Shown here piece by piece: positions 1 through 64,000 of a DNA stretch of 64,000 nucleotides. The stretch covers positions 1 through 64,000 of the forward strand of contig CAIWKE010000035.1 of assembly GCA_903913215.1 (NCBI GenBank). The letters run 5' to 3'. Both the position numbers and the translations under genes were made by a program. This DNA comes from an uncultured Holophagaceae bacterium (GTDB taxonomy: Bacteria > Acidobacteriota > Holophagae > Holophagales > Holophagaceae). A model generated the notes under the pieces. The model searched no databases. It was not told where the DNA came from and was given only the letters and a program-made list of their open reading frames with translations. Position 1 is the stretch's first letter, and each line of letters begins with the position of its first letter.

Positions 1-1
1 C

Positions 2-361
2 ATGGAGCGCCGCACGGAGCTGCTGAAGAAGTCCGATAACGCCGGGCTCAAGGACCTGGAGAAGGAGTGCCTGGCCAACAACGCGAAGCACACGGACTGG
101 GAGTGCACCCGCGCCAAGATGGATACCACCGCGAACAAGAAAGCCCTCTACATGCACTGCCTGCCCGCGGACATCACGGACGTGAGCTGTAAGGCCGGTG
201 AAGTAAGCGCCGAGGTCTTCGAGCAGTACCGCATCCCGACCTACCACGAGGCGAGCTACAAGCCCTTCATCATCAGCGCCCTCATGTTCCTCACCCGCAT
301 GAAGGATCCCGGCGCCAAGCTCGAGCAGATCATCCAGCGCGGCCAGAACCTCTGCCTGTAA
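2..361 (+). CDS. ygeW: YgeW-like aspartate/ornithine carbamoyltransferase family protein, C-terminal part (gene runs off the left edge)
   Basis: C-terminal motif ALYMHCLPADI typical of carbamoyltransferases (HCLP); followed by carbamate kinase and diaminopropionate ammonia-lyase as in yge clusters. Confidence 0.75.
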   Translation: MERRTELLKKSDNAGLKDLEKECLANNAKHTDWECTRAKMDTTANKKALYMHCLPADITDVSCKAGEVSAEVFEQYRIPTYHEASYKPFIISALMFLTRMKDPGAKLEQIIQRGQNLCL

Positions 362-387
362 TACCCCGTCTCGCCCAGGGAGTCACC

Positions 388-1332
388 ATGACCAAGACCG
401 CCGTCATCGCCATCGGGGGGAATTCCCTCATCTCGGACAATGACCACACCAGCGTCTCGGACCAGTACGGCGCCGCAGCGGAGACCTGCGCCCATATCGC
501 CAACATGCTGCAGGCCGAGAAGATCCGCCTAGTGGTGACGCACGGCAATGGTCCCCAGGTGGGCTTCATCCTCCGCCGCTCCGAGATCGCGGCGCCGGAA
601 CTCCACATGGTGCCCTTGGACAGCTGTGTGGCAGACACCCAGGGCGCCCTGGGCTATCACCTCCAGTGCGCGCTCTACAACGAGTTCAAGCACCGCAGCA
701 TGAAGGAGACCGCCGCCACCGTGGTCACCCAGGTGCTGGTGGATGCCAAGGATCCTGCCTTCGCCAAGCCCAACAAGCCCATCGGCTCCTTCATGAATGC
801 CGAGCAGGCCCAGTCCCATCGTGAGCGGGACGGCTGGGATCTGGTGGAGGACTCCGGGCGGGGCTGGCGGCGCGTGGTGGCCTCTCCTGTGCCCAAGCGG
901 GTGGTGGAACTGGACGTCATCAAGGGCCTCCTGGATGCAGGCGTGGTGGTCATCGCCTGTGGCGGCGGTGGCATCGCCGTGGTGGAGGACTCCTCCGGCA
1001 ACATCTCTGGGGCTGCGGCGGTCATCGACAAGGATCTGGCCTCCAGCCTCCTGGCCCGCCAGTTGCACGCGGACCTGCTTGTCATCTCCACTGCTGTCGA
1101 AAAGGTCTGCCTCGATTTTGGCAAGCCTACCCAGCGCAGCCTGGACCACATGAGCCTCGCCGAGGCCAAGCAGTACATCCAGGAGGGCCACTTCAAGCCC
1201 GGTAGCATGCTGCCCAAGATCCAGGCCGTGGTGGACTTCCTGGAGAATGGTGGCAAAGAGGCCATCATCACCGACCCTTCCCACTTGGGCGCGGCCCTGG
1301 CGGGCCATGGCGGAACGCACGTCCATCCGTGA
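388..1332 (+). CDS. arcC: Carbamate kinase
   Basis: Amino acid kinase motifs (AVIAIGGNSLI, VVTHGNGPQVG, VIACGGGGIAV, PGSMLPKIQA). Confidence 0.93.
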   Translation: MTKTAVIAIGGNSLISDNDHTSVSDQYGAAAETCAHIANMLQAEKIRLVVTHGNGPQVGFILRRSEIAAPELHMVPLDSCVADTQGALGYHLQCALYNEFKHRSMKETAATVVTQVLVDAKDPAFAKPNKPIGSFMNAEQAQSHRERDGWDLVEDSGRGWRRVVASPVPKRVVELDVIKGLLDAGVVVIACGGGGIAVVEDSSGNISGAAAVIDKDLASSLLARQLHADLLVISTAVEKVCLDFGKPTQRSLDHMSLAEAKQYIQEGHFKPGSMLPKIQAVVDFLENGGKEAIITDPSHLGAALAGHGGTHVHP

Positions 1333-1360
1333 TTCGCTGATCCTGCCCACTGGAGCTGCC

Positions 1361-2557
1361 ATGAACACCACTGCCACCACCGAGTCCTCCCTGCTCCGCA
1401 ATCCCCTCTTCGACGGGGAGAAGCGCTGGCCTGCGCCGGATCCCGCCGTGTGGTCCTTCCACCGGCGCATGCCCGCCTACCTGGCCACCACGCTCTTCGA
1501 CTGCCCGGGCCTGGCCCGGCGCTACGGCGTGGGGCGGGTGCTGGTGAAGGCCGAGACCCAGCGCCTGGGCTTGCCCAGTTTCAAAATTCTGGGCGCTTCC
1601 TGGGCCACCTACCGGGCCCTCTGCGACCACCTGGGCTTCGAGCCCGAGCCCTGGCTCAACATCAACGACCTGGCCCGCCGGATCAGTTACCTCAAGCCCT
1701 TCGGCCTGGCAGCAGCCACGGACGGCAACCATGGGCGCGCCGTGGCCTTCATGGCGCGGCTGCTGGGTTTCAACTGCCATATCTTCGTGCCTGCGGGAAC
1801 AGTGCCGGCGCGCATCCACGCCATCCAGAACGAGGGGGCCACGGTGACCGTGGTGGAGGGGGACTATGACGCCGCTGTGGCCCGTAGTGCCGAGGAGGCC
1901 AGTGATCGCTGCCTCGTCATCTCGGACACCTCCTGGCCTGGCTACGATGTGACGCCCCGTCGGGTAGTGGAGGGCTATACCACCATTTTTATGGAAATCG
2001 ACCAGGCGCTGCGCGCTGCCGGTGTCGGTGAGCCCGACGCGGTGATCGTGCCCGTGGGCGTGGGCGCCTTCATGTCCGCCACCGTGGGCTACTACCGCAG
2101 CCGTCCCTGGAAGGGGGCCCTCATCGGCGTCGAGCCTGCCGACGCCAACTGCGTGCAGGCCTCGGCTCGCGCGGGAGGGATGGTGCCTGTACCTGGGCCC
2201 CACCACTCCATCATGGTGGGCCTCAACTGTGGCCTGCCCTCGCCTGTGGCCTGGCCCAAGGTCTCCACGGGTGTGGACTGGATGGTCTCCATCGGCGACG
2301 AGCGGGCGCGGCAGGGGATGCGCGAGCTGGCCGAGGCCGGCGTCGTGGCGGGCGAGACCGGGTCAGCCTCCCTGGGTGCCCTGGCGGCCCTCTACGAAGA
2401 TGCTTCAGCCGCAGAGTTCCGGGCCAGTGGCCTGCTGGGGCCGGACAAAACCATCCTGCTGCTGGTCACCGAAGGCGCCACCGATCGCGGCAACTACCAG
2501 ACCGTGGTGGGACGGCCGCCGGAAGAGGTGGGGACCATCCTTTCTCTGGCGCACTAG
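1361..2557 (+). CDS. ygeX: Diaminopropionate ammonia-lyase (PLP-dependent)
   Basis: PSFKILGASWA PLP-lysine motif, DGNHGRAVA; ATG at 1361 in frame within ORF 1247..2557. Confidence 0.9.
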   Translation: MNTTATTESSLLRNPLFDGEKRWPAPDPAVWSFHRRMPAYLATTLFDCPGLARRYGVGRVLVKAETQRLGLPSFKILGASWATYRALCDHLGFEPEPWLNINDLARRISYLKPFGLAAATDGNHGRAVAFMARLLGFNCHIFVPAGTVPARIHAIQNEGATVTVVEGDYDAAVARSAEEASDRCLVISDTSWPGYDVTPRRVVEGYTTIFMEIDQALRAAGVGEPDAVIVPVGVGAFMSATVGYYRSRPWKGALIGVEPADANCVQASARAGGMVPVPGPHHSIMVGLNCGLPSPVAWPKVSTGVDWMVSIGDERARQGMRELAEAGVVAGETGSASLGALAALYEDASAAEFRASGLLGPDKTILLLVTEGATDRGNYQTVVGRPPEEVGTILSLAH

Positions 2558-3699
2558 CCGAGGAATTCCTTGATGAGGGCGGCGTAGGCGACCTGCGCCG
2601 CCCTCAGTTCGTCCAGGCTCACCCACTCATCCACGCTGTGGGCCTGCTCGATGGAGCCGGGGCCTAGCAGGAAGGCAGGGATGTTCCTGGCTGCGGCGGC
2701 GGAGGCGTTGGTGGAGTAGGGGGCGGCGAAGGCCTTGGTGTCCAGGGCCGCCAGCAGGCGTGCCTGGAGTTTGGCATCCTGGGCCTTCCAGCTGAGGACG
2801 CACTCCTCCATGACCATCTCGATGCCGGTATGGCAGCGCTGCGAAGAGGTCAGGAGTTGTACCTCAATGCTCTCCAGGCCCTGGAGGCAGGCCACGGTGC
2901 GCTCACGAACGGTCTGGGCCGTCTCGCCGGGCAGCAGGCGCAAGGCCAGGCGGGCGGTGCAGCGGTGGGGCACCATGCCCGGCGACGGTTTGGGCTCCGA
3001 GTCGATCTCGATGAGCTCACAGATGGCGGGCCCTAGCTCGGGATCCACGGGCAGGGGCAGGGCCCGGATCCGTTTGATGGCTTCCAGCATCTTGTAGACG
3101 GCGTTGTCGCCCAGTTCCGGGCGGGAGGTGTGGGCGCTGCGGCCCTTGGCCTCCAGCAGGAGCCCAGCCCGGCCCTTCTGCGCTGTGCCCAGGCAGAGGC
3201 CCGTGGGCTCGCCCACGATGACGAGGTCGGCCGGGTGACGATCCAACACCTCGGCCAGGGCCACAGCAGTCATATTCTCTTCACAGACACTGGCGGAGAT
3301 GTGGAGGGTGCCCGCAAAGTCCGAGGCGGCGGCCCCGGCGCAGAGCATGGCCGCCAGGGAGCATTTGGTGTCTGCGGCACCGCGGCCCCAGAGCCGGCCT
3401 TCGGCCAAGTCTGCGCCAAAGGGGGGATGGGTCCACGCATCGGGATCGCCCACGGGCACCACGTCCAGATGGGAATCAAACAGCAGGGAGGGGCCGGGGC
3501 GGGTGCCCTTGCGGGTGCCCAGCACGCTGCCGAAGCGGTCCAGCTCCACGGAGAAACCCATGAACTTCATGTGGGCAGCCACCACCGCCGCCAGGGCGCC
3601 CTCCTGCCCCGAGGGGCTGGGGATCCGCACGAATTCTCGGCAGAGCTCGATGACGTCCGGGGCAGGGGGGGCGGTCAGCATGGATTCATCCTCACTCAA
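2554..3699 (-). CDS. ygeY: M20 family peptidase/deacylase (ArgE/DapE/YgeY-like)
   Basis: M20 motifs LLFDSHLDVVPVGD, LWGRGAADTKCSLAAML; adjacent to ygeX. Confidence 0.82.
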   Translation of the reverse strand: MSEDESMLTAPPAPDVIELCREFVRIPSPSGQEGALAAVVAAHMKFMGFSVELDRFGSVLGTRKGTRPGPSLLFDSHLDVVPVGDPDAWTHPPFGADLAEGRLWGRGAADTKCSLAAMLCAGAAASDFAGTLHISASVCEENMTAVALAEVLDRHPADLVIVGEPTGLCLGTAQKGRAGLLLEAKGRSAHTSRPELGDNAVYKMLEAIKRIRALPLPVDPELGPAICELIEIDSEPKPSPGMVPHRCTARLALRLLPGETAQTVRERTVACLQGLESIEVQLLTSSQRCHTGIEMVMEECVLSWKAQDAKLQARLLAALDTKAFAAPYSTNASAAAARNIPAFLLGPGSIEQAHSVDEWVSLDELRAAQVAYAALIKEFLG

Positions 3700-3818
3700 T
3701 TCGCCAAAGAAAATCAGACCGTTTCAGGGAATGTCACGAAGCCGCAGGAGTGGATCTGGCGCTGAGTGGGTTACGCGATCACAAAACCGAGAATGTAAAA
3801 GGGGGTTGGGAACTGAAA

Positions 3819-3951
3819 ACCACAAAAAGGAAACATGGCCACAAAGAACACAAAGAACACAAAGAACACAAAGAACACAAAGGAAAGCCGGGGAAGGATC
3901 CCTTTGCTTTGCGCCGTTTGTGTTCTTTGTGGCTGAATTTTTTCTTGTGGT
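3819..3951. repeat. Intergenic inverted-repeat element with 9-bp tandem unit CACAAAGAA (about 4.7 copies)
   Basis: GCCACAAAGAACACAAA (3838-3854) is an exact inverted repeat of TTTGTGTTCTTTGTGGC (3917-3933); outer ACCACAA/TTGTGGT. Confidence 0.85.
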
Positions 3952-4030
3952 CATTGCTGTTCCTGAAAGTTGCCTTTCAGGGTCCCTCTGTGGCTGTCGC
4001 GGTGAGGCGTCCAGCAGGAGATCCTTGTGG

Positions 4031-4372
4031 TTAGATGGCCTGCCCGCCGCGCTCCCCGGTGCGGATGCGGATGCAGTCCTTCAGGTCCTGCACGAAAATC
4101 TTGCCATCGCCCACTTCACCGGCGCCGTGGCGAGCGGTGCGGATGATGGTGTCCACGGTGATGTCTTCGAAGGCGTCATTGCAAGCGATTGTGATCTGCA
4201 CCTTGGGGATGAGGTTGGGCACGACCTTTTTGCCCCGCTGGACCACGATTTCCTGCTGGCGACCGTGGCCGCTCACGCGCAGCACCGTGATGCGCTCGAT
4301 TTCGGCCTCGATGAGAGCCTCGCGCACTTCGTCAAGCTTCTCTTCGGGAATGATGGCGGTGATGAGTTTCAT
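4031..4372 (-). CDS. glnB: Nitrogen regulatory protein PII
   Basis: MKLITAIIPEEKLDEVREAL ... GDGKIFVQDLKDCIRIRTGERG, PII signature. Confidence 0.95.
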   Translation of the reverse strand: MKLITAIIPEEKLDEVREALIEAEIERITVLRVSGHGRQQEIVVQRGKKVVPNLIPKVQITIACNDAFEDITVDTIIRTARHGAGEVGDGKIFVQDLKDCIRIRTGERGGQAI

Positions 4373-4384
4373 GGGATCCCCAGC

Positions 4385-5707
<1,323 letters not shown>

Positions 5708-5913
5708 GACTTCCTCCAGAGGTGATGGCGTGAAGATCGGAAGGGGCTTACGCGTTCCGGTGGCGGGTCGGCAATCCTGTCCCGCCTCATTCTGGCGGCA
5801 ACAGGCTCCCCGGGGAATGGAAGGTTATTGACCGGAGGGTAGGATTTTGTGCGGTCCTTCGCCGTCCAGGTTTCCCCCCACCAGTTGCGGAAGGGCCCGG
5901 GTAGGCTCAAACC

Positions 5914-7320
5914 ATGCGCAGCATCGTGTGGTTCCGGGGCAAGGATTTGCGGGTGGCGGACCATGGGCCCCTTACGGAGGCCGCCGCGACCGGAGAACTG
6001 ATTCCTCTTTTCGTCCTGGACCCCTTCTTCTTCGCCCCGGCGAAGGCCCGGAACCTGCCCCACCGCATGCAGTTCCTGCTGGAGTCTCTGCAGGCCCTGG
6101 AGGCCAGCCTCGCCCGCCTGGGCTCGCGGCTGCTGGTGGTGCCGGGGCGCAGCGTGGAGGTGGTGCCGCGTCTGGCCTCGCTTTGGCAGGTAGATCAGGT
6201 CCTGGCCCACCGCTGGGTGGAGCCCTTCGGCCGCGAGCGGGACCGGCGCATCGGCGAGGCCCTGGGCCAGGCGGGCATCGCCTTCCAGCTCTTCGAGGGC
6301 GAGACCCTGCTGCCCCCGGGTTCCGTGCGCACGGGCCAAGGCGGCATGTTCCGAGTATTCACCCCCTTCGCCCGGGCCTGCGCTCCGCGCATCGAAGCCT
6401 CCCCACTGGCAACGCCCCGAGGGCTGCCCCCCTTGCCCGTGGCCCTGCCCAGCGAGGCGGTACCCATCCCTTCTCTGGAATCCCTGGGCATCCGACCAAA
6501 CCCGCGCCTGCTGCCGGGCGGCGAGGAGCCCGGTCGGGCGCGACTCCAGACTTTCCTGGCTGGACCCTTCCAGGATTATGGGGGGGACCGGAACCGCATG
6601 GATCGGCCCGGCACCTCCCGCCTGGGCGCCGACCTCAAGTTTGGCACCCTCTCCGTGCGCAGCGTCTGGGCGGCGGCGGCGGGCGTTGAGGCTGGCATGT
6701 CCGGCCACGCCTTCCTCAACGAACTGCTTTGGCGGGAGTTCAGCCACCACCTGCTCTGGGAGTGGCCGGAACTGCTGGAGCGCCCCTTCCGCCCGGCCTT
6801 CGTGGGCTTCCCCTGGCGTGAGGATGAGGGGGCATACGAGGCCTGGGCCGCGGGCCGCACAGGCTACCCGGTGGTGGATGCCGCGGCCCGGCAGCTCCTG
6901 GCGGAGGGCTTTGTCCACAACCGGGCCCGCATGGTGGCTGCCAGTTTCCTTACGAAACATCTGCTCGTGGACTACCGGCGCGGTGAGGCCCACTACCTGC
7001 GCTGGCTTACGGATGGTGACTGGGCCGCAAACAACTCCGGTTGGCAGTGGAGCGCTGGCTGCGGCTGCGACGCACAACCCTGGTTCCGCATCTTCAATCC
7101 CGTGGCCCAGGGCCAGCGCTTTGATCCCGACGGGGACTATGTGCGGCGCTGGGTGCCGGAGCTGGCGGCCTGTCCCACGGCCTGCATTCACGAGCCCTGG
7201 AAGGCGCCGACCCGGCTGCGGGCCAGCCTCGACTACCCTGACCCCATCGTGGACCACGCCTTGGCCCGGGCGCGCTTCCTGGCCACGGCGAAAGGGCACC
7301 TGGGCCGGGCGTCTTCCTGA
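5914..7320 (+). CDS. phrB: Deoxyribodipyrimidine photolyase (cryptochrome/photolyase family)
   Basis: SIVWFRGKDLRVADH, NRMDRPGTSRLGADLKFGTLSVR, LTDGDWAANNSGWQWSAG. Confidence 0.95.
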   Translation: MRSIVWFRGKDLRVADHGPLTEAAATGELIPLFVLDPFFFAPAKARNLPHRMQFLLESLQALEASLARLGSRLLVVPGRSVEVVPRLASLWQVDQVLAHRWVEPFGRERDRRIGEALGQAGIAFQLFEGETLLPPGSVRTGQGGMFRVFTPFARACAPRIEASPLATPRGLPPLPVALPSEAVPIPSLESLGIRPNPRLLPGGEEPGRARLQTFLAGPFQDYGGDRNRMDRPGTSRLGADLKFGTLSVRSVWAAAAGVEAGMSGHAFLNELLWREFSHHLLWEWPELLERPFRPAFVGFPWREDEGAYEAWAAGRTGYPVVDAAARQLLAEGFVHNRARMVAASFLTKHLLVDYRRGEAHYLRWLTDGDWAANNSGWQWSAGCGCDAQPWFRIFNPVAQGQRFDPDGDYVRRWVPELAACPTACIHEPWKAPTRLRASLDYPDPIVDHALARARFLATAKGHLGRASS

Positions 7321-7377
7321 TAGACTGGGGCTCGGAAGTTTCCATTCCACAAGATGTTAACTACTCACGGGTCATTC

Positions 7378-7659
7378 ATGCACAGCATCCAGTTCGACGG
7401 CAAGACCAGCGGCAAAGCCGAGTGCGAGCGCGAGACGGCCCTGCTGGCCGCCAGCACCAAGGCTGGAGTACCCCTCCCCCACATGTGCGGGGGCCATGCC
7501 CGTTGCGGTACCTGCCTGGTGACAGTGGTTGACGGCGCCGAGCACCTCAGTGAACAGGGCAACGCGGAGACCCGAGTACTGCTGGCCCTCAAGGCCAAGC
7601 CCGACCAGCGTCTGGCCTGCCAGACCTGGGCCCGGGGCGATGTGAAGGTGAGCTACTGA
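7378..7659 (+). CDS. 2Fe-2S ferredoxin-type protein
   Basis: CGGHARCGTCLV...LACQT 2Fe-2S cysteine pattern. Confidence 0.88.
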   Translation: MHSIQFDGKTSGKAECERETALLAASTKAGVPLPHMCGGHARCGTCLVTVVDGAEHLSEQGNAETRVLLALKAKPDQRLACQTWARGDVKVSY

Positions 7660-7660
7660 G

Positions 7661-8578
7661 CTAGGCCCTATCCCGCCCGGCTTCCACCAGGCCCAGGAGC
7701 AGGAAGGCCACCCCGCAGACCAGGCTGAAGGTGGCCAGGGCCCACTTCGGCGTGGGGGGGGTGGGCCGCCCAAACTCCTCAGGCAGCTGGAAGACCCAAC
7801 GGGTCTTGCCCACCATGACTTCCTTGGGCACTTCCGATTTCGCGGCCTTGTAATACGGCGTCTGGGCGGCGTGAATCTCCTGCCGGGCACTGGGATCCTC
7901 GATGGCCTGCTGGGCGCAGGTGTAGGGCAGCACCCAGGGGATGAAGTCCCGGCGCCACATGGGGTCGAGTTCCTTGCCGCCCATGGAGACCGTGAGGATG
8001 AAGCCCACCAGGCCGAGCATCACCGGGACCGCAGCGTTGTTGATGCGGTCCGAGAGCCAGAGGTAGAGGGCCAGCAGGGGCAGGCTGCCCAGGAAGGACC
8101 AGCCCATGATCAGGCTCACCTTGAGCCAGGGGAAAGGAAAGGCCGCCATGGGGCTGAGGCGGCCCAGCAGGCCCCACTGGGCCCAAAGCAGAACCTCGGT
8201 CAGGGCCAGCACCAGGCCAAAGGTCAGGGCCAGGACCAGGGCCTTCACCAGGTACAGCAGGCGCCGGGAGACGGGCTGGACGTGCAAATGTTTCCAGACC
8301 CCGTAGCGGTGCTCGGGCCGGAAGAGCAGGGCTGGAAGCAGGGCGATGAGCATGGGATGGAAATAGCCGGACCAGTAATCCGCCAAAGACTTCACGGGCG
8401 CATTCAGGAGGGCGGCGCGGGCCCCGGGACTCAGTTCTTTCAGGCCAAGGGCGAAGCGGCCCGAGAGAATGAAGTCCAGGAGCAGGAAAAGGCAGGGCAT
8501 CACCCACATGAGACGGAGGGCGGGCGAGCGCCTCAGTTTGAGGAGTTCGGCTTGGATGAGTTGAACCAGGGTGGACAT
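7661..8578 (-). CDS. ABC-2 type transporter permease
   Basis: Multi-TM membrane protein adjacent to a second permease and an ABC ATPase. Confidence 0.8.
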   Translation of the reverse strand: MSTLVQLIQAELLKLRRSPALRLMWVMPCLFLLLDFILSGRFALGLKELSPGARAALLNAPVKSLADYWSGYFHPMLIALLPALLFRPEHRYGVWKHLHVQPVSRRLLYLVKALVLALTFGLVLALTEVLLWAQWGLLGRLSPMAAFPFPWLKVSLIMGWSFLGSLPLLALYLWLSDRINNAAVPVMLGLVGFILTVSMGGKELDPMWRRDFIPWVLPYTCAQQAIEDPSARQEIHAAQTPYYKAAKSEVPKEVMVGKTRWVFQLPEEFGRPTPPTPKWALATFSLVCGVAFLLLGLVEAGRDRA

Positions 8579-8586
8579 GCTTCCTC

Positions 8587-9348
8587 CTATCGCTGTTCTT
8601 CCCGACGGGAGAAATCAAACGTGCCCAGGCCCATGAACAGGCCCGTGAGAATCAGCCCCGCGAGGAGCAGGAGCCAGGAACTGCGGGCCCCATCCAGGCT
8701 CAGCCGCACACCTTGGCTGGCCACGCCCCAGGGCAGCCACCGGGCCAGGGGGACCTTGACCATGAGGAGTACCGTGAGCAGGCTTCCCACCAGGGTGGTG
8801 GTGAGGGCCAGGCCCACGCCGCGCATCCGCGTGGACAGCCAGGTGTGGAAGCCCACCAGGGGCAGGGTGCCCAGGAGACTGTACCAGCCCAGCTTGAAGG
8901 CCAGATCCAGGCGCTGGGGGCCCATGGTCAGGTAGGAGGCGTGCTTGCGGAGGATCTCGCTGGAGAGGATCAGTGCGCCCGTGAAGACGATCTGCGCGAT
9001 CAGGAGCAGGGCCGAGTGACTTAGCAACTTGGCCAGGTAGTGGGCGTAGCGCGGCACGGGTTGGATGAGCAGGTGCTTCCAGGCCCCGGCAGCCTCCTCC
9101 TGGTCCCAGGAGAGCAGGGCCACCAGGGCCACGGTGATGGGCATGAAGATGATGTTCCAGGCGGCGGAGTTCACTTGGTACCAGATCTGGAAGCCCGGCC
9201 CCAGGGCGTCCGCCTGGATCTCCGAAAACCAGAAAATCAGGAGCAGGAAGGCGACCTGGCAGAGCGGTGGGAGGATGGCCGCAACCGTGGCCCAGCTTCG
9301 CCGCCACTTGATCCGCTCCCCCTGGAAGAGGGCGCCGAGGGTGCTCAT
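8587..9348 (-). CDS. ABC-2 type transporter permease
   Basis: Multi-TM protein in the same operon; start overlaps stop of the ATPase gene. Confidence 0.8.
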   Translation of the reverse strand: MSTLGALFQGERIKWRRSWATVAAILPPLCQVAFLLLIFWFSEIQADALGPGFQIWYQVNSAAWNIIFMPITVALVALLSWDQEEAAGAWKHLLIQPVPRYAHYLAKLLSHSALLLIAQIVFTGALILSSEILRKHASYLTMGPQRLDLAFKLGWYSLLGTLPLVGFHTWLSTRMRGVGLALTTTLVGSLLTVLLMVKVPLARWLPWGVASQGVRLSLDGARSSWLLLLAGLILTGLFMGLGTFDFSRREEQR

Positions 9349-10238
9349 TCGGCCTCCAACAGTTCCAGGAAGCGGGTTTCCAGGTTCTTCCGGCGGGGCA
9401 TCAGCTCAAAGAGGGGGAGGCCGGCTCCGACCAGGCAGGCGGCCAGGTCGGGAGCCTTGGATTCCGGGGCCTGGGCCAGCAAATAGGGGCCCTGCTCCAC
9501 CACATCGAGGCCCTGGGCCCGCAAGAGGGCCGCGGCCTTTTCAGGGTCACCCACGCGCACTTGAAGCAGGGGGGCGCCTTGGGAACCCAGCTCCTCCAGG
9601 GGGCCTTGATAGCGGAGGTGACCCTTGTGGATCACCACCACCTGGGAGGCCATTTGCTCCACTTCCGAGAGCATGTGGCTGGAAAGGAAGACCGTGGCAC
9701 CCGTGGTCTCAGGCACATGGCGGATGAGTTCCCGCATCTCCTGGATGCCTGAGGGGTCTAGGCCGTTGGTGGGCTCGTCCATGATCAGCAGCCGGGGATT
9801 GCCGATGAGGGCCAGGGCCAGGGCCAGGCGCTGGCGCATGCCAAGGGAATACTTCAGGACGATGCGCCGGGCATCATCCGTGAGGCCCACCACCTGGAGG
9901 ACGCGGCTGGTCTCGGAGCGGGGCGCCCCGCGCATGAGGCGGGTGATCTCCACGTTCTCGGTGCCGGTCAGGTGATCGTAGAGGGAGGGGGATTCCACCA
10001 TGGCGCCCAACTGACGCAGGGCCTCTGGATGGCCGGGCTTTAGGCCCAGTACCTCACAGGTGCCGCTGTTGGGCTTGAGCAGGCCCAGGAGCAGGCGGAT
10101 GGTGGTGGTCTTTCCGGCCCCATTGGGACCGAGGAAGGCCGTGATGCTGCCCTCCTGGACCCGGAGGTCCAGGCCATCCACGACGGGCACCTTCCCGAAG
10201 CGCCGGGTCAGGCCTTCGGATCGAATGGCGAGGTTCAT
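9345..10238 (-). CDS. ABC transporter ATP-binding protein
   Basis: Walker A GPNGAGKTTT, signature YSLGMRQRLALA, Walker B LLIMDEPTNGLDP. Confidence 0.95.
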   Translation of the reverse strand: MNLAIRSEGLTRRFGKVPVVDGLDLRVQEGSITAFLGPNGAGKTTTIRLLLGLLKPNSGTCEVLGLKPGHPEALRQLGAMVESPSLYDHLTGTENVEITRLMRGAPRSETSRVLQVVGLTDDARRIVLKYSLGMRQRLALALALIGNPRLLIMDEPTNGLDPSGIQEMRELIRHVPETTGATVFLSSHMLSEVEQMASQVVVIHKGHLRYQGPLEELGSQGAPLLQVRVGDPEKAAALLRAQGLDVVEQGPYLLAQAPESKAPDLAACLVGAGLPLFELMPRRKNLETRFLELLEAE

Positions 10239-10306
10239 GGGGATCTCCTGGCATGCAGACGGGGAACATTATTCCAAAAGGGTGGGGCTCCGGAACAGGG
10301 GGCTGA

Positions 10307-10903
10307 TCAGACTGGCCGACGCCCCTCCATGGAGCGGTCCAAGGTCAGGTCGTCGGCGTATTCCAGGTCGCTGCCGATGGGCAGGCCCAGGCCGATGCGC
10401 GTGGTGCGGACGCCGATGGGCTCCAGCATCCGGGCCAGCCAGCTGGCGGTGGCCTCACCATCTACGGTGGGGTTGGTGGCCAGGATGATCTCCTGGATGG
10501 CGCCATCTTCCAGCCGCTTGAGGAGCTGACGGATGCGCAGCTGGTCTGGGCCCACACCGCGCAGGGGGGAGATGAGCCCGCCCAGCACGTGGTAGCGGCC
10601 CCTGAAGTGGCCGCTGCGCTCAAAGCTGAGCACGTTGGAAGCTTCGGCCACCACCACCAGGCTGGCGGGATCCCGCCGGGGGTCCAGGCAGATGGGGCAG
10701 ACGGGCTGGTCTGTGAAGGCACCGCAGACTTCGCAGAAACCCACCTTTTCCGCCGCCTGCTGGAGCAGGTGCGCCATGTGGGCCATGACCTCGGGGCCTT
10801 CTTTGAGCAGATGCAGGGCCATGCGCTGGGCGGATTTGGCGCCCACGCCCGGCAGCTTCTGGAGGCTCTCGACGACGGCCTCAAGCGGGGGTGGGAGTCT
10901 CAT
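10307..10903 (-). CDS. recR: Recombination protein RecR
   Basis: LPGVGAKSAQRMALHLL, C4 zinc finger CEVCGAFTDQPVCPIC, TOPRIM region. Confidence 0.95.
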   Translation of the reverse strand: MRLPPPLEAVVESLQKLPGVGAKSAQRMALHLLKEGPEVMAHMAHLLQQAAEKVGFCEVCGAFTDQPVCPICLDPRRDPASLVVVAEASNVLSFERSGHFRGRYHVLGGLISPLRGVGPDQLRIRQLLKRLEDGAIQEIILATNPTVDGEATASWLARMLEPIGVRTTRIGLGLPIGSDLEYADDLTLDRSMEGRRPV

Positions 10904-10945
10904 CGCCACCCTCCCAGCACCCAAGGTCCAGAGCCCACAGCCATT

Positions 10946-11248
10946 TTAGAGCCCCAGTCCCGGCAACCCGAGGCCGCCACCCATCCCGCCCATCTGCTTC
11001 TTCATGGACTCATCGACCTTGGTGGCTGCATCCCGGAAGGCGGCGAGAAGCAGGTCCTCCAACATGGAGGGATCCTCTGGATCCATGGCCTCCTTGGCGA
11101 TGGAGAGGCCCATGAGCTCCTTGGAGCCGTTCAGGGTCACCTTCACCAATTCGCCGCCGGCGGTGCCGTCGACGCGCAGGTTGGCCTGGGCGTCGGCCAG
11201 CTTGGCCTGCATCTGTTGGGCCTGTTTCATAAGGAAGCGCATGTCCAT
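10946..11248 (-). CDS. ybaB: YbaB/EbfC nucleoid-associated protein
   Basis: MRFLMKQAQQMQAKLADAQ..., located upstream of recR. Confidence 0.92.
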   Translation of the reverse strand: MDMRFLMKQAQQMQAKLADAQANLRVDGTAGGELVKVTLNGSKELMGLSIAKEAMDPEDPSMLEDLLLAAFRDAATKVDESMKKQMGGMGGGLGLPGLGL

Positions 11249-11251
11249 GGT

Positions 11252-11827
11252 TCAGTCTCCGGAAGGAAGTACGGGTGGGGGGCAGGCGGAGTGGTGCAGA
11301 TGGGGCCAGTGGATGCGGCGGAGCCGCCGGGCCAGCCAGAACATGAGGAAGTATCCAATGGGCAGGGCCAGGAGGGTGCAGATCGTGCCACCGATGAGGT
11401 AGGACTTCAGGATCGGCTTCAGCATGGTGGTCATGGCCTCGAAGCCGCCCCAGGTGAGAAAGCTGCGCCAGCCGATCTTGTGCCACTGGACCCTGGCCAG
11501 ATTGGTGGGGTGGAGGCGGCCCCGCACCAGGTTGCCCACCCAGGTGCTGGCAGTGGCCATGGGCACCAGGGTCCAGGGGTTGTTCACCAGCATGGCCATG
11601 ATCATCAGCGGACGGTGGAGACGTCGGAAGATCAGGCAGAACAGGAAGACCATCCCCGTGTGCAGCCCCAGGAGCGGGTTCCAGGCGATGGAAAAGCCCA
11701 GGGCGAAGCTCCAGGCCACCTGCTCGGGGCTCAGTTCTGGGTGGAGGATGTGGGATTTGAGGATGTTCCAGAGGCCCTTGGGCTTGGCCGGTGGGGCTGG
11801 AACAGGCTGCTCGGAGGGATCGGTCAT
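11252..11827 (-). CDS. DUF2062 domain membrane protein
   Basis: SFALGFSIAWNPLLGLHTGMVFLFCLIFR..NNPWTLVPM, DUF2062-type sequence. Confidence 0.8.
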   Translation of the reverse strand: MTDPSEQPVPAPPAKPKGLWNILKSHILHPELSPEQVAWSFALGFSIAWNPLLGLHTGMVFLFCLIFRRLHRPLMIMAMLVNNPWTLVPMATASTWVGNLVRGRLHPTNLARVQWHKIGWRSFLTWGGFEAMTTMLKPILKSYLIGGTICTLLALPIGYFLMFWLARRLRRIHWPHLHHSACPPPVLPSGD

Positions 11828-12738
11828 GGGGCGAAGTGGTCGAATCCAAGGTCCGGCAGGGCGCTCGGTCCATCCCCATCATAGACGAGCAGAGGCGCTG
11901 GACCGCGCTCCAGCACCCGGCCCACGGGGATGAGGGGTAGGCCAAGCCGCTGCTCCGCCTCAGCCTGGCTGAGGCAAGTTCCAAAACAGCGCGCATAGTC
12001 CTCGCCACCGCGGAGGGCGTCCTCATCCAGGCCTGGGTCCACGGCGATGCTGAGGCTGGAAGCCAGGGCGAGGTTCCGGAGGTCGCGGCTGAGGCCGTCC
12101 GAAAGATCCAGGCAGGCATGGACCTCGGGCAGGTTGGCCAGTTTCGGCCCCAGGCCCAGATTTGGCCGGGGGGCCAGGTGGGCCTCCAGGTCCGGGTCGG
12201 GATGGGTCGGATCCCAGCGCTGCCCCGCCTGCAGCTTGCGCAGACCCCGCAGGCTTGCCCCGAGGCGCTGGTCTGCGAAAAGGCGGTCCCCAATTCGGAG
12301 GCCATCTCGTCGCAGCCAGCGAGTGGCGAATCCGAAGGCCGTGAGGCCCAGGCCCAGGCCCGAGGGACGGCCCACGGTGTCGCCCCCGATGACTCGGACT
12401 CCGCATTCGCGGCTGGCCTGGGCCAGGCCCAGGAGAAATGTTTCCAGCCAGGGACTGGTGATCTCGGGGCCCAGGGCCAGGGTGAGGGTATAGCCATAGG
12501 GGTGAGCCCCAGAGGCATCCAGGTCCGAGAGGTTCACGGCCAGGAGCTTTCGGGCCAGCAGGTCCGGTGGATGCCAGTCCAGGCGGAAGTGCTGGCCGGA
12601 TTCCATGAGGTCCGTGGTGACCAGCAGGGATTGCCCCGGCGGAGCAGGGGGCAGGGCGCCGCAATCATCCAAGAGATCCCCACCCCCCGGGAGCAGATCC
12701 CGGATCCGGGCTAGGATCCTGCGCTCCTCCAGGCTCAT
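11824..12738 (-). CDS. thiL: Thiamine-monophosphate kinase
   Basis: DDCGALPP, VTTDLMESGQHFRLDW, LAVNLSDLDASGAHPYGYTLTLAL. Confidence 0.92.
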   Translation of the reverse strand: MSLEERRILARIRDLLPGGGDLLDDCGALPPAPPGQSLLVTTDLMESGQHFRLDWHPPDLLARKLLAVNLSDLDASGAHPYGYTLTLALGPEITSPWLETFLLGLAQASRECGVRVIGGDTVGRPSGLGLGLTAFGFATRWLRRDGLRIGDRLFADQRLGASLRGLRKLQAGQRWDPTHPDPDLEAHLAPRPNLGLGPKLANLPEVHACLDLSDGLSRDLRNLALASSLSIAVDPGLDEDALRGGEDYARCFGTCLSQAEAEQRLGLPLIPVGRVLERGPAPLLVYDGDGPSALPDLGFDHFAP

Positions 12739-12869
12739 GGTCGGACCTCCGTCACAATTCCAGTTTCCCACGCCGAGGAGGCGAGTGGAGGCTTGGACTC
12801 GGCCCGAGGCGATGCTAGCTTGATTAGGTTCGCCCATCATGGGCCCCCCAGGGATTCTAGGAGACGACC

Positions 12870-13124
12870 ATGGCCATCACCAAAGTGTGGATCGAAGAAG
12901 GCTGCATCGTGTGCAACGCCTGCGAGGCTGAGTGCCCCGAAGTGTTCCACGTCACCGATTCCAGCTGCAACATCAATGGCTCCGTGCGCGAAGATGGCGT
13001 GGACTCCGAGAACCGTGACGAGATGAGCCCCCTGTCCGGCAGCAACGGCACGGACCTGGAAGCCGCCATCGAGGCCGCCATCGCTGGCTGCCCCGTGGAA
13101 GTCATCAAGATTGAGAAGGCCTAA
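12870..13124 (+). CDS. Ferredoxin, single [4Fe-4S]/[3Fe-4S] cluster
   Basis: CIVCNACEAECPEVF ... GCPVEVIKIE. Confidence 0.88.
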   Translation: MAITKVWIEEGCIVCNACEAECPEVFHVTDSSCNINGSVREDGVDSENRDEMSPLSGSNGTDLEAAIEAAIAGCPVEVIKIEKA

Positions 13125-13153
13125 GTTCTTAAATCACTGAGCGATTTGAGCTA

Positions 13154-13183
13154 GAAAACGAGCGCCGAAAGGCGCTCGTTTTC
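13154..13183. terminator. Bidirectional Rho-independent terminator
   Basis: GAAAACGAGCGCC-GAAA-GGCGCTCGTTTTC between convergent ferredoxin and cheX genes. Confidence 0.9.
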
Positions 13184-13208
13184 TTTGTCTGGGCGCGGGG
13201 CGGGGGAC

Positions 13209-13670
13209 TCAGTCCTTGAGGCCGACGTTCACTTCGAATTCGCCGAACTCGGTCTTGAAGGGGATGGCGATGCAGGGGACGTCGCCGCTGCGACTGATCT
13301 TGTGTCCTTTGCCGACCACCACGGTGGGCACGGAGATGGAAAGGCTGAAACCGTCCTGGATGAGGATGCGACGGGCGTCGCCGACCACGATGTTGCCGAT
13401 TTCGCCGACCGCATCCTCCACACTCTGGTCCAGGGTGGCGATCTCTTCCATGAGCATGTTGCTGGCGATCTTGCAGGCCAGGCTGGCGGGGAAGCTGAGG
13501 ATGATGGAGCCCGAGGTATCCCCGGTGATGCCGATGATGGCCGAGATATCGTAGGTGGTGATGAGGTCTTCCTTCACCGCAAGCCCGGTCTTCTCGGCGG
13601 CGATGCTGGCCATCATCTCCAGGCTTCGGAGGGTGGACTCGATGAAGGGATTGATGAAGGCGACGTTCAT
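13209..13670 (-). CDS. cheX: Chemotaxis protein CheX-like (CheC/CheX/FliY phosphatase family)
   Basis: NPFIESTLRSLEMMAS..., VEDAVGEIGNIVVGDARRIL helix motif (E-x2-N). Confidence 0.85.
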   Translation of the reverse strand: MNVAFINPFIESTLRSLEMMASIAAEKTGLAVKEDLITTYDISAIIGITGDTSGSIILSFPASLACKIASNMLMEEIATLDQSVEDAVGEIGNIVVGDARRILIQDGFSLSISVPTVVVGKGHKISRSGDVPCIAIPFKTEFGEFEVNVGLKD

Positions 13671-13783
13671 GGGACCCCGTGGGACATGGATTAGCTGCCT
13701 GTTTCGGCAGGGGATTGGCTTGGCATGATTTCTGGCGTCCTGCCCTGCTCCGGGTCACCATGGGGGTTCCCCCGGAGATTTCC

Positions 13784-14233
13784 ATGCTCAATCGAATCCA
13801 GGCCGATCTGAAAACCGCCATGCTGGCTAGGGACGCTGGTCGGACCCAGGTGTTGCGCATGGCTCTGGCCGCCTACAAGAACGAGGCCGTGGCTAAGGGG
13901 CTGGGCCCCCAGGGCACCCTGGCCGAGGGCGATGCCCTGGCGGTGGTGAAACGGCTGGTGAAGTCGCGGGAGGACAGCGTCGCCCAGTTTGAGAAGGTGG
14001 GCCAGCAGGACCGGGCCGCCCAGGAGCGGGCCGAGATCGAACTCCTGAAGCCCTACCTGCCTGCCATGGTCGAGGGCCCAGCCCTGGAAGCCGCCGTCCG
14101 GGCCGCCATCACCCAGAGCGGGGCCACCACGAAAAAGGACATGGGTCTGGTCATGAAGGCCCTGCAGGCGGAGCTGGGCGGCTCCTACGACGGCAAGGCC
14201 GCCAGTGGGCTGGTGCAGTCCTTCCTGGCCTGA
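13784..14233 (+). CDS. yqeY: GatB/YqeY domain protein
   Basis: LNRIQADLKTAMLARDAGRTQVLRMALAAYKNEAV... GSYDGKAASGLVQSFL. Confidence 0.92.
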   Translation: MLNRIQADLKTAMLARDAGRTQVLRMALAAYKNEAVAKGLGPQGTLAEGDALAVVKRLVKSREDSVAQFEKVGQQDRAAQERAEIELLKPYLPAMVEGPALEAAVRAAITQSGATTKKDMGLVMKALQAELGGSYDGKAASGLVQSFLA

Positions 14234-14262
14234 GACTGGCAAAGACACCAGGGGAAAAGATG

Positions 14263-14400
14263 ATTAGCCGCAGAGGGCGCTGAGGGCGCAGAGAAAAGAA
14301 CCCGCCAACTGCAGAGAACGCCGAGAACGCGGAGGAGAAGCAGTCAACCCCAGGGGAAGGCCTGGCCCCTCTGCGCTCTCCGCGTTCTCTGCGGTTAAAT
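14263..14400. repeat. Intergenic inverted-repeat element, purine-rich with ~9-bp period (CGCAGAG/CGAGAACGC units)
   Basis: ATTAGCCGCAGAGGGCGC... versus ...CTCTCCGCGTTCTCTGCGGTTAAAT; same architecture as 3819-3951. Confidence 0.75.
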
Positions 14401-14476
14401 AACCGATGAGCGCTGCCTCGTCGAATGGAAGGAAGCCCCCCGGCTCCTGCGGTAGACTTGAAGGTTCGAGGCCCCG

Positions 14477-16315
14477 ATGAAGCAATCCAAGCTCCTGATC
14501 CAGACCCTCCGCGAGACGCCGCGGGATGCCGACGTGGTGAGCCAACAGCTCATGATGCGGGCGGGCATGATCCAGAAGGTGGCCGCGGGCATCTACAGTT
14601 ACCTGCCCCTGGCCTTCCGCTCCATCCGTAAGTTCGAGGAGATCGTCCGGGAGGAACTTGAGAAGGATGGCTGCCAGGAGCTGCTCATGCCCGCGGTGCT
14701 GCCCGCGGAGCTGTGGCAGGAGAGCGGGCGCTGGAAGTTCTATGGCGATGAGCTGCTCCGCTTCTGCGACCGGAAGGCCAAGGCCGACATGGCCGAGCGC
14801 CGGGCCCGGGGGGAGAAGCCCGACGAGCGCGAGTTCTATAACTTCTGCCTGGGCCCCACCCATGAGGAAGTCATCACCGATATCGTCCGCAAGAACGTCC
14901 GCAGCTACAAGCAGCTGCCCATGAACCTCTTCCAGATCCAGACCAAGTTCCGGGATGAGCGGCGTCCCCGCTTCGGCCTGATGCGGGGCCGCGAGTTCAC
15001 CATGAAGGACGGCTACTCCTTCCACGCGGATGACGCCTGCGCGGATCGGGAATACTGGGCCATGTTCAACGCCTACAAGCGCATCTTCTCCCGTCTGGGG
15101 GTCAAGTTTCGACCCGTGGAGGCTGACAGCGGCGCCATCGGCGGCAGCTTCACCCACGAGTTCCATGTGCTGGCCGGCAGCGGCGAGGATGCCATCCTCA
15201 GCTGCGACGGGTGTGACTACACATCCAATATCGAGAAGACGGAGGCTCCGGCCCTGGCCGCCGAGGACCACGGGGCGGCCTTCGCCATCAAGCGGGACCA
15301 CTTCTGCACGCCCGGTGTGGTGGGTCAGGTGGAACAGGCGGCGGGCATGAAAGACGGCGAGCATGACGGCATGCCGCTCACCCAGACCAGCAAGTTCTTC
15401 CTCTACCGCGTCACCTTCAGCGATGGCGCCACCAAGCTGGTGGGCGCTGTCCTGCGCGGCGATCACGAGGTGAATCACGTGAAGGTGAAGAACTTCGTGG
15501 GTGCCGCCGAGATGGACCTGATGCCACTGGAAGAGGCCGAGGCCTTCACCGGCGCCAAGACCGGCTTCATGGGCCCCGTAGGCCTCAAGGATGTCCAACT
15601 GCTGGTGGACGCCAGCCTCCAGGGCGCCGTGAACCTCACCTGCGGTGCGAACCGCACGGACCACCACCACTTCGGCCTGGATCCCCAGCGGGACCTGCCC
15701 GGCTGCACCTATGTGGACCTCCGCATGGCCGCCGAGGGGGATGTCTGCACCCGCTGTGCCAAGGGCCATTACCAGGCCTTCCGGGGCATCGAAGTGGGCC
15801 AGGTCTTCAAGCTGGGCCTAAAGTACTCGACCTCCATGTCCTGCACCTTCCTGGATGAGCAGGGCAAGGAAAAGCCCATGGTCATGGGCTGCTATGGCAT
15901 CGGCATCACCCGCACCGTGGCCGCGGCCATCGAGCAGAACTTCGACGCCGATGGCATCGTCTGGCCCTGGCCCATCGCCCCCTACCAGGTGCACCTGCTG
16001 AGCCTGGATCCCGCCAACGCCGAGGTGGCCGCCGTGGCCTGCCAGGTGGAGAAGGACCTGGAGACAGCTGGCTTCGAGGTGCTGCACGATGAGCGCGAGG
16101 GCCTCAGCCCCGGCGCCAAGTTCAAGGACGCGGACCTGCTGGGCTTTCCCCTGCGGATCACCGTGGGTGCCAAGGGCCTCAAGGACGGCATCATCGAGCT
16201 GCGCGACCGCCGCACCAAGGAGGTCGTCAAGCTCAAGCCCGAGGCCGCTGTGGCCGAGGTCTCCGTGGCCAGGGACCGCATCATGCAGGAACTGGAAACT
16301 GCGGGAGGGCGCTGA
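14477..16315 (+). CDS. proS: Prolyl-tRNA synthetase
   Basis: LLIQTLRETPRDADVVSQQLMMRAGMIQKVAAGIYSYLPL; full-length 612 aa bacterial-type ProS with editing insertion. Confidence 0.96.
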   Translation: MKQSKLLIQTLRETPRDADVVSQQLMMRAGMIQKVAAGIYSYLPLAFRSIRKFEEIVREELEKDGCQELLMPAVLPAELWQESGRWKFYGDELLRFCDRKAKADMAERRARGEKPDEREFYNFCLGPTHEEVITDIVRKNVRSYKQLPMNLFQIQTKFRDERRPRFGLMRGREFTMKDGYSFHADDACADREYWAMFNAYKRIFSRLGVKFRPVEADSGAIGGSFTHEFHVLAGSGEDAILSCDGCDYTSNIEKTEAPALAAEDHGAAFAIKRDHFCTPGVVGQVEQAAGMKDGEHDGMPLTQTSKFFLYRVTFSDGATKLVGAVLRGDHEVNHVKVKNFVGAAEMDLMPLEEAEAFTGAKTGFMGPVGLKDVQLLVDASLQGAVNLTCGANRTDHHHFGLDPQRDLPGCTYVDLRMAAEGDVCTRCAKGHYQAFRGIEVGQVFKLGLKYSTSMSCTFLDEQGKEKPMVMGCYGIGITRTVAAAIEQNFDADGIVWPWPIAPYQVHLLSLDPANAEVAAVACQVEKDLETAGFEVLHDEREGLSPGAKFKDADLLGFPLRITVGAKGLKDGIIELRDRRTKEVVKLKPEAAVAEVSVARDRIMQELETAGGR

Positions 16316-16788
16316 TGGCCGAGGGCCGGGTTCTGCTGACCACCTTCATCGAGGGCGTCCTGGTTCACGGCCAGAACAACCCCTTTGTCCTGCTGGTGCC
16401 CACGCCCCACAGCCCTCACCGCGGCCTGCTCATGCCCGCGCAGGTGCCCTGGTCGCCCGGCTTCCTGCCCACGGCCCTGCTCAACGCCCAAATTGAGGCT
16501 GCCTGGGGCATGCCCTTCCGGTTTGTGGACAAGTCGACCCTGCCGGTGGTATTCGACGAGCGCACCAGCCGCCTCCCGACGCCTTGGCTTCTGCGCCTCG
16601 AAGGACTTGAAGGGCAGCAGCGCCTCTATCTCAGCCACCTGCTCCGCACCAAGGCCCCCGAGGACCTGCTGCCGCCCCCGCCCCCTGGCGGCCAGTGGCT
16701 CAGCGAGAAGGGCCTCCAGAATGCCGACATGCTCCCCGGCATCAAGCGCCTCTGCCAAGCCGCCCTGCAGGCCATCGCCGAAGGTTGA
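16315..16788 (+). CDS. Hypothetical protein, translationally coupled to proS
   Basis: ORF starts inside the proS stop (TGATGG); 157 aa, no family recognised. Confidence 0.65.
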   Translation: MAEGRVLLTTFIEGVLVHGQNNPFVLLVPTPHSPHRGLLMPAQVPWSPGFLPTALLNAQIEAAWGMPFRFVDKSTLPVVFDERTSRLPTPWLLRLEGLEGQQRLYLSHLLRTKAPEDLLPPPPPGGQWLSEKGLQNADMLPGIKRLCQAALQAIAEG

Positions 16789-16820
16789 GGCTTTACCCTC
16801 CGCATTTCTTTCCTAACTAA

Positions 16821-16847
16821 AAACGGCGCCCAAGGCGCCGTTTTTTT
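16821..16847. terminator. Bidirectional Rho-independent terminator
   Basis: AAACGGCGCC-CAA-GGCGCCGTTTTTTT between convergent genes. Confidence 0.92.
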
Positions 16848-16869
16848 ACATGGTTGGACGTCCGTCAGA

Positions 16870-17289
16870 TTACATCTGCTCAAATGCATTGAAGAAGTAC
16901 GCAACCTCGAACTTGGCGCTCTCGGGCTTGTCGCTGCCGTGGGTGGCGTTACGGCCGATGCTTGCGCCGAAACGCTTGCGGAGGGTGCCCTCGGCGGCGT
17001 TGGCGGGGTTGGTGGCGCCCATGAGGTCGCGCCAGCCCAGGATGGCGTTCTCGCCCTCCAGCACCATGATGGCCACGGGGCCCTCGGTCATGAAGGCTTC
17101 CAACTCCGCGTAGAAGCCCTTGCCCACATGCTCATGGTAGAAACCCTGGCAGATGGCGGGGGTGAGGCGGGTGAGCTTCAGGCCCACGATCTTGAGGCCG
17201 CTCTGCTCGATGGCGCTGAGAATTTCGCCGATGTGGCCGTCCTTGACGGCATCTGGCTTGACGATGGCAAAGGTGCGTTCGATGGCCAT
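16870..17289 (-). CDS. ndk: Nucleoside diphosphate kinase
   Basis: [15 protein letters not shown]..., [20 protein letters not shown] (active-site His). Confidence 0.96.
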
Positions 17290-17428
17290 GGTTTCTCCTG
17301 AATCCAAACAATCAGTGTGCCAGGATGAGGTAACTTCGGCAACCACGGATGCTTGGGCGACTGCACCAGGGCTGGGAAACGGGCCTCCATCGCGCTACAA
17401 TCGATGGTTTACGCGACTGGACGGTTTC

Positions 17429-20047
<2,619 letters not shown>

Positions 20048-20076
20048 GCAATTGTTTTTAATAACCCAATAAAACG

Positions 20077-20105
20077 AATGGGGCCGCGAGGTCCCATTGT
20101 TTTTG
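20077..20105 (+). terminator. Rho-independent terminator of secA
   Basis: AATGGGGCC-GCGA-GGTCCCATT followed by GTTTTTGT. Confidence 0.8.
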
Positions 20106-20142
20106 TAAGGCGGGCCGGGCTTCTCTGTCCCACAATAGGCCG

Positions 20143-20994
20143 ATGGAACTCATTGTTGTAACGGGCCTGTCCGGGGCCGGACGCCACTCGGTGCTGGGCG
20201 CGCTGGAGGATACTGGCTGTACCGCACTAGACAATGTTCCCGTGCGCCTGCTGGAACCCCTCATGGAGCTGGAATCCAAGCTCCAGGCCTCCCACGATCG
20301 GCTGGTGGTGGGCATGGACAGTCGCCAGGCGGACTTCGCCAGCGAGTTCGGGCCCCTGCTGGAGCGTCTCCGCATCGGGAACACGCCCGTACAGGTGGTC
20401 TTCGTGGAGGCCAGCGACGACATCCTCCTGCGGCGCTACTCGGAGACCCGGCGCCCCCACCACCTGGCCCTGCTTGGCACCGCCGGTGAGGGCATCCGCC
20501 GCGAGCGGGAGCTGCTGGCCCCCATCCGGGCCCTGGCCACAACCATTCTCGACACCAGCCACTTGAGCTTGTCTGAGCTGCGCCTGCGCATCGCGGCCCT
20601 GGTGCCGCACCTGCCCACGCGGCACACCGCCGTGCGGCTGCTCAGCTTCGGCTTCAAGCGGGGCGTGCCAGCAGATGCGGACGTGATCCTCGATGCCCGT
20701 TTCCTACCCAATCCCTATTACGTCGAAGCGTTGAAGCCTCTCAATGGCAAAGACTGGCCCGTTCAGGAGTACCTGCTGGAGGCCCCGGAATTCAGGGAGT
20801 TCCTGCAGAGAGCTGAAGATTGGCTGCGCTGGTCTCTGCCCCTGGTACAGCAAGAGGGCCGCGCCTATCACACCCTCGCCATCGGCTGCACTGGCGGCCA
20901 GCATCGCTCCGTGGCCCTGGTGGAGATGCTGGCCCACCGCCTGCGCAACGACGTCGCCGCCCTGTCCATCCGACATCGCGAACTCGACGGGTAG
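20143..20994 (+). CDS. rapZ: RapZ/YvcJ family nucleotide-binding protein
   Basis: VVTGLSGAGRHSVLGALEDTG, LDARFLPNPYYVEALKPLNG, AIGCTGGQHRSVALVE. Confidence 0.95.
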   Translation: MELIVVTGLSGAGRHSVLGALEDTGCTALDNVPVRLLEPLMELESKLQASHDRLVVGMDSRQADFASEFGPLLERLRIGNTPVQVVFVEASDDILLRRYSETRRPHHLALLGTAGEGIRRERELLAPIRALATTILDTSHLSLSELRLRIAALVPHLPTRHTAVRLLSFGFKRGVPADADVILDARFLPNPYYVEALKPLNGKDWPVQEYLLEAPEFREFLQRAEDWLRWSLPLVQQEGRAYHTLAIGCTGGQHRSVALVEMLAHRLRNDVAALSIRHRELDG

Positions 20995-21011
20995 AAAAGC
21001 CTCAACACCAA

Positions 21012-21060
21012 GGCACCGAGAATAGAAATGGGATGCCCACCCTTCTATTCTTGGTGCCTT
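21012..21060. repeat. Intergenic inverted-repeat element (CACCAAGGCACCGAGAATAGAA ...), related in style to 3819-3951 and 14263-14400
   Basis: AAGGCACCGAGAATAGAA versus TTCTATTCTTGGTGCCTT, 18 bp arms with one mismatch (G-U in RNA). Confidence 0.75.
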
Positions 21061-21123
21061 CTTGGTATCGGCTTCGCCGATACACAAGACGAAATGAAAC
21101 CTAGTGGTGATCAGTTCTGTCTT

Positions 21124-22245
21124 TTAGCCATCAGTAAAGATCACATTCCGCTTGGCCATTTCGGCGCGGATGAAGGCCCAGGCACCAGGCTGCTGGCCCA
21201 CCACTTCGGGGGGGCTGATGCCTTTGCGGGTGAAGCCGCCGCTGGCCAGAAGGCGCACTGCCGCGGTGCAGGTGTAGCCGGTGGTGCGGGCCATGGAGGT
21301 GGTGCGGGTGGCCTGGTCGTAGCGGTCCAGGAGGTTCAGCTCCTGGCGCATGGGTTGGCCGTCTTTTTCGCCCTCAACGGTCACCCGCATGACGGTGAAA
21401 TCCTCGTCGCCCTCCGCCATGAACCAGAGGGGGAAGAGCAGGGAGGTGGTGAGGTCCAGGGGACTGACCTCCGCATCGCCCACACGGATCTTCTCCTTGT
21501 TGAAGAAGCCGGATTCGCGGAACATCCGCATCTTCTCGATGTGGCCGGGGTAACGGAGGGTCTTCTCCTTCATGTCGGGGATGTTGGGAAAGCTCTTGAT
21601 GAGGCTCCGGAGGCCATCCGTATTGAAGGATTCCAGGGTGCCCAGGCCCGGGAAATCCAGCAGCTCTGCCTCGGAGAGCGCCGGGAAGACCACCACCTTG
21701 CCGTCCTTCACGTAGCGGGTGGGGCGGGTGTATTCCTCGATGACATCGATGGGACTGAAGCCCGCCTTGTACTCGTAGGGCCAGGTGCGGATCACGGGCA
21801 GGCCACCCACCAGGCACTCGAAGGAGCTGATGCGGTCCCACTGGGTGGACAGGTGGCCGAGGATGATGTTGTGGCAGCCGGGCGCAATGCCGCAGTCCAC
21901 AATGGCCGTGACCTGCTGGGCCTTGGCCAGGGCGTCCAGCTCGAAACAGTCCTCGTCGAAGAAGGAGATGTCCACCAGGGGCTTGGCGGCCTCCAGCACG
22001 GCCTTGGCCGTGGCGAAGCCCATGAACCCCGGCACGGCGCCCACCACGAAGTCTGCATCGGCCACGGCGGCCTTCAGGGCTTCGGCATTGGCGAGGTCCA
22101 CCGGGCGAATGGCCAGGCCGAAGCCCACCATGCGGGCCAGGGCCGCCTCTGACCGATCCGCCACCGTGACCTGGAAATCCGGGGCCAAATCTCGGGCCAT
22201 GGCGCCGCCCACGCGGCCAGCGCCCAGTACCACCACATGCGTCAT
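21124..22245 (-). CDS. Saccharopine dehydrogenase family protein
   Basis: VVVLGAGRVGGAMARDLA Rossmann N-terminus; VPGFMGFATAKAVLEAAKPLVDISFFDED; saccharopine dehydrogenase-like C-terminal region. Confidence 0.88.
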   Translation of the reverse strand: MTHVVVLGAGRVGGAMARDLAPDFQVTVADRSEAALARMVGFGLAIRPVDLANAEALKAAVADADFVVGAVPGFMGFATAKAVLEAAKPLVDISFFDEDCFELDALAKAQQVTAIVDCGIAPGCHNIILGHLSTQWDRISSFECLVGGLPVIRTWPYEYKAGFSPIDVIEEYTRPTRYVKDGKVVVFPALSEAELLDFPGLGTLESFNTDGLRSLIKSFPNIPDMKEKTLRYPGHIEKMRMFRESGFFNKEKIRVGDAEVSPLDLTTSLLFPLWFMAEGDEDFTVMRVTVEGEKDGQPMRQELNLLDRYDQATRTTSMARTTGYTCTAAVRLLASGGFTRKGISPPEVVGQQPGAWAFIRAEMAKRNVIFTDG

Positions 22246-22255
22246 GAAAGACTCC

Positions 22256-23674
22256 TTAGGATTGAGCCACGCGGGGTTTCACCGCGAGGTAGACCGGCCA
22301 GCCGAGGGCCACCAGAATGAGCCCCGGCCAGGAATAACTGGGTCGGTAGATGAAGAGGGCGCCCACGATGGCGCAGGCCCCCGCCATGTAGAGCAGGGGC
22401 ACCACCGGGTAGCCCCAGACCCGCACGGTGCGGGGCAGGTCCGGCCGCCGCAGGCGCAGGAGGATGACGCCGCCCACCGTGAAGACGTAGAAGAGGATGG
22501 TGGGCAGCATCACGAAGTCCAGCAGCTGCCCATAAGTGCCGGTGAGGGTCAGGGCGCAGGTCCAGAGGGCCTGGATCCAGAGGCCGAAAGCCGGGACGCC
22601 GTGCTGGTTGAGGCGGGCAGCCAGGGGATGGAAGAGGCCATCCACCGCCATGCGCTGGTAGACCCGGGCCCCGGAGAAGAGCAGTCCGTTCAGGCAGCCG
22701 AAGGTGGAGACGAGGATGACGCCGGCCATGATGAGCCCGCCCCCAGGGCCGAAGAGGGCCTGCAGGGCCGCGCTGGCCACCCGGTCCTGGGGAGCAGTGG
22801 CGATGCCCGTGGGGCCCAGCACCCGCAGGTAGGCCAAGTTCGCCACGATGTACAGGCCGCAGACCAGCGTGGTGCCGATGAGCAGGGAGAAGGGGATGGT
22901 CCGGCGGGGTTCCTTCACCTCACCGGCGATGAAGGTGATGGAGTTCCAGGCGTCCGCGGAGAACATGCTGCCCGTCTGTACCACCAGCAGCGCCGTGAGG
23001 AAGGGCAGGGGCACATCGCCGAGCTGGTGCGGATAGGGGCCCGCCACGGGCGGGACGGCGGGGTGGAACCAGAGCCCCAGGCCGATGAGGGCCGCCAGGC
23101 CGCCGATCTTGGCCACGGTGAAGAGGTCTTGGATGCGGGAGCCCAGTCTCACGCCGTAGAGGTTCACCACCGTGAGCAGGGCGACGACCGCGATGGCCGA
23201 GAGGCGCGTGGGCGTGAGGCCCAGGTGGTAGGGGCCCACGCTGATCGACTGGCTGATCCGCAGCAGCGGAACCTCCAGGTGGGGGCCCAGCCAGGTGGTA
23301 TCCGTCACCCAGGGGATGAAGTTACCCAGATACTTGCCGAAGGCCACGGCCACGGCCGCCAGGGTGCCGCACTCGATGACCGTGAAGAAGGTCCAGCCAT
23401 AGAGGAAGCCCATGGCGGGGCCGTAGATCTCACGCAGGTAGGAATACTGGCCCCCAGCCTGGGGGAAGAGGCCCGCCAACTCCCCGTAGCTGAGAGCCGC
23501 GAAGAGCGTCAGCACGGCCGTGAGACCCCAGGCCGCCAGGAGGAAGCCGCTGGTGCCGTAGGTCCGCATCATGTCCGCAGCCACAATGAATACGCCACTG
23601 CCGATCATGGAGCCGGCAATGAGCATGGTGGCAGAGAAGAGTCCTACGTGGCGGCGATAGCCGGTTGCGTCCAT
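22256..23674 (-). CDS. APC superfamily amino acid permease
   Basis: HVGLFSATMLIAGSMIGSGVFIVAADMMRTYG; 10 bp upstream of the saccharopine dehydrogenase gene. Confidence 0.9.
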   Translation of the reverse strand: MDATGYRRHVGLFSATMLIAGSMIGSGVFIVAADMMRTYGTSGFLLAAWGLTAVLTLFAALSYGELAGLFPQAGGQYSYLREIYGPAMGFLYGWTFFTVIECGTLAAVAVAFGKYLGNFIPWVTDTTWLGPHLEVPLLRISQSISVGPYHLGLTPTRLSAIAVVALLTVVNLYGVRLGSRIQDLFTVAKIGGLAALIGLGLWFHPAVPPVAGPYPHQLGDVPLPFLTALLVVQTGSMFSADAWNSITFIAGEVKEPRRTIPFSLLIGTTLVCGLYIVANLAYLRVLGPTGIATAPQDRVASAALQALFGPGGGLIMAGVILVSTFGCLNGLLFSGARVYQRMAVDGLFHPLAARLNQHGVPAFGLWIQALWTCALTLTGTYGQLLDFVMLPTILFYVFTVGGVILLRLRRPDLPRTVRVWGYPVVPLLYMAGACAIVGALFIYRPSYSWPGLILVALGWPVYLAVKPRVAQS

Positions 23675-23726
23675 GGAATCCTTCAGCGGAGTAGAAGGAA
23701 CCACGCTACCACGGCATTCTGGAGGC

Positions 23727-24743
23727 ATGGCACGATCCTCGATCTCCCTCCGGCTCTTCCTGGCCACCCTGATGCTGGCCGCCCTGCCGTTCCTGGGGGG
23801 ATGGTGGGCCTGGACGGGGCAGGGCCCCCTCCAGCAGGAGGCGACGGTGCTGGTGAAGAAGGGGACGAACATCAACCAGATCGCGGATCAGCTGGAGCGC
23901 CAGGGCGTCATCCGCTCGGCTTCCCTGTTCCGGCTCTGGGCCCGTTCCCGCAAGCTGCAACTCATCCGCGGCGAATACGCCTTCGGGGCCCGGGCCAGCC
24001 TGGCCGATGTGGCCGGCAAGCTGCGGCGGGCGGACATCCACTACACCACTGTCTCCATTCCTGAGGGGGCTCACGCCTGGTCGGTGCAGCGGCGCCTGAA
24101 AGACTTCGTGCCTGAGGACATCTTCTGGACCCTCTGGAAGAGCCCCCGCCTGGCCAAGACGGCGGGCTTCGAGCAGGCCGAAAGCCTGGAGGGCCTCGTG
24201 GCCCCGGCCACCTACAAGCTCCACCACGCCATGGAGCCTGAGGAAGTGATGCTCCAGCTTGTGGAGGCCTTCCACGACCAGGTGCGGCCCAAGCTGGAGG
24301 GAGGCGTGCTGCCGCCCTACGAGACCCTCATTCTGGCCAGCCTGGTGGAGAAGGAGACCAAGCTTGCGGAGGAGCAACCCAAGGTGGCCGGTGTCTACAA
24401 GAAGCGCCTGGACATCGGCATGCGCCTCCAGTGCGACCCCACCAGCCTATACGCCCGCTGGCTCAGCGGCGACCTGCGTTTCACGGCGCCCCTGTCCGAG
24501 GACATCCGCCGCCCACACCGCTTCAACACCTACACCATGGGCGGCCTGCCCCCCACACCCATCGCCATTCCCAGTGCGACGGCCCTGGAGGCGGCCAAGG
24601 CCCCGGTGCTCAGCAAGGACCTCTATTTTGTGGCCACCGGGAGGGGCGGCCACAACTTCGCACCGACCCTGAAGGACCACAACCGCAACGTTGGCGTCTA
24701 CCGCCAGGAAATCACGCGTCAGCGCCGGGTGGCCCGTGGCTAA
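23727..24743 (+). CDS. mltG: Endolytic transglycosylase MltG (YceG-like)
   Basis: ILASLVEKETKLAEEQPKVAGVYKKRLDIGMRLQCDPT; NTYTMGGLPPTPIAIPS. Confidence 0.94.
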   Translation: MARSSISLRLFLATLMLAALPFLGGWWAWTGQGPLQQEATVLVKKGTNINQIADQLERQGVIRSASLFRLWARSRKLQLIRGEYAFGARASLADVAGKLRRADIHYTTVSIPEGAHAWSVQRRLKDFVPEDIFWTLWKSPRLAKTAGFEQAESLEGLVAPATYKLHHAMEPEEVMLQLVEAFHDQVRPKLEGGVLPPYETLILASLVEKETKLAEEQPKVAGVYKKRLDIGMRLQCDPTSLYARWLSGDLRFTAPLSEDIRRPHRFNTYTMGGLPPTPIAIPSATALEAAKAPVLSKDLYFVATGRGGHNFAPTLKDHNRNVGVYRQEITRQRRVARG

Positions 24744-25539
24744 GCTGCGGCTGGACCTCCTGCTTGTCCAACTGGGCCTTTGCGAGACCCGGGCCAAGGC
24801 CCAGGCCCGGATCCTCTCCGGGGATGTGCTGGTGGAGGACCGTCCCGTCACTAAGGCCGGCACGGCCATCGACGAGGCGGCCACCATCCGCCTGCGGGGC
24901 GACGCGCTGCCCTTCGTGAGCCGGGGTGGGCTGAAGCTGGCCGGGGCCTTGGATCTTTGGGGCATCGATCCCACCGGCCGAGTCTGCTTCGACGCTGGCT
25001 CCAGCACCGGCGGCTTCACGGATTGCCTGCTGCAGCGGGGGGCCACCCGGGTCTACGCCGTGGACGTGGGCACCAACCAGCTCCACTGGAAGCTGCGCAG
25101 CGATGCCCGCGTAGTGTCCATGGAGCAGGTGAACCTCCGCACCTGGGATCCGGGCCTCCTGACCGAACCCTGCAGCCTCCTGGTGGCGGACCTCAGCTTC
25201 ATCTCCCTGCGCCTGGCCATCCCGCCGATCCTGCCCAGCCTCGCCCCTGGCGCCGACGCAGTGCTGCTGGTGAAGCCCCAGTTCGAGGCAGGCCGCGACG
25301 ACGTCGGTGCCGGCGGAATCGTACGGGACCCGGCTGTCCACCGCCGGGTGCTGGTGGAGACCTGGGGCTTCTTCGCCCAGACCCGCCTCCGGCCCCAGGC
25401 CCTGGGCCTCAGCCCCATCAAGGGGGGCGAAGGCAACAGCGAGTTCCTGCTGCGCCTGCGCCTGGACGGCGAGCCCGGGGAGCTGGGTGCGGCCCTGGCC
25501 TCGCTGATCAAGCCCTGGGGAGACGCACTTCCATCGTGA
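24736..25539 (+). CDS. tlyA: TlyA family rRNA (cytidine-2'-O)-methyltransferase
   Basis: S4 domain (LRLDLLLVQLGLCETRAKAQARILSGDVLVE) plus FtsJ-like domain (CFDAGSSTGGFTDCLLQRGA); GTG start overlapping mltG. Confidence 0.92.
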   Translation: MAKLRLDLLLVQLGLCETRAKAQARILSGDVLVEDRPVTKAGTAIDEAATIRLRGDALPFVSRGGLKLAGALDLWGIDPTGRVCFDAGSSTGGFTDCLLQRGATRVYAVDVGTNQLHWKLRSDARVVSMEQVNLRTWDPGLLTEPCSLLVADLSFISLRLAIPPILPSLAPGADAVLLVKPQFEAGRDDVGAGGIVRDPAVHRRVLVETWGFFAQTRLRPQALGLSPIKGGEGNSEFLLRLRLDGEPGELGAALASLIKPWGDALPS

Positions 25540-26893
25540 AGGTGCTGCCCTCTCCAGCCAGGCTGTCCACGCTGAGGGTGCCGCCCATGAGGTGCACCAG
25601 GTCCTGGCTCAGGGCCAGGCCCAGGCCTGTGCCGCCAAACTGGCGGGTGATGCCCACGTCCGCCTGGGTGAAGGGGCGGAAGAGGCGATGAAGGGTGGCT
25701 GGGGTCATGCCGATGCCCGAGTCCACCACAGCCCAGCGGAGAAGAAGGCCGGGCGCTTCGTCGATCACTTGAAGCCGAAAGGTGATGCTGCCCTGGGTCG
25801 TGAACTTGAGGGCATTGCCCAGCAAGTTGTTGAGGACCTGCTTGAGGCGCAGGGGATCGCCCAGGGCCACAGGGGCCTCCGTGGGCAGGGCCACCAGGAA
25901 GGCCAGGCCCTTGGCCGTGGCGTCGGCCCGCCACAGCTCTGCGCAGTCGCGGGTGAGGCTCAGGGGCGAGAAGGGGGAACTCTCCAGGGTCATGGCCCCG
26001 GCCTCCAGCTTGGACAGATCCAGCACGCGGTCCAGCATGTCCAGCAGGTTCCCTGCCGCCTTGCGTCCGATCTCGGTGATCTCGCGCTGCTCCACATCGA
26101 GGTTGGTGGTCAACAGGTAGCGCACCATGGCCATGATGGCGTTCATGGGCGTGCGGATTTCGTGGCTCATGGTGGCCAGGAAGACAGAGGTGAGGCGCGC
26201 CGTCTCCTGGGCCTCCTGGGCCCGGGCCTCCAGGCGGGTCTCCCGCGCCTGCTGCACCTGGATGTTCTGGGCCACGCCCAGGTAGCCGAAGATGCGCCCA
26301 TGGCGGTCCCGCAGGGCGGATATGGCGAGGCTCACTGGAAAGCGCCGCCCCTTCGCATCCTGGTAGGTCCAGGTTCGCACCTCGCTGAGGCCCCGGCTGG
26401 GCAGGGCCGTGAAGACCTCGAAGCCCGTGATCTCCAGGCCCAGGGAGGCGCTCAGTTCCTGGCCTCGCTGCTCGATCTCCTCGGGCAGGTGGAACGCGGC
26501 AGGGCTCAGGCGGTGGATGACGTCCCGGGCCTTGAGACCCAGCATCCGCTCCGCTCCAGTGTTGAAGAGCTGGATTGTGCCCTGGGCATCGGTGGCGATG
26601 AGGGCCACCTCCGTGGCCGCGTCCATGACGGCCTTCAGGAGCCGCTGCTGGGCATCCTGGTCGGCGGCGAGGCTGGCCTGGCGCTCCAGGCGCTGGCGCA
26701 GGAGGTGGAGGCCCAGGGCCATCCCCCAGATCGTCAGCAGGGTCAGCAAGACGCGCAGGGAGGGACCGCCTGGCGGCAGCGCCAGGGGTCGCAGCAGTGC
26801 CCAGCTCAGCAGGAGGGGGGTGGCCAGGAGACCCAGGGTCCACAGGCCGTCCAGGCGGCTTGCGGCGCGGACGGGCTTGGAGCTAGTGCTCAT
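25508..26893 (-). CDS. PAS domain sensor histidine kinase
   Basis: PAS, HisKA ([16 protein letters not shown]), HATPase_c (GTGLGLALSQDLVHLMGG). Confidence 0.93.
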   Translation of the reverse strand: MSTSSKPVRAASRLDGLWTLGLLATPLLLSWALLRPLALPPGGPSLRVLLTLLTIWGMALGLHLLRQRLERQASLAADQDAQQRLLKAVMDAATEVALIATDAQGTIQLFNTGAERMLGLKARDVIHRLSPAAFHLPEEIEQRGQELSASLGLEITGFEVFTALPSRGLSEVRTWTYQDAKGRRFPVSLAISALRDRHGRIFGYLGVAQNIQVQQARETRLEARAQEAQETARLTSVFLATMSHEIRTPMNAIMAMVRYLLTTNLDVEQREITEIGRKAAGNLLDMLDRVLDLSKLEAGAMTLESSPFSPLSLTRDCAELWRADATAKGLAFLVALPTEAPVALGDPLRLKQVLNNLLGNALKFTTQGSITFRLQVIDEAPGLLLRWAVVDSGIGMTPATLHRLFRPFTQADVGITRQFGGTGLGLALSQDLVHLMGGTLSVDSLAGEGSTFTMEVRLPRA

Positions 26894-26906
26894 GGCTGGG
26901 GCTCAC

Positions 26907-28478
26907 CTAGAGGCTGGCCCAGTCGGTCTTGAAAGTGCTCTCCGCGAGGGCGGTCTCGGCCAAGGGGAGGTGCCCGTCCAGGGCGTCCCCGCAAACGGCC
27001 TGCCAGCGCACGAAGCCATCGTAGGCGGGGCGCACACCCGGGCGGGTGCCATGGCCGGCAAAGGGCAGGCGGGCTTCGGCGGCATCGGCCAGGCGGTTGA
27101 TCCCCACCATGTCCGCCCGGCAGTCGTGCCGGAAGCGTTCGATCCAGGGCCGGTCATGGGAGAAGAGGCTCACGGCGCAGCCCGAGGGGGAACCATAGGT
27201 CCAGGCCAAGGCCTCTTCCAGTTCCTTGAAGGTGACGAGGTTCACGGTGGGGCCCAGGCCCTGGTTCTGGAAGAGTCCCATCTCAGGCCGGACATCGTCC
27301 CAGACACAGGCCTGCATGTAGTGGCCGTGGGCGATGTCGCCCACCACGTGCTCGGTGCGGTTCACCTCGTTCCACTGCTCCCCGCCGGCCAGGAGGGTGG
27401 CGCCGTCCTGCTGGCCCAATTCCCAGTGCTCCCGGAAGGCCGTGGCGCTGCGGGCGTTGATCATGGGGCCGTAGGCCACCTCGGGATGGGTCATGGGATT
27501 GCCCACTTTGAGGGTGGCCACCTGGGCCAGGAAGGCCTCTTTGAACTGGGGTGCGCAGTCCTGGTGCAGCAGGATGTTCACCAGGCCGATGGGCCGCTGG
27601 CCCGCATGGCTGAAGGCGCCCCGCAGGGCTCCCTCGACGGCGCGGTCCAGATCCCCGTCGGGCATCACCACCATGGCCCCCTTGCCCAGCAGGTCCATGC
27701 TGGGGTGCATGAGGTTCCGGCCACACAAGTCGCCCACCGTGCGGCCCAGGGCCGTGGAGCCCACGAAGCTGAAGGCCTGGAAGAGGCCCTTGTCGATGGC
27801 CGCCAGGAAGTGTTTGCCACAGCCCGCCCGGCCTCGTCCATTCACCGTATTGATCACGCCCGGGGGCAGGCCCGCTTCCAGGAAGGCCCGCAGCAGCAGG
27901 TAGGCGGCTGTGGGAGCATTGTCGCTCGGCTTCCACACCACGGTATTGCCCGCGAGGATGGCCGGGAGGAACTTGCGGGCCGGTGCCGACAGGGGCGAGC
28001 TGCCTGTGGCCAGGATGCCGCAGACGCCCACGGGGCGGCGGTAGGCCACCAGACCGGGCATGGGGGTCTGCTCCGAGAGGTTTTGGAGTTCCGCGATGAA
28101 GAAGGCGCAGGCATCGAGGGTTTCCTGGACCTCGGTGGACGCCTCCCGGGGCGTCATTCCGATCTCCCGGGTCACGATGCGGGCCACCTTCTCCCGGTGC
28201 TCGCCCAGGATCAGGGCGGCGCGCTGGATGAGGGCCACCCGGGTGGCCACGGAGGTGCCGGACCAGGCAGGAAAGGCATCGGCCGCGGCCTTGGCGGCTC
28301 GGGCCACATCCTTTTCCCCGCTGTCCGGGAACATGCCCACAAGGTCCCGGCTGTCCACGGCGGACTTGGACTGGATGAGGGAGAGATCCCCCTCCACCTC
28401 CTTGCCATTGACCACGTTGAAACCGATGACACTTTGCCCGGCGGCAATGGCATGGGGCGAATTCGCTTTGAGATACAT
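26907..28478 (-). CDS. Aldehyde dehydrogenase family protein
   Basis: ALDH fold sequence with cofactor motif FVGSTALGRTVG and downstream GQRPIG; starts MYLKANSPHAIAAG. Confidence 0.85.
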   Translation of the reverse strand: MYLKANSPHAIAAGQSVIGFNVVNGKEVEGDLSLIQSKSAVDSRDLVGMFPDSGEKDVARAAKAAADAFPAWSGTSVATRVALIQRAALILGEHREKVARIVTREIGMTPREASTEVQETLDACAFFIAELQNLSEQTPMPGLVAYRRPVGVCGILATGSSPLSAPARKFLPAILAGNTVVWKPSDNAPTAAYLLLRAFLEAGLPPGVINTVNGRGRAGCGKHFLAAIDKGLFQAFSFVGSTALGRTVGDLCGRNLMHPSMDLLGKGAMVVMPDGDLDRAVEGALRGAFSHAGQRPIGLVNILLHQDCAPQFKEAFLAQVATLKVGNPMTHPEVAYGPMINARSATAFREHWELGQQDGATLLAGGEQWNEVNRTEHVVGDIAHGHYMQACVWDDVRPEMGLFQNQGLGPTVNLVTFKELEEALAWTYGSPSGCAVSLFSHDRPWIERFRHDCRADMVGINRLADAAEARLPFAGHGTRPGVRPAYDGFVRWQAVCGDALDGHLPLAETALAESTFKTDWASL

Positions 28479-28573
28479 GCCTGACTCCAGGGGTAGAAGG
28501 GCGGACAAGCTGCGGGTGGGGCAGTCTGGGCCCCTAAGTCCAGTCATCGGCCGGGAATGCCGGGTCATGTAGT

Positions 28574-29404
28574 TTGGACATAGGCAGTCCTGGTGCCTGG
28601 GTCGGGTTCGGCCCTGTACACTGGAGGATTGCCGGAGCCCGGGTGTTCGATAGCATTTCCATTCCCACCATTCTTGTCAGTTATGTGGCCCTGCTGTTCA
28701 GCCTCAGTGTCCACGAGGCCAGCCATGCCACAGCTGCCTACTGGCTGGAGGATGACACCGCCGCCCGCCTGGGCCGCATGTCCCTGAATCCGCTGGTCCA
28801 CATGGATCCCCTGGGAACCTTCCTGTTTCCCCTGCTGGGCATTACCACGGGGTTCCCCTTCATCGGCTGGGCCAAGCCAGTGCCCGTGGACCCCCGCAAC
28901 CTCAGCCGGCGCTTCACCCAGCGGGGGGGCATGGCCCTCGTCGCGGCGGCGGGGCCCGCCTCCAACCTGGTGCTGGGAGCCTTCTTCCTGGGCGTGCTGC
29001 TGCTGCTGGTGAAGCTGGCGGGGGTGCCGCGCTCCTATGACTACAGCCTCTTCGTGGCCGCCTTTTCCAAGGTGGAGTCGCTCCAGGTCATGGGCCAGCG
29101 GTTGGGATTGGACCTGTCCCTGGGGCTGACCCTGGCCCTGGCCCTCTGCGGGCATCTGGTCCTCATCAATGTGGGCCTAGCCCTGTTCAATCTCCTGCCC
29201 ATGGGGCCCCTCGACGGCGCGGGCATCCTGCGGGGGCTTCTGCCCTGGCGCTGGCTCCCCAAGTTCGACCGGGTCCAGCCCTGGATGGGAGGCATTCTCA
29301 TCGTCCTGGCGCTCACAGGTGTTCTCGGCTTTGTCATCGGCCCGGTCTTCGGCGTCGTTCTTTCGGGCATCGAACTCGTAGCCCACCTCGTTCTTGGAGT
29401 CTGA
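28574..29404 (+). CDS. Site-2 protease family (M50, YwhC-like) membrane metalloprotease
   Basis: HEASHATAAYWLEDDTAARLGRMSLNPLVHMDPLGT; NLLPMGPLDGAGIL; start codon uncertain. Confidence 0.9.
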   Translation: MDIGSPGAWVGFGPVHWRIAGARVFDSISIPTILVSYVALLFSLSVHEASHATAAYWLEDDTAARLGRMSLNPLVHMDPLGTFLFPLLGITTGFPFIGWAKPVPVDPRNLSRRFTQRGGMALVAAAGPASNLVLGAFFLGVLLLLVKLAGVPRSYDYSLFVAAFSKVESLQVMGQRLGLDLSLGLTLALALCGHLVLINVGLALFNLLPMGPLDGAGILRGLLPWRWLPKFDRVQPWMGGILIVLALTGVLGFVIGPVFGVVLSGIELVAHLVLGV

Positions 29405-29409
29405 TTCCC

Positions 29410-30399
29410 ATGCAGCGCGTCCTTTCCGGCATCCAGCCCTCCGGCTCCCAGCACATCGGCCACCTCGTGGGGGCCCTCGACAACTTCACCCGCCTTCAGG
29501 ACCAGGGCCAGGCCTTCTATATGATCGCGGACTGGCATGCCCTGACCTCGAAGTACGAGTCCGTGGAGGAGATCTGGCCCGCCACCCAGGAGCTGACAGC
29601 CACCTACCTGGCTGCGGGCCTGGATCCCAAGCAGGCCACCATCTTCGTGCAGAGCCTCGTGAAGGAGCACGCGGAGCTGCACCTGCTGCTCTCCATGGTG
29701 ACGCCTCTCTCCTGGCTTGAGCGGGTACCCACCTACAAGGAGAAGCTCCAAAACGCCGTGGCGGACCTGGGCAGCTACGGCTTCCTGGGCTACCCCCTGC
29801 TCCAGACCGCCGACATCATCATCTACAAGGCGAACAAGGTCCCCGTGGGCGAGGATCAGCTGTTTCACCTGGAACTGGCCCGCGAGGTGGTGCGTCGCTT
29901 CAACTTCCTCTTCAAACGCGAAGTCTTTCCCGAGCCCGAGGCGGTGCTCACTAAAACGCCCAAGGTGCCGGGCCTGGATGGCCGCAAGATGTCCAAGAGC
30001 TACGGCAACTGCATCTATCTGCGCGATACCAACGCCGAGATCCTGGAGAAGTGCACCCGCCAGATGGCCTCGGATCCCGCGCGCCTGCGCAAGACGGATC
30101 CTGGCAACCCTGACATTTGCCCGGTCTTCGATTTCCACAAGCTCTTCAGCGATGCGGCCACCCAGGAACTGGTGAGCACCGAGTGCCGCCGCGCCGGCAT
30201 CGGCTGCTTCGACTGCAAGAAGCGCGTAGCCGAGGCCATGACCCGCCGCATCGAGCCCGTGCGCGAGCAGATCGAGTCCCATCTCTCGCGCCCCGAAGTC
30301 ATCCAGGATGTCCTGCGCGACGGCAGTGCCCGCGCCCGCGCCGTGGCCGCCGAGACCATGGCCGACGTGCGCGATGCCATGGCGATGCCAGCCCTCTGA
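29410..30399 (+). CDS. trpS: Tryptophanyl-tRNA synthetase
   Basis: RVLSGIQPSGSQHIGHLVGAL; GRKMSKSYGN (KMSKS). Confidence 0.96.
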   Translation: MQRVLSGIQPSGSQHIGHLVGALDNFTRLQDQGQAFYMIADWHALTSKYESVEEIWPATQELTATYLAAGLDPKQATIFVQSLVKEHAELHLLLSMVTPLSWLERVPTYKEKLQNAVADLGSYGFLGYPLLQTADIIIYKANKVPVGEDQLFHLELAREVVRRFNFLFKREVFPEPEAVLTKTPKVPGLDGRKMSKSYGNCIYLRDTNAEILEKCTRQMASDPARLRKTDPGNPDICPVFDFHKLFSDAATQELVSTECRRAGIGCFDCKKRVAEAMTRRIEPVREQIESHLSRPEVIQDVLRDGSARARAVAAETMADVRDAMAMPAL

Positions 30400-30470
30400 T
30401 CACTGCCTTCAATCAGGTCGGAACGGCCTCTTGCGTTTCCCCCTGTCCCTGGTAGAATTTTCATCTTGTT

Positions 30471-30547
30471 GGTCCCTTAGCTCAGCTGGTTAGAGCATCT
30501 GACTCTTAATCAGAGGGTCCCCGGTTCGAGTCCGGGAGGGACCACCA
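30471..30547 (+). tRNA. tRNA-Lys(CTT)
   Basis: GGTCCCT...AGGGACC acceptor stem, anticodon loop CTCTTAA, T-arm GGTTCGAGTCC, encoded CCA. Confidence 0.97.
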
Positions 30548-30550
30548 GCA
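30499..30550 (+). repeat. Left attachment repeat (attL) within intact tRNA-Lys
   Basis: CTGACTCTTAATCAGAGGGTCCCCGGTTCGAGTCCGGGAGGGACCACCAGCA. Confidence 0.95.
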
Positions 30551-30556
30551 ACAGAA

Positions 30557-30585
30557 CCGCGTGGAAGCTGAGCCACGCGGTTTTT
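30557..30585 (+). terminator. Rho-independent terminator of tRNA-Lys (copy 1)
   Basis: CCGCGTGG-AAGCTGAG-CCACGCGG-TTTTT. Confidence 0.9.
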
Positions 30586-30822
30586 GTTTGTACACCTATC
30601 TAGGGCGCGATTTCTGCCGTTGTCACACCCTTGTCCCACTCTGGCGAAATCCTCACCGGGCCGATTTCGCCATTGTCGCCAGCTAGACCCAGGCCCGGCG
30701 CGGTTCCCATGGAATACGAACCGGACATGGTTTTTTTTAGCTAGCTAGCTGGACCGGGCGGTATGCAGCGATACCCGCCACCAGGGCGCCCCGGGAGAAC
30801 CTAGCCGCGCGGCACCTTCGGG

Positions 30823-31305
30823 TTACCGCCTGGCCTTCATATCCCGGCGCATCACCTTTTCGACCTGGCGCATCGAATAGCCCTTGGCCGCATACATCGG
30901 CGCCAGCAGCCCGGCCACGATCCCACGATCAAAGGCATGGGCCGTCTGTGAGGACTGATAGGCCAGCTTCCAGCAGGTCCGGCACTGGTAGTCCACCAGC
31001 TGGGGCGGCGCGTAGAGCTTCCGGCACTTCCGCCCGCACCCTGGGCAAAGCAACCAGAGGGACCGCCCCCCGAATCGTGGTTCCCAGAATCGGATCTGGA
31101 TCCACACATCGGCCTTCCACCCGCCCATGGCGCCTTGCAGCACCACAAAGAATTCGTCGCCCTGCTTCTCTTGGCGGATCTTCCAGGTCCCGCCCCAGAC
31201 GTTCGCACTCACCGCCCCGCCAGGCAGCACCTGGACACAGACGCACGATTCCACCGTTCGCGCCTTCCTGTGGCCGTCCCATCGTCCGCTTCCCGATCCG
31301 CCCAT
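30823..31305 (-). CDS. Uncharacterised zinc-ribbon protein with MGGxGSGRW N-terminus
   Basis: MGGSGSGRWDGHRKARTVESC; CPGCGRKCRKLY...CRTCWKLAYQS two CxxC knuckles. Confidence 0.75.
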   Translation of the reverse strand: MGGSGSGRWDGHRKARTVESCVCVQVLPGGAVSANVWGGTWKIRQEKQGDEFFVVLQGAMGGWKADVWIQIRFWEPRFGGRSLWLLCPGCGRKCRKLYAPPQLVDYQCRTCWKLAYQSSQTAHAFDRGIVAGLLAPMYAAKGYSMRQVEKVMRRDMKARR

Positions 31306-31475
31306 TCACACCGCCAGTTTTCCAAAATCCCTTGGGTTTATTCCACTGTCACCGGCCTGTTTCCGGGCCTTAGATCCGCGCCAGCATTGGTTTCCAGCGG
31401 TTTCGCACTCTCCGCACTCTTTACCCTGGTTTAGCCCTGTTCCCGGCACCGTAGCCCCCCGTCCCCGGGCCATCC

Positions 31476-31859
31476 CTAGCACCGGCGCGGGTTTGATCGT
31501 GTTTGATTAGGTTGAAAAGGCGTCCGGCGCGGCCCTTTTTGGGATCCCATGGCCGCCCGGCGCCTGGCGCCCTGTTCCGCCTCAGCATCCCGACAGGCCC
31601 GCAGGGCGTCCGGGTGGACAAGGTGGGCCAGGTAGTCCGGGAAGGTAGTCACCCGGGATTCGGCCAGGCTGGATTCATGGGCGGCCCATGCTTCGGCGTC
31701 CGCTTCCAGCAGGGCCAGCAGGGCGGGCCGGTGTTCGGCGATCAGGGCCAGCAGCTGGGGCGGCGGTTCCCCGGCACCCGATAGCCGCAGCCCACCAGGT
31801 CGAAGGGACAGGCGGAAGCCCAGCCCCTCGACCTGGCCCAGCACTTCGGGCGGCGTCAC
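31476..31859 (-). CDS. Small protein with TubC_N-like docking domain
   Basis: EVLGQVEGLGFRLSLRPGGLRLSGAGEPPPQLLALIAEHRPALLALLEA resembles TubC_N-type; start overlaps stop of the primase/helicase gene by 4 bp. Confidence 0.65.
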   Translation of the reverse strand: MTPPEVLGQVEGLGFRLSLRPGGLRLSGAGEPPPQLLALIAEHRPALLALLEADAEAWAAHESSLAESRVTTFPDYLAHLVHPDALRACRDAEAEQGARRRAAMGSQKGPRRTPFQPNQTRSNPRRC

Positions 31860-34489
31860 AGGTCCATCCCGAAGGTTTCACCCGACACGGCAGGCAGGCG
31901 GAAGGTATCTGTCTCATTAGATCCCCCCCCTACCTCACCCGCTACCCCGCTACCTTTCAACACTGGCGCGGTTCTAGCGGTTGCCCCTTGGTTGCGGGTA
32001 GCGGGCGCAGGCGCTACCCCGCTACCTGAGACGGTTGCGGGTAGCGGCAGGGTTGCCCCCCCGATTCCCTGGGCGCTACCTTCAGATCCGCGCCGTTGCT
32101 CACTTGTAGCGGGTAGCCCCTCAATTGCCCCCCCTGGCGGAAGGTCTAGGTAGCGGTCAAAGGTGTCCTTGAACTGTTCCAGGGCATAGCCCTTCAGGGT
32201 TGCCCCCGTTGGCAGCTTCAGATCCTTGGATTTGATCAGGTAGGGCTTCAGCATCCGGGACAGCTGGCTAGGTGTCATCTGCCTGCCGTGGTCGAAGGTG
32301 TGCCAGGGCTTGAGGTCATCGGCTACCAGTTCCTTGATCAGATCCGCCGTGGGCAGCTTAGGGTTCAACAGGCCGGAAGGATTCCGCTTGGTGAAGGCGT
32401 CCCGGATATCCGCCAGCAGCTGGCCCGCCAGGGACATCGGTTCCTGTTCCACACCCGCCAGCTTCAGGGCAGCGGCCCGGGCCATACCCGGCCACCGTCC
32501 GCCCGCGTGGTCCGCTATGGCCAGCAGGGGTTCCCAGTTGTCTTGGGCGCGGTCATTCAGGGCATCCGGCAGGGCAGGGCGGGCCTGTTGGATAGCAGCA
32601 CCGGCGGCGTCGGCATAGGTCGCCAGCATGGACGCCAGGCGCTCAAATCGGGCCGGGTTGGCATGGCGCAGGCGCTGGACTGATTCGGATTTCAGCTTCC
32701 GGCGCAGTTCCAGGACCACCGCCCGGTCCATGAGGGTCCCGGCCAGGTGCCCGATACCAGACAGGGCTTTGGCGCCCCAGGTGCTGAACCGTTGCGGCTC
32801 ATGGTCATCTCCCACGGTTCGGATGACATAGGCCGATTGCCGGGTGTGGCCCGAATTGATCACGCCCCGCAGTTCCTCGTTTTCCTTCAAGAATGAATCG
32901 GCCTCATCAATCATTAAGGTGGGCTTGTGGGCTTCGATCACCCGGAACACGGCAGCGGGTGAGATGTTCGACGCCACCAGCGGGCGGCAGGCAAGGCGGC
33001 CCAGCAGGTCCAGGAACTGAGTCTTGCCGCACCTGGGTTCCGGCGCCGTGATAACGGCCAAGGGCGCCACCTGGACGGCATCAATAAACCAGGTGAAGGA
33101 AGCCCAAAGGGTCCCGGCTATCGCCACCTCTTCATCACAGACGATGAAGGTCTGAATCGTCGCCATGATTTCATCTAGCAGCTGCGAAGGGACAACAGGC
33201 CCGGGCCAGAGGTCTGTCTGTGGGCACAGGGCAGGCGCCCCGCCGTTCTTGCCTTCGGCGGCCTTCTTCGGCCTGGCGTCCTTCACCAGTCCATCCAGCA
33301 CACTCACCCGGCAGCCCAGGATTTCGGCTTCGGCATCCCGCACCTTTTCGTAATCCAGGGTGTGCAGGTCCGCCAGGCGCTTGATCGTCGCCCCATGCCC
33401 CGCCAGCTCGCCGGGTTCTTCGGCTTCCTCTGTTTCCGGCGCCTGCCTCGGTTCGGCATATTCCAGCAGGTTGATCGACTCATCACCTTGGGCGGCCTTC
33501 AGCACGTCCGCCAGCCCCAGGATCCCTTCATGGCAACCATGGGAACAGGACCAGGTGGGCCACCGGCCCGCCTCATGGATGATGAATCCCGAATCATCGT
33601 CCACCTTGCCGGTGTGGTCCTCATACCACAGGCAATTGGTCCGCCAGCGGGATCCCTTCTTGGCGCCCTGTTTCATGTATGGGCGCTCAGGGCCTACCGG
33701 CACCTTCAGGGCCACCAGCAGATCCGCCAGGCGAAGGGTGCTGAGTTCCACAGGCAAGGGCGCGGCCCAGGAAAAGCCTTCTTCCTTCCGCTTTGCCCGT
33801 TCCCTTTCGATATGGGGCAGGACAGGCAGGGCCGGGACTTCCACCGTGGCCAGTTCTTCCAGCGGGATCGCCAGGGCATCGCCCGGGACCTCTTCCCGCT
33901 TGATCGCATCGGCGCCGTTCGGATGGCCTGGCAGGAAGTAGATCCGCGCCACGTCGCGCAGGGCGGACATATCCAGCCCCCGGCGGGTGCCGTTTAGGCC
34001 AAGGTGGGCCAGTGCCCATTCCGTCGCCTGGTGCCATTGGTCCGCAGGGACCGGACTGGCCAGGGCCACGATAGCCCGGTGCTTCGGCCATCCTGCGCTG
34101 TCGCTCCAGGTCGTCCACTGGTAGGCCAGCACACCCGCAGCCCATAGGGCTTCATTCACTTCCTGAAGGGTCACCGGGTTTTCTATCATCACCTTCCGGG
34201 TGACCTGGCGCCCCCGCTTGTCGATCTGGCCCGGGACCACCTCATCGCGTCCGTTGTCATAGTCCAGCCCCAGCAGCTGGATCGCCTGGGCCTCATCCTT
34301 GCCCCGGTGCTGCGGGTCAAACCTGGCGCCAGCAATTGCCGGCAGTCCCTTCTTCGGGCTATCGCCCTTCGGCACCTGGCGCGGCGTGTTTGTCCGCCCA
34401 AGGATGGCCAGCAGGTCCGCCCAGGTGCCATCAAAGGGCTTCGGCAGATTGTCTTGGGCATGGGTGAAGAATGAACAGGTGAGCTTCAT
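31856..34489 (-). CDS. Replication protein: N-terminal AEP-like primase region fused to a DUF3631-type helicase/ATPase
   Basis: LLGLDYDNG and HRAIVALASPVPADQW in the N-terminus; APEPRCGKTQFLDLL, PTLMIDEADSFL, DRAQDNWEPLLAIADHAGG in the DUF3631-like part. Confidence 0.82.
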   Translation of the reverse strand: MKLTCSFFTHAQDNLPKPFDGTWADLLAILGRTNTPRQVPKGDSPKKGLPAIAGARFDPQHRGKDEAQAIQLLGLDYDNGRDEVVPGQIDKRGRQVTRKVMIENPVTLQEVNEALWAAGVLAYQWTTWSDSAGWPKHRAIVALASPVPADQWHQATEWALAHLGLNGTRRGLDMSALRDVARIYFLPGHPNGADAIKREEVPGDALAIPLEELATVEVPALPVLPHIERERAKRKEEGFSWAAPLPVELSTLRLADLLVALKVPVGPERPYMKQGAKKGSRWRTNCLWYEDHTGKVDDDSGFIIHEAGRWPTWSCSHGCHEGILGLADVLKAAQGDESINLLEYAEPRQAPETEEAEEPGELAGHGATIKRLADLHTLDYEKVRDAEAEILGCRVSVLDGLVKDARPKKAAEGKNGGAPALCPQTDLWPGPVVPSQLLDEIMATIQTFIVCDEEVAIAGTLWASFTWFIDAVQVAPLAVITAPEPRCGKTQFLDLLGRLACRPLVASNISPAAVFRVIEAHKPTLMIDEADSFLKENEELRGVINSGHTRQSAYVIRTVGDDHEPQRFSTWGAKALSGIGHLAGTLMDRAVVLELRRKLKSESVQRLRHANPARFERLASMLATYADAAGAAIQQARPALPDALNDRAQDNWEPLLAIADHAGGRWPGMARAAALKLAGVEQEPMSLAGQLLADIRDAFTKRNPSGLLNPKLPTADLIKELVADDLKPWHTFDHGRQMTPSQLSRMLKPYLIKSKDLKLPTGATLKGYALEQFKDTFDRYLDLPPGGAIEGLPATSEQRRGSEGSAQGIGGATLPLPATVSGSGVAPAPATRNQGATARTAPVLKGSGVAGEVGGGSNETDTFRLPAVSGETFGMDL

Positions 34490-34848
34490 TTGGCACCGTC
34501 CCCGCGATAGATCCGCACCCGATCCCCGGCGCCCTTGCGCTCAAGGGACTGGATCAGTTCCGCACCAAACAGGCTCCCGGCGCTCATGGGATCAAAGACA
34601 AGGGTGCTGTCTGGGTCCAGCCAAACCTTCACCCGCCCCGCCATGAGTCGCGTATTGGCGTCCATGATGAAAATTTCAATCCCGATGCCAGTGCAGCGGG
34701 CGGCCTGGGCCAAGATCCGATCCGCGTGGACATCCACATCGGCCTGGTTCAGTCCGTCCTCTGTCTTGTCCACACCGGACAGGAAGGAGGGAATCATCAA
34801 AATGCCCGTCCCGCGATAGGGCTTCCGCTTCTTCTTCGCCTTGGCCAT
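34486..34848 (-). CDS. Hypothetical protein (element gene)
   Basis: MAKAKKKRKPYRGTGILMIPSF...; in-frame ATG at 34848; stop overlaps the start of the primase gene. Confidence 0.6.
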   Translation of the reverse strand: MAKAKKKRKPYRGTGILMIPSFLSGVDKTEDGLNQADVDVHADRILAQAARCTGIGIEIFIMDANTRLMAGRVKVWLDPDSTLVFDPMSAGSLFGAELIQSLERKGAGDRVRIYRGDGAK

Positions 34849-34849
34849 C

Positions 34850-35113
34850 TCAGCCCGCCTTCCGCACGTCATGCTCGGAAGTAGAGGCGCCCGAATGGGC
34901 CTCGCACCAGGCGGCCAGTTCGGCGGGTGTGTAGCGGACGCGGTTGCCCAGCTTGATGAATCGCGGGCCGGTGCCCTTGCATCGCCATTCGGCCAGGGTC
35001 CATTCCGACAGGCCAAGGAAGGCGGCGGCGGCCTTGGGATCTAGCAGGGCACCGCCAGCGGGCGGGTGTGTTTCGGCAGGTTTGGACATCTGAGCCTCTG
35101 AATTGGGCCGCAT
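34850..35113 (-). CDS. AlpA/MerR-type helix-turn-helix protein (putative excisionase/regulator)
   Basis: LLDPKAAAAFLGLSEWTLAEWRCKGTGPRFIKLGNRVRYTPAELAAWCEAH. Confidence 0.82.
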   Translation of the reverse strand: MRPNSEAQMSKPAETHPPAGGALLDPKAAAAFLGLSEWTLAEWRCKGTGPRFIKLGNRVRYTPAELAAWCEAHSGASTSEHDVRKAG

Positions 35114-35247
35114 GAGGAATTCATGGGCTATTCATAGGCTCGGGTTGGGTTGCCCCCCCATCTAGGCGGCCCTGCCGACACTATTTTTCAGGCGTGATTC
35201 CGCAGGATCACCGGCACAAAATCCAGGGCGTGATTCCGGGTGTTTCC

Positions 35248-35964
35248 CTAAAAGGGAAGGGCAGCTATCTGTTCCTTGATCCTGTCCATTTCGGTCTGTC
35301 CCCAGTCCTTGCCTACCACTTCACCTGTGGCCCAGGTGTGGACGGCCTGGGCAATAGGCATGACGTGGGAGATTGGCCGGTCCTTGGCAATGTGAAGTTC
35401 GAACCGAAGGCACTCGATAAGGCGATGCTTCGCCCCGGACTTCACCTGCTGGGTTTGGGTGGGCGTCCGCTTCCCTTTTGGTTCGGCCTTCCGGGTTGCC
35501 GTATGGCCCGCCACATCGTCCAAAAACGTTGCCAGGGCGCCTAGTTCATAGCCCCGCATATCGTCATGCCCCCACCAGGGTTCTTCCTGTTCTGGCACAC
35601 CTTCATCGTCGAACGAATACCGCCCAATATTGAACCAGGGCCAGGGATCTGCGGCCTTCCCGATCCGCGAGTGGGCATCGTTCTCGATAGCGTCCAGGGC
35701 AGGGCGTGAGACGTTCGCCAGTTTGTGCCGCAGGGTCCGGGCACACTCGGCGATAGCCTTCAGTTCCTGTTCCACCTTCCAGGGCGCCGGGTTGCGCTTG
35801 GGCGGGTCTGCGATTGCCCGGGCGTATTCTGTGGCCTCAAGGGTTATGTCAAACCACCCGACTTCTGCCGTCACGGCTTGATTCTTCGGCAGGCGCGCAA
35901 GGGCCGCCTTCAGGACTTCCAGATCCGCCTTCGCCATGATGCCCGCCCGCCATGCACCCGCCAT
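35248..35964 (-). CDS. Hypothetical protein (element gene)
   Basis: 238 aa ORF in operon orientation; no family recognised; start uncertain. Confidence 0.6.
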   Translation of the reverse strand: MAGAWRAGIMAKADLEVLKAALARLPKNQAVTAEVGWFDITLEATEYARAIADPPKRNPAPWKVEQELKAIAECARTLRHKLANVSRPALDAIENDAHSRIGKAADPWPWFNIGRYSFDDEGVPEQEEPWWGHDDMRGYELGALATFLDDVAGHTATRKAEPKGKRTPTQTQQVKSGAKHRLIECLRFELHIAKDRPISHVMPIAQAVHTWATGEVVGKDWGQTEMDRIKEQIAALPF

Positions 35965-36032
35965 AAAGGCAGCGCGGCAGCTGGTGCGGGAACCAGTGTT
36001 CGGGCCGTCGCCCTAGCCGCGCTGTTCTCAGT

Positions 36033-36284
36033 CTAGGCCGTCTTGAGCCTGTCCCGGCGGATCCCTTGCAGTTCTTCCAGGCCCGCGTTCGCATGGTCCA
36101 CGCCATGCTGGGCCAAGACATCCAGCAGGGCCGCCAGGTCCTCAAGGGGTTGCCCTGTCCATTCGGACGGCCCACCGCCTTCTGTCTCGCCTAACAGGAA
36201 GCCCACACTTCGCAGGGCTTGGAAGTGCTTCCAGGATTGGAACAGGGCCTGTTCAGCGGCCTCGATCCGTTCGTTCTCGCTCAT
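36033..36284 (-). CDS. Hypothetical protein (element gene)
   Basis: 83 aa ORF, start overlaps stop of the upstream RHH-like gene (ATGA). Confidence 0.55.
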   Translation of the reverse strand: MSENERIEAAEQALFQSWKHFQALRSVGFLLGETEGGGPSEWTGQPLEDLAALLDVLAQHGVDHANAGLEELQGIRRDRLKTA

Positions 36285-36496
36285 GCTTCCTCCGATCTGT
36301 TCAACAGATCCTCAAGGGCCACAGGTGCGGGATCACCGGCGGCGGGTTCAAAGGCGGCCCGGATCATCCGGCCCAACAGGCGCCCGGGTGGCACCGCCAG
36401 GCGCTCGCAGGCGGCCCGAAGTAGGGCGGCCTCGCCTTCCTGAAGGCGGAAGGAAACCTGGACTGTCTGGATTTCTGCTTTTGGCCTGCCGACCAT
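36281..36496 (-). CDS. Ribbon-helix-helix-like small regulator
   Basis: VQVSFRLQEGEAALLRAACERLAVPPGRLLGRMIRAAF; first gene of the leftward operon after an AT-rich intergenic region. Confidence 0.6.
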   Translation of the reverse strand: MVGRPKAEIQTVQVSFRLQEGEAALLRAACERLAVPPGRLLGRMIRAAFEPAAGDPAPVALEDLLNRSEEA

Positions 36497-36693
36497 GTAT
36501 CACCTCGCTTCCAACAGGTTAGCGGGAATCCTCGTGCGCGCGAGGGTATTTCTACTTTCGATAACGGCCATTATGTAACCTCAAACGTTTGCTAAGTCCT
36601 TGTATTTCAGCACCGGACTCGCAGGCGTGGAACAATTTCTAATGTTGATAAAGGCGGCCCGATTATAGGCACCTTCAGGGCTAATCGAATGAG

Positions 36694-38085
36694 TCAGGCG
36701 CCCTTGGACTTCGCCTTTTCATCCTTGGCCTTTTTCACTTCCTCGGCTTCCTTCGCCAGATCCACCGATCCGGCCAGCAGGGCGGCCATGCGGGATCCGA
36801 TCACTTCCACGGCATCGCGCAAAGGATCGTTGCCCAGGCGGGCGTATCCCTGGGTAACCGTCCCGGCGCTATGGCCCAGCAGGGCGCCTGTGAAGGCTTC
36901 CGGGTAGCCCAGGCGGGCGCCCAGGCTGGCAAAGGACCGGCGCAGATCATGGATCGTCACATCGGACACATCCACCCGGGCCTTCTTCGGCACTTCGTCC
37001 CGTTCCTGAAGGGTGCCCACGGCATCCCGCACCCGTTCCCAAAAGGTCTGGAGTCCCACCAGGGCTTCCCCTACTGAAAACCCAGGGATCACATAGGGGT
37101 TCCCCAGCACTCGCGGCAGATCCTTCAGCAGCTGGCAGGCCCCTTCACATAGCAGCACGATCCTGGCGCCCGCCTTCTTCGATGTCTTGTGAGAGTCCAG
37201 GCGGATCTGCCCCGCGTCCAGATCCACGGCAGACCAGGGCAGGGCAGGGATAACTTCGATCACCTTGCCGGTTGCCTTGTCGTGCTTCCTGTTCCCGATC
37301 AATTCTGACTTTCGCATCCCGGTTAGCAGGGCCAGGCGCAGGGCCGCCAGGGCGTGGACATCCACAGGGTCCAGGGCTTCCGGGTCCCGTTCTTGGCTAT
37401 CGGGTGTGGGTTCCAGGTGCCGGAAGGCGGCGCCCAGGGCTATCAGTTCCTTGTCTGACAGGTGCCGATCCTTCTTTGTCTCAGGCGCCCGGGCCTGCCC
37501 CTTGGCCGGGTTCGCCCCAGCAGGGCAGTAGCCCCACAGGGCGCCCATGGTGAACATCTTGGAAAGGACGGCCCGCACCCGGTTAGCCATCACACCTTTG
37601 GGCGTGTCCATGCGGATCTGTGAGAGTAGGGCGGCCACATCGGACGGTTCTATGTCCTTCACCCGCTTGGATCCCAGGGCGGGCAGGATCCGCTTTTCCA
37701 GCAGGCGGGCGTATTCGTCGCTTGTGGTTTTCTTGAGCATCGGCAGGTGTTCCTTGGTGAATTGATCCGCCAGGTCCTTCACCGTCTTGGCCGCGCGTTC
37801 GGCCTTCCTCTTAGCTGCGGGATCGTTGCCGTCCCCAATGTCTGCCATCAGGGACAGGGCCTTTTTCCGGGCCAGGGCCACTGTCAGTTCCGGCCAGCGG
37901 CCCAAGGTGTGGGCCTTTTGGTGCCCATGCACCCGGAACCGTAAAACCCAGGACATCACACCGGCGGGCGTTATCTGGATGTTCAGGCCGCGCACTTCGG
38001 TATCAGGCACCCGGATCATGGCCTTTCCAGGCACAAGGGCTTCGACTACTGCTTTGGTGAGATTCACACCCTTCGATTTGCCCAT
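36694..38085 (-). CDS. int: Tyrosine recombinase, P4-type integrase with DUF4102-like arm-binding domain
   Basis: N-terminal LTKAVVEALVPGKAMIRVPDTEVRGLNIQI; catalytic HDLRRSFASLGARLG ... LLGHSAGTVTQGYARL. Confidence 0.93.
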   Translation of the reverse strand: MGKSKGVNLTKAVVEALVPGKAMIRVPDTEVRGLNIQITPAGVMSWVLRFRVHGHQKAHTLGRWPELTVALARKKALSLMADIGDGNDPAAKRKAERAAKTVKDLADQFTKEHLPMLKKTTSDEYARLLEKRILPALGSKRVKDIEPSDVAALLSQIRMDTPKGVMANRVRAVLSKMFTMGALWGYCPAGANPAKGQARAPETKKDRHLSDKELIALGAAFRHLEPTPDSQERDPEALDPVDVHALAALRLALLTGMRKSELIGNRKHDKATGKVIEVIPALPWSAVDLDAGQIRLDSHKTSKKAGARIVLLCEGACQLLKDLPRVLGNPYVIPGFSVGEALVGLQTFWERVRDAVGTLQERDEVPKKARVDVSDVTIHDLRRSFASLGARLGYPEAFTGALLGHSAGTVTQGYARLGNDPLRDAVEVIGSRMAALLAGSVDLAKEAEEVKKAKDEKAKSKGA

Positions 38086-38279
38086 TCCCGCACCTCATCC
38101 GTTGTCCCACTCTTCCGCCATTGTCACACCCTTGTCCCATCCTGGACACAAAATCTGCCCCCATAGGCCCAAAATGGCCTGGGGTTAGGATGGGTGCTTG
38201 TGCTTGCGGAAGCCTATGGATGGTGGGCTTGAGGTAAAACGGCCCGGCCAAAACCTAAAGCGGCCCAATTCAGCTAGAA

Positions 38280-38331
38280 CTGACTCTTAATCAGAGGGTC
38301 CCCGGTTCGAGTCCGGGAGGGACCACCAGCA
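38280..38331 (+). repeat. Right attachment repeat (attR), displaced 3' tRNA-Lys fragment
   Basis: Exact copy of 30499-30550; lacks the 5' half of the tRNA. Confidence 0.95.
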
Positions 38332-38336
38332 CTGAA

Positions 38337-38365
38337 CCCCGTGGAAGCTGAGCCACGGGGTTTTT
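38337..38365 (+). terminator. Rho-independent terminator (copy 2, displaced with the tRNA fragment)
   Basis: CCCCGTGG-AAGCTGAG-CCACGGGG-TTTTT. Confidence 0.88.
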
Positions 38366-38429
38366 GTTTGTACCGGTATGCTGGGTGGAAACCCAGCATG
38401 CATGACTTGATTCACGAACGAGGCAGACC

Positions 38430-38804
38430 TTGACCATCACCTACCAACTCGACGGTAGTCGCGGCGTGATTGTGGAACGCTGGGAGGGGTTCATCTCTGC
38501 GGAGATCCTGCGCCAGCACTGGCAGGATCTCTACACCACCGATGAATACCAGGTCTTCGACAAGACCCTGGTGCTGCTCCAGGAGGCCGTGGCCGGCTTC
38601 CAGGCCGGGGACCTGCTCCCCATTGTGGGGAAAATGGTGGCTCCCCATCGCAAGGCCTCCAGGCGCTGGAACGCCATCGTCGTCGCCACTCCCGAGCAGG
38701 AGTACCTGGCTGGCGTCTACATCCACTCCTGTGGGGATGCCAGCGCCTCGAAGATCTTCCGGGACGAGGTCAGCGCGCTGGCCTGGTTGCAAGAGGCTCA
38801 ATAG
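38430..38804 (+). CDS. SpoIIAA/STAS-like small protein
   Basis: ITYQLDGSRGVIVERWEGFISAEILRQHWQDLY...DEVSALAWLQEAQ, SpoIIAA-like pattern. Confidence 0.6.
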   Translation: MTITYQLDGSRGVIVERWEGFISAEILRQHWQDLYTTDEYQVFDKTLVLLQEAVAGFQAGDLLPIVGKMVAPHRKASRRWNAIVVATPEQEYLAGVYIHSCGDASASKIFRDEVSALAWLQEAQ

Positions 38805-38833
38805 ACTCGGGCCCAAGGCGGATACCATCTGTC

Positions 38834-39229
38834 ATGCCTTACCTCACCGGACTCATCCACGACGGCACAGGAATCCTGAGAACTGGGAAGGGTGTCCTCA
38901 CGGGCGCAGAAATACTGGAGAGCGCCAAGGCTGCTCTGAGCCTGCCCATTGATTTAAGTCGGGTCAACCACACCCTCATGGACCTGTCCAAGGTCACCAG
39001 CTTCAAGATCACGGACGAGGAAATGGCGAAGATCGTCCAGGTCGCCAGCCACAACGTCTTCGAGCAGAACCACCCCTACTTCATCGCCATCGCTGCACCG
39101 GATGACTCCATCTTCAAGGCCTGCCAGGTCTTCCGGGCCATGGAGCAGGCTTCGGGCACCACCCTGCAGATCTTTCGGAGTCTGGCGGACGCCATGGCCT
39201 GGCTCCATACATCCCTGCCCAAGGGCTGA
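38834..39229 (+). CDS. SpoIIAA/STAS-like small protein, possible paralogue of the upstream gene
   Basis: VLTGAEILESAKAAL...IDLSRVNHTLMDLSKVTSFKITDEEM...SLADAMAWLHTSL. Confidence 0.6.
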   Translation: MPYLTGLIHDGTGILRTGKGVLTGAEILESAKAALSLPIDLSRVNHTLMDLSKVTSFKITDEEMAKIVQVASHNVFEQNHPYFIAIAAPDDSIFKACQVFRAMEQASGTTLQIFRSLADAMAWLHTSLPKG

Positions 39230-39408
39230 GGCACCTGCCGCCAGGGCTGTCGACCAGGCCGAGGGGGTTGTGATGCTGGCCGTGGACTTCGCCCACAACA
39301 ACAGGGTGATCGGGGCTGGAATCCGCGAACAGGCGCTCGTCCAGTCCCACTCCTAACCATCTGGTCCCCTCGTCCCGATAGGAAGGGCACAGGCCCAAGG
39401 AGGCTCCC

Positions 39409-40209
39409 ATGTCCATCCGAACCTATTCGGCCACGGCGCTGGTGCTTGGTCTCGTCGCCTGCAGCGGTACCACGACTCCGGTGGTGGCGGTGCAGAACAC
39501 GGATCAGGCCTCCCTCAAGGTCTCCCCCGCTGGGGTCGCCACCATCGCCTTCACGGATCTGGAGACCATTCGGCCGGACACCCTGGCCTCCGGGACTTCG
39601 GGGAGCAGCTGCATCTCGGTGTTCCCGCTGAGCTTCAGCAGCTTCAAATACACTTTCAACGGATGCCGCTCAGCCAATGGCGGCACCATGACCGGCACTG
39701 TGACCGTGACCACCTCGGGCACGACCACCGTGGTCAACACCGCCGTCTACGCCGTGACGGTCACGGACAGCACGGGCAGCTGGCACTACACCGGCACCAA
39801 GCTCACGACCGTGAACACTGCGGCCAAGACCGCCAGCATCGCGGTCCCCGCGGGCCAGCCCTTTGGCGTGGCTTTCACACATGCCACGGACGCCACCAAG
39901 AACAAGACCTGGGCCTACGTGCCCAGCCTGCAGGCGGACTGGTCCAGCGCCACCGCCACCAAGTTCTGGGGCACCTACACTTTTCAGCAGACCCTGCCCT
40001 TGGGGGATACCCTCACAGCCACCATCCCCCAGGCCACGCCCCTGACCTGGACCAGCGCCTGTGCCTTCCCCATCTCCGGGGTGCTCAACCTGTCCCTGCC
40101 CCCCGCCAGCGCCGAGATCCGCTTCGATACGTCGATCACAGACACCTCCGTGCAGCAGGGCTGCGGCGTTGCCACCATCAATGGCTACAGGCTGATGCTC
40201 GGACAGTGA
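39409..40209 (+). CDS. Putative lipoprotein of unknown function, Thr-rich
   Basis: Signal peptide with lipobox-like LVAC|S; no family recognised. Confidence 0.65.
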   Translation: MSIRTYSATALVLGLVACSGTTTPVVAVQNTDQASLKVSPAGVATIAFTDLETIRPDTLASGTSGSSCISVFPLSFSSFKYTFNGCRSANGGTMTGTVTVTTSGTTTVVNTAVYAVTVTDSTGSWHYTGTKLTTVNTAAKTASIAVPAGQPFGVAFTHATDATKNKTWAYVPSLQADWSSATATKFWGTYTFQQTLPLGDTLTATIPQATPLTWTSACAFPISGVLNLSLPPASAEIRFDTSITDTSVQQGCGVATINGYRLMLGQ

Positions 40210-40218
40210 TTGTTCCCC

Positions 40219-40259
40219 TACACAAAACGGCCCCGAAAAGCGCGGGGCCGTTTTGTGTA
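40219..40259. terminator. Bidirectional Rho-independent terminator
   Basis: TACACAAAACGGCCCCG...CGGGGCCGTTTTGTGTA between convergent genes. Confidence 0.9.
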
Positions 40260-40275
40260 TAGATAAAGAAAAAAC

Positions 40276-41055
40276 TCAGAACCGCAACACGACCCCAAAC
40301 CCGGTGCCTTGGCGATTGAGGCCGACCTCCAGGTCATCCTTGATCGAGTGGTTGGGGACGTCCAGTTTCTCGGTGTCCGTGAAGACCCGGATGCCCAGCC
40401 AGGTCACAGGGAAGAACCGCAGGTCGCCCCCCACGTGGTGATAGGAGGCACCCTTGTAGCTCAACAGGTGATAGTAGCCCCGGCCGACCAGGCACTTCTC
40501 GAAGGCGTCGAAGCCCATGGAGAGACCGATCTGGGGGACGGGCAGGGGCACCTTTTCGGTGACCTGGGGGATGTAGGCCGTCGTGAGCGGCTCGAAGGCC
40601 GAGGCAGTCATCTCCAGGTCCCAGATGCGGGCACCCAGGTCGATGCCGATCCAGAACTGGGGCCACTTCAGAGCGCGGATGGTCCAGTTGACGGTGTAGT
40701 CCTTCAGCTTGACGGTGGAGTCCACCATGGCACCGGCATGGAAGGTGGAGCCGTTGAGCTGAACGTCCTTCTGAAGGAAGTTGTGGCCCTTGTAGTCCTG
40801 TTCCTCGGCTGAGAGCTCAAAGCCGAAGCGCGGCCCCTGGTATTCCAGGCCAAAGCCCACCTTGGTCTTGTCCTTCTGGATGCCGAAATCGCTCTGCAGG
40901 TCCACCGCCAGGGGCTTGCCGTCCTGCATGCCTTTGAAGTGCCCTTCAAAAGTGGGGCCCACGCGATGGATGTCGAACTGGAAGGTGCGATCCAGATCCT
41001 CGGCCAGCAGGGGCATGGAGGCGACAAGGGCGAGCACCGCGAAGGACCGGATCAT
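40276..41055 (-). CDS. Exported protein of unknown function (outer-membrane beta-barrel-like)
   Basis: Signal peptide MIRSFAVLALVASMPLLA; alternating beta-strand-like sequence ending in RF. Confidence 0.6.
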   Translation of the reverse strand: MIRSFAVLALVASMPLLAEDLDRTFQFDIHRVGPTFEGHFKGMQDGKPLAVDLQSDFGIQKDKTKVGFGLEYQGPRFGFELSAEEQDYKGHNFLQKDVQLNGSTFHAGAMVDSTVKLKDYTVNWTIRALKWPQFWIGIDLGARIWDLEMTASAFEPLTTAYIPQVTEKVPLPVPQIGLSMGFDAFEKCLVGRGYYHLLSYKGASYHHVGGDLRFFPVTWLGIRVFTDTEKLDVPNHSIKDDLEVGLNRQGTGFGVVLRF

Positions 41056-41155
41056 GGGTAGCTCCAGGAAGGGACTCCGCTCTATCGGCCGCTCGCCCCG
41101 GCGAGTCAACTTCAAGCTCGAAGGTCGGCCGTCCGAGAAGGTGTCAGGGGGAGAT

Positions 41156-41563
41156 GTGGGAGACCTGGTTTGGAATGCGGAATGGGATACTGGCGTTGAG
41201 CTGATCGATCAGCAACATCGGCAGCTCCTGGCTCAATTCGACCAGGTGCTGAAGGCCCTCCAGGTCAAGGGGCAGGACCGGCACTTCGGCAGTTTGTTGG
41301 CCTTTCTGGCGGACTACGTCGAGCTGCACTTCAGCTCGGAGGAGGCCCTCATGGTCGAGGTTGGTTTTCCCGACCTGACGCGACACAGGGCCATCCATGA
41401 TGAGATGCGCGCCCGGGTCAGGGCCCTGCTTGAGGACTATGAGACCTCCTCCGACCTGGTCACCTTCGAGTTGCTGGAATTCCTCACGAACTGGCTGATC
41501 GACCACATCAGCGTGGAGGATCGCCGCGTCGCCGAGTACATCCGCACGCGGCCCGTGGCCTGA
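41156..41563 (+). CDS. Bacteriohemerythrin
   Basis: WDTGVELIDQQHRQLLAQFD, HFSSEEALM, H..IHDEM, DHISVEDRRV; GTG start assumed. Confidence 0.88.
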   Translation: MGDLVWNAEWDTGVELIDQQHRQLLAQFDQVLKALQVKGQDRHFGSLLAFLADYVELHFSSEEALMVEVGFPDLTRHRAIHDEMRARVRALLEDYETSSDLVTFELLEFLTNWLIDHISVEDRRVAEYIRTRPVA

Positions 41564-41732
41564 AGGGTGGCACACAGGGTAAAAATGACCCAATTTGTCC
41601 CACGTTCCTGATTGTCTCCAGCGTCACATCCTTGCCCAGAGCAGACCGCCGGAGTCCACGCTGCCGGTATATTTGAGGAAGCGGCTCCGGCTTGGGCTGG
41701 GGCATTGACACGCGCTCTCCGGGAGGCACCCC

Positions 41733-42629
41733 TTGGACCTTAAGAACACTGTCATCAATCTCATGCCGGCCCCTCTGGTCCGCCTCTTCGCCTCCCCCTA
41801 CATCGCGGGCAAGGGCATCGGTGCCGGGGTGGCCAAGGCAGAGGAACTCTACACGAAGCTGGGCATCTCCTCCACCGTGGACCTGCTGGCTGAGGAGGTC
41901 TTCAGCCGTGAGGACGTGGAAGCCACTGTGCAGATCTACCTCCGCATGGTCGAGGCCCTGAAGGACCGCCCCTACGCCAGCATCAGCCTCAAGCCCACCT
42001 CCCTGGGCATCAACGAGAGCGAAGCATACTGCCAGGAGAACCTGCGGCGCATCGTGTCTGCGGCTGCCCTCCACGGCATGCACATCACCCTGGACATGGA
42101 GGACCGGCACTTCACGGACGTCACGCTCCGCATGTTCAAGGCCATCCGCGAGGACTTCGACAACTTCGGCATCGTGCTCCAGAGCCGCCTCTTCCGCACC
42201 ACCGAAGACATCCAGAACCTCCACGCCAAGCCTTGCAAGGTGCGGATCTGCATCGGCATCTACCGGGAGCCCGCCGAGGTGGCTCTCCAGGAGAAGCCGG
42301 ACATGAAGGAGAAGGTCTACCAGCACGTGCAGCTCCTGCTGGAGAAGGGCCACTACCCCGAGATCGCCACCCACGATGAGCCCCTGATCCGGCGCTGCAT
42401 GAAGTACCTGGATGACAAGGGGGTCTCCAAGGACGCCTACGAGTTCCAGATGCTCCTGGGTGTCCCCCGCGCGGAACTGCAGCAGGAGATCGTGAAGCGG
42501 GGTCAGGTGATCCGGCTCTATGTGCCCTTCGCCGAGGACTGGAAATACGCGGTGCACTACCTCAAGCGGCGCCTGGCGGCCAACCCCGCCATGGTCGGCA
42601 TGGTGCTGAAGAACATGCTCGGCAGCTGA
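41733..42629 (+). CDS. Proline dehydrogenase
   Basis: SLKPTSLGI, HITLDMEDRHFTDVTLRMF, VQLLLEKGHYPEIATHDE; TTG start. Confidence 0.88.
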   Translation: MDLKNTVINLMPAPLVRLFASPYIAGKGIGAGVAKAEELYTKLGISSTVDLLAEEVFSREDVEATVQIYLRMVEALKDRPYASISLKPTSLGINESEAYCQENLRRIVSAAALHGMHITLDMEDRHFTDVTLRMFKAIREDFDNFGIVLQSRLFRTTEDIQNLHAKPCKVRICIGIYREPAEVALQEKPDMKEKVYQHVQLLLEKGHYPEIATHDEPLIRRCMKYLDDKGVSKDAYEFQMLLGVPRAELQQEIVKRGQVIRLYVPFAEDWKYAVHYLKRRLAANPAMVGMVLKNMLGS

Positions 42630-42703
42630 ACGGTCTTGGTGAACACAAGTCCCTGGGTTAATGTGCTTGCCTGGGACCGTGTCCCTTTCCCTCTGGAGCA
42701 CCC

Positions 42704-42907
42704 ATGAAGAAGTTGTTGGCCCTTGCCCTTGTGAGCAGCTTCGCTTTCGTGGCCTTTGCGGCTGAGGACAAGAAGCCCGAGCCCAAAAAGTCCTCCTGCG
42801 GCATGGCCTGCTGCGAAAAGAACAAGGCCGCCTCCTGCAAGGAGTGCCCGGATTGCGGCGCTAAGAAGAAGACTGAAAAGAAGGATGAGGCTCCCAAGAA
42901 GGGCTGA
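42704..42907 (+). CDS. Small exported Cys/Lys-rich protein
   Basis: Signal peptide followed by CGMACCEKNKAASCKECPDCG; good RBS; terminator downstream. Confidence 0.65.
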   Translation: MKKLLALALVSSFAFVAFAAEDKKPEPKKSSCGMACCEKNKAASCKECPDCGAKKKTEKKDEAPKKG

Positions 42908-42933
42908 GTCTCCACAACATCACCACGGTTTAT

Positions 42934-42963
42934 GCAAACCCCGGGTCGTCCCCGGGGTTTTGC
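42934..42963 (+). terminator. Rho-independent terminator
   Basis: GCAAACCCCGGG-TCGT-CCCCGGGGTTTTGC. Confidence 0.82.
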
Positions 42964-42994
42964 GTTCCCAGGCTGATCGTGATTCCCTAGACAC

Positions 42995-44848
42995 ATGAAA
43001 CTCAGATCCTGGATTCCCGGCCTATTCCTCACACTCCTTCTGGCCCTGGCCGCTGTGGGTTGGGTTTGGACCCGCGAGCCCCTCCCGGCTTCGACCACCC
43101 AGGAGGCGGCCCCCGCCAAGCAGGGCCTGCGGCGCTCCGCCAAGGCCCCTGAGCGGCTGGTGGACCAGAGCCCCTTGTTCACGGCCCGGAGCTTGATGCC
43201 CCTGGCGGTGACCTCCGAAGAGCAGCTGTTGGCCCGCCAGGCTGAGCGGTTGGCCAACCACGAAGTGGACCTGGCCTTCACGGACGCGCTGCGCCGGGCC
43301 GCCGAGACCCCGGCCCCGGACACTCCCGAGATCAAGGCCCTGGCTGCGGCCAAGGCCAAAGCCCAGGCCTTGGTGGAGACCGACCACGAGACCGTGGCCC
43401 GCCTGACCCGGGAGTTGGCGGCCCTGCCTGAAACCCGGAAAGCCGGTGTGCAGGACCAGATCGACGTGGCCCAGGCCCAGATGGAACTGGACCAAGACGA
43501 GCTGGATTCGGCCGCTGACGACCTGGCCCGGGTGGGCGGGGATCCCCAGGCCCGCATCCGCCGTCTCCGGGCGGCTCACGAGGCTGCGGACAAAGAATCG
43601 GCGCAGATCCTGAACCAGGTGAGGCCCACCCCCTTCTTTCAGGGGGGCAGCCTGGCCGGTCGCTATGTGGAGTGGGCAGGCCTGCGCGCCAAAGCGGCCC
43701 GCCTGGCCCAGGCCCGCCAGGAGGCCCTCACCAAAGCCGAAAATGTCTCCAAGCGTCACGACGCCATCGCCGCCGAGGTCAAGCAGGCCAAGGAGGAGCG
43801 CGAGGCCGCCAAGGTCAAGGCCACCAGTCTGGTGAAGCAGGGAGCCGACAAGGCTCAGGCCAAGCAGGCCCTCAGCGACCTCCGCCAGCACGCCAGCGTC
43901 CAGCGGCGGCTTTCGGACATGGGGCGGCGGATCCTGGACCAGCGGGGCCTGGCCGAGGTCTACGCCAACTGGGGAACCCTGGTGGTGGGCTATGAGACCA
44001 CGGCTTTGCATGGCCTGCTGAACCGGGTGATCTGGGTGCTGGCTTTCGTCCTGCTGGCCTACATGGCGGGTTTCGTGGTGGACCACCTCTTCCACAAGGC
44101 CGCCGAGGACAACAAGGGGCTGGGCACTCTTCGGGTGGTGGTCAAGCTGGTTCTCCAGATCGCCTGCGTCCTAACCATTGGCTTCATTGTCTTCGGCATG
44201 CCCGCCCAGACCAGCACCGTGCTGGGCCTGGCCGGCGCGGGCCTCACGGTGGCCATGAAGGACTTCATCGTGGCCTTCTTCGGCTGGTTCATCCTCATGG
44301 GTCGCAACGGCATCCGCGTGGGGGACTGGGTGGAGATCCGCGGTGTGGGCGGCGAGGTTGTGGAGATCGGCCTTCTGCGGACGGTGGTCATGGAGACTGG
44401 CAGCTGGAGCGATGCGGGCCACCCCACAGGCCGTCGCGTGGCCTTCGTGAACAACTTCGCCATCGAGGGCCACTTCTTCAACTTCTCCACCTCCGGACAG
44501 TGGATGTGGGACGAGCTGACCATGACCGTACCTGCCGGTCAGGATCCCTATCCGGTAGCCGACAGCCTGCAGAAGGTAATGGACCAGGAAACTGAGGCCA
44601 ATGCCCGGCTGGCCGAGAAAGAGTGGCAGGGCGCCACGGCCCGGTATCACGTGCAGGCCTTCTCTGCTGCTCCGGCCCTCAACGTGGTGCCCACGGCCAC
44701 CGGGGTGGAGATCCGGGCGCGCTACATCACCCGGGCCTTCGAGCGCCATGAGACCCGGCTCCGCCTGAATCAGGCCATCGTGAAGCTCCTGCACGGTCCC
44801 CGGACGCCAGAACTCCAGGCCCCCATGGATCCCGAGAGCAAGGCCTGA
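42995..44848 (+). CDS. MscS family mechanosensitive ion channel with long N-terminal coiled-coil region
   Basis: MscS core VLGLAGAGLTVAMKDFIVAFFGWFILMGRNGIRVGDWVEIRGVGGEVVEIGLLRTVV. Confidence 0.9.
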   Translation: MKLRSWIPGLFLTLLLALAAVGWVWTREPLPASTTQEAAPAKQGLRRSAKAPERLVDQSPLFTARSLMPLAVTSEEQLLARQAERLANHEVDLAFTDALRRAAETPAPDTPEIKALAAAKAKAQALVETDHETVARLTRELAALPETRKAGVQDQIDVAQAQMELDQDELDSAADDLARVGGDPQARIRRLRAAHEAADKESAQILNQVRPTPFFQGGSLAGRYVEWAGLRAKAARLAQARQEALTKAENVSKRHDAIAAEVKQAKEEREAAKVKATSLVKQGADKAQAKQALSDLRQHASVQRRLSDMGRRILDQRGLAEVYANWGTLVVGYETTALHGLLNRVIWVLAFVLLAYMAGFVVDHLFHKAAEDNKGLGTLRVVVKLVLQIACVLTIGFIVFGMPAQTSTVLGLAGAGLTVAMKDFIVAFFGWFILMGRNGIRVGDWVEIRGVGGEVVEIGLLRTVVMETGSWSDAGHPTGRRVAFVNNFAIEGHFFNFSTSGQWMWDELTMTVPAGQDPYPVADSLQKVMDQETEANARLAEKEWQGATARYHVQAFSAAPALNVVPTATGVEIRARYITRAFERHETRLRLNQAIVKLLHGPRTPELQAPMDPESKA

Positions 44849-44929
44849 TGTTTCCTGGATTCACCAGATGCAGGCTTCTGCCGATAAGCTGGCAGAATGG
44901 CGTCAGCTGACGCATAACCGGGAGTTCCC

Positions 44930-45766
44930 TTGAACCAGACATGGTCTGCCCGCATGCGTGGCTTCGCCCTTCTGGTCCTGGCGGCCCTCTCCGCCCAGGC
45001 TCAGGCCACCCAGGAGCCCTTCAAGCTGGGCATCGCTCCGCACACCAGCAGCCGGGTGATCCTTGAGCTGTACCAGCCCCTGCGAACCCATCTGGAAAAG
45101 GCCCTGGGGATGCCCGTGGAGGTCCAGACGGCGCCGGATTTCACGGAGTTCGCCCGGCGGGCCCTGCACCAGGACTATGACCTGGTGGTCACCACGGGGC
45201 ACCAGGCCCGTCTGCTCCAGACCGACGCCAAATACCTGCCCATGCTCACCTACAAGGCCGACTTCAAGGCCGTGGCCATCGTGCCAATCAAGTCCAGCTT
45301 CAAGACCGCCAAGGACCTCAAGGGCACCACAGCCATCGGTCTCAGCGCCACCTCCCTGGTCACCCTCTGGGGCGAACACTGGCTCAAAGCCCAGGGCATG
45401 GGCCAGGTGCCCGTGCGCTATGTGAGTGCTGCGGACAGTGTGGCCCAGTTGCTGCTGGCGGGGGAGGGCAGCGCGGGCTTCGTGTCCCTGGCCAACTTCC
45501 AGAAGCTGGCCCCCAACGTGCAAAGCCAGCTCCGCTTCCTGGCTGAAAGCCCCACCATGGCTGGACGGGTCTACATGCTGAATGCCCGCCAGGGCGCCAA
45601 GAAGGAGCGCCTGCTCAAGGAGCTGTGGGCCTTCGCCGGTACCGATGCGGGCCGCCAGTATTTCGAAAAGAACAACCTGGAGGGCTACCGGCTGCTGCGC
45701 AAACGGGAGCTGGAGTCCATGGATCCCTTCGCCGCTGAAGTACGTCGCACCCTCCAGCAGAAATGA
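44930..45766 (+). CDS. PhnD-like periplasmic binding protein (phosphate/phosphonate family)
   Basis: FKLGIAPHTSSRVILELYQPLRTHLEKALGMPVEVQTAPDFTEFARRALHQDYDLVVTTGHQARL. Confidence 0.88.
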   Translation: MNQTWSARMRGFALLVLAALSAQAQATQEPFKLGIAPHTSSRVILELYQPLRTHLEKALGMPVEVQTAPDFTEFARRALHQDYDLVVTTGHQARLLQTDAKYLPMLTYKADFKAVAIVPIKSSFKTAKDLKGTTAIGLSATSLVTLWGEHWLKAQGMGQVPVRYVSAADSVAQLLLAGEGSAGFVSLANFQKLAPNVQSQLRFLAESPTMAGRVYMLNARQGAKKERLLKELWAFAGTDAGRQYFEKNNLEGYRLLRKRELESMDPFAAEVRRTLQQK

Positions 45767-48051
45767 GCTTTCAGGCCCCCTGGCGCTCCATCCGGGGGCG
45801 CATGCTCCTGGCCGCCATTGCGGTGGAAGCCACCATGCTGACCCTGCTGGTGGCCAACAGCCTGCGCCTGCTGTCGGGCCACATGACGGACCAGGCCTCA
45901 GACCACGTGGCCCAGCTCACGCCTGTCATCAACGCCGCACTCGTGGCGCCCGTGGCTCAGCGGGACTTCGCCACGGTGCAGGCCATCCTGGATGAAAGCC
46001 GGGCAGTGCAGGGCATCGACTACCTGGCCCTGGTGGATCCCACTGGGCGAGTCATGGCCATCAGCGGCTGGGAGCCCCAGCGGCCCTTGCCGCCCCCGGA
46101 CCAGACCATCCACCTCTTCCGGGATGGGGCCGCGCCGCGCTTCAATGCGTCTACACCCATCATTCTGGCAGGCCAGCGCATGGGCACCCTGCATGTGGGC
46201 CTGAACCTGTCGCGCATTGTCGCGGCCCACCATCAGATGCTCACCCAGGGCGTGCTCATCGCCGTTTTCGAGGTGGTGATGTCGGCCGGCCTCCTGGCCC
46301 TGCTGGGCTTCTGGATGACCCGCCACCTGGCCGCCCTCACCCGGGCCAGCGAGGCCGTGGCGGGCGGGAACCTGACGCCACCTCCCGTGCGGGAGGGGGA
46401 CGATGATGTGGGCCGCCTGGGCGCGGCCTTCAACGCCATGTCCAGGGCCGTGGCGGATCGGATCCGGGATCTCACCGAGGCCCGGGACCTGCAGGCGGCG
46501 CTTTCCAAGCAGGTCGAACAGGAGCACGGGCGCATGCTGGCGCTGCTCTCGGTCATGGACCTAGGCGCCGTCTTCGTGAACCCCGATGGCCGCGTGCTCT
46601 ATGAGAATCCAGCCTTCCGGGAGATGTGGCACCTTGCCGCCGAGCAGGGCCTAGCGGGGCGGCCCTTCTCCGAGGCCATTCCGGCTGCCTCGCCCTTCCA
46701 CGAAGCCTGGAAGACACTCCAGCAGGCCCTCTGGGAGACCCGGGAACTCGCCTTGCCCGATGGCCGCATCCTCACCCAGCGCACCCACCTCGCCGAGGAC
46801 CGCCTGGGCATGCCCCTGGGCCGCCTCTGGCTTTTTGAGGATGTCACCGAGGCCCGCAGCATCGCCCGGAGCCTGCTGGAGGCCAAGGAGGCGGCCGAGC
46901 AGGGTAGCCGCTCCAAGGCCGCCTTCCTGGCCACCATGAGCCACGAGATCCGCACCCCCATGAACGGCATCCTGGGCATGACAGACCTGGCCCTGGCCGG
47001 GGAGTTGGCCCCGGAGCCCCGGGAGCAGCTGGGCTGGGTGAAGTCCTCGGCCGAAAGCCTGCTCACGATCCTGAACGACATCCTGGACTTCTCGAAGATC
47101 GACGCGGGCCGTATGGAACTGGAGTGCCGACCGTTCTCCTTGGCGAAGCTCCTGGACGGACTGGTCCACCTCCACACTCGGCAGGCCAAGCCCAAGGGCG
47201 TCGGCCTGGCCTGGAGCGCCGAGCCCGGCGTCCCCCTGCGGGTCATGGGCGACTCTGTGCGCCTGGGCCAGGTGCTCAGCAACCTGATCTCCAACGCCGT
47301 GAAGTTCACGGCCCATGGCAGCGTGACCGTGCGCCTGGACCTGGTCCCGGCCGAGGCTGGAGATCCGGCCGACCAGGTGCGCCTGCATTTCGCCGTGCAG
47401 GACACCGGGCCCGGCATCGCCTCGGACCAGCTCGAACAGATCTTCACGCCCTTCACCCAGGCGGATGCCTCCATCACCCGGCGCTTCGGAGGCACGGGCC
47501 TGGGCCTCAACATCGCCAACCGACTGGCCCGCCTTATGGGCGGCGGACTGCGGGTGGAGAGTGTCCTGGGGCAGGGCAGCACCTTCCACTTCCAGACCCT
47601 CCTGCGCCGCTGCGAAGGCACGGAGGAAGGGGAGGTCGGGGTGGACCCCGGCCAGGCCAGCCGCGGTGAAGGGGCCCACGTGCTGCTGGTGGAGGACACC
47701 CCCGTAAACCAGGTCCTGGGCCGCACGCTGCTGGAGAAGAGCGGCTACCGGGTCACCCTGGCCAAGGACGGGGTGGAGGCAGTGGCCGCCGTGGAGCAGG
47801 GCACCTTCGACGTCATCCTCATGGACATGCAGATGCCCAACATGGACGGCCTTGAGGCCACCCAGCGCATTCGGGCCCACGAGGACCAGCGGGAGCGGGA
47901 CCGGGTGCCCATCATCGCCCTGACGGCCAATGCCATGGAGAGCGACCGCCTGCGTTGCCTGGAGGCCGGCATGGACGGCTTCCTGGCCAAGCCCTTCCGC
48001 AAGGACGATGTCATTGCCGTACTGGGGCGCTTCCTACAGGGGCGCGGCTGA
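45763..48051 (+). CDS. Hybrid sensor histidine kinase/response regulator (HAMP, PAS, HisKA, HATPase, REC)
   Basis: [34 protein letters not shown], receiver domain [14 protein letters not shown]...[13 protein letters not shown]. Confidence 0.94.
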
Positions 48052-48291
48052 ATCTAGAAGCAGGATCACCGAGGAGCGCCGATCAAGTCGGCAACGTCCA
48101 GATCTTTATCATCAGTTATCGGTGTTCTACCCTTTGCTTTTCAGGTGATTGAAGTGGCATCATCCTGCCACGCCAAGGCCCTGTGGTACTCTGTAAGTGC
48201 AGAGGCTCCCTGATCCCGCCCCTGGCGAACCGAGCACCTGCTTCCTGAACCTGCTCCCCTCCGGGGGTGGCCACCTGTCCACCGGGGACCC

Positions 48292-49923
48292 ATGATTTCG
48301 TTTTCCAATGTCAGCAAGCAGTACGGCCGACAGATTCTCTTCATCGAAGCGGATTTCCAGCTGAACCCCGGTGAGAAGGTGGGCCTCGTGGGTCCCAACG
48401 GCGCCGGCAAGTCCACGCTCTTCCGCATGATTATGGGCGAAGAGTCCCCGGATGACGGCTCCATCAGCCTGCCCAAGAAGCTCACCCTCGGCTACTTCCG
48501 GCAGGAGGTGGACGAGATGTCCGGTCGTTCCGTGCTGGACGAGGCCATCGCCGGCAGCGGCCGCCTGGGGGACTTGCACCACGAACTGGAGAGCCTGGAA
48601 CACGCTATGTCCGACCCTGAGCGGGGGGACGAGCTGGAGGCCATCCTGGACCGCTTTGGCCACGTCCAGGAGGAGTACATGCACCTGGGCGGCTACGAGC
48701 TGGAGGCCAAGGCCCGGGCCTGCCTCTCCGGCCTCGGCTTCGAGGATGCCCAGGTGGACGGCGACGTCGGCGCACTGTCCGGCGGCTGGAAGATGCGCGT
48801 CTCCATGGCCAAGGTGCTGCTGGGGAACTTCGACGTCCTGCTCATGGACGAGCCCACCAACCACCTGGACATCGAGTCCATTCTCTGGCTGGAGAACTTT
48901 TTAAAGGCGGTTCCGGCCACCCTGCTCATGACCTCTCACGACCGGGACTTCATGAACCGCATTGTCACCAAGGTGCTCGAGATCGACGGCGGTGACATCG
49001 TCACCTTCTCGGGCAACTACGACTTCTACGTCAAGGAGCGGGAGCAGCGGGAGGCCAACCAGGAGGCCGCCTACGCCCGCCAGCAGGCCAAGCTGGCCAA
49101 GGAGCAGCGCTTCATCGAGCGCTTTTCCGCCCACGCCGCCAAGGCCGCCCAGGTGCAGAGCCGGGTGAAGGCCCTGGACAAGATCGAGCGCATCGAGCCT
49201 CCGAAGAAGCGCCGCACCGTGAAGTGGGACTTCCGGAACCCCGGCCGCTCCGGCGATGACGTGCTCATGGTGGAGGGGCTCTGTAAGGCCTACGGCGCGA
49301 AAAAGCTCTATGACCAGTTCAATTTCCACATCCGGCGCGGCGAGCGCTGGTGCGTCATGGGCAAGAACGGCGCCGGCAAGTCCACCCTCCTGAAGCTGGT
49401 CTCCGGGGCCATTGTGGCGGATGCGGGCGAGGTCAAGCTGGGTGCCAGTCTGCGATTGGGTTACTTCTCCCAGCAGGCCCTGGATCTGCTGAACCCCGAG
49501 CTGACGGTGCTGGAGCAGATGCAGCAGGACTTTCCCATGGAGGGCCTGGGCGTGGTGCGCAACCTACTGGGCGCCTTCCAGTTCTCTGGGGATGATGTGG
49601 ACAAGCGCATCCGCGCCCTCTCGGGTGGCGAGAAGTCGCGCCTAGTCATGGCGCGCATGCTCTTCGATCCCCCCAACTTCCTGGTCCTGGACGAGCCCAC
49701 CAACCATTTGGACTTGGCCACCAAGGAGATGCTCATCGATGCCCTGAAGGATTTCGAGGGCACCATGCTCTTCGTGTCCCACGACCGCGAGTTCCTGCGC
49801 GGCCTGGCCAGCCGCGTGCTGGAGCTGGGCGGCGAAGAGCACGACGGGCCCCTGGTATTCCAGGGCTCCTATGCCGAATACGTCGAGCGCATGGGCCGCG
49901 AAGCGCCGGGCGTCCATAACTGA
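48292..49923 (+). CDS. ABC-F family ATPase
   Basis: Two Walker A (GPNGAGKST, GKNGAGKST), two signature motifs (LSGGWKMRV, LSGGEKSRL), DEPTNHLD x2, no TM segments. Confidence 0.94.
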   Translation: MISFSNVSKQYGRQILFIEADFQLNPGEKVGLVGPNGAGKSTLFRMIMGEESPDDGSISLPKKLTLGYFRQEVDEMSGRSVLDEAIAGSGRLGDLHHELESLEHAMSDPERGDELEAILDRFGHVQEEYMHLGGYELEAKARACLSGLGFEDAQVDGDVGALSGGWKMRVSMAKVLLGNFDVLLMDEPTNHLDIESILWLENFLKAVPATLLMTSHDRDFMNRIVTKVLEIDGGDIVTFSGNYDFYVKEREQREANQEAAYARQQAKLAKEQRFIERFSAHAAKAAQVQSRVKALDKIERIEPPKKRRTVKWDFRNPGRSGDDVLMVEGLCKAYGAKKLYDQFNFHIRRGERWCVMGKNGAGKSTLLKLVSGAIVADAGEVKLGASLRLGYFSQQALDLLNPELTVLEQMQQDFPMEGLGVVRNLLGAFQFSGDDVDKRIRALSGGEKSRLVMARMLFDPPNFLVLDEPTNHLDLATKEMLIDALKDFEGTMLFVSHDREFLRGLASRVLELGGEEHDGPLVFQGSYAEYVERMGREAPGVHN

Positions 49924-50055
49924 TGCTGTCCCGGAGTTCCGCGCGGCGCGCACACCCCCGGGCCCCCGCCCACCTGCGGCTAAGCCGCTCCTGGACTTTG
50001 CCACACCTATTGTCTGAGGCGTTGCCTTTGGGGGTACGTCGCTCACAGCTCCAAT

Positions 50056-50967
50056 TTATCCGTCGTGGTTCGGTCTCAATGGCGGAGGTGGCTGACAGAT
50101 GAGGTGCAGGCGCTCGCCGCTGCGGGGGTGGTTGAGGTCCAGGCGGTGGGCGTGCAGCAGGTAGCCGGGGTCGCCGGGCAGGGCCTGGCAGCCGGGCAGG
50201 GGGGTGCCGCCGGGGCCGTAAAGGGGATCGCCCTGGAGCGGGTGGCCCGCGAAGGCCAGGTGGATGCGGATCTGGTGGGGGCGGCCCGTGAGGATCTCCA
50301 CGTCCAGGAGGGTGCAGTCGCCGCGCCGCTCCAGAACGCTCACGCGGCTGAGTGAAGGCCGCCCCTGGGGCGTGGCCGCGTGCAGTTGTCCCAGGGGCCC
50401 GTAGGGCACTTCGCCAATGGGCGATTCGATCTCGAAGTGATCCTGCTCCGGCTCCCCCTGGCAGAGGGCGCGGTAGACCTTGCGGGTGCCGGGTTCGCGA
50501 AAGGCCGCCTGAAGCGTAGAGCGGGATTCGGGACCCCGGGCGAAGACCATGAGGCCCGAGGTGCCCCGGCCCAGGCGATGCATGGGGCTGGCCTCAGGAT
50601 GACGGCGCCGCACCAGGGCCAGAAGGGTGTGCTCCAGGAACTCGCCTCCCGCAGGCAGGGTGGGCAGGCCGCTGGGTTTGGCGACGGCCACCAGATCCGC
50701 ATCTTCAAATAGGATCGCTGTGGCCAGGGGCACCTCGGGCTCGACCCAGGGTGGCCGGGCCCAGACGAGCCATTGGCCCGCCCGCAGGGTTTCGTGGCCG
50801 GTGGCGACCCGCTCATCCAGGAAGACCTGGCCCAGACTGATGCGCTCGGCCCACTGCTCGGCGGAGCAGCGGTCAAAGCGCAGGGCCAGGTGGGCGCTGA
50901 GGTTCCGCCCGGTCCCGGCGGCGCCGATCTGCTCCCGATGTCGGTATCCGCCGTTGGGCTCGTGCAT
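50056..50967 (-). CDS. RluA family pseudouridine synthase
   Basis: S4 domain; PMHRLGRGTSGLMVFARGPE; TGRPHQIRIHLAFAGHPLQGD. Confidence 0.93.
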   Translation of the reverse strand: MHEPNGGYRHREQIGAAGTGRNLSAHLALRFDRCSAEQWAERISLGQVFLDERVATGHETLRAGQWLVWARPPWVEPEVPLATAILFEDADLVAVAKPSGLPTLPAGGEFLEHTLLALVRRRHPEASPMHRLGRGTSGLMVFARGPESRSTLQAAFREPGTRKVYRALCQGEPEQDHFEIESPIGEVPYGPLGQLHAATPQGRPSLSRVSVLERRGDCTLLDVEILTGRPHQIRIHLAFAGHPLQGDPLYGPGGTPLPGCQALPGDPGYLLHAHRLDLNHPRSGERLHLICQPPPPLRPNHDG

Positions 50968-51007
50968 GCTCTGTTCCAGGGCCGACCGCGCTTCGGACGG
51001 ACCTGGA

Positions 51008-52543
51008 TTATCGCAGCTTGAAGCGCTGCACGGTCTCCTTCAGCTCCTCGGCCACCCGGGACAGGTCCTCGGAGGTGCGGGCCACTTCGGTCACGGTGGA
51101 GGCCAACTGATGGGTGGCGGCGGCATTCTGGTCCAGGCGCGCCGCGGTGTGGTTCATCATGCTGCTCACATCCTGGCTGGTGCGGGCCTGGCCCTGGCTG
51201 AGGCTGCCGATCTCATGGATGCTGCTCGACACCATGGAGATGCGGTCCCGGATCGCCTCCAGGTGGTGGAGGGTCACGTCCACGCTGGTGGCGCCCTCGT
51301 TCACGGCGTCCTGCATGTCATGGATGGTGGTCTCGATCTCCTTGGCGCTCTGCCCGCTGCGTTCGGCCAGGATGCGCACTTCCTCGGCCACCACCGCGAA
51401 GCCCTTGCCCTGGGCACCGGCCTTGGCGGCCTCGATGGCGGCATTGAGGCTCAGGAGATTGGTCTGGCGGGCCAGGCCCTGGATCACCTTCACGGCCTGT
51501 ACGATGCGGGAGGTGGCCTGCTGAATGGCCAGCATGCCCTGGGCTGTGCCGCGGCCAGTCTCGGCGCCGCGGTCGGTGTCTTGCACGGCCTCGTCCGTGC
51601 GGGTGCTGGTCTGGACTGTGTGGGTGGCCATGGACTCCACGTTGAGGTCCAGCTGATGGAGGGCTTCGAGCACATCGCGACCCGCCTGGCGCAGCTCCTC
51701 GCCCACCTTGGCGGTCTCCTGCACCGTGCTGTTCATCTGCACGGAGCTGGCGGCCAGCTCTGTGCTGCCCGAGGCCACCTGTTCTGAAGCACGGCCCATG
51801 CTGGTCAGGGCCTGGTTGAGATCGGCCACCATGCCGTTGAAGGTGCGGGCCAGCTGGCTGATCTCGTCCTGACTTTCCACCGGCGCTTCCACCGTCATGT
51901 CGCCCTTGGCCACACGGCCGATGGCCGTGGAGAGGTGGTTAAGGGGCTCAAGGATGGAGCGACGGACGCGGCGGAAGATGATGCCACTGATGGTGAGGAG
52001 CAGGGCGATGCCCGCGAGTACGGTGAAGATCTGAATGTTCCGCTGCAGGCGGATCTGCTCGGCCAAGGACACGGAGACGCCGAAGGCGGCCACCAGTTCG
52101 CCGGCCTTGCGGTCCTTGAAGGCATCCACGCCAAAGGAACCGTGGCACTGGATGCACGAGTCCTTGAGGCGGCCGGGGCTGAGCACGTAGATTCGGGGCT
52201 CCCCGGCTGCATCCGTGTAGCGGCCCACAGCCTGATCCTGGGAAGGATTGCTGGCGAACTGGCTCATGCTGGTGCGTTCGAAATCGCCAGCAGCTGCATC
52301 GGTGGCCTTGCTGCCTGGGATCACGCGATGGAAAGTCATGCCCCGCTTCTTACAGTACTCCTCGGCATCCGCATGGAACATGGAGTTGGAGGCCATGGCG
52401 AGGGAGGTGAGGTTCTCCTCGAAGGACTTCTCGGCCCGGTTCGTCTGGTAGGAAGTCAGCAGCCAGCTGGCCACGCCCAGGATGGCGGCCAAGGACAGGA
52501 CCACCGGCAGGAGGAATTTCAGCGCCAAACCATTGCGATTCAT
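51008..52543 (-). CDS. Methyl-accepting chemotaxis protein with N-terminal DUF3365-like heme-binding (CxxCH) sensor domain
   Basis: [10 protein letters not shown] in periplasmic domain; HAMP; signalling tip [35 protein letters not shown]. Confidence 0.92.
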
Positions 52544-52630
52544 CAGGGCCTCTTTTCGCAGGGCGGGTGGGACGCCATGCCGCTTTTTCGGCCCTTCGTA
52601 TGCTCGGGTTGAATCGGGTACCTTTAATCC

Positions 52631-54478
52631 TTAATTTTTCTTATTGTTCAGGCGGTCTATCAGCTTCTTGTCGACGTAAGCCGTGATTTCGCTTAGTTTG
52701 GCGCTCGCCTTGGCCAGCAGGTCCGCGCACTGGGTCTGCATGTCTGCCACGTAGGCTGAATCCGTGATGTCCTTGAGGTTGATGACCACGTTCCAGATGC
52801 CGCCACGCACGCCCGCATAGGCCATTTGCGCCCCCACGGCCGCGTCGGTGATGGAGGCCACCTTGCCCAGCTGGGCCGCCTCACCAGCCAGCTCCAGGGC
52901 GGCCAGACTGGCCTTGGCCGTGTCCAGGGGCACGTCGATGGCCACCTTCAGGCCCGCCTGCATGGCCGCCTGGCGGGCGGCTTTCTGGTCGGGGCTGCTG
53001 TCCGGCAGGCGCCGGGCGTCCATGAAGGCGTTGAAGGCGTTGGTGTCCGCGTCCACGGCCACCATGAGGCGGTCCTTGAGCAGCTGGGCCCGTTCAGCCA
53101 GGGCGATGAGCTTCGTGTCCTTGTCGGCATCGGCTCCGCCCTGGGCCAGGTTGGCCACCATGCTGGCCAGGGCCGCGCCGAGACTGCCCGCCAGGGCTGC
53201 GATGGAACCGCCGCCGGGGGCCGGGGTGTCCCGGCTGACTTCATCTGTGAAGGCGTGGACGGGCAGGGCGACCAGGGCCTTGGGGTCATGGGTGGGCAGG
53301 CCAAGGACTTTCTTGTCGATGTCGAAGGTGGTCACGTCGCCCAGGCCCATGGAGAACACGGCGCTCTGGAGGATGTCGGTCGTGGGGATCCCCGTGGATT
53401 TGCCCATGGCCCGCAGGTAGTGCTTGCCCGAGGCCAGCAGGCACTGGTAAGGGACCAGCCCCACGACCTCACTGCCGGTCACCACCAGGCCGCGCTCCGC
53501 GGCCAGGCCCCGGGCCGCCTCGAGGACGGTGTGGGGGGCGGTCTGCTTGTAGTCCGTGAGGTTGATGCTGATCTGGGCCCGACGGTAGGTGTCCACGTAC
53601 CAGCCGATGGCTTTGCAGTGGCTGAAGAGGCCCCGGCGGCGGACCTTTTCGCCCACGGCCTTGGCGGGGTCCACGTCATTGAGGTGCATAAGGGCAGGCA
53701 GGTCGTAGCCGTGGGCCTGAGCGCAGTGGTCCACGGTCTCCTGGAAGCTGCCGCCGGTGAAGTCGCAGTTGCCGCAGGGGAAGGAGCCCTCGACGTAGAA
53801 GATCAGCTCCCCGGCCTGGTAGTAGGGCTTCACGCGGCCCCGCCTGGCCACGCGGCCCTTCTCCCGCAGCTCGAAGGCGATGTCCGTAGCGTGGGCCTTG
53901 TCCGAGGAGTTCAGCGTGACGTTGTAGGCCACCAGGAATTCCCGGGCGCCGATGATGGTGGCGCCGGCCCCGGCGTTGTAGCGGGCCGGGAAGTCCGGCA
54001 GCCACAGGGGGTCCTGGAGCTTCCGTTCCAGCCCCTCATACTCACCCCGACGGACGTCAGCGAGGTTGCGGCGCTCAGGCCGGGCGGCAGCGGCTTCGTA
54101 GAGATATACCGGAATGGCCAGCTCCCGGGCCACGCGGTCCCCCAGGCGGCGGGCCAGCTCTGCGCAGTCCGCCATACTCACGCCTTCCACGGGCACGAAG
54201 GGCACCACGTCCGTGGCCCCCATGCGCGGATGGGCGCCGTGCTGCTGGCGCATGTCGATGACCTTGGCGGCTTCCGCGATGCAGGCAAAGGCCCCGGCCA
54301 GCACAGCTTCGGGCTCGCCCACGAAGGTGATCACCGTGCGGTTCGTGTCCGCCCCCGGATCCACATCCAGGACTTCGACTCCGGACACGGCGGCGATGGC
54401 GTCCCGCACCTGCTTGATCTTCGCGGCATCCCGGCCTTCCGAGATGTTCGGCACACATTCCACCAGCTTCCGCGACAT
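52631..54478 (-). CDS. ftcD: Bifunctional glutamate formimidoyltransferase / formimidoyltetrahydrofolate cyclodeaminase
   Basis: N-term LVECVPNISEGRDAAKIKQVRDAI (FTCD N), C-term DTPAPGGGSIAALAGSLGAALASMVANL (cyclodeaminase). Confidence 0.93.
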   Translation of the reverse strand: MSRKLVECVPNISEGRDAAKIKQVRDAIAAVSGVEVLDVDPGADTNRTVITFVGEPEAVLAGAFACIAEAAKVIDMRQQHGAHPRMGATDVVPFVPVEGVSMADCAELARRLGDRVARELAIPVYLYEAAAARPERRNLADVRRGEYEGLERKLQDPLWLPDFPARYNAGAGATIIGAREFLVAYNVTLNSSDKAHATDIAFELREKGRVARRGRVKPYYQAGELIFYVEGSFPCGNCDFTGGSFQETVDHCAQAHGYDLPALMHLNDVDPAKAVGEKVRRRGLFSHCKAIGWYVDTYRRAQISINLTDYKQTAPHTVLEAARGLAAERGLVVTGSEVVGLVPYQCLLASGKHYLRAMGKSTGIPTTDILQSAVFSMGLGDVTTFDIDKKVLGLPTHDPKALVALPVHAFTDEVSRDTPAPGGGSIAALAGSLGAALASMVANLAQGGADADKDTKLIALAERAQLLKDRLMVAVDADTNAFNAFMDARRLPDSSPDQKAARQAAMQAGLKVAIDVPLDTAKASLAALELAGEAAQLGKVASITDAAVGAQMAYAGVRGGIWNVVINLKDITDSAYVADMQTQCADLLAKASAKLSEITAYVDKKLIDRLNNKKN

Positions 54479-54613
54479 AGACCCTCCGTACTGTTCAACT
54501 CTAACATTGGTGCGGCCCCGCTCACGAAAGCCGGGCTAAAAGCGGCCCGCCTTTCGTGAGTGAATGACAAATCGTTAAAGGTGAAAGGCTCTTCTCGCTT
54601 TTGTCTTTTCTAA

Positions 54614-54636
54614 CTCGGAACGCGCAGCGTTCCGAG
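54614..54636. repeat. Perfect short-loop hairpin
   Basis: CTCGGAACGC-GCA-GCGTTCCGAG. Confidence 0.85.
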
Positions 54637-54659
54637 CCTTCCCGGCGTCTGGTCAAGGC

Positions 54660-55568
54660 TCACTGACTCAACTCATTTTTCACGCCACTGACCACATGCC
54701 CGGTAGGCCCCACGCGGGCGGCGGTGTCGCAGGTGCCGGTCTGGTCGTCGAAGAAGAAGTCGGGCTCGAACTCGCGCAGGAAGTCGGCCTTCTCCAGGCC
54801 CCCCAGGAACATGGCCTCGTCCACCTGGATGTTCCAGGCCATGAGCGTGCGGATGGCGCGCTCGTGGGCAGGGGCGCTGCGGGCCGTGACCAGGGCCGTG
54901 CGGATGCGCATGGGGGCCGAGGCGGGCAGGGCCTGCAGGGGTTTCAGGGCCTCCAGCAGAGGCATGAAGGGGCCCGGGGGCAGGGGCAGGTTGGCCTTCT
55001 CGATCTCGTGGGCCTGGAAGGCCGCCAGGCCGCCGGTGGCATAGACCCGCTCCGCCTCGTCACTGAAGAGCACGGCGTCACCGTCGAAGGCGATGCGGAT
55101 CTCCTCCGGGTGGCGGTCCGCCGCCTGGGCGCTATCCGGGTAGACCCGCGCCGCCGCGAAGCCCGCCAGCAGCGCCGCGCGGACATCCTCCTCCTTGGCG
55201 GAGAGGAAGAGATTGGCCCCGAGCGGATTGAGGTAGGGATAGGGATTGCGGCCCCGGGTGAAGACGGCGCGTTCCAACTGCAGGTCGGCCTCCTGGGCGC
55301 TGCGGAAGACCCGCAGTCCGCTCACGGGGTCGTTGCGCGACAGGATCACCACCGCCACCCGGCTCTGGCCCTCGGTGTTGAAGGCCAGCAGCTTCTTCAC
55401 CAGCGGAAAGGCCACCCCCGGCCGCGCCGGTTGGTCCAGCCGCGTGAGCTGCAGCTCCATGTAGGCCCGGTCATCAGATTCCTCAAAGACCCGGTTCTCC
55501 TCCTCGAAGTCGAAGAGGGCCCGGGAGGAAATAGCCACGACCAACTTGCCGGAGAGGGATTGGGACAT
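54660..55568 (-). CDS. Cytosolic 5'-nucleotidase (NT5C1-like family)
   Basis: LVVAISSRALFDFEEENRVFEE... NTEGQSRVAVVILSRNDPVSGLRVF... LNPLGANLFLSA. Confidence 0.82.
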   Translation of the reverse strand: MSQSLSGKLVVAISSRALFDFEEENRVFEESDDRAYMELQLTRLDQPARPGVAFPLVKKLLAFNTEGQSRVAVVILSRNDPVSGLRVFRSAQEADLQLERAVFTRGRNPYPYLNPLGANLFLSAKEEDVRAALLAGFAAARVYPDSAQAADRHPEEIRIAFDGDAVLFSDEAERVYATGGLAAFQAHEIEKANLPLPPGPFMPLLEALKPLQALPASAPMRIRTALVTARSAPAHERAIRTLMAWNIQVDEAMFLGGLEKADFLREFEPDFFFDDQTGTCDTAARVGPTGHVVSGVKNELSQ

Positions 55569-55605
55569 GTGAACAGGGTAGACCGATTGGGAATGCTTTT
55601 CCTAC

Positions 55606-55628
55606 CTGTCGGCGCGCAGCGCCGACAG
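55606..55628. repeat. Perfect short-loop hairpin
   Basis: CTGTCGGCGC-GCA-GCGCCGACAG. Confidence 0.85.
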
Positions 55629-55646
55629 CCCCAGTACACTGAAGGA

Positions 55647-56681
55647 ATGCCCCGCCACTATATCGACGCCAACGCCTCCACGCCTCCCCACCTGGACGCC
55701 GTAGAAGCCGTCCAGCGGGCCATGGTGCAGGACTGGGCGAATCCCACCAGCACGCACCGGGAGGGGCAGCGGGCGCGGCATCGGGTCGAGGAGGCGCGGC
55801 GGGAGCTCGCGCTGAGTCTGGGGGTGGCGCCTGGAGAGCTGGTCTTCTGCTCGTCGGCCACGGAGGCCCTGCACCTGCTCATCCGGGGTCTGCAGCCGGC
55901 CCTGGGGGACCGGCCCGCGGCGGTGTTTCCGGGAGAGCACAGTGCCTGTCTGAATCCGCTGCGGGACTGGGCGCGGGTGAGCTGGCTGCCGGAGCTGCCG
56001 GCCGAGGCCGCCACGGTGGTACAGATGGCGGCGAACAACGAGACAGGCATCCGTTACGCCATGCCCGCGGTACTGGACGCCGTGCGCATCAAGGACTGTT
56101 GCCAGGCCTGGGGCAAGGTGCCCGTGGATCTCTCGGACTGCGACGCGGCCGTTTTCAGTGGCCACAAGATGGGCGGGCCGCGGGGCGCGGGACTGTTGTG
56201 GTTGCGGCCGGGCCTGCCCTGGGAGAGCCCCATGGAGGGCCCCCAGGAGCGGCGGCGTCGGGGCGGCACGGAGGATCTGCCGGCCATCCTTGGCCTGGCC
56301 GCGGCAGCGCGTCACTTGACGGAGCGTCAAGCGCAGAACGCCGCCTTGGCCCTCCTGCGGGACGCCTTCGAAGCCGAACTCCTGAGCTGGAATCGGGACA
56401 TTGAAGCCATCGGCGGAGACCAGTCCCGCCTGCCCAACACCAGCTGCCTGCTGTTCCGCGGCCGGAATGGGGAAGGGCTCCAGGTGGGCCTGGACCTGGC
56501 GGGCTTTGCGGTGAGCACCGGCAGCGCTTGCCACAGCGGCTCCGTGAAGCCCAGCCACGCCATCACGACCCTGGGCTACAGCCTGGAGGAGGCGCGCTCG
56601 GTGCTGCGCTTCTCCTGGCTCCCGGACGCCCAACCCCGCGAAGTGGAGGCCCTGGCGGCGGCGTTGAAGCGGTTGATCTGA
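55647..56681 (+). CDS. Cysteine desulfurase-like aminotransferase (class V)
   Basis: IDANASTPPHLDAV, SGHKMGGPRGAGLL (PLP Lys), STGSACHSGSVKPSHAITTLG (catalytic Cys loop). Confidence 0.87.
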   Translation: MPRHYIDANASTPPHLDAVEAVQRAMVQDWANPTSTHREGQRARHRVEEARRELALSLGVAPGELVFCSSATEALHLLIRGLQPALGDRPAAVFPGEHSACLNPLRDWARVSWLPELPAEAATVVQMAANNETGIRYAMPAVLDAVRIKDCCQAWGKVPVDLSDCDAAVFSGHKMGGPRGAGLLWLRPGLPWESPMEGPQERRRRGGTEDLPAILGLAAAARHLTERQAQNAALALLRDAFEAELLSWNRDIEAIGGDQSRLPNTSCLLFRGRNGEGLQVGLDLAGFAVSTGSACHSGSVKPSHAITTLGYSLEEARSVLRFSWLPDAQPREVEALAAALKRLI

Positions 56682-56717
56682 GCCCTGAAGGGGTCTCCCG
56701 GAATGAATTAGAAATCG

Positions 56718-57848
56718 TCAAAACGCCTGACCATCTGGGGCCTGGGCCCAGTGAATATTCAGCCAGGCGGCCACGGTGGGTGCGAAGTCCCAGAGGGGTT
56801 TGGGGCCCAGCGGACCCTTGCCCGCGCCCAGGACGATGAGCCAGGTGTGCATGATCTGGGTCTCGGAGCTGTAGGCATGGGCGCCGCTGCGCCCGTGGCG
56901 CTCGCCCTCCTCCTCGCGGCTGGAGCGGGCCCGGGACAGCCAGACGCCTTCTGGAGCCAGCACCACCAAGTCGCCCACCCGGGGGCTGCCCGCCAGGTGG
57001 TAGCGAGGCGGCACCTCGGCGCGGGTCCAGGCCTTGAGCCCAGCCTTACGCAGGCGGGCCAGGGCCTTCGGACCATCCTTGGGTTCCTTCAGGTAGATGT
57101 AGGCACTGCCACCATGGGTGATCGCTTCATTGGGAATGCCGTCCAGCACCGAGGGCAAGTGGATGCGCCGCTTCATGACGGCCATGCCGTGATCCGCGGC
57201 GATGAGCACGTGCAGGCCCGGGTGCTCCGCCTGCATGCGCCGCAGCCAGGGGGCCAGCTGCTCGTCCATGGCCTTCAGCTTTTTGAGAACCTCGGGGCTG
57301 CGCGGGCCCTGGAGGTGGCCCTCCTCGTCCGTGCCCGAGAGGTAGGCCATGACCAGGCCGGCGCCATCCTTGAGGGCGGCTTCACTGAAGGCAAGGGCTT
57401 CGGCGTCGGGGCGACCCAGGCGGAAGACCTCCATGCGCCAGGGGCTCACGCCCTCCCAGGGGCCCGTGGCACCTACCCACTGGAAGACGGCGGTGCGCAC
57501 GCCGCTGCGGGTGGCGGCCACCCAGAGGGGTTCCCGCTGGAGCTGCTCCACGTAGGAGGCGTTGCCGACATAGGTCTTGGTGGTCGGGTCCAGGTAGCCG
57601 TTGGCCACGATGCCGTGGTGCTCGGGCCAGCAGCCCGTGGCCATGGTGGCGTGGCCGTTGAAGGTGGTGGCGGGGAAGGGGGGCAGGCCCTCGCCGCGGC
57701 GGCCCTCTTCGGAGAGCGCCCAGAGCTTGGGCATAGTGTGAGCCGTGAACTGATTGGCGCCCAGGCCATCGGCGCTGAGCATCAGGACTGGCGCCGCCGC
57801 CTGGAGGGCGACCGCGCAGAAGAGGGTGAGGATCGGGAGAAAACGCAT
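56718..57848 (-). CDS. Alkaline phosphatase superfamily / type I phosphodiesterase-like exported protein
   Basis: Signal peptide; LSADGLGANQF...FPATTFNGHATMATGCWPEHHGIVAN; ADHGMAVMKRRIHL. Confidence 0.88.
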   Translation of the reverse strand: MRFLPILTLFCAVALQAAAPVLMLSADGLGANQFTAHTMPKLWALSEEGRRGEGLPPFPATTFNGHATMATGCWPEHHGIVANGYLDPTTKTYVGNASYVEQLQREPLWVAATRSGVRTAVFQWVGATGPWEGVSPWRMEVFRLGRPDAEALAFSEAALKDGAGLVMAYLSGTDEEGHLQGPRSPEVLKKLKAMDEQLAPWLRRMQAEHPGLHVLIAADHGMAVMKRRIHLPSVLDGIPNEAITHGGSAYIYLKEPKDGPKALARLRKAGLKAWTRAEVPPRYHLAGSPRVGDLVVLAPEGVWLSRARSSREEEGERHGRSGAHAYSSETQIMHTWLIVLGAGKGPLGPKPLWDFAPTVAAWLNIHWAQAPDGQAF

Positions 57849-57943
57849 GAGTCCAGCCTAACAAAGTCAAAAAGAACGACACCGATAAACACCGAACTGC
57901 CCGAGGGCTGTGTCGGACTTCCAGCTCCCGCTACCCTGGAGCC

Positions 57944-59134
57944 ATGACGACCCCTCGCTGGCCCTACCCGCTGCTCCGCCTCAAGCCCGGCAAGGAGGGC
58001 ATGCTCTCCCGCCGCCATCCGTGGCTCTTCTCCGGGGCTTTGGCCAAGCCCTCTGAAGCCCACCTGGTACGGCTGGCCGACGATTCGGGCATGGTGCTGG
58101 GCGTGGGCACCACGCACCCCACGAACCCCCTGGCGGTGCGCATCTTCCGTTTCGAGGACGCCCCGCTGGACGAGGCCTTCTTCCGGGAGCGCTTCGAGTC
58201 GGCCTTGGCCCTGCGCAAGGCCCTGGGTCACTGGGAGCCCGAGGGCGGGTGCCGCTGGATCTTCGGTGAGGGCGATGGCCTGCCGGGTCTGGTGGTGGAC
58301 CGCTACGCCTCGGCTCTAGTGGTGCAGGTGGGCACGGCGGGGCTGGAGTTGCTGCGTGAGACCTGGTGGCCCGTGCTCTTCGAAATCGCCAAGCGGGAGG
58401 GCATCACCACCTTCGTGGAGCGCAGCCAATCCGGGCGCCGGGACGAGGGGTTGGATCCCGTGAACCGCCTCCTCAAAGGCAGCCTGGCCGGACCCATCAC
58501 GCTGAAGGAAGGCGCGGCGAGCCTCACCGTGGACCTGCTGCGGGGCCAGAAGACTGGCTTCTTCCTGGACCAGCGCGAGCACCGCCTGCAGCTGGGGCGG
58601 ATCTCGAAGAATTGCCGCGTGCTCAATGCCTTCGGCTACACCGGCGGTTTCAGCATCCACGCGGGGCTGGGCGGGGCCTCGGAAGTGGCCACCCTGGACA
58701 TCAGCGCCGCGGCCCTGGACCAGGCCGACCGCGACTGGGCCGCCAACGGCCTGGACCCGGCGGCCCACCTGCGCATGGAAGGCGACGCCTTTGAGCTCAT
58801 GCGGCAACTGGAGCCCCTGGCCTGGGACCGCGTCATCGTGGATCCGCCCGCCTTTGCCAAGCAGCGCAAGGATGTGGACAAGGCCTTCAAGGCCTACAAG
58901 GATGTCTTCCGTCTGGGCGCCCGCGCCACGGCCAGGGGCGGCATGCTCTGGTGCTTCTCCTGCAGCCAGCATCTGGACCGCACCCGCTTCCAGGAGGCCG
59001 TGTGGACAGCCCTGCTGGAGGCCGGCCGCGAGGCCCGCGTACTGGCCCACCTCGGGCAACCCACGGACCACCCCTACTCACTGAACCACCCCGAGGGCTT
59101 CTACCTCAAGGGGCTGTGGCTGAGTCTGGACTGA
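57944..59134 (+). CDS. RlmI-like class I SAM-dependent rRNA methyltransferase
   Basis: PUA-like N-terminus, RVLNAFGYTGGFSIHAGLGGA, VIVDPPAFAKQRKD, LWCFSCSQHL. Confidence 0.9.
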   Translation: MTTPRWPYPLLRLKPGKEGMLSRRHPWLFSGALAKPSEAHLVRLADDSGMVLGVGTTHPTNPLAVRIFRFEDAPLDEAFFRERFESALALRKALGHWEPEGGCRWIFGEGDGLPGLVVDRYASALVVQVGTAGLELLRETWWPVLFEIAKREGITTFVERSQSGRRDEGLDPVNRLLKGSLAGPITLKEGAASLTVDLLRGQKTGFFLDQREHRLQLGRISKNCRVLNAFGYTGGFSIHAGLGGASEVATLDISAAALDQADRDWAANGLDPAAHLRMEGDAFELMRQLEPLAWDRVIVDPPAFAKQRKDVDKAFKAYKDVFRLGARATARGGMLWCFSCSQHLDRTRFQEAVWTALLEAGREARVLAHLGQPTDHPYSLNHPEGFYLKGLWLSLD

Positions 59135-59135
59135 G

Positions 59136-59804
59136 CTAGTAGCGCCCCACGGAGATCGGCTGCTCCGACTCGATGCGGCGCAGCCGCTCGGCCCAGGCCT
59201 GGAGCCAGGCTACCCGCTGCTCGGTCTCGGCCCGCACGGGTGCGTAGACGATGTGGGGCGCCAGCACAGCGAAGCCCGTGAACTGCAGCATGCCGCGGTG
59301 GATGGGGCGCAGGATGGCGTCCAGGTCGCCATTGAAGCCCTCAGCAGTGTAGGCGTCCTCGGGCCCGCCGGTGGTTAGGGACAGCAGGGCGCGCTTTCCC
59401 TTGAACATGCCTGTGTCATAGACGCGACCCCCACCGTAGGCACGGCCCATGGCAAAGACCCGATCCACCCAGCCCTTGAGGATGGCCGGGAGGCCGAACC
59501 ACCAGAGGGGGAATTGCCAGATCACGAGGTCCGCCGCCTCCAGCTTGGCCAGCTCTGCCTCCAGGTCCGGTGCGAAGCCACCCCCTTCCGAAGCGTGCAG
59601 TTCCTCGACCTGCAATTTGAGGTAGTCGGGATCCTTTACAGAGCTGAAATTCTTCCGGCTGGAGACGGAGTCGAAGCCCATGCGATAGAGATCACTGGTG
59701 CTGACCGAATGCCCCGCTGCCTCCAGCGTTGCGATGGCCGTGTCGAAGAGCGCGCCGTTATAACTCTGGGGCTCGGGGTGGGCGAGGACGATGAGGACGC
59801 GCAT
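59136..59804 (-). CDS. NAD(P)H:quinone oxidoreductase / flavodoxin-fold family protein
   Basis: MRVLIVLAHPEPQSYNGALFDTAIATLEAAGHSVSTSDLY; QFPLWWFGLPAILKGWVDRVFAMGRAY. Confidence 0.92.
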   Translation of the reverse strand: MRVLIVLAHPEPQSYNGALFDTAIATLEAAGHSVSTSDLYRMGFDSVSSRKNFSSVKDPDYLKLQVEELHASEGGGFAPDLEAELAKLEAADLVIWQFPLWWFGLPAILKGWVDRVFAMGRAYGGGRVYDTGMFKGKRALLSLTTGGPEDAYTAEGFNGDLDAILRPIHRGMLQFTGFAVLAPHIVYAPVRAETEQRVAWLQAWAERLRRIESEQPISVGRY

Positions 59805-59870
59805 GGGGGCTCCACTCGAAGGTCTGGCCCCACTCTATACCGCACCGCTGCAGCGCAGCCAGCTTGGGCG

Positions 59871-60722
59871 TCAGCCCAGCCGCTCCAGGGCCTCATCCAT
59901 CCCCTGGGCCTGGAGGGCTCCCAGCTTCAGATCCAGCAGGTGGCTCAGCTTCACGTTGCCCATGGCGCCCAGCATGGAGGCTTTGAGCTGGGGGATGCTG
60001 GGCTCCAGGGTGGCGATGAGCTCCTTCACCTGCTTGCGGCGGCTCTCCAGGCTGGAGCAGCCGCAGAGAGGGCACCCGCAGGGCACGATGGGGAAGCCTC
60101 GCAGCCAGGCGTAGCGCTGCAGGTCCTTCTCCTCGCAGGTGCCCAGAGGGCGAATGACGGTGTTGGCGCCATCGTCACTCACCAGGCGCATGGGCATGGT
60201 GCTGAGGCGGCCGCCGAAGAGGAGGTTGATGAGCAGCGTCTCGATGAGGTCGTCCAGGTGGTGGCCCAGCGCGATCTTGGTAAAGCCGTGTGTCTTGGCG
60301 AAGGAGTAGAGCACCCCTCGCCGCAACCGCGAGCAGATGATGCAGGGCAGCTCCTCGGGCTTCGTGCGGACCATCTTGTCGATGGGGGCGGGGATCACGT
60401 GATGGGGCACGCCCAGGCGCTCGCAGACCTCCGCGATGGGATCGGGGTTGAACTGTGGGAAGCCGGGGTCCACGGTGACCGCCTCGACGCTGAACTTCAC
60501 CGGGGCCCGGTGGCGCAGTCGCTCCAGCAGGTCCAGCAGGGCCCAGGAATCCTTGCCGCCGCTGACCCCGACGAGGATGCGGTCCTGGTCCTCGATGAGC
60601 TTGTAGGTGGCATTGGCATCGCCCAGGCGTCGTGCCAGCTGCTTCTCCAGCTTCGGCAGCCCCAAGAGCTCAGCCTCGGTAGGGGGCAGGGCCAGGCTGG
60701 GGAGGGCGCAGGGGTTACTCAC
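59871..60722 (-). CDS. ttcA: tRNA 2-thiocytidine biosynthesis protein TtcA-like
   Basis: VGVSGGKDSWALLDLLERL (PP-loop); CIICSRLRRGVLYSFAKTHGFTKIALGHHLDD. Confidence 0.93.
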   Translation of the reverse strand: MSNPCALPSLALPPTEAELLGLPKLEKQLARRLGDANATYKLIEDQDRILVGVSGGKDSWALLDLLERLRHRAPVKFSVEAVTVDPGFPQFNPDPIAEVCERLGVPHHVIPAPIDKMVRTKPEELPCIICSRLRRGVLYSFAKTHGFTKIALGHHLDDLIETLLINLLFGGRLSTMPMRLVSDDGANTVIRPLGTCEEKDLQRYAWLRGFPIVPCGCPLCGCSSLESRRKQVKELIATLEPSIPQLKASMLGAMGNVKLSHLLDLKLGALQAQGMDEALERLG

Positions 60723-60737
60723 AAAAAGCCCCTGACG

Positions 60738-61244
60738 TCACATCACGCCGCAGGCTTTGCGCTCGCCACGCACCAACTGGCCCTGCACATCCTTGACGTA
60801 CTCGGGGCAGGTGCAGTCGGGGCACGAATTGCTGGAGGTCTCGGAGCAGAGGTCGGCGAAGGTGACTTTCTCCATGAAGGCGGAAATGTGGTCGGACAGG
60901 CGGTTCCAGAGCAGGAGGCTCATGCGCTCGTCGGCCATGAGGGCCTTGCTGGCGGCCTTGGGATCCTCCTTGGCCACGGCGTAAAAGCTGCTGTCCGTAA
61001 GGCGTAGCACCTCGCCCACGCTGACTTGGTTGCAGGGCCGGGTAAGGATGTAGCCACCCTTGGGGCCGCGCACGCTGGCCACAACGCCGGCCTTCTTGAG
61101 CTTGTTGAAAATCTGCTCCAGGAAAGGCAGGGAGAGCTTTTGGCGCTCGGCGATGACATGCAGGGGCACCGGCTGACCGTGGCTGTGGTGGGCCAGGTCG
61201 AACAGGGCCTGCATGCTGTACCTGCCTCGGGCCGAAATCTTCAC
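60738..61244 (-). CDS. iscR: Rrf2 family regulator, IscR-like
   Basis: MKISARGRYSMQALFDLAHH, VRGPKGGYILTRP, Cys-rich C-terminal region CSETSSNSCPDCTCPEY. Confidence 0.9.
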   Translation of the reverse strand: MKISARGRYSMQALFDLAHHSHGQPVPLHVIAERQKLSLPFLEQIFNKLKKAGVVASVRGPKGGYILTRPCNQVSVGEVLRLTDSSFYAVAKEDPKAASKALMADERMSLLLWNRLSDHISAFMEKVTFADLCSETSSNSCPDCTCPEYVKDVQGQLVRGERKACGVM

Positions 61245-61328
61245 GAAGGTGCTCCAGGCTTCAGGCTAGTATTCCTGAGCAAACAAGTCAAGTTTATGGC
61301 AGAGCTATAATCACCTAGGAGCATCCCC

Positions 61329-61898
61329 ATGAGACCTGTCTTTCTGGCCCTGGGAACCATGGCGCTCTTCGCCCAGCAGGGTGTTGTGGCCCCAGCCATC
61401 CCGCCCGAAAGGCCCAAGGGAGGCCTGGTGGACAAGTACGACGAGCTGCCCCTGCTGCTGGGCCCCACCAGCGCCAAGGCCGTTCTGGCTCACCGGGGGG
61501 TATTCCGGGACAACCTGGCGGCGGCGCAGCCTTCCACCAAGGTCAAGGCCCGCTGGATGGCCATCCAGCAGCCCTTCACCGTGTTAGTGGTGTTCGGCTC
61601 CTGGTGCTCGGACAGCCAGCATCAGCTCCCCAGCCTCCTGGCCTTCGACGTCGCGCCCAATCCCTTCATCGAGCTCCACTACCTGGGTGTCAATCGGGAC
61701 AAGGTCCTGGATCCCGCGGCCTGGCCCCAGGGGTGCACACCCCAGAAGCCCTCGCGGGTCCCCACAGTCTATGTATTCTCCCTCCAGCCCGGCGGCGCCC
61801 AGAAGCTCGTGAGCTACGTGGTGGAGACGCCACCCAGGGCGGGCCAGACCATGGCCGAGGCGGTGCTCGACATCATGGAGGGGCCACTGGCCCGCTGA
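61329..61898 (+). CDS. Exported thioredoxin-like protein
   Basis: Signal peptide; FTVLVVFGSWCSDSQHQLPSLLAF; VPTVYVFSLQPGG. Confidence 0.78.
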   Translation: MRPVFLALGTMALFAQQGVVAPAIPPERPKGGLVDKYDELPLLLGPTSAKAVLAHRGVFRDNLAAAQPSTKVKARWMAIQQPFTVLVVFGSWCSDSQHQLPSLLAFDVAPNPFIELHYLGVNRDKVLDPAAWPQGCTPQKPSRVPTVYVFSLQPGGAQKLVSYVVETPPRAGQTMAEAVLDIMEGPLAR

Positions 61899-61941
61899 CA
61901 GAACTCAGGAAGGACGGCGCGGCTCCGATGAAGGAGACACC

Positions 61942-63510
61942 ATGCGATGGTCCTCTTTCCTCCTGGCACTCTGCCTGCTGACCGGCCTGCGGGCCGACGA
62001 TACTGTCCGCATTTCGGTACCAGTCTGGTCCACCATGAACCCCCTCCTGCTCTCCCAGGACCAGGACGCGGAGGTCACGGATCTCATCTTCGATCGCCTG
62101 GTCGGCCTGGATGCCCAGGGGAACTTCATCCCCGAGATGCTGCAGTCCTGGACCATCCTCAAAGGTGGCCGGGAGGTGGTAATGCAACTGCGGCCCGGTC
62201 TCACCTGGCATGACGGCAGCCCCATCGAGGCTGAGGACATTGTCTTTACCTGGACCGCCTTGCGCCTGCCCAGGGTGCGCCAGCTGGCCGATACGGCCGG
62301 GGGGGTGGCCACCCTGGATAGCCTGAAGGCCGAGGGGCCCCTCACCGTGCGGATCCGCCTGAGCCAGCCCCGCGGCACCCTGCTCTCCGACCTCTACAAC
62401 TTCATCCCTGTGCCCCGGCGCCACTACCAGGTGCCCGCCAAGCCCCTGGAATCCCCCATGAACCTTCAGCCCATAGGCTCGGGCCCCTACCGGGTGACCG
62501 GAAGCGCCACCCGGACCCAGGTGCACCTGGAACGCTGGGCGGGCTACCGGGGCATCCATCCCGGACAGGCGCCCGCCTTCGAACTCTGGGAGACCAAGCC
62601 GGAGCAAGCCAATCTCCTCCAGGCCTTCCAGGAGGGGCGCCTGCACTACTCCGATGCGAAGCCCCTGCTCTACTACCTGGTGCGCAAGGGGGAGCTGGGG
62701 GCGGGCCTGGTGACCGGCTTCTCCACCCCCCAGGCCTCCTTCCGGGCCTACTTCCTCAACTGCGATCCCAAGCGGAGCCTGCTGGGCGATCTGACCCTCC
62801 GCCAGGTGCTCTTTGAGCTGCTGCCTTGGCAGGCCAACACCCGCGCCCAGCGCTTCTTCCCCACGCGCCTAGCCACCAGCTTCTGGCCCCCCCAGAGCTG
62901 GGCCTACAACCCCAAGCAGCGGCCAGTGCCCAGCGTGGCGCGGGCCAAGGAACTGCTGGACGCAGCGGGCTGGAAGCCCGGCCCCGATGGCATCCGCCAG
63001 AACTCCCAAGGCCGCCGTCTCAGCCTGGTCGTCTACAATCCCTCCTACAACCCCAGTCGGAACTTTTCTTCCATGCTTGCTGAGCAGGCAGCCAAGGTCG
63101 GCATCCAGATTGAAATTCGCACCCTGGAGTTCTCGGAGGTCATCGATCGAGCCTCCAAACACGAGGGCGATATCTGGTCCTTTTCCTGGACCACGTCCCT
63201 GGACCCGGATGTGGACAGTCCGCTATTCACCCGGGAGGGCCTCGTCACCCACGCGAACTACAGCAGCTACTTGAATCCCGAAGTGGACCGGCTCTTCGAC
63301 GAGGGGCGCCACACCCTGAACCAGGAGGCCCGGCGCCGCATCTACCTGCAGATCTCCGAGCTGATCTACCGGGACAAGCCCGTCATCCCCATCGACTATT
63401 ACCAGAACCAGGTGCTGGTGCACCGCCGTCTGCAGGGCGTGACCTTCAGCCAGCAGGGCCTGTGCTGGGGCTTCTGGCCCGGTCGGCGGGGGTGGAGGCT
63501 GGGGAACTGA
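61942..63510 (+). CDS. ABC transporter substrate-binding protein (SBP_bac_5, oligopeptide-type)
   Basis: LIFDRLVGLDAQGNFIPEMLQSWTILKGGREVVMQLRPGLTWHDGSPIEAEDIVFTW. Confidence 0.92.
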   Translation: MRWSSFLLALCLLTGLRADDTVRISVPVWSTMNPLLLSQDQDAEVTDLIFDRLVGLDAQGNFIPEMLQSWTILKGGREVVMQLRPGLTWHDGSPIEAEDIVFTWTALRLPRVRQLADTAGGVATLDSLKAEGPLTVRIRLSQPRGTLLSDLYNFIPVPRRHYQVPAKPLESPMNLQPIGSGPYRVTGSATRTQVHLERWAGYRGIHPGQAPAFELWETKPEQANLLQAFQEGRLHYSDAKPLLYYLVRKGELGAGLVTGFSTPQASFRAYFLNCDPKRSLLGDLTLRQVLFELLPWQANTRAQRFFPTRLATSFWPPQSWAYNPKQRPVPSVARAKELLDAAGWKPGPDGIRQNSQGRRLSLVVYNPSYNPSRNFSSMLAEQAAKVGIQIEIRTLEFSEVIDRASKHEGDIWSFSWTTSLDPDVDSPLFTREGLVTHANYSSYLNPEVDRLFDEGRHTLNQEARRRIYLQISELIYRDKPVIPIDYYQNQVLVHRRLQGVTFSQQGLCWGFWPGRRGWRLGN

Positions 63511-63519
63511 ACGGTTCGG

Positions 63520-64000
63520 CTAGAGCCGATCGAACCGCAACACCTCGACTTTGGCCTTGCCCTTGGAAGCCTCGTCCCGATCCTGGTCGCGATCCCGATC
63601 GCGGCTCCGGTCACGATCCCGGTCATGGCGGGGCTCGCGGTCAGGGCGCGCTTCGCGGGGTGGCCTGGACTCGTGGCGGCGGGGCTCGGGGGCGGCCTCC
63701 TGGCGGGGGGCAGGGCGGGGCGCGGGAGCTGCGGCAGCGAGGCGCTCACGACCAGCCCAGACGGCGCCCACCTGCTTGATGCGATCCACGAGGCGGGCGG
63801 GTTCCAATACCTGGATGCCGTCGCCGAATTGCATGGCCCAGCGCGCAATGGCCCGGAGGTCCGTGGCGGTGAAGGTGGCGAGAGCCTGGCCGTCTCCCTG
63901 GTCCTCCAGCTTGAACTGGGGGAAGGCGGGGGGGGCCTGCTTCACGGCGAAGACCCACTGCTTGGCCAGGGTGGCCTTCACGGCAATGGCGTCTCCGCCC
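63520..64000 (-). CDS. C-terminal part of a WYL/WCX-domain-like protein with Arg/Asp-rich tail (runs off the right edge)
   Basis: FTATDLRAIARWAMQFGDGIQVLEPARLVDRIKQVGAVW resembles the WYL C-terminal extension; tail DRDRDRSRDRDRDQDRD. Confidence 0.5.
   Translation of the reverse strand, partial: GGDAIAVKATLAKQWVFAVKQAPPAFPQFKLEDQGDGQALATFTATDLRAIARWAMQFGDGIQVLEPARLVDRIKQVGAVWAGRERLAAAAPAPRPAPRQEAAPEPRRHESRPPREARPDREPRHDRDRDRSRDRDRDQDRDEASKGKAKVEVLRFDRL

Follow-up and report, generated by a model that had tools for sequence, protein, structure and literature searches.

What is the 7.8 kb island that is integrated at a tRNA gene in an uncultured Holophagaceae bacterium, and why does its replicase gene overlap a small gene whose product resembles parts of antibiotic-type assembly lines? 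The window examined here, the whole 64,000-nucleotide stretch analysed, holds an island that is in itself of an ordinary integrated kind. We consider it likely that it is an integrative element whose replicase docks an accessory beta-hairpin docking (bHD) protein via a C-terminal tail.

Insertion in tRNA-Lys

The preliminary description of this DNA proposed a mobile element that carries a replication module, is integrated in tRNA-Lys and is flanked by a perfect 52-bp direct repeat. Both repeat copies were located on the plus strand, at 30499-30550 (attL) and 38280-38331 (attR), with a spacing of 7,781 bp, and they are the sole exact repeat of at least 22 bp at a spacing of at least 3 kb within the window. 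The target is an intact tRNA-Lys(CTT) gene (30471-30547, plus strand, ARAGORN), with attL in its 3' part. Similarity continues past the repeat for 43 nt more (93%), across the tRNA terminator, to 30593 and 38373. The terminator copy borne by the element (30551-30593, plus strand) differs from the native hairpin by paired changes, and the sequence downstream of attR matches the native tRNA flank at empty sites. A tyrosine integrase would have inserted the element here, with the tRNA gene being restored by the element's own 3' end and terminator copy.

The gene order trpS-tRNA-Lys is kept in the genus, and the element is inserted in the tRNA-Lys that follows trpS. Related genomes, suggested earlier as a place to look for occupied and empty sites, provided both. 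The site is taken by a sister element (L023) in a second genome and is empty in a third (G029), and these two share a common flank (exo and topA identity 98.6 and 97.6%). The G029 empty site has the L023 flank; no empty site bearing the window's own right flank turned up in the genus, where that flank is not conserved. Putative integrase arm-type sites, TTGTC[AC]CA, occur as two copies 11 bp apart at 30620-30640 and as three copies at 38102-38141 (plus strand), giving five in the element against 0.155 expected, and arm-type sites have equal spacing at both ends of another sister element, L195. With att repeats, an integrase, and occupied and empty sites in relatives, this is a site-specific integrative element.

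Gene content and mode of transfer

The element's main ORFs are encoded on the minus strand, and Pfam confirmed the integrase, AlpA-like and DUF3631 genes previously recognised there. The P4-type tyrosine integrase (36694-38085; Pfam, PHROGs) contains Arm-DNA-bind_3 (E=7e-16) and Phage_integrase (PF00589, E=7e-11) domains. The AlpA-like protein (34850-35113) matches HTH_17 (PF12728, E=8e-9) and a PHROG excisionase (E=5e-11), and from its sequence is likely to be an excisionase or activator. A weak PHROG match to 'terminase small subunit' (phrog_57, E=0.22) was rejected as merely the HTH of this protein.

The replicase (877 aa, 31856-34489) consists of two halves, which in relatives are separate ORFs. 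Its C-terminal half is a DUF3631 ATPase (Pfam E=1e-46). The N-terminal half is putatively an AEP-like primase, as suggested by an LDYDN motif; it gave no PDB profile match and a poor AF2 model (pLDDT 47). The earlier label 'primase-DUF3631 helicase' is borne out for DUF3631, with the primase part indicated by the motif only. After excision, the element would probably replicate by means of this enzyme.

The remaining small ORFs gained no names from Pfam, PHROGs or NCBIfam. A 160-aa protein (30823-31305) with homologues in five other elements (L023, L215, L224, L056 and L257) had no match in Pfam or other family searches, and a 71-aa protein (36281-36496), 73-94% conserved in L023, L195 and L196, had no Pfam match and a best PHROG E-value of 0.14. 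Their descriptions as 'zinc ribbon' and 'RHH-like' stand as matters of appearance, in the former case from two visible CxxC pairs. A 120-aa ORF (34486-34848), with its sole homologue in L023, and an 83-aa ORF (36033-36284), 58% identical to its homologue in L195, have no assigned function. The 238-aa ORF (35248-35964) is replaced by unrelated ORFs of 230, 242 and 301 aa in L023, L195 and L026, and its slot is the only one in the element that acts like variable cargo. Defence or helper-interference cargo, the role first proposed for the unknown ORFs, was not borne out: PADLOC found no defence genes, and one of the ORFs instead encodes a docking protein linked with the replicase. That protein was identified by profile and structure searches, as recommended at the outset.

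In agreement with the preliminary description, Pfam and PHROGs gave no match to structural, packaging, relaxase or T4SS genes, capsid, terminase and portal included, among the element ORFs. We put at about even the chances of a minimal phage satellite with a PICMI- or P4-like lifestyle, in which AlpA would trigger excision, the replicase would amplify the element and a helper phage would package it. An integrase, AlpA and a replicase within about 8 kb, with structural and capsid-remodelling genes absent, make up the PICMI core (PMC10803314); this likeness is one of genes, as distinct from induction or packaging. The integrase (PF00589) and AlpA-like protein (PF12728) have the domains by which PICMIs are recognised, namely an integrase with an AlpA of PF05930 or PF12728, and L195 combines a Phage_integrase-type integrase, HTH_17 and DUF3987, all families of the PICMI model. 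However, the window has DUF3631 where PICMIs have a DUF3987 or DUF5906 primase, and the element lies in tRNA-Lys, not beside fis, and in another bacterial phylum. Also counting against a satellite are the absence of a packaging or remodelling gene, of a close relative among 50,697 phage records, and of a PF04860 portal in the genome. P4-like satellites (PMC8628076) share with the element a P4-type integrase, an AlpA-like regulator and a replicase of primase/helicase type, but their psu, delta, epsilon and alpha (PF03288) have no Pfam match among its ORFs; there is no Pfam model for sid. DUF3631-type matches also occurred in two Pseudomonas 'phage' records; these contain ABC-transporter or Rhs genes, resemble chromosomal elements and were not counted as virion evidence.

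Rather unlikely is the alternative of an integrative mobilizable element, or a plasmid-like integrating one, moved in trans by conjugation machinery. Genes for autonomous replication and insertion in a tRNA gene would fit such a lifestyle, and DUF3631 replicases are also carried by Streptomyces plasmids and mentioned in one paper on actinobacterial ICEs (PMC3218068). Those replicases have the ATPase family in common with the element (34-37% identity, Streptomyces and Nonomuraea records) but are joined to other partner domains, and the element has no conjugation genes. No relaxase was found among its ORFs with Pfam, and all three matching plasmid records were typed as non-mobilizable.

A docking protein beside the replicase

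The gene directly downstream of the replicase (31476-31859, minus strand) encodes 127 aa from a GTG start that shares 4 nt (GTGA) with the end of the replicase gene, stop codon included. The suggestion that it is TubC_N-like proved correct. PDB profile matches of its family are to NRPS/PKS docking domains only, and Pfam TubC_N was found in 13 of 31 family members, the window protein alone falling under the Pfam threshold. Genome searches for docking genes used the family alignment (A1) as probe because the Pfam model missed even a genome known to hold one. Residues 1-60 were modelled by AF2 with a pLDDT of about 95-97 in the order alpha-beta-beta-alpha-alpha, the fold of the NRPS/PKS bHD domains (TubC_N, PF18563; Kj12, EpoB, TubC, AerJ), and superposed on Kj12, EpoB and AerJ at 1.3-1.7 A; Foldseek E-values were weak (0.016-0.24). 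By family profile and predicted fold, this ORF is a genuine bHD domain.

In NRPS/PKS systems the bHD domain grips the last five residues of its partner, and salt bridges between tail and beta2 have been published for positions 24 and 28 (PMC6195595, PMC9113145). The proposed ligand here is the replicase tail AVSGETFGMDL (codons at 31859-31891, minus strand), which ends in TFGMDL. In sister elements this tail is shared by replicases of four unrelated types (DUF3631, AAA_25, Toprim-DUF3987 and one unassigned ATPase). The tail would form a short beta-strand that the bHD protein takes as a third strand, with the terminal hydrophobic residue buried and the tail charges paired with those of beta2, so that the accessory protein would ride on the replicase. 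Tail and docking gene may form a single cassette to which different, unrelated replicase cores are joined by swapping, and from these sequences we infer that replicase and accessory protein meet in a swappable docking joint. Candidate roles for the docked protein are helicase loading and the recruitment of a further factor.

Covariation of tail and docking domain

Across phyla, a terminal V, I, L or F was present in 32 of 33 replicases beside a bHD gene versus 14 of 45 without one (p=9e-10), and a stricter tail motif in only 18 of the 33. Tail charge was opposite to bHD beta2 charge (r=-0.68, n=45, p=2e-5). Tail charge was measured in two ways (positions -1/-3; last five residues) and the tail motif defined in two, and the results not quoted here were weaker in the same direction; p-values for charge are from permutation, which does not remove phylogeny. 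A hydrophobic last residue and a tail charge opposing that of beta2 are a family trend, to which the window pair conforms (beta2 R26, tail D at -1, terminal L). Some pairs depart from it, such as L065, where an acidic tail faces an acidic beta2.

Shared descent or genome-wide composition might have produced the anticorrelation, for the pairs are related to one another and similar sequences recur in several cells. We regard such an artefact as improbable, since the correlation outlasts removal of redundancy at 50% (r=-0.67, n=29) and recurs in a later set of nine further pairs (r=-0.83, p=0.024). The signal is mainly at one exposed beta2 position, 26 (r=-0.72), and is confined to about the last six tail residues, being gone beyond -7. 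Counting against docking, positions 24 and 28 of the published salt bridges show weaker coupling (r=-0.21 and -0.34), and nearest-neighbour contrasts gave only nine opposite to two same.

Also unlikely, if slightly less so, is that the tail is no ligand and merely ends a DNA block containing the docking-gene translation start, kept by recombination and translational coupling, with the docking protein binding something else. The GTGA overlap of tail codons and docking-gene start would fit this, as would the DNA similarity of the last ~30 nt around the tail among Holophagaceae elements, where the tail may consequently have travelled along with the docking gene. Across phyla, however, tails vary yet keep a hydrophobic final residue and a charge opposed to that of beta2, related docking domains show paired charge reversals (L095/L109, L083/L079, L044/L058), and translation signals would not predict a coupling that fades within about seven residues.

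In the literature examined, bHD domains connect the enzymes that synthesise peptides and polyketides. Those domains share with the element a partner gene directly upstream, a partner tail of alternating charged and hydrophobic residues ending in V, I, L or F, and opposite charges on beta2 and tail. In contrast, the element protein is small and stand-alone, is paired with a replicase and lacks biosynthetic domains, and coupling in its set peaks at position 26, not at 24 and 28. A bHD domain with a matching tail on a mobile-element replicase recurs in similar elements of several bacterial phyla. It is conceivable, at somewhat short of even chances, that such docking is a general, swappable joint in the mobile-element replication machinery of several phyla, and that the wider docking family, possibly of mobile-element origin, includes the NRPS/PKS domains as one branch. 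The searches also picked up NRPS loci, which had the same kind of tail. With such pairing on the replicases of small mobile elements, a large set of unannotated ORFs adjoining these replicases would gain a first function, replicase-docking partners would be predictable from sequence, and there would be hints as to how satellites and islands mix and match replication modules.

Integration site and mobility

The 52-bp perfect direct repeat reported around the element in the preliminary description is present at 30499-30550 and 38280-38331, with a spacing of 7,781 bp, and is the sole exact repeat of at least 22 bp at a spacing of at least 3 kb in the window. Its left copy forms the 3' part of an intact tRNA-Lys(CTT). 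A further 43 nt of homology (93%) extends across the tRNA terminator and ends at 30593 and 38373. Between the terminator copies (30551-30593 and 38331-38373) there are paired changes that leave the hairpin intact; those of the attL hairpin are CCGCGTGG/CCACGCGG versus CCCCGTGG/CCACGGGG. Because the attL version has these changes and element-free genomes of the genus (loci L180 and L181) carry the attR-type version 3' of the tRNA, the element seems to supply a terminator copy of its own, restoring the tRNA with it.

Related genomes had been singled out as the place to look for the integrase at tRNA-Lys and for empty sites, and both are found there. In another genome of the genus, the trpS-tRNA-Lys site is likewise occupied, by a sister element, L023, whose copies of this 52-bp repeat are spaced 8,027 bp. 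Identities to the window element are 72% (integrase), 75% (RHH-like), 64% (AlpA), 74% (replicase N-half), 65% (docking protein) and 41% (zinc-ribbon). In genome G029 (L181), exo/topA lie directly 3' of tRNA-Lys, and these genes adjoin the attR of L023 on its right (98.6 and 97.6% identical), so this site is empty. No exact empty site for the window's own right flank was found in the genus, as that flank is not conserved there. Two adjacent ORFs of about 125-130 aa lie in it at 38430-39229, right of attR.

A further sister element, L195 (3005-11127), occupies a tRNA-Asn gene, has a 46-bp repeat and encodes an integrase 74% identical to that of the window. Pairs of TTGTC[AC]CA, 11 bp apart, lie just within both ends of the window element and of L195, as expected of putative integrase arm sites; the window element contains five copies against 0.155 expected from shuffles. 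Judged by sequence, L195, at tRNA-Asn rather than tRNA-Lys but with the same arm-type sites, is a change of target. A second integrase in the genome that holds the window (G000 contig C18:4902-5915; L002, L040), with 50% identity over residues 120-452, possibly marks another element of the family.

Gene content and the satellite and IME readings

The element genes are on the minus strand, as first described, and Pfam supports the integrase, an HTH_17/AlpA-like protein and the DUF3631 replicase; the RHH-like and zinc-ribbon labels have appearance as their sole basis. The element had been proposed to be a phage satellite or a minimal IME. Its genes come close to the PICMI set of int, AlpA and primase (PMC10803314), and L195 has the protein families of that model, but the window element has DUF3631 and does not adjoin fis. 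P4 marker families have no match in the window element, no relaxase was seen in it, no close relative occurs among phage records and the PF04860 portal has no match in the host genome. A satellite-like reading is somewhat favoured over that of an IME.

Two Pseudomonas 'phage' records, L211 and L212 (PV029746.1 and PP003913.1), contain ABC-transporter, dehydrogenase or Rhs genes and resemble integrated chromosomal elements filed as phages.

A modular replicase and its docking gene

The 877-aa replicase (31856-34489, minus strand) is modular. Relatives of its N-half (residues 1-335) occur in Holophagaceae, those of its DUF3631 half in many genomes of proteobacterial and Geobacter type, and some relatives have the two as separate ORFs. 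In place of the helicase part, L026 has an AAA_25 protein (68-71% identical to the proteins of L215 and L243), L195 a Toprim-DUF3987 protein and L023 an unassigned ATPase. The N-half is called AEP-like with an LDYDN motif as sole ground, an identity unsupported by profile search and by AF2.

The docking ORF (31476-31859, minus strand) overlaps the replicase stop at GTGA. Its protein alone is without a Pfam match, and the earlier TubC_N-like label is borne out through its family: the family profile matches only NRPS/PKS docking domains in the PDB at E <= 0.001 (Kj12A-C, 6cgo, AerJ, EpoB, TubC), and 13 of 31 members match Pfam TubC_N. In the AF2 model the secondary structure runs alpha-beta-beta-alpha-alpha, with a pLDDT of about 95-97 across the domain; superposition on the domains of Kj12, EpoB and AerJ gives 1.3-1.7 Å, with weak Foldseek E-values.

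The window replicase ends in AVSGETFGMDL, and the sister replicases in AVSGDSVTVDL (L023, L215), AVSGEAFTVDL (L195), SVSGDIFTVNL (L243) and AAVGDRYEVDL (L026); in all five a docking gene follows directly with the 4-nt overlap seen in the window. The tail may have travelled together with the docking gene, since the tail-coding DNA is also alike among sister elements, with synonymous differences present. Over all loci, DUF3631 replicases end in V/I/L/F in 32/33 cases with an adjacent docking gene versus 14/45 without (Fisher p=9e-10); the figure for the remaining long ORFs at these loci is 20%. A stricter tail motif occurs in 18/33 versus 5/45 (p=4e-5).

Charge matching and the proposed docking joint

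Docking domains of this type bind only the partner's five C-terminal residues, which join beta2 as an extra strand; the final residue is buried and tail charges pair with beta2 residues (PMC6195595, PMC9113145). We scored charges at beta2 positions 24, 26 and 28 (published Kj12 numbering; exposed beta2 side) and at tail positions -1 and -3. They are anticorrelated (r=-0.68, 45 pairs, permutation p=2e-5), also after 50% redundancy removal (r=-0.67, 29 pairs, p=6e-5), the permutation leaving phylogeny in. Nearest-neighbour contrasts were opposite in nine cases and the same in two, and charge is fully reversed in some, for example between L095 (tail EEEWPF, beta2 GLTAK) and L109 (tail TIRVTV, beta2 ELEAE). 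The correlation is absent from tail positions -7/-9 upward. Most of it is borne by position 26 (r=-0.72); the published salt-bridge positions 24 and 28 give r=-0.21 and -0.34. Nine more pairs, which the same profile picked up in 274 other genomes, gave r=-0.83 (exact p=0.024) and a V/I/L/F end in 9/9; these are new data, hand-picked after removal of NRPS-type, duplicate and non-adjacent cases, a selection that was not blind.

We propose that the replicase tail would carry the docking protein, whose variable C-terminal part would thereby reach the replication complex; the docked protein may serve there as a loader, or may recruit factors of the host or a helper. Replicase cores would then be exchangeable, provided that the tail is acquired. 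Among the open-access papers searched, which leave most subscription journals outside, TubC_N appears in two, one surveying fungal peptides and one on megasynthases, and DUF3631 in one; none was found that links the two, an absence that is weak evidence. The element itself belongs to a kind already known; the replicase docking joint would put a known domain to a new use.

At another locus, L245 (G183 contig C120), a DUF3631-type replicase has two closely spaced docking-type genes next to it, and the tails are basic.
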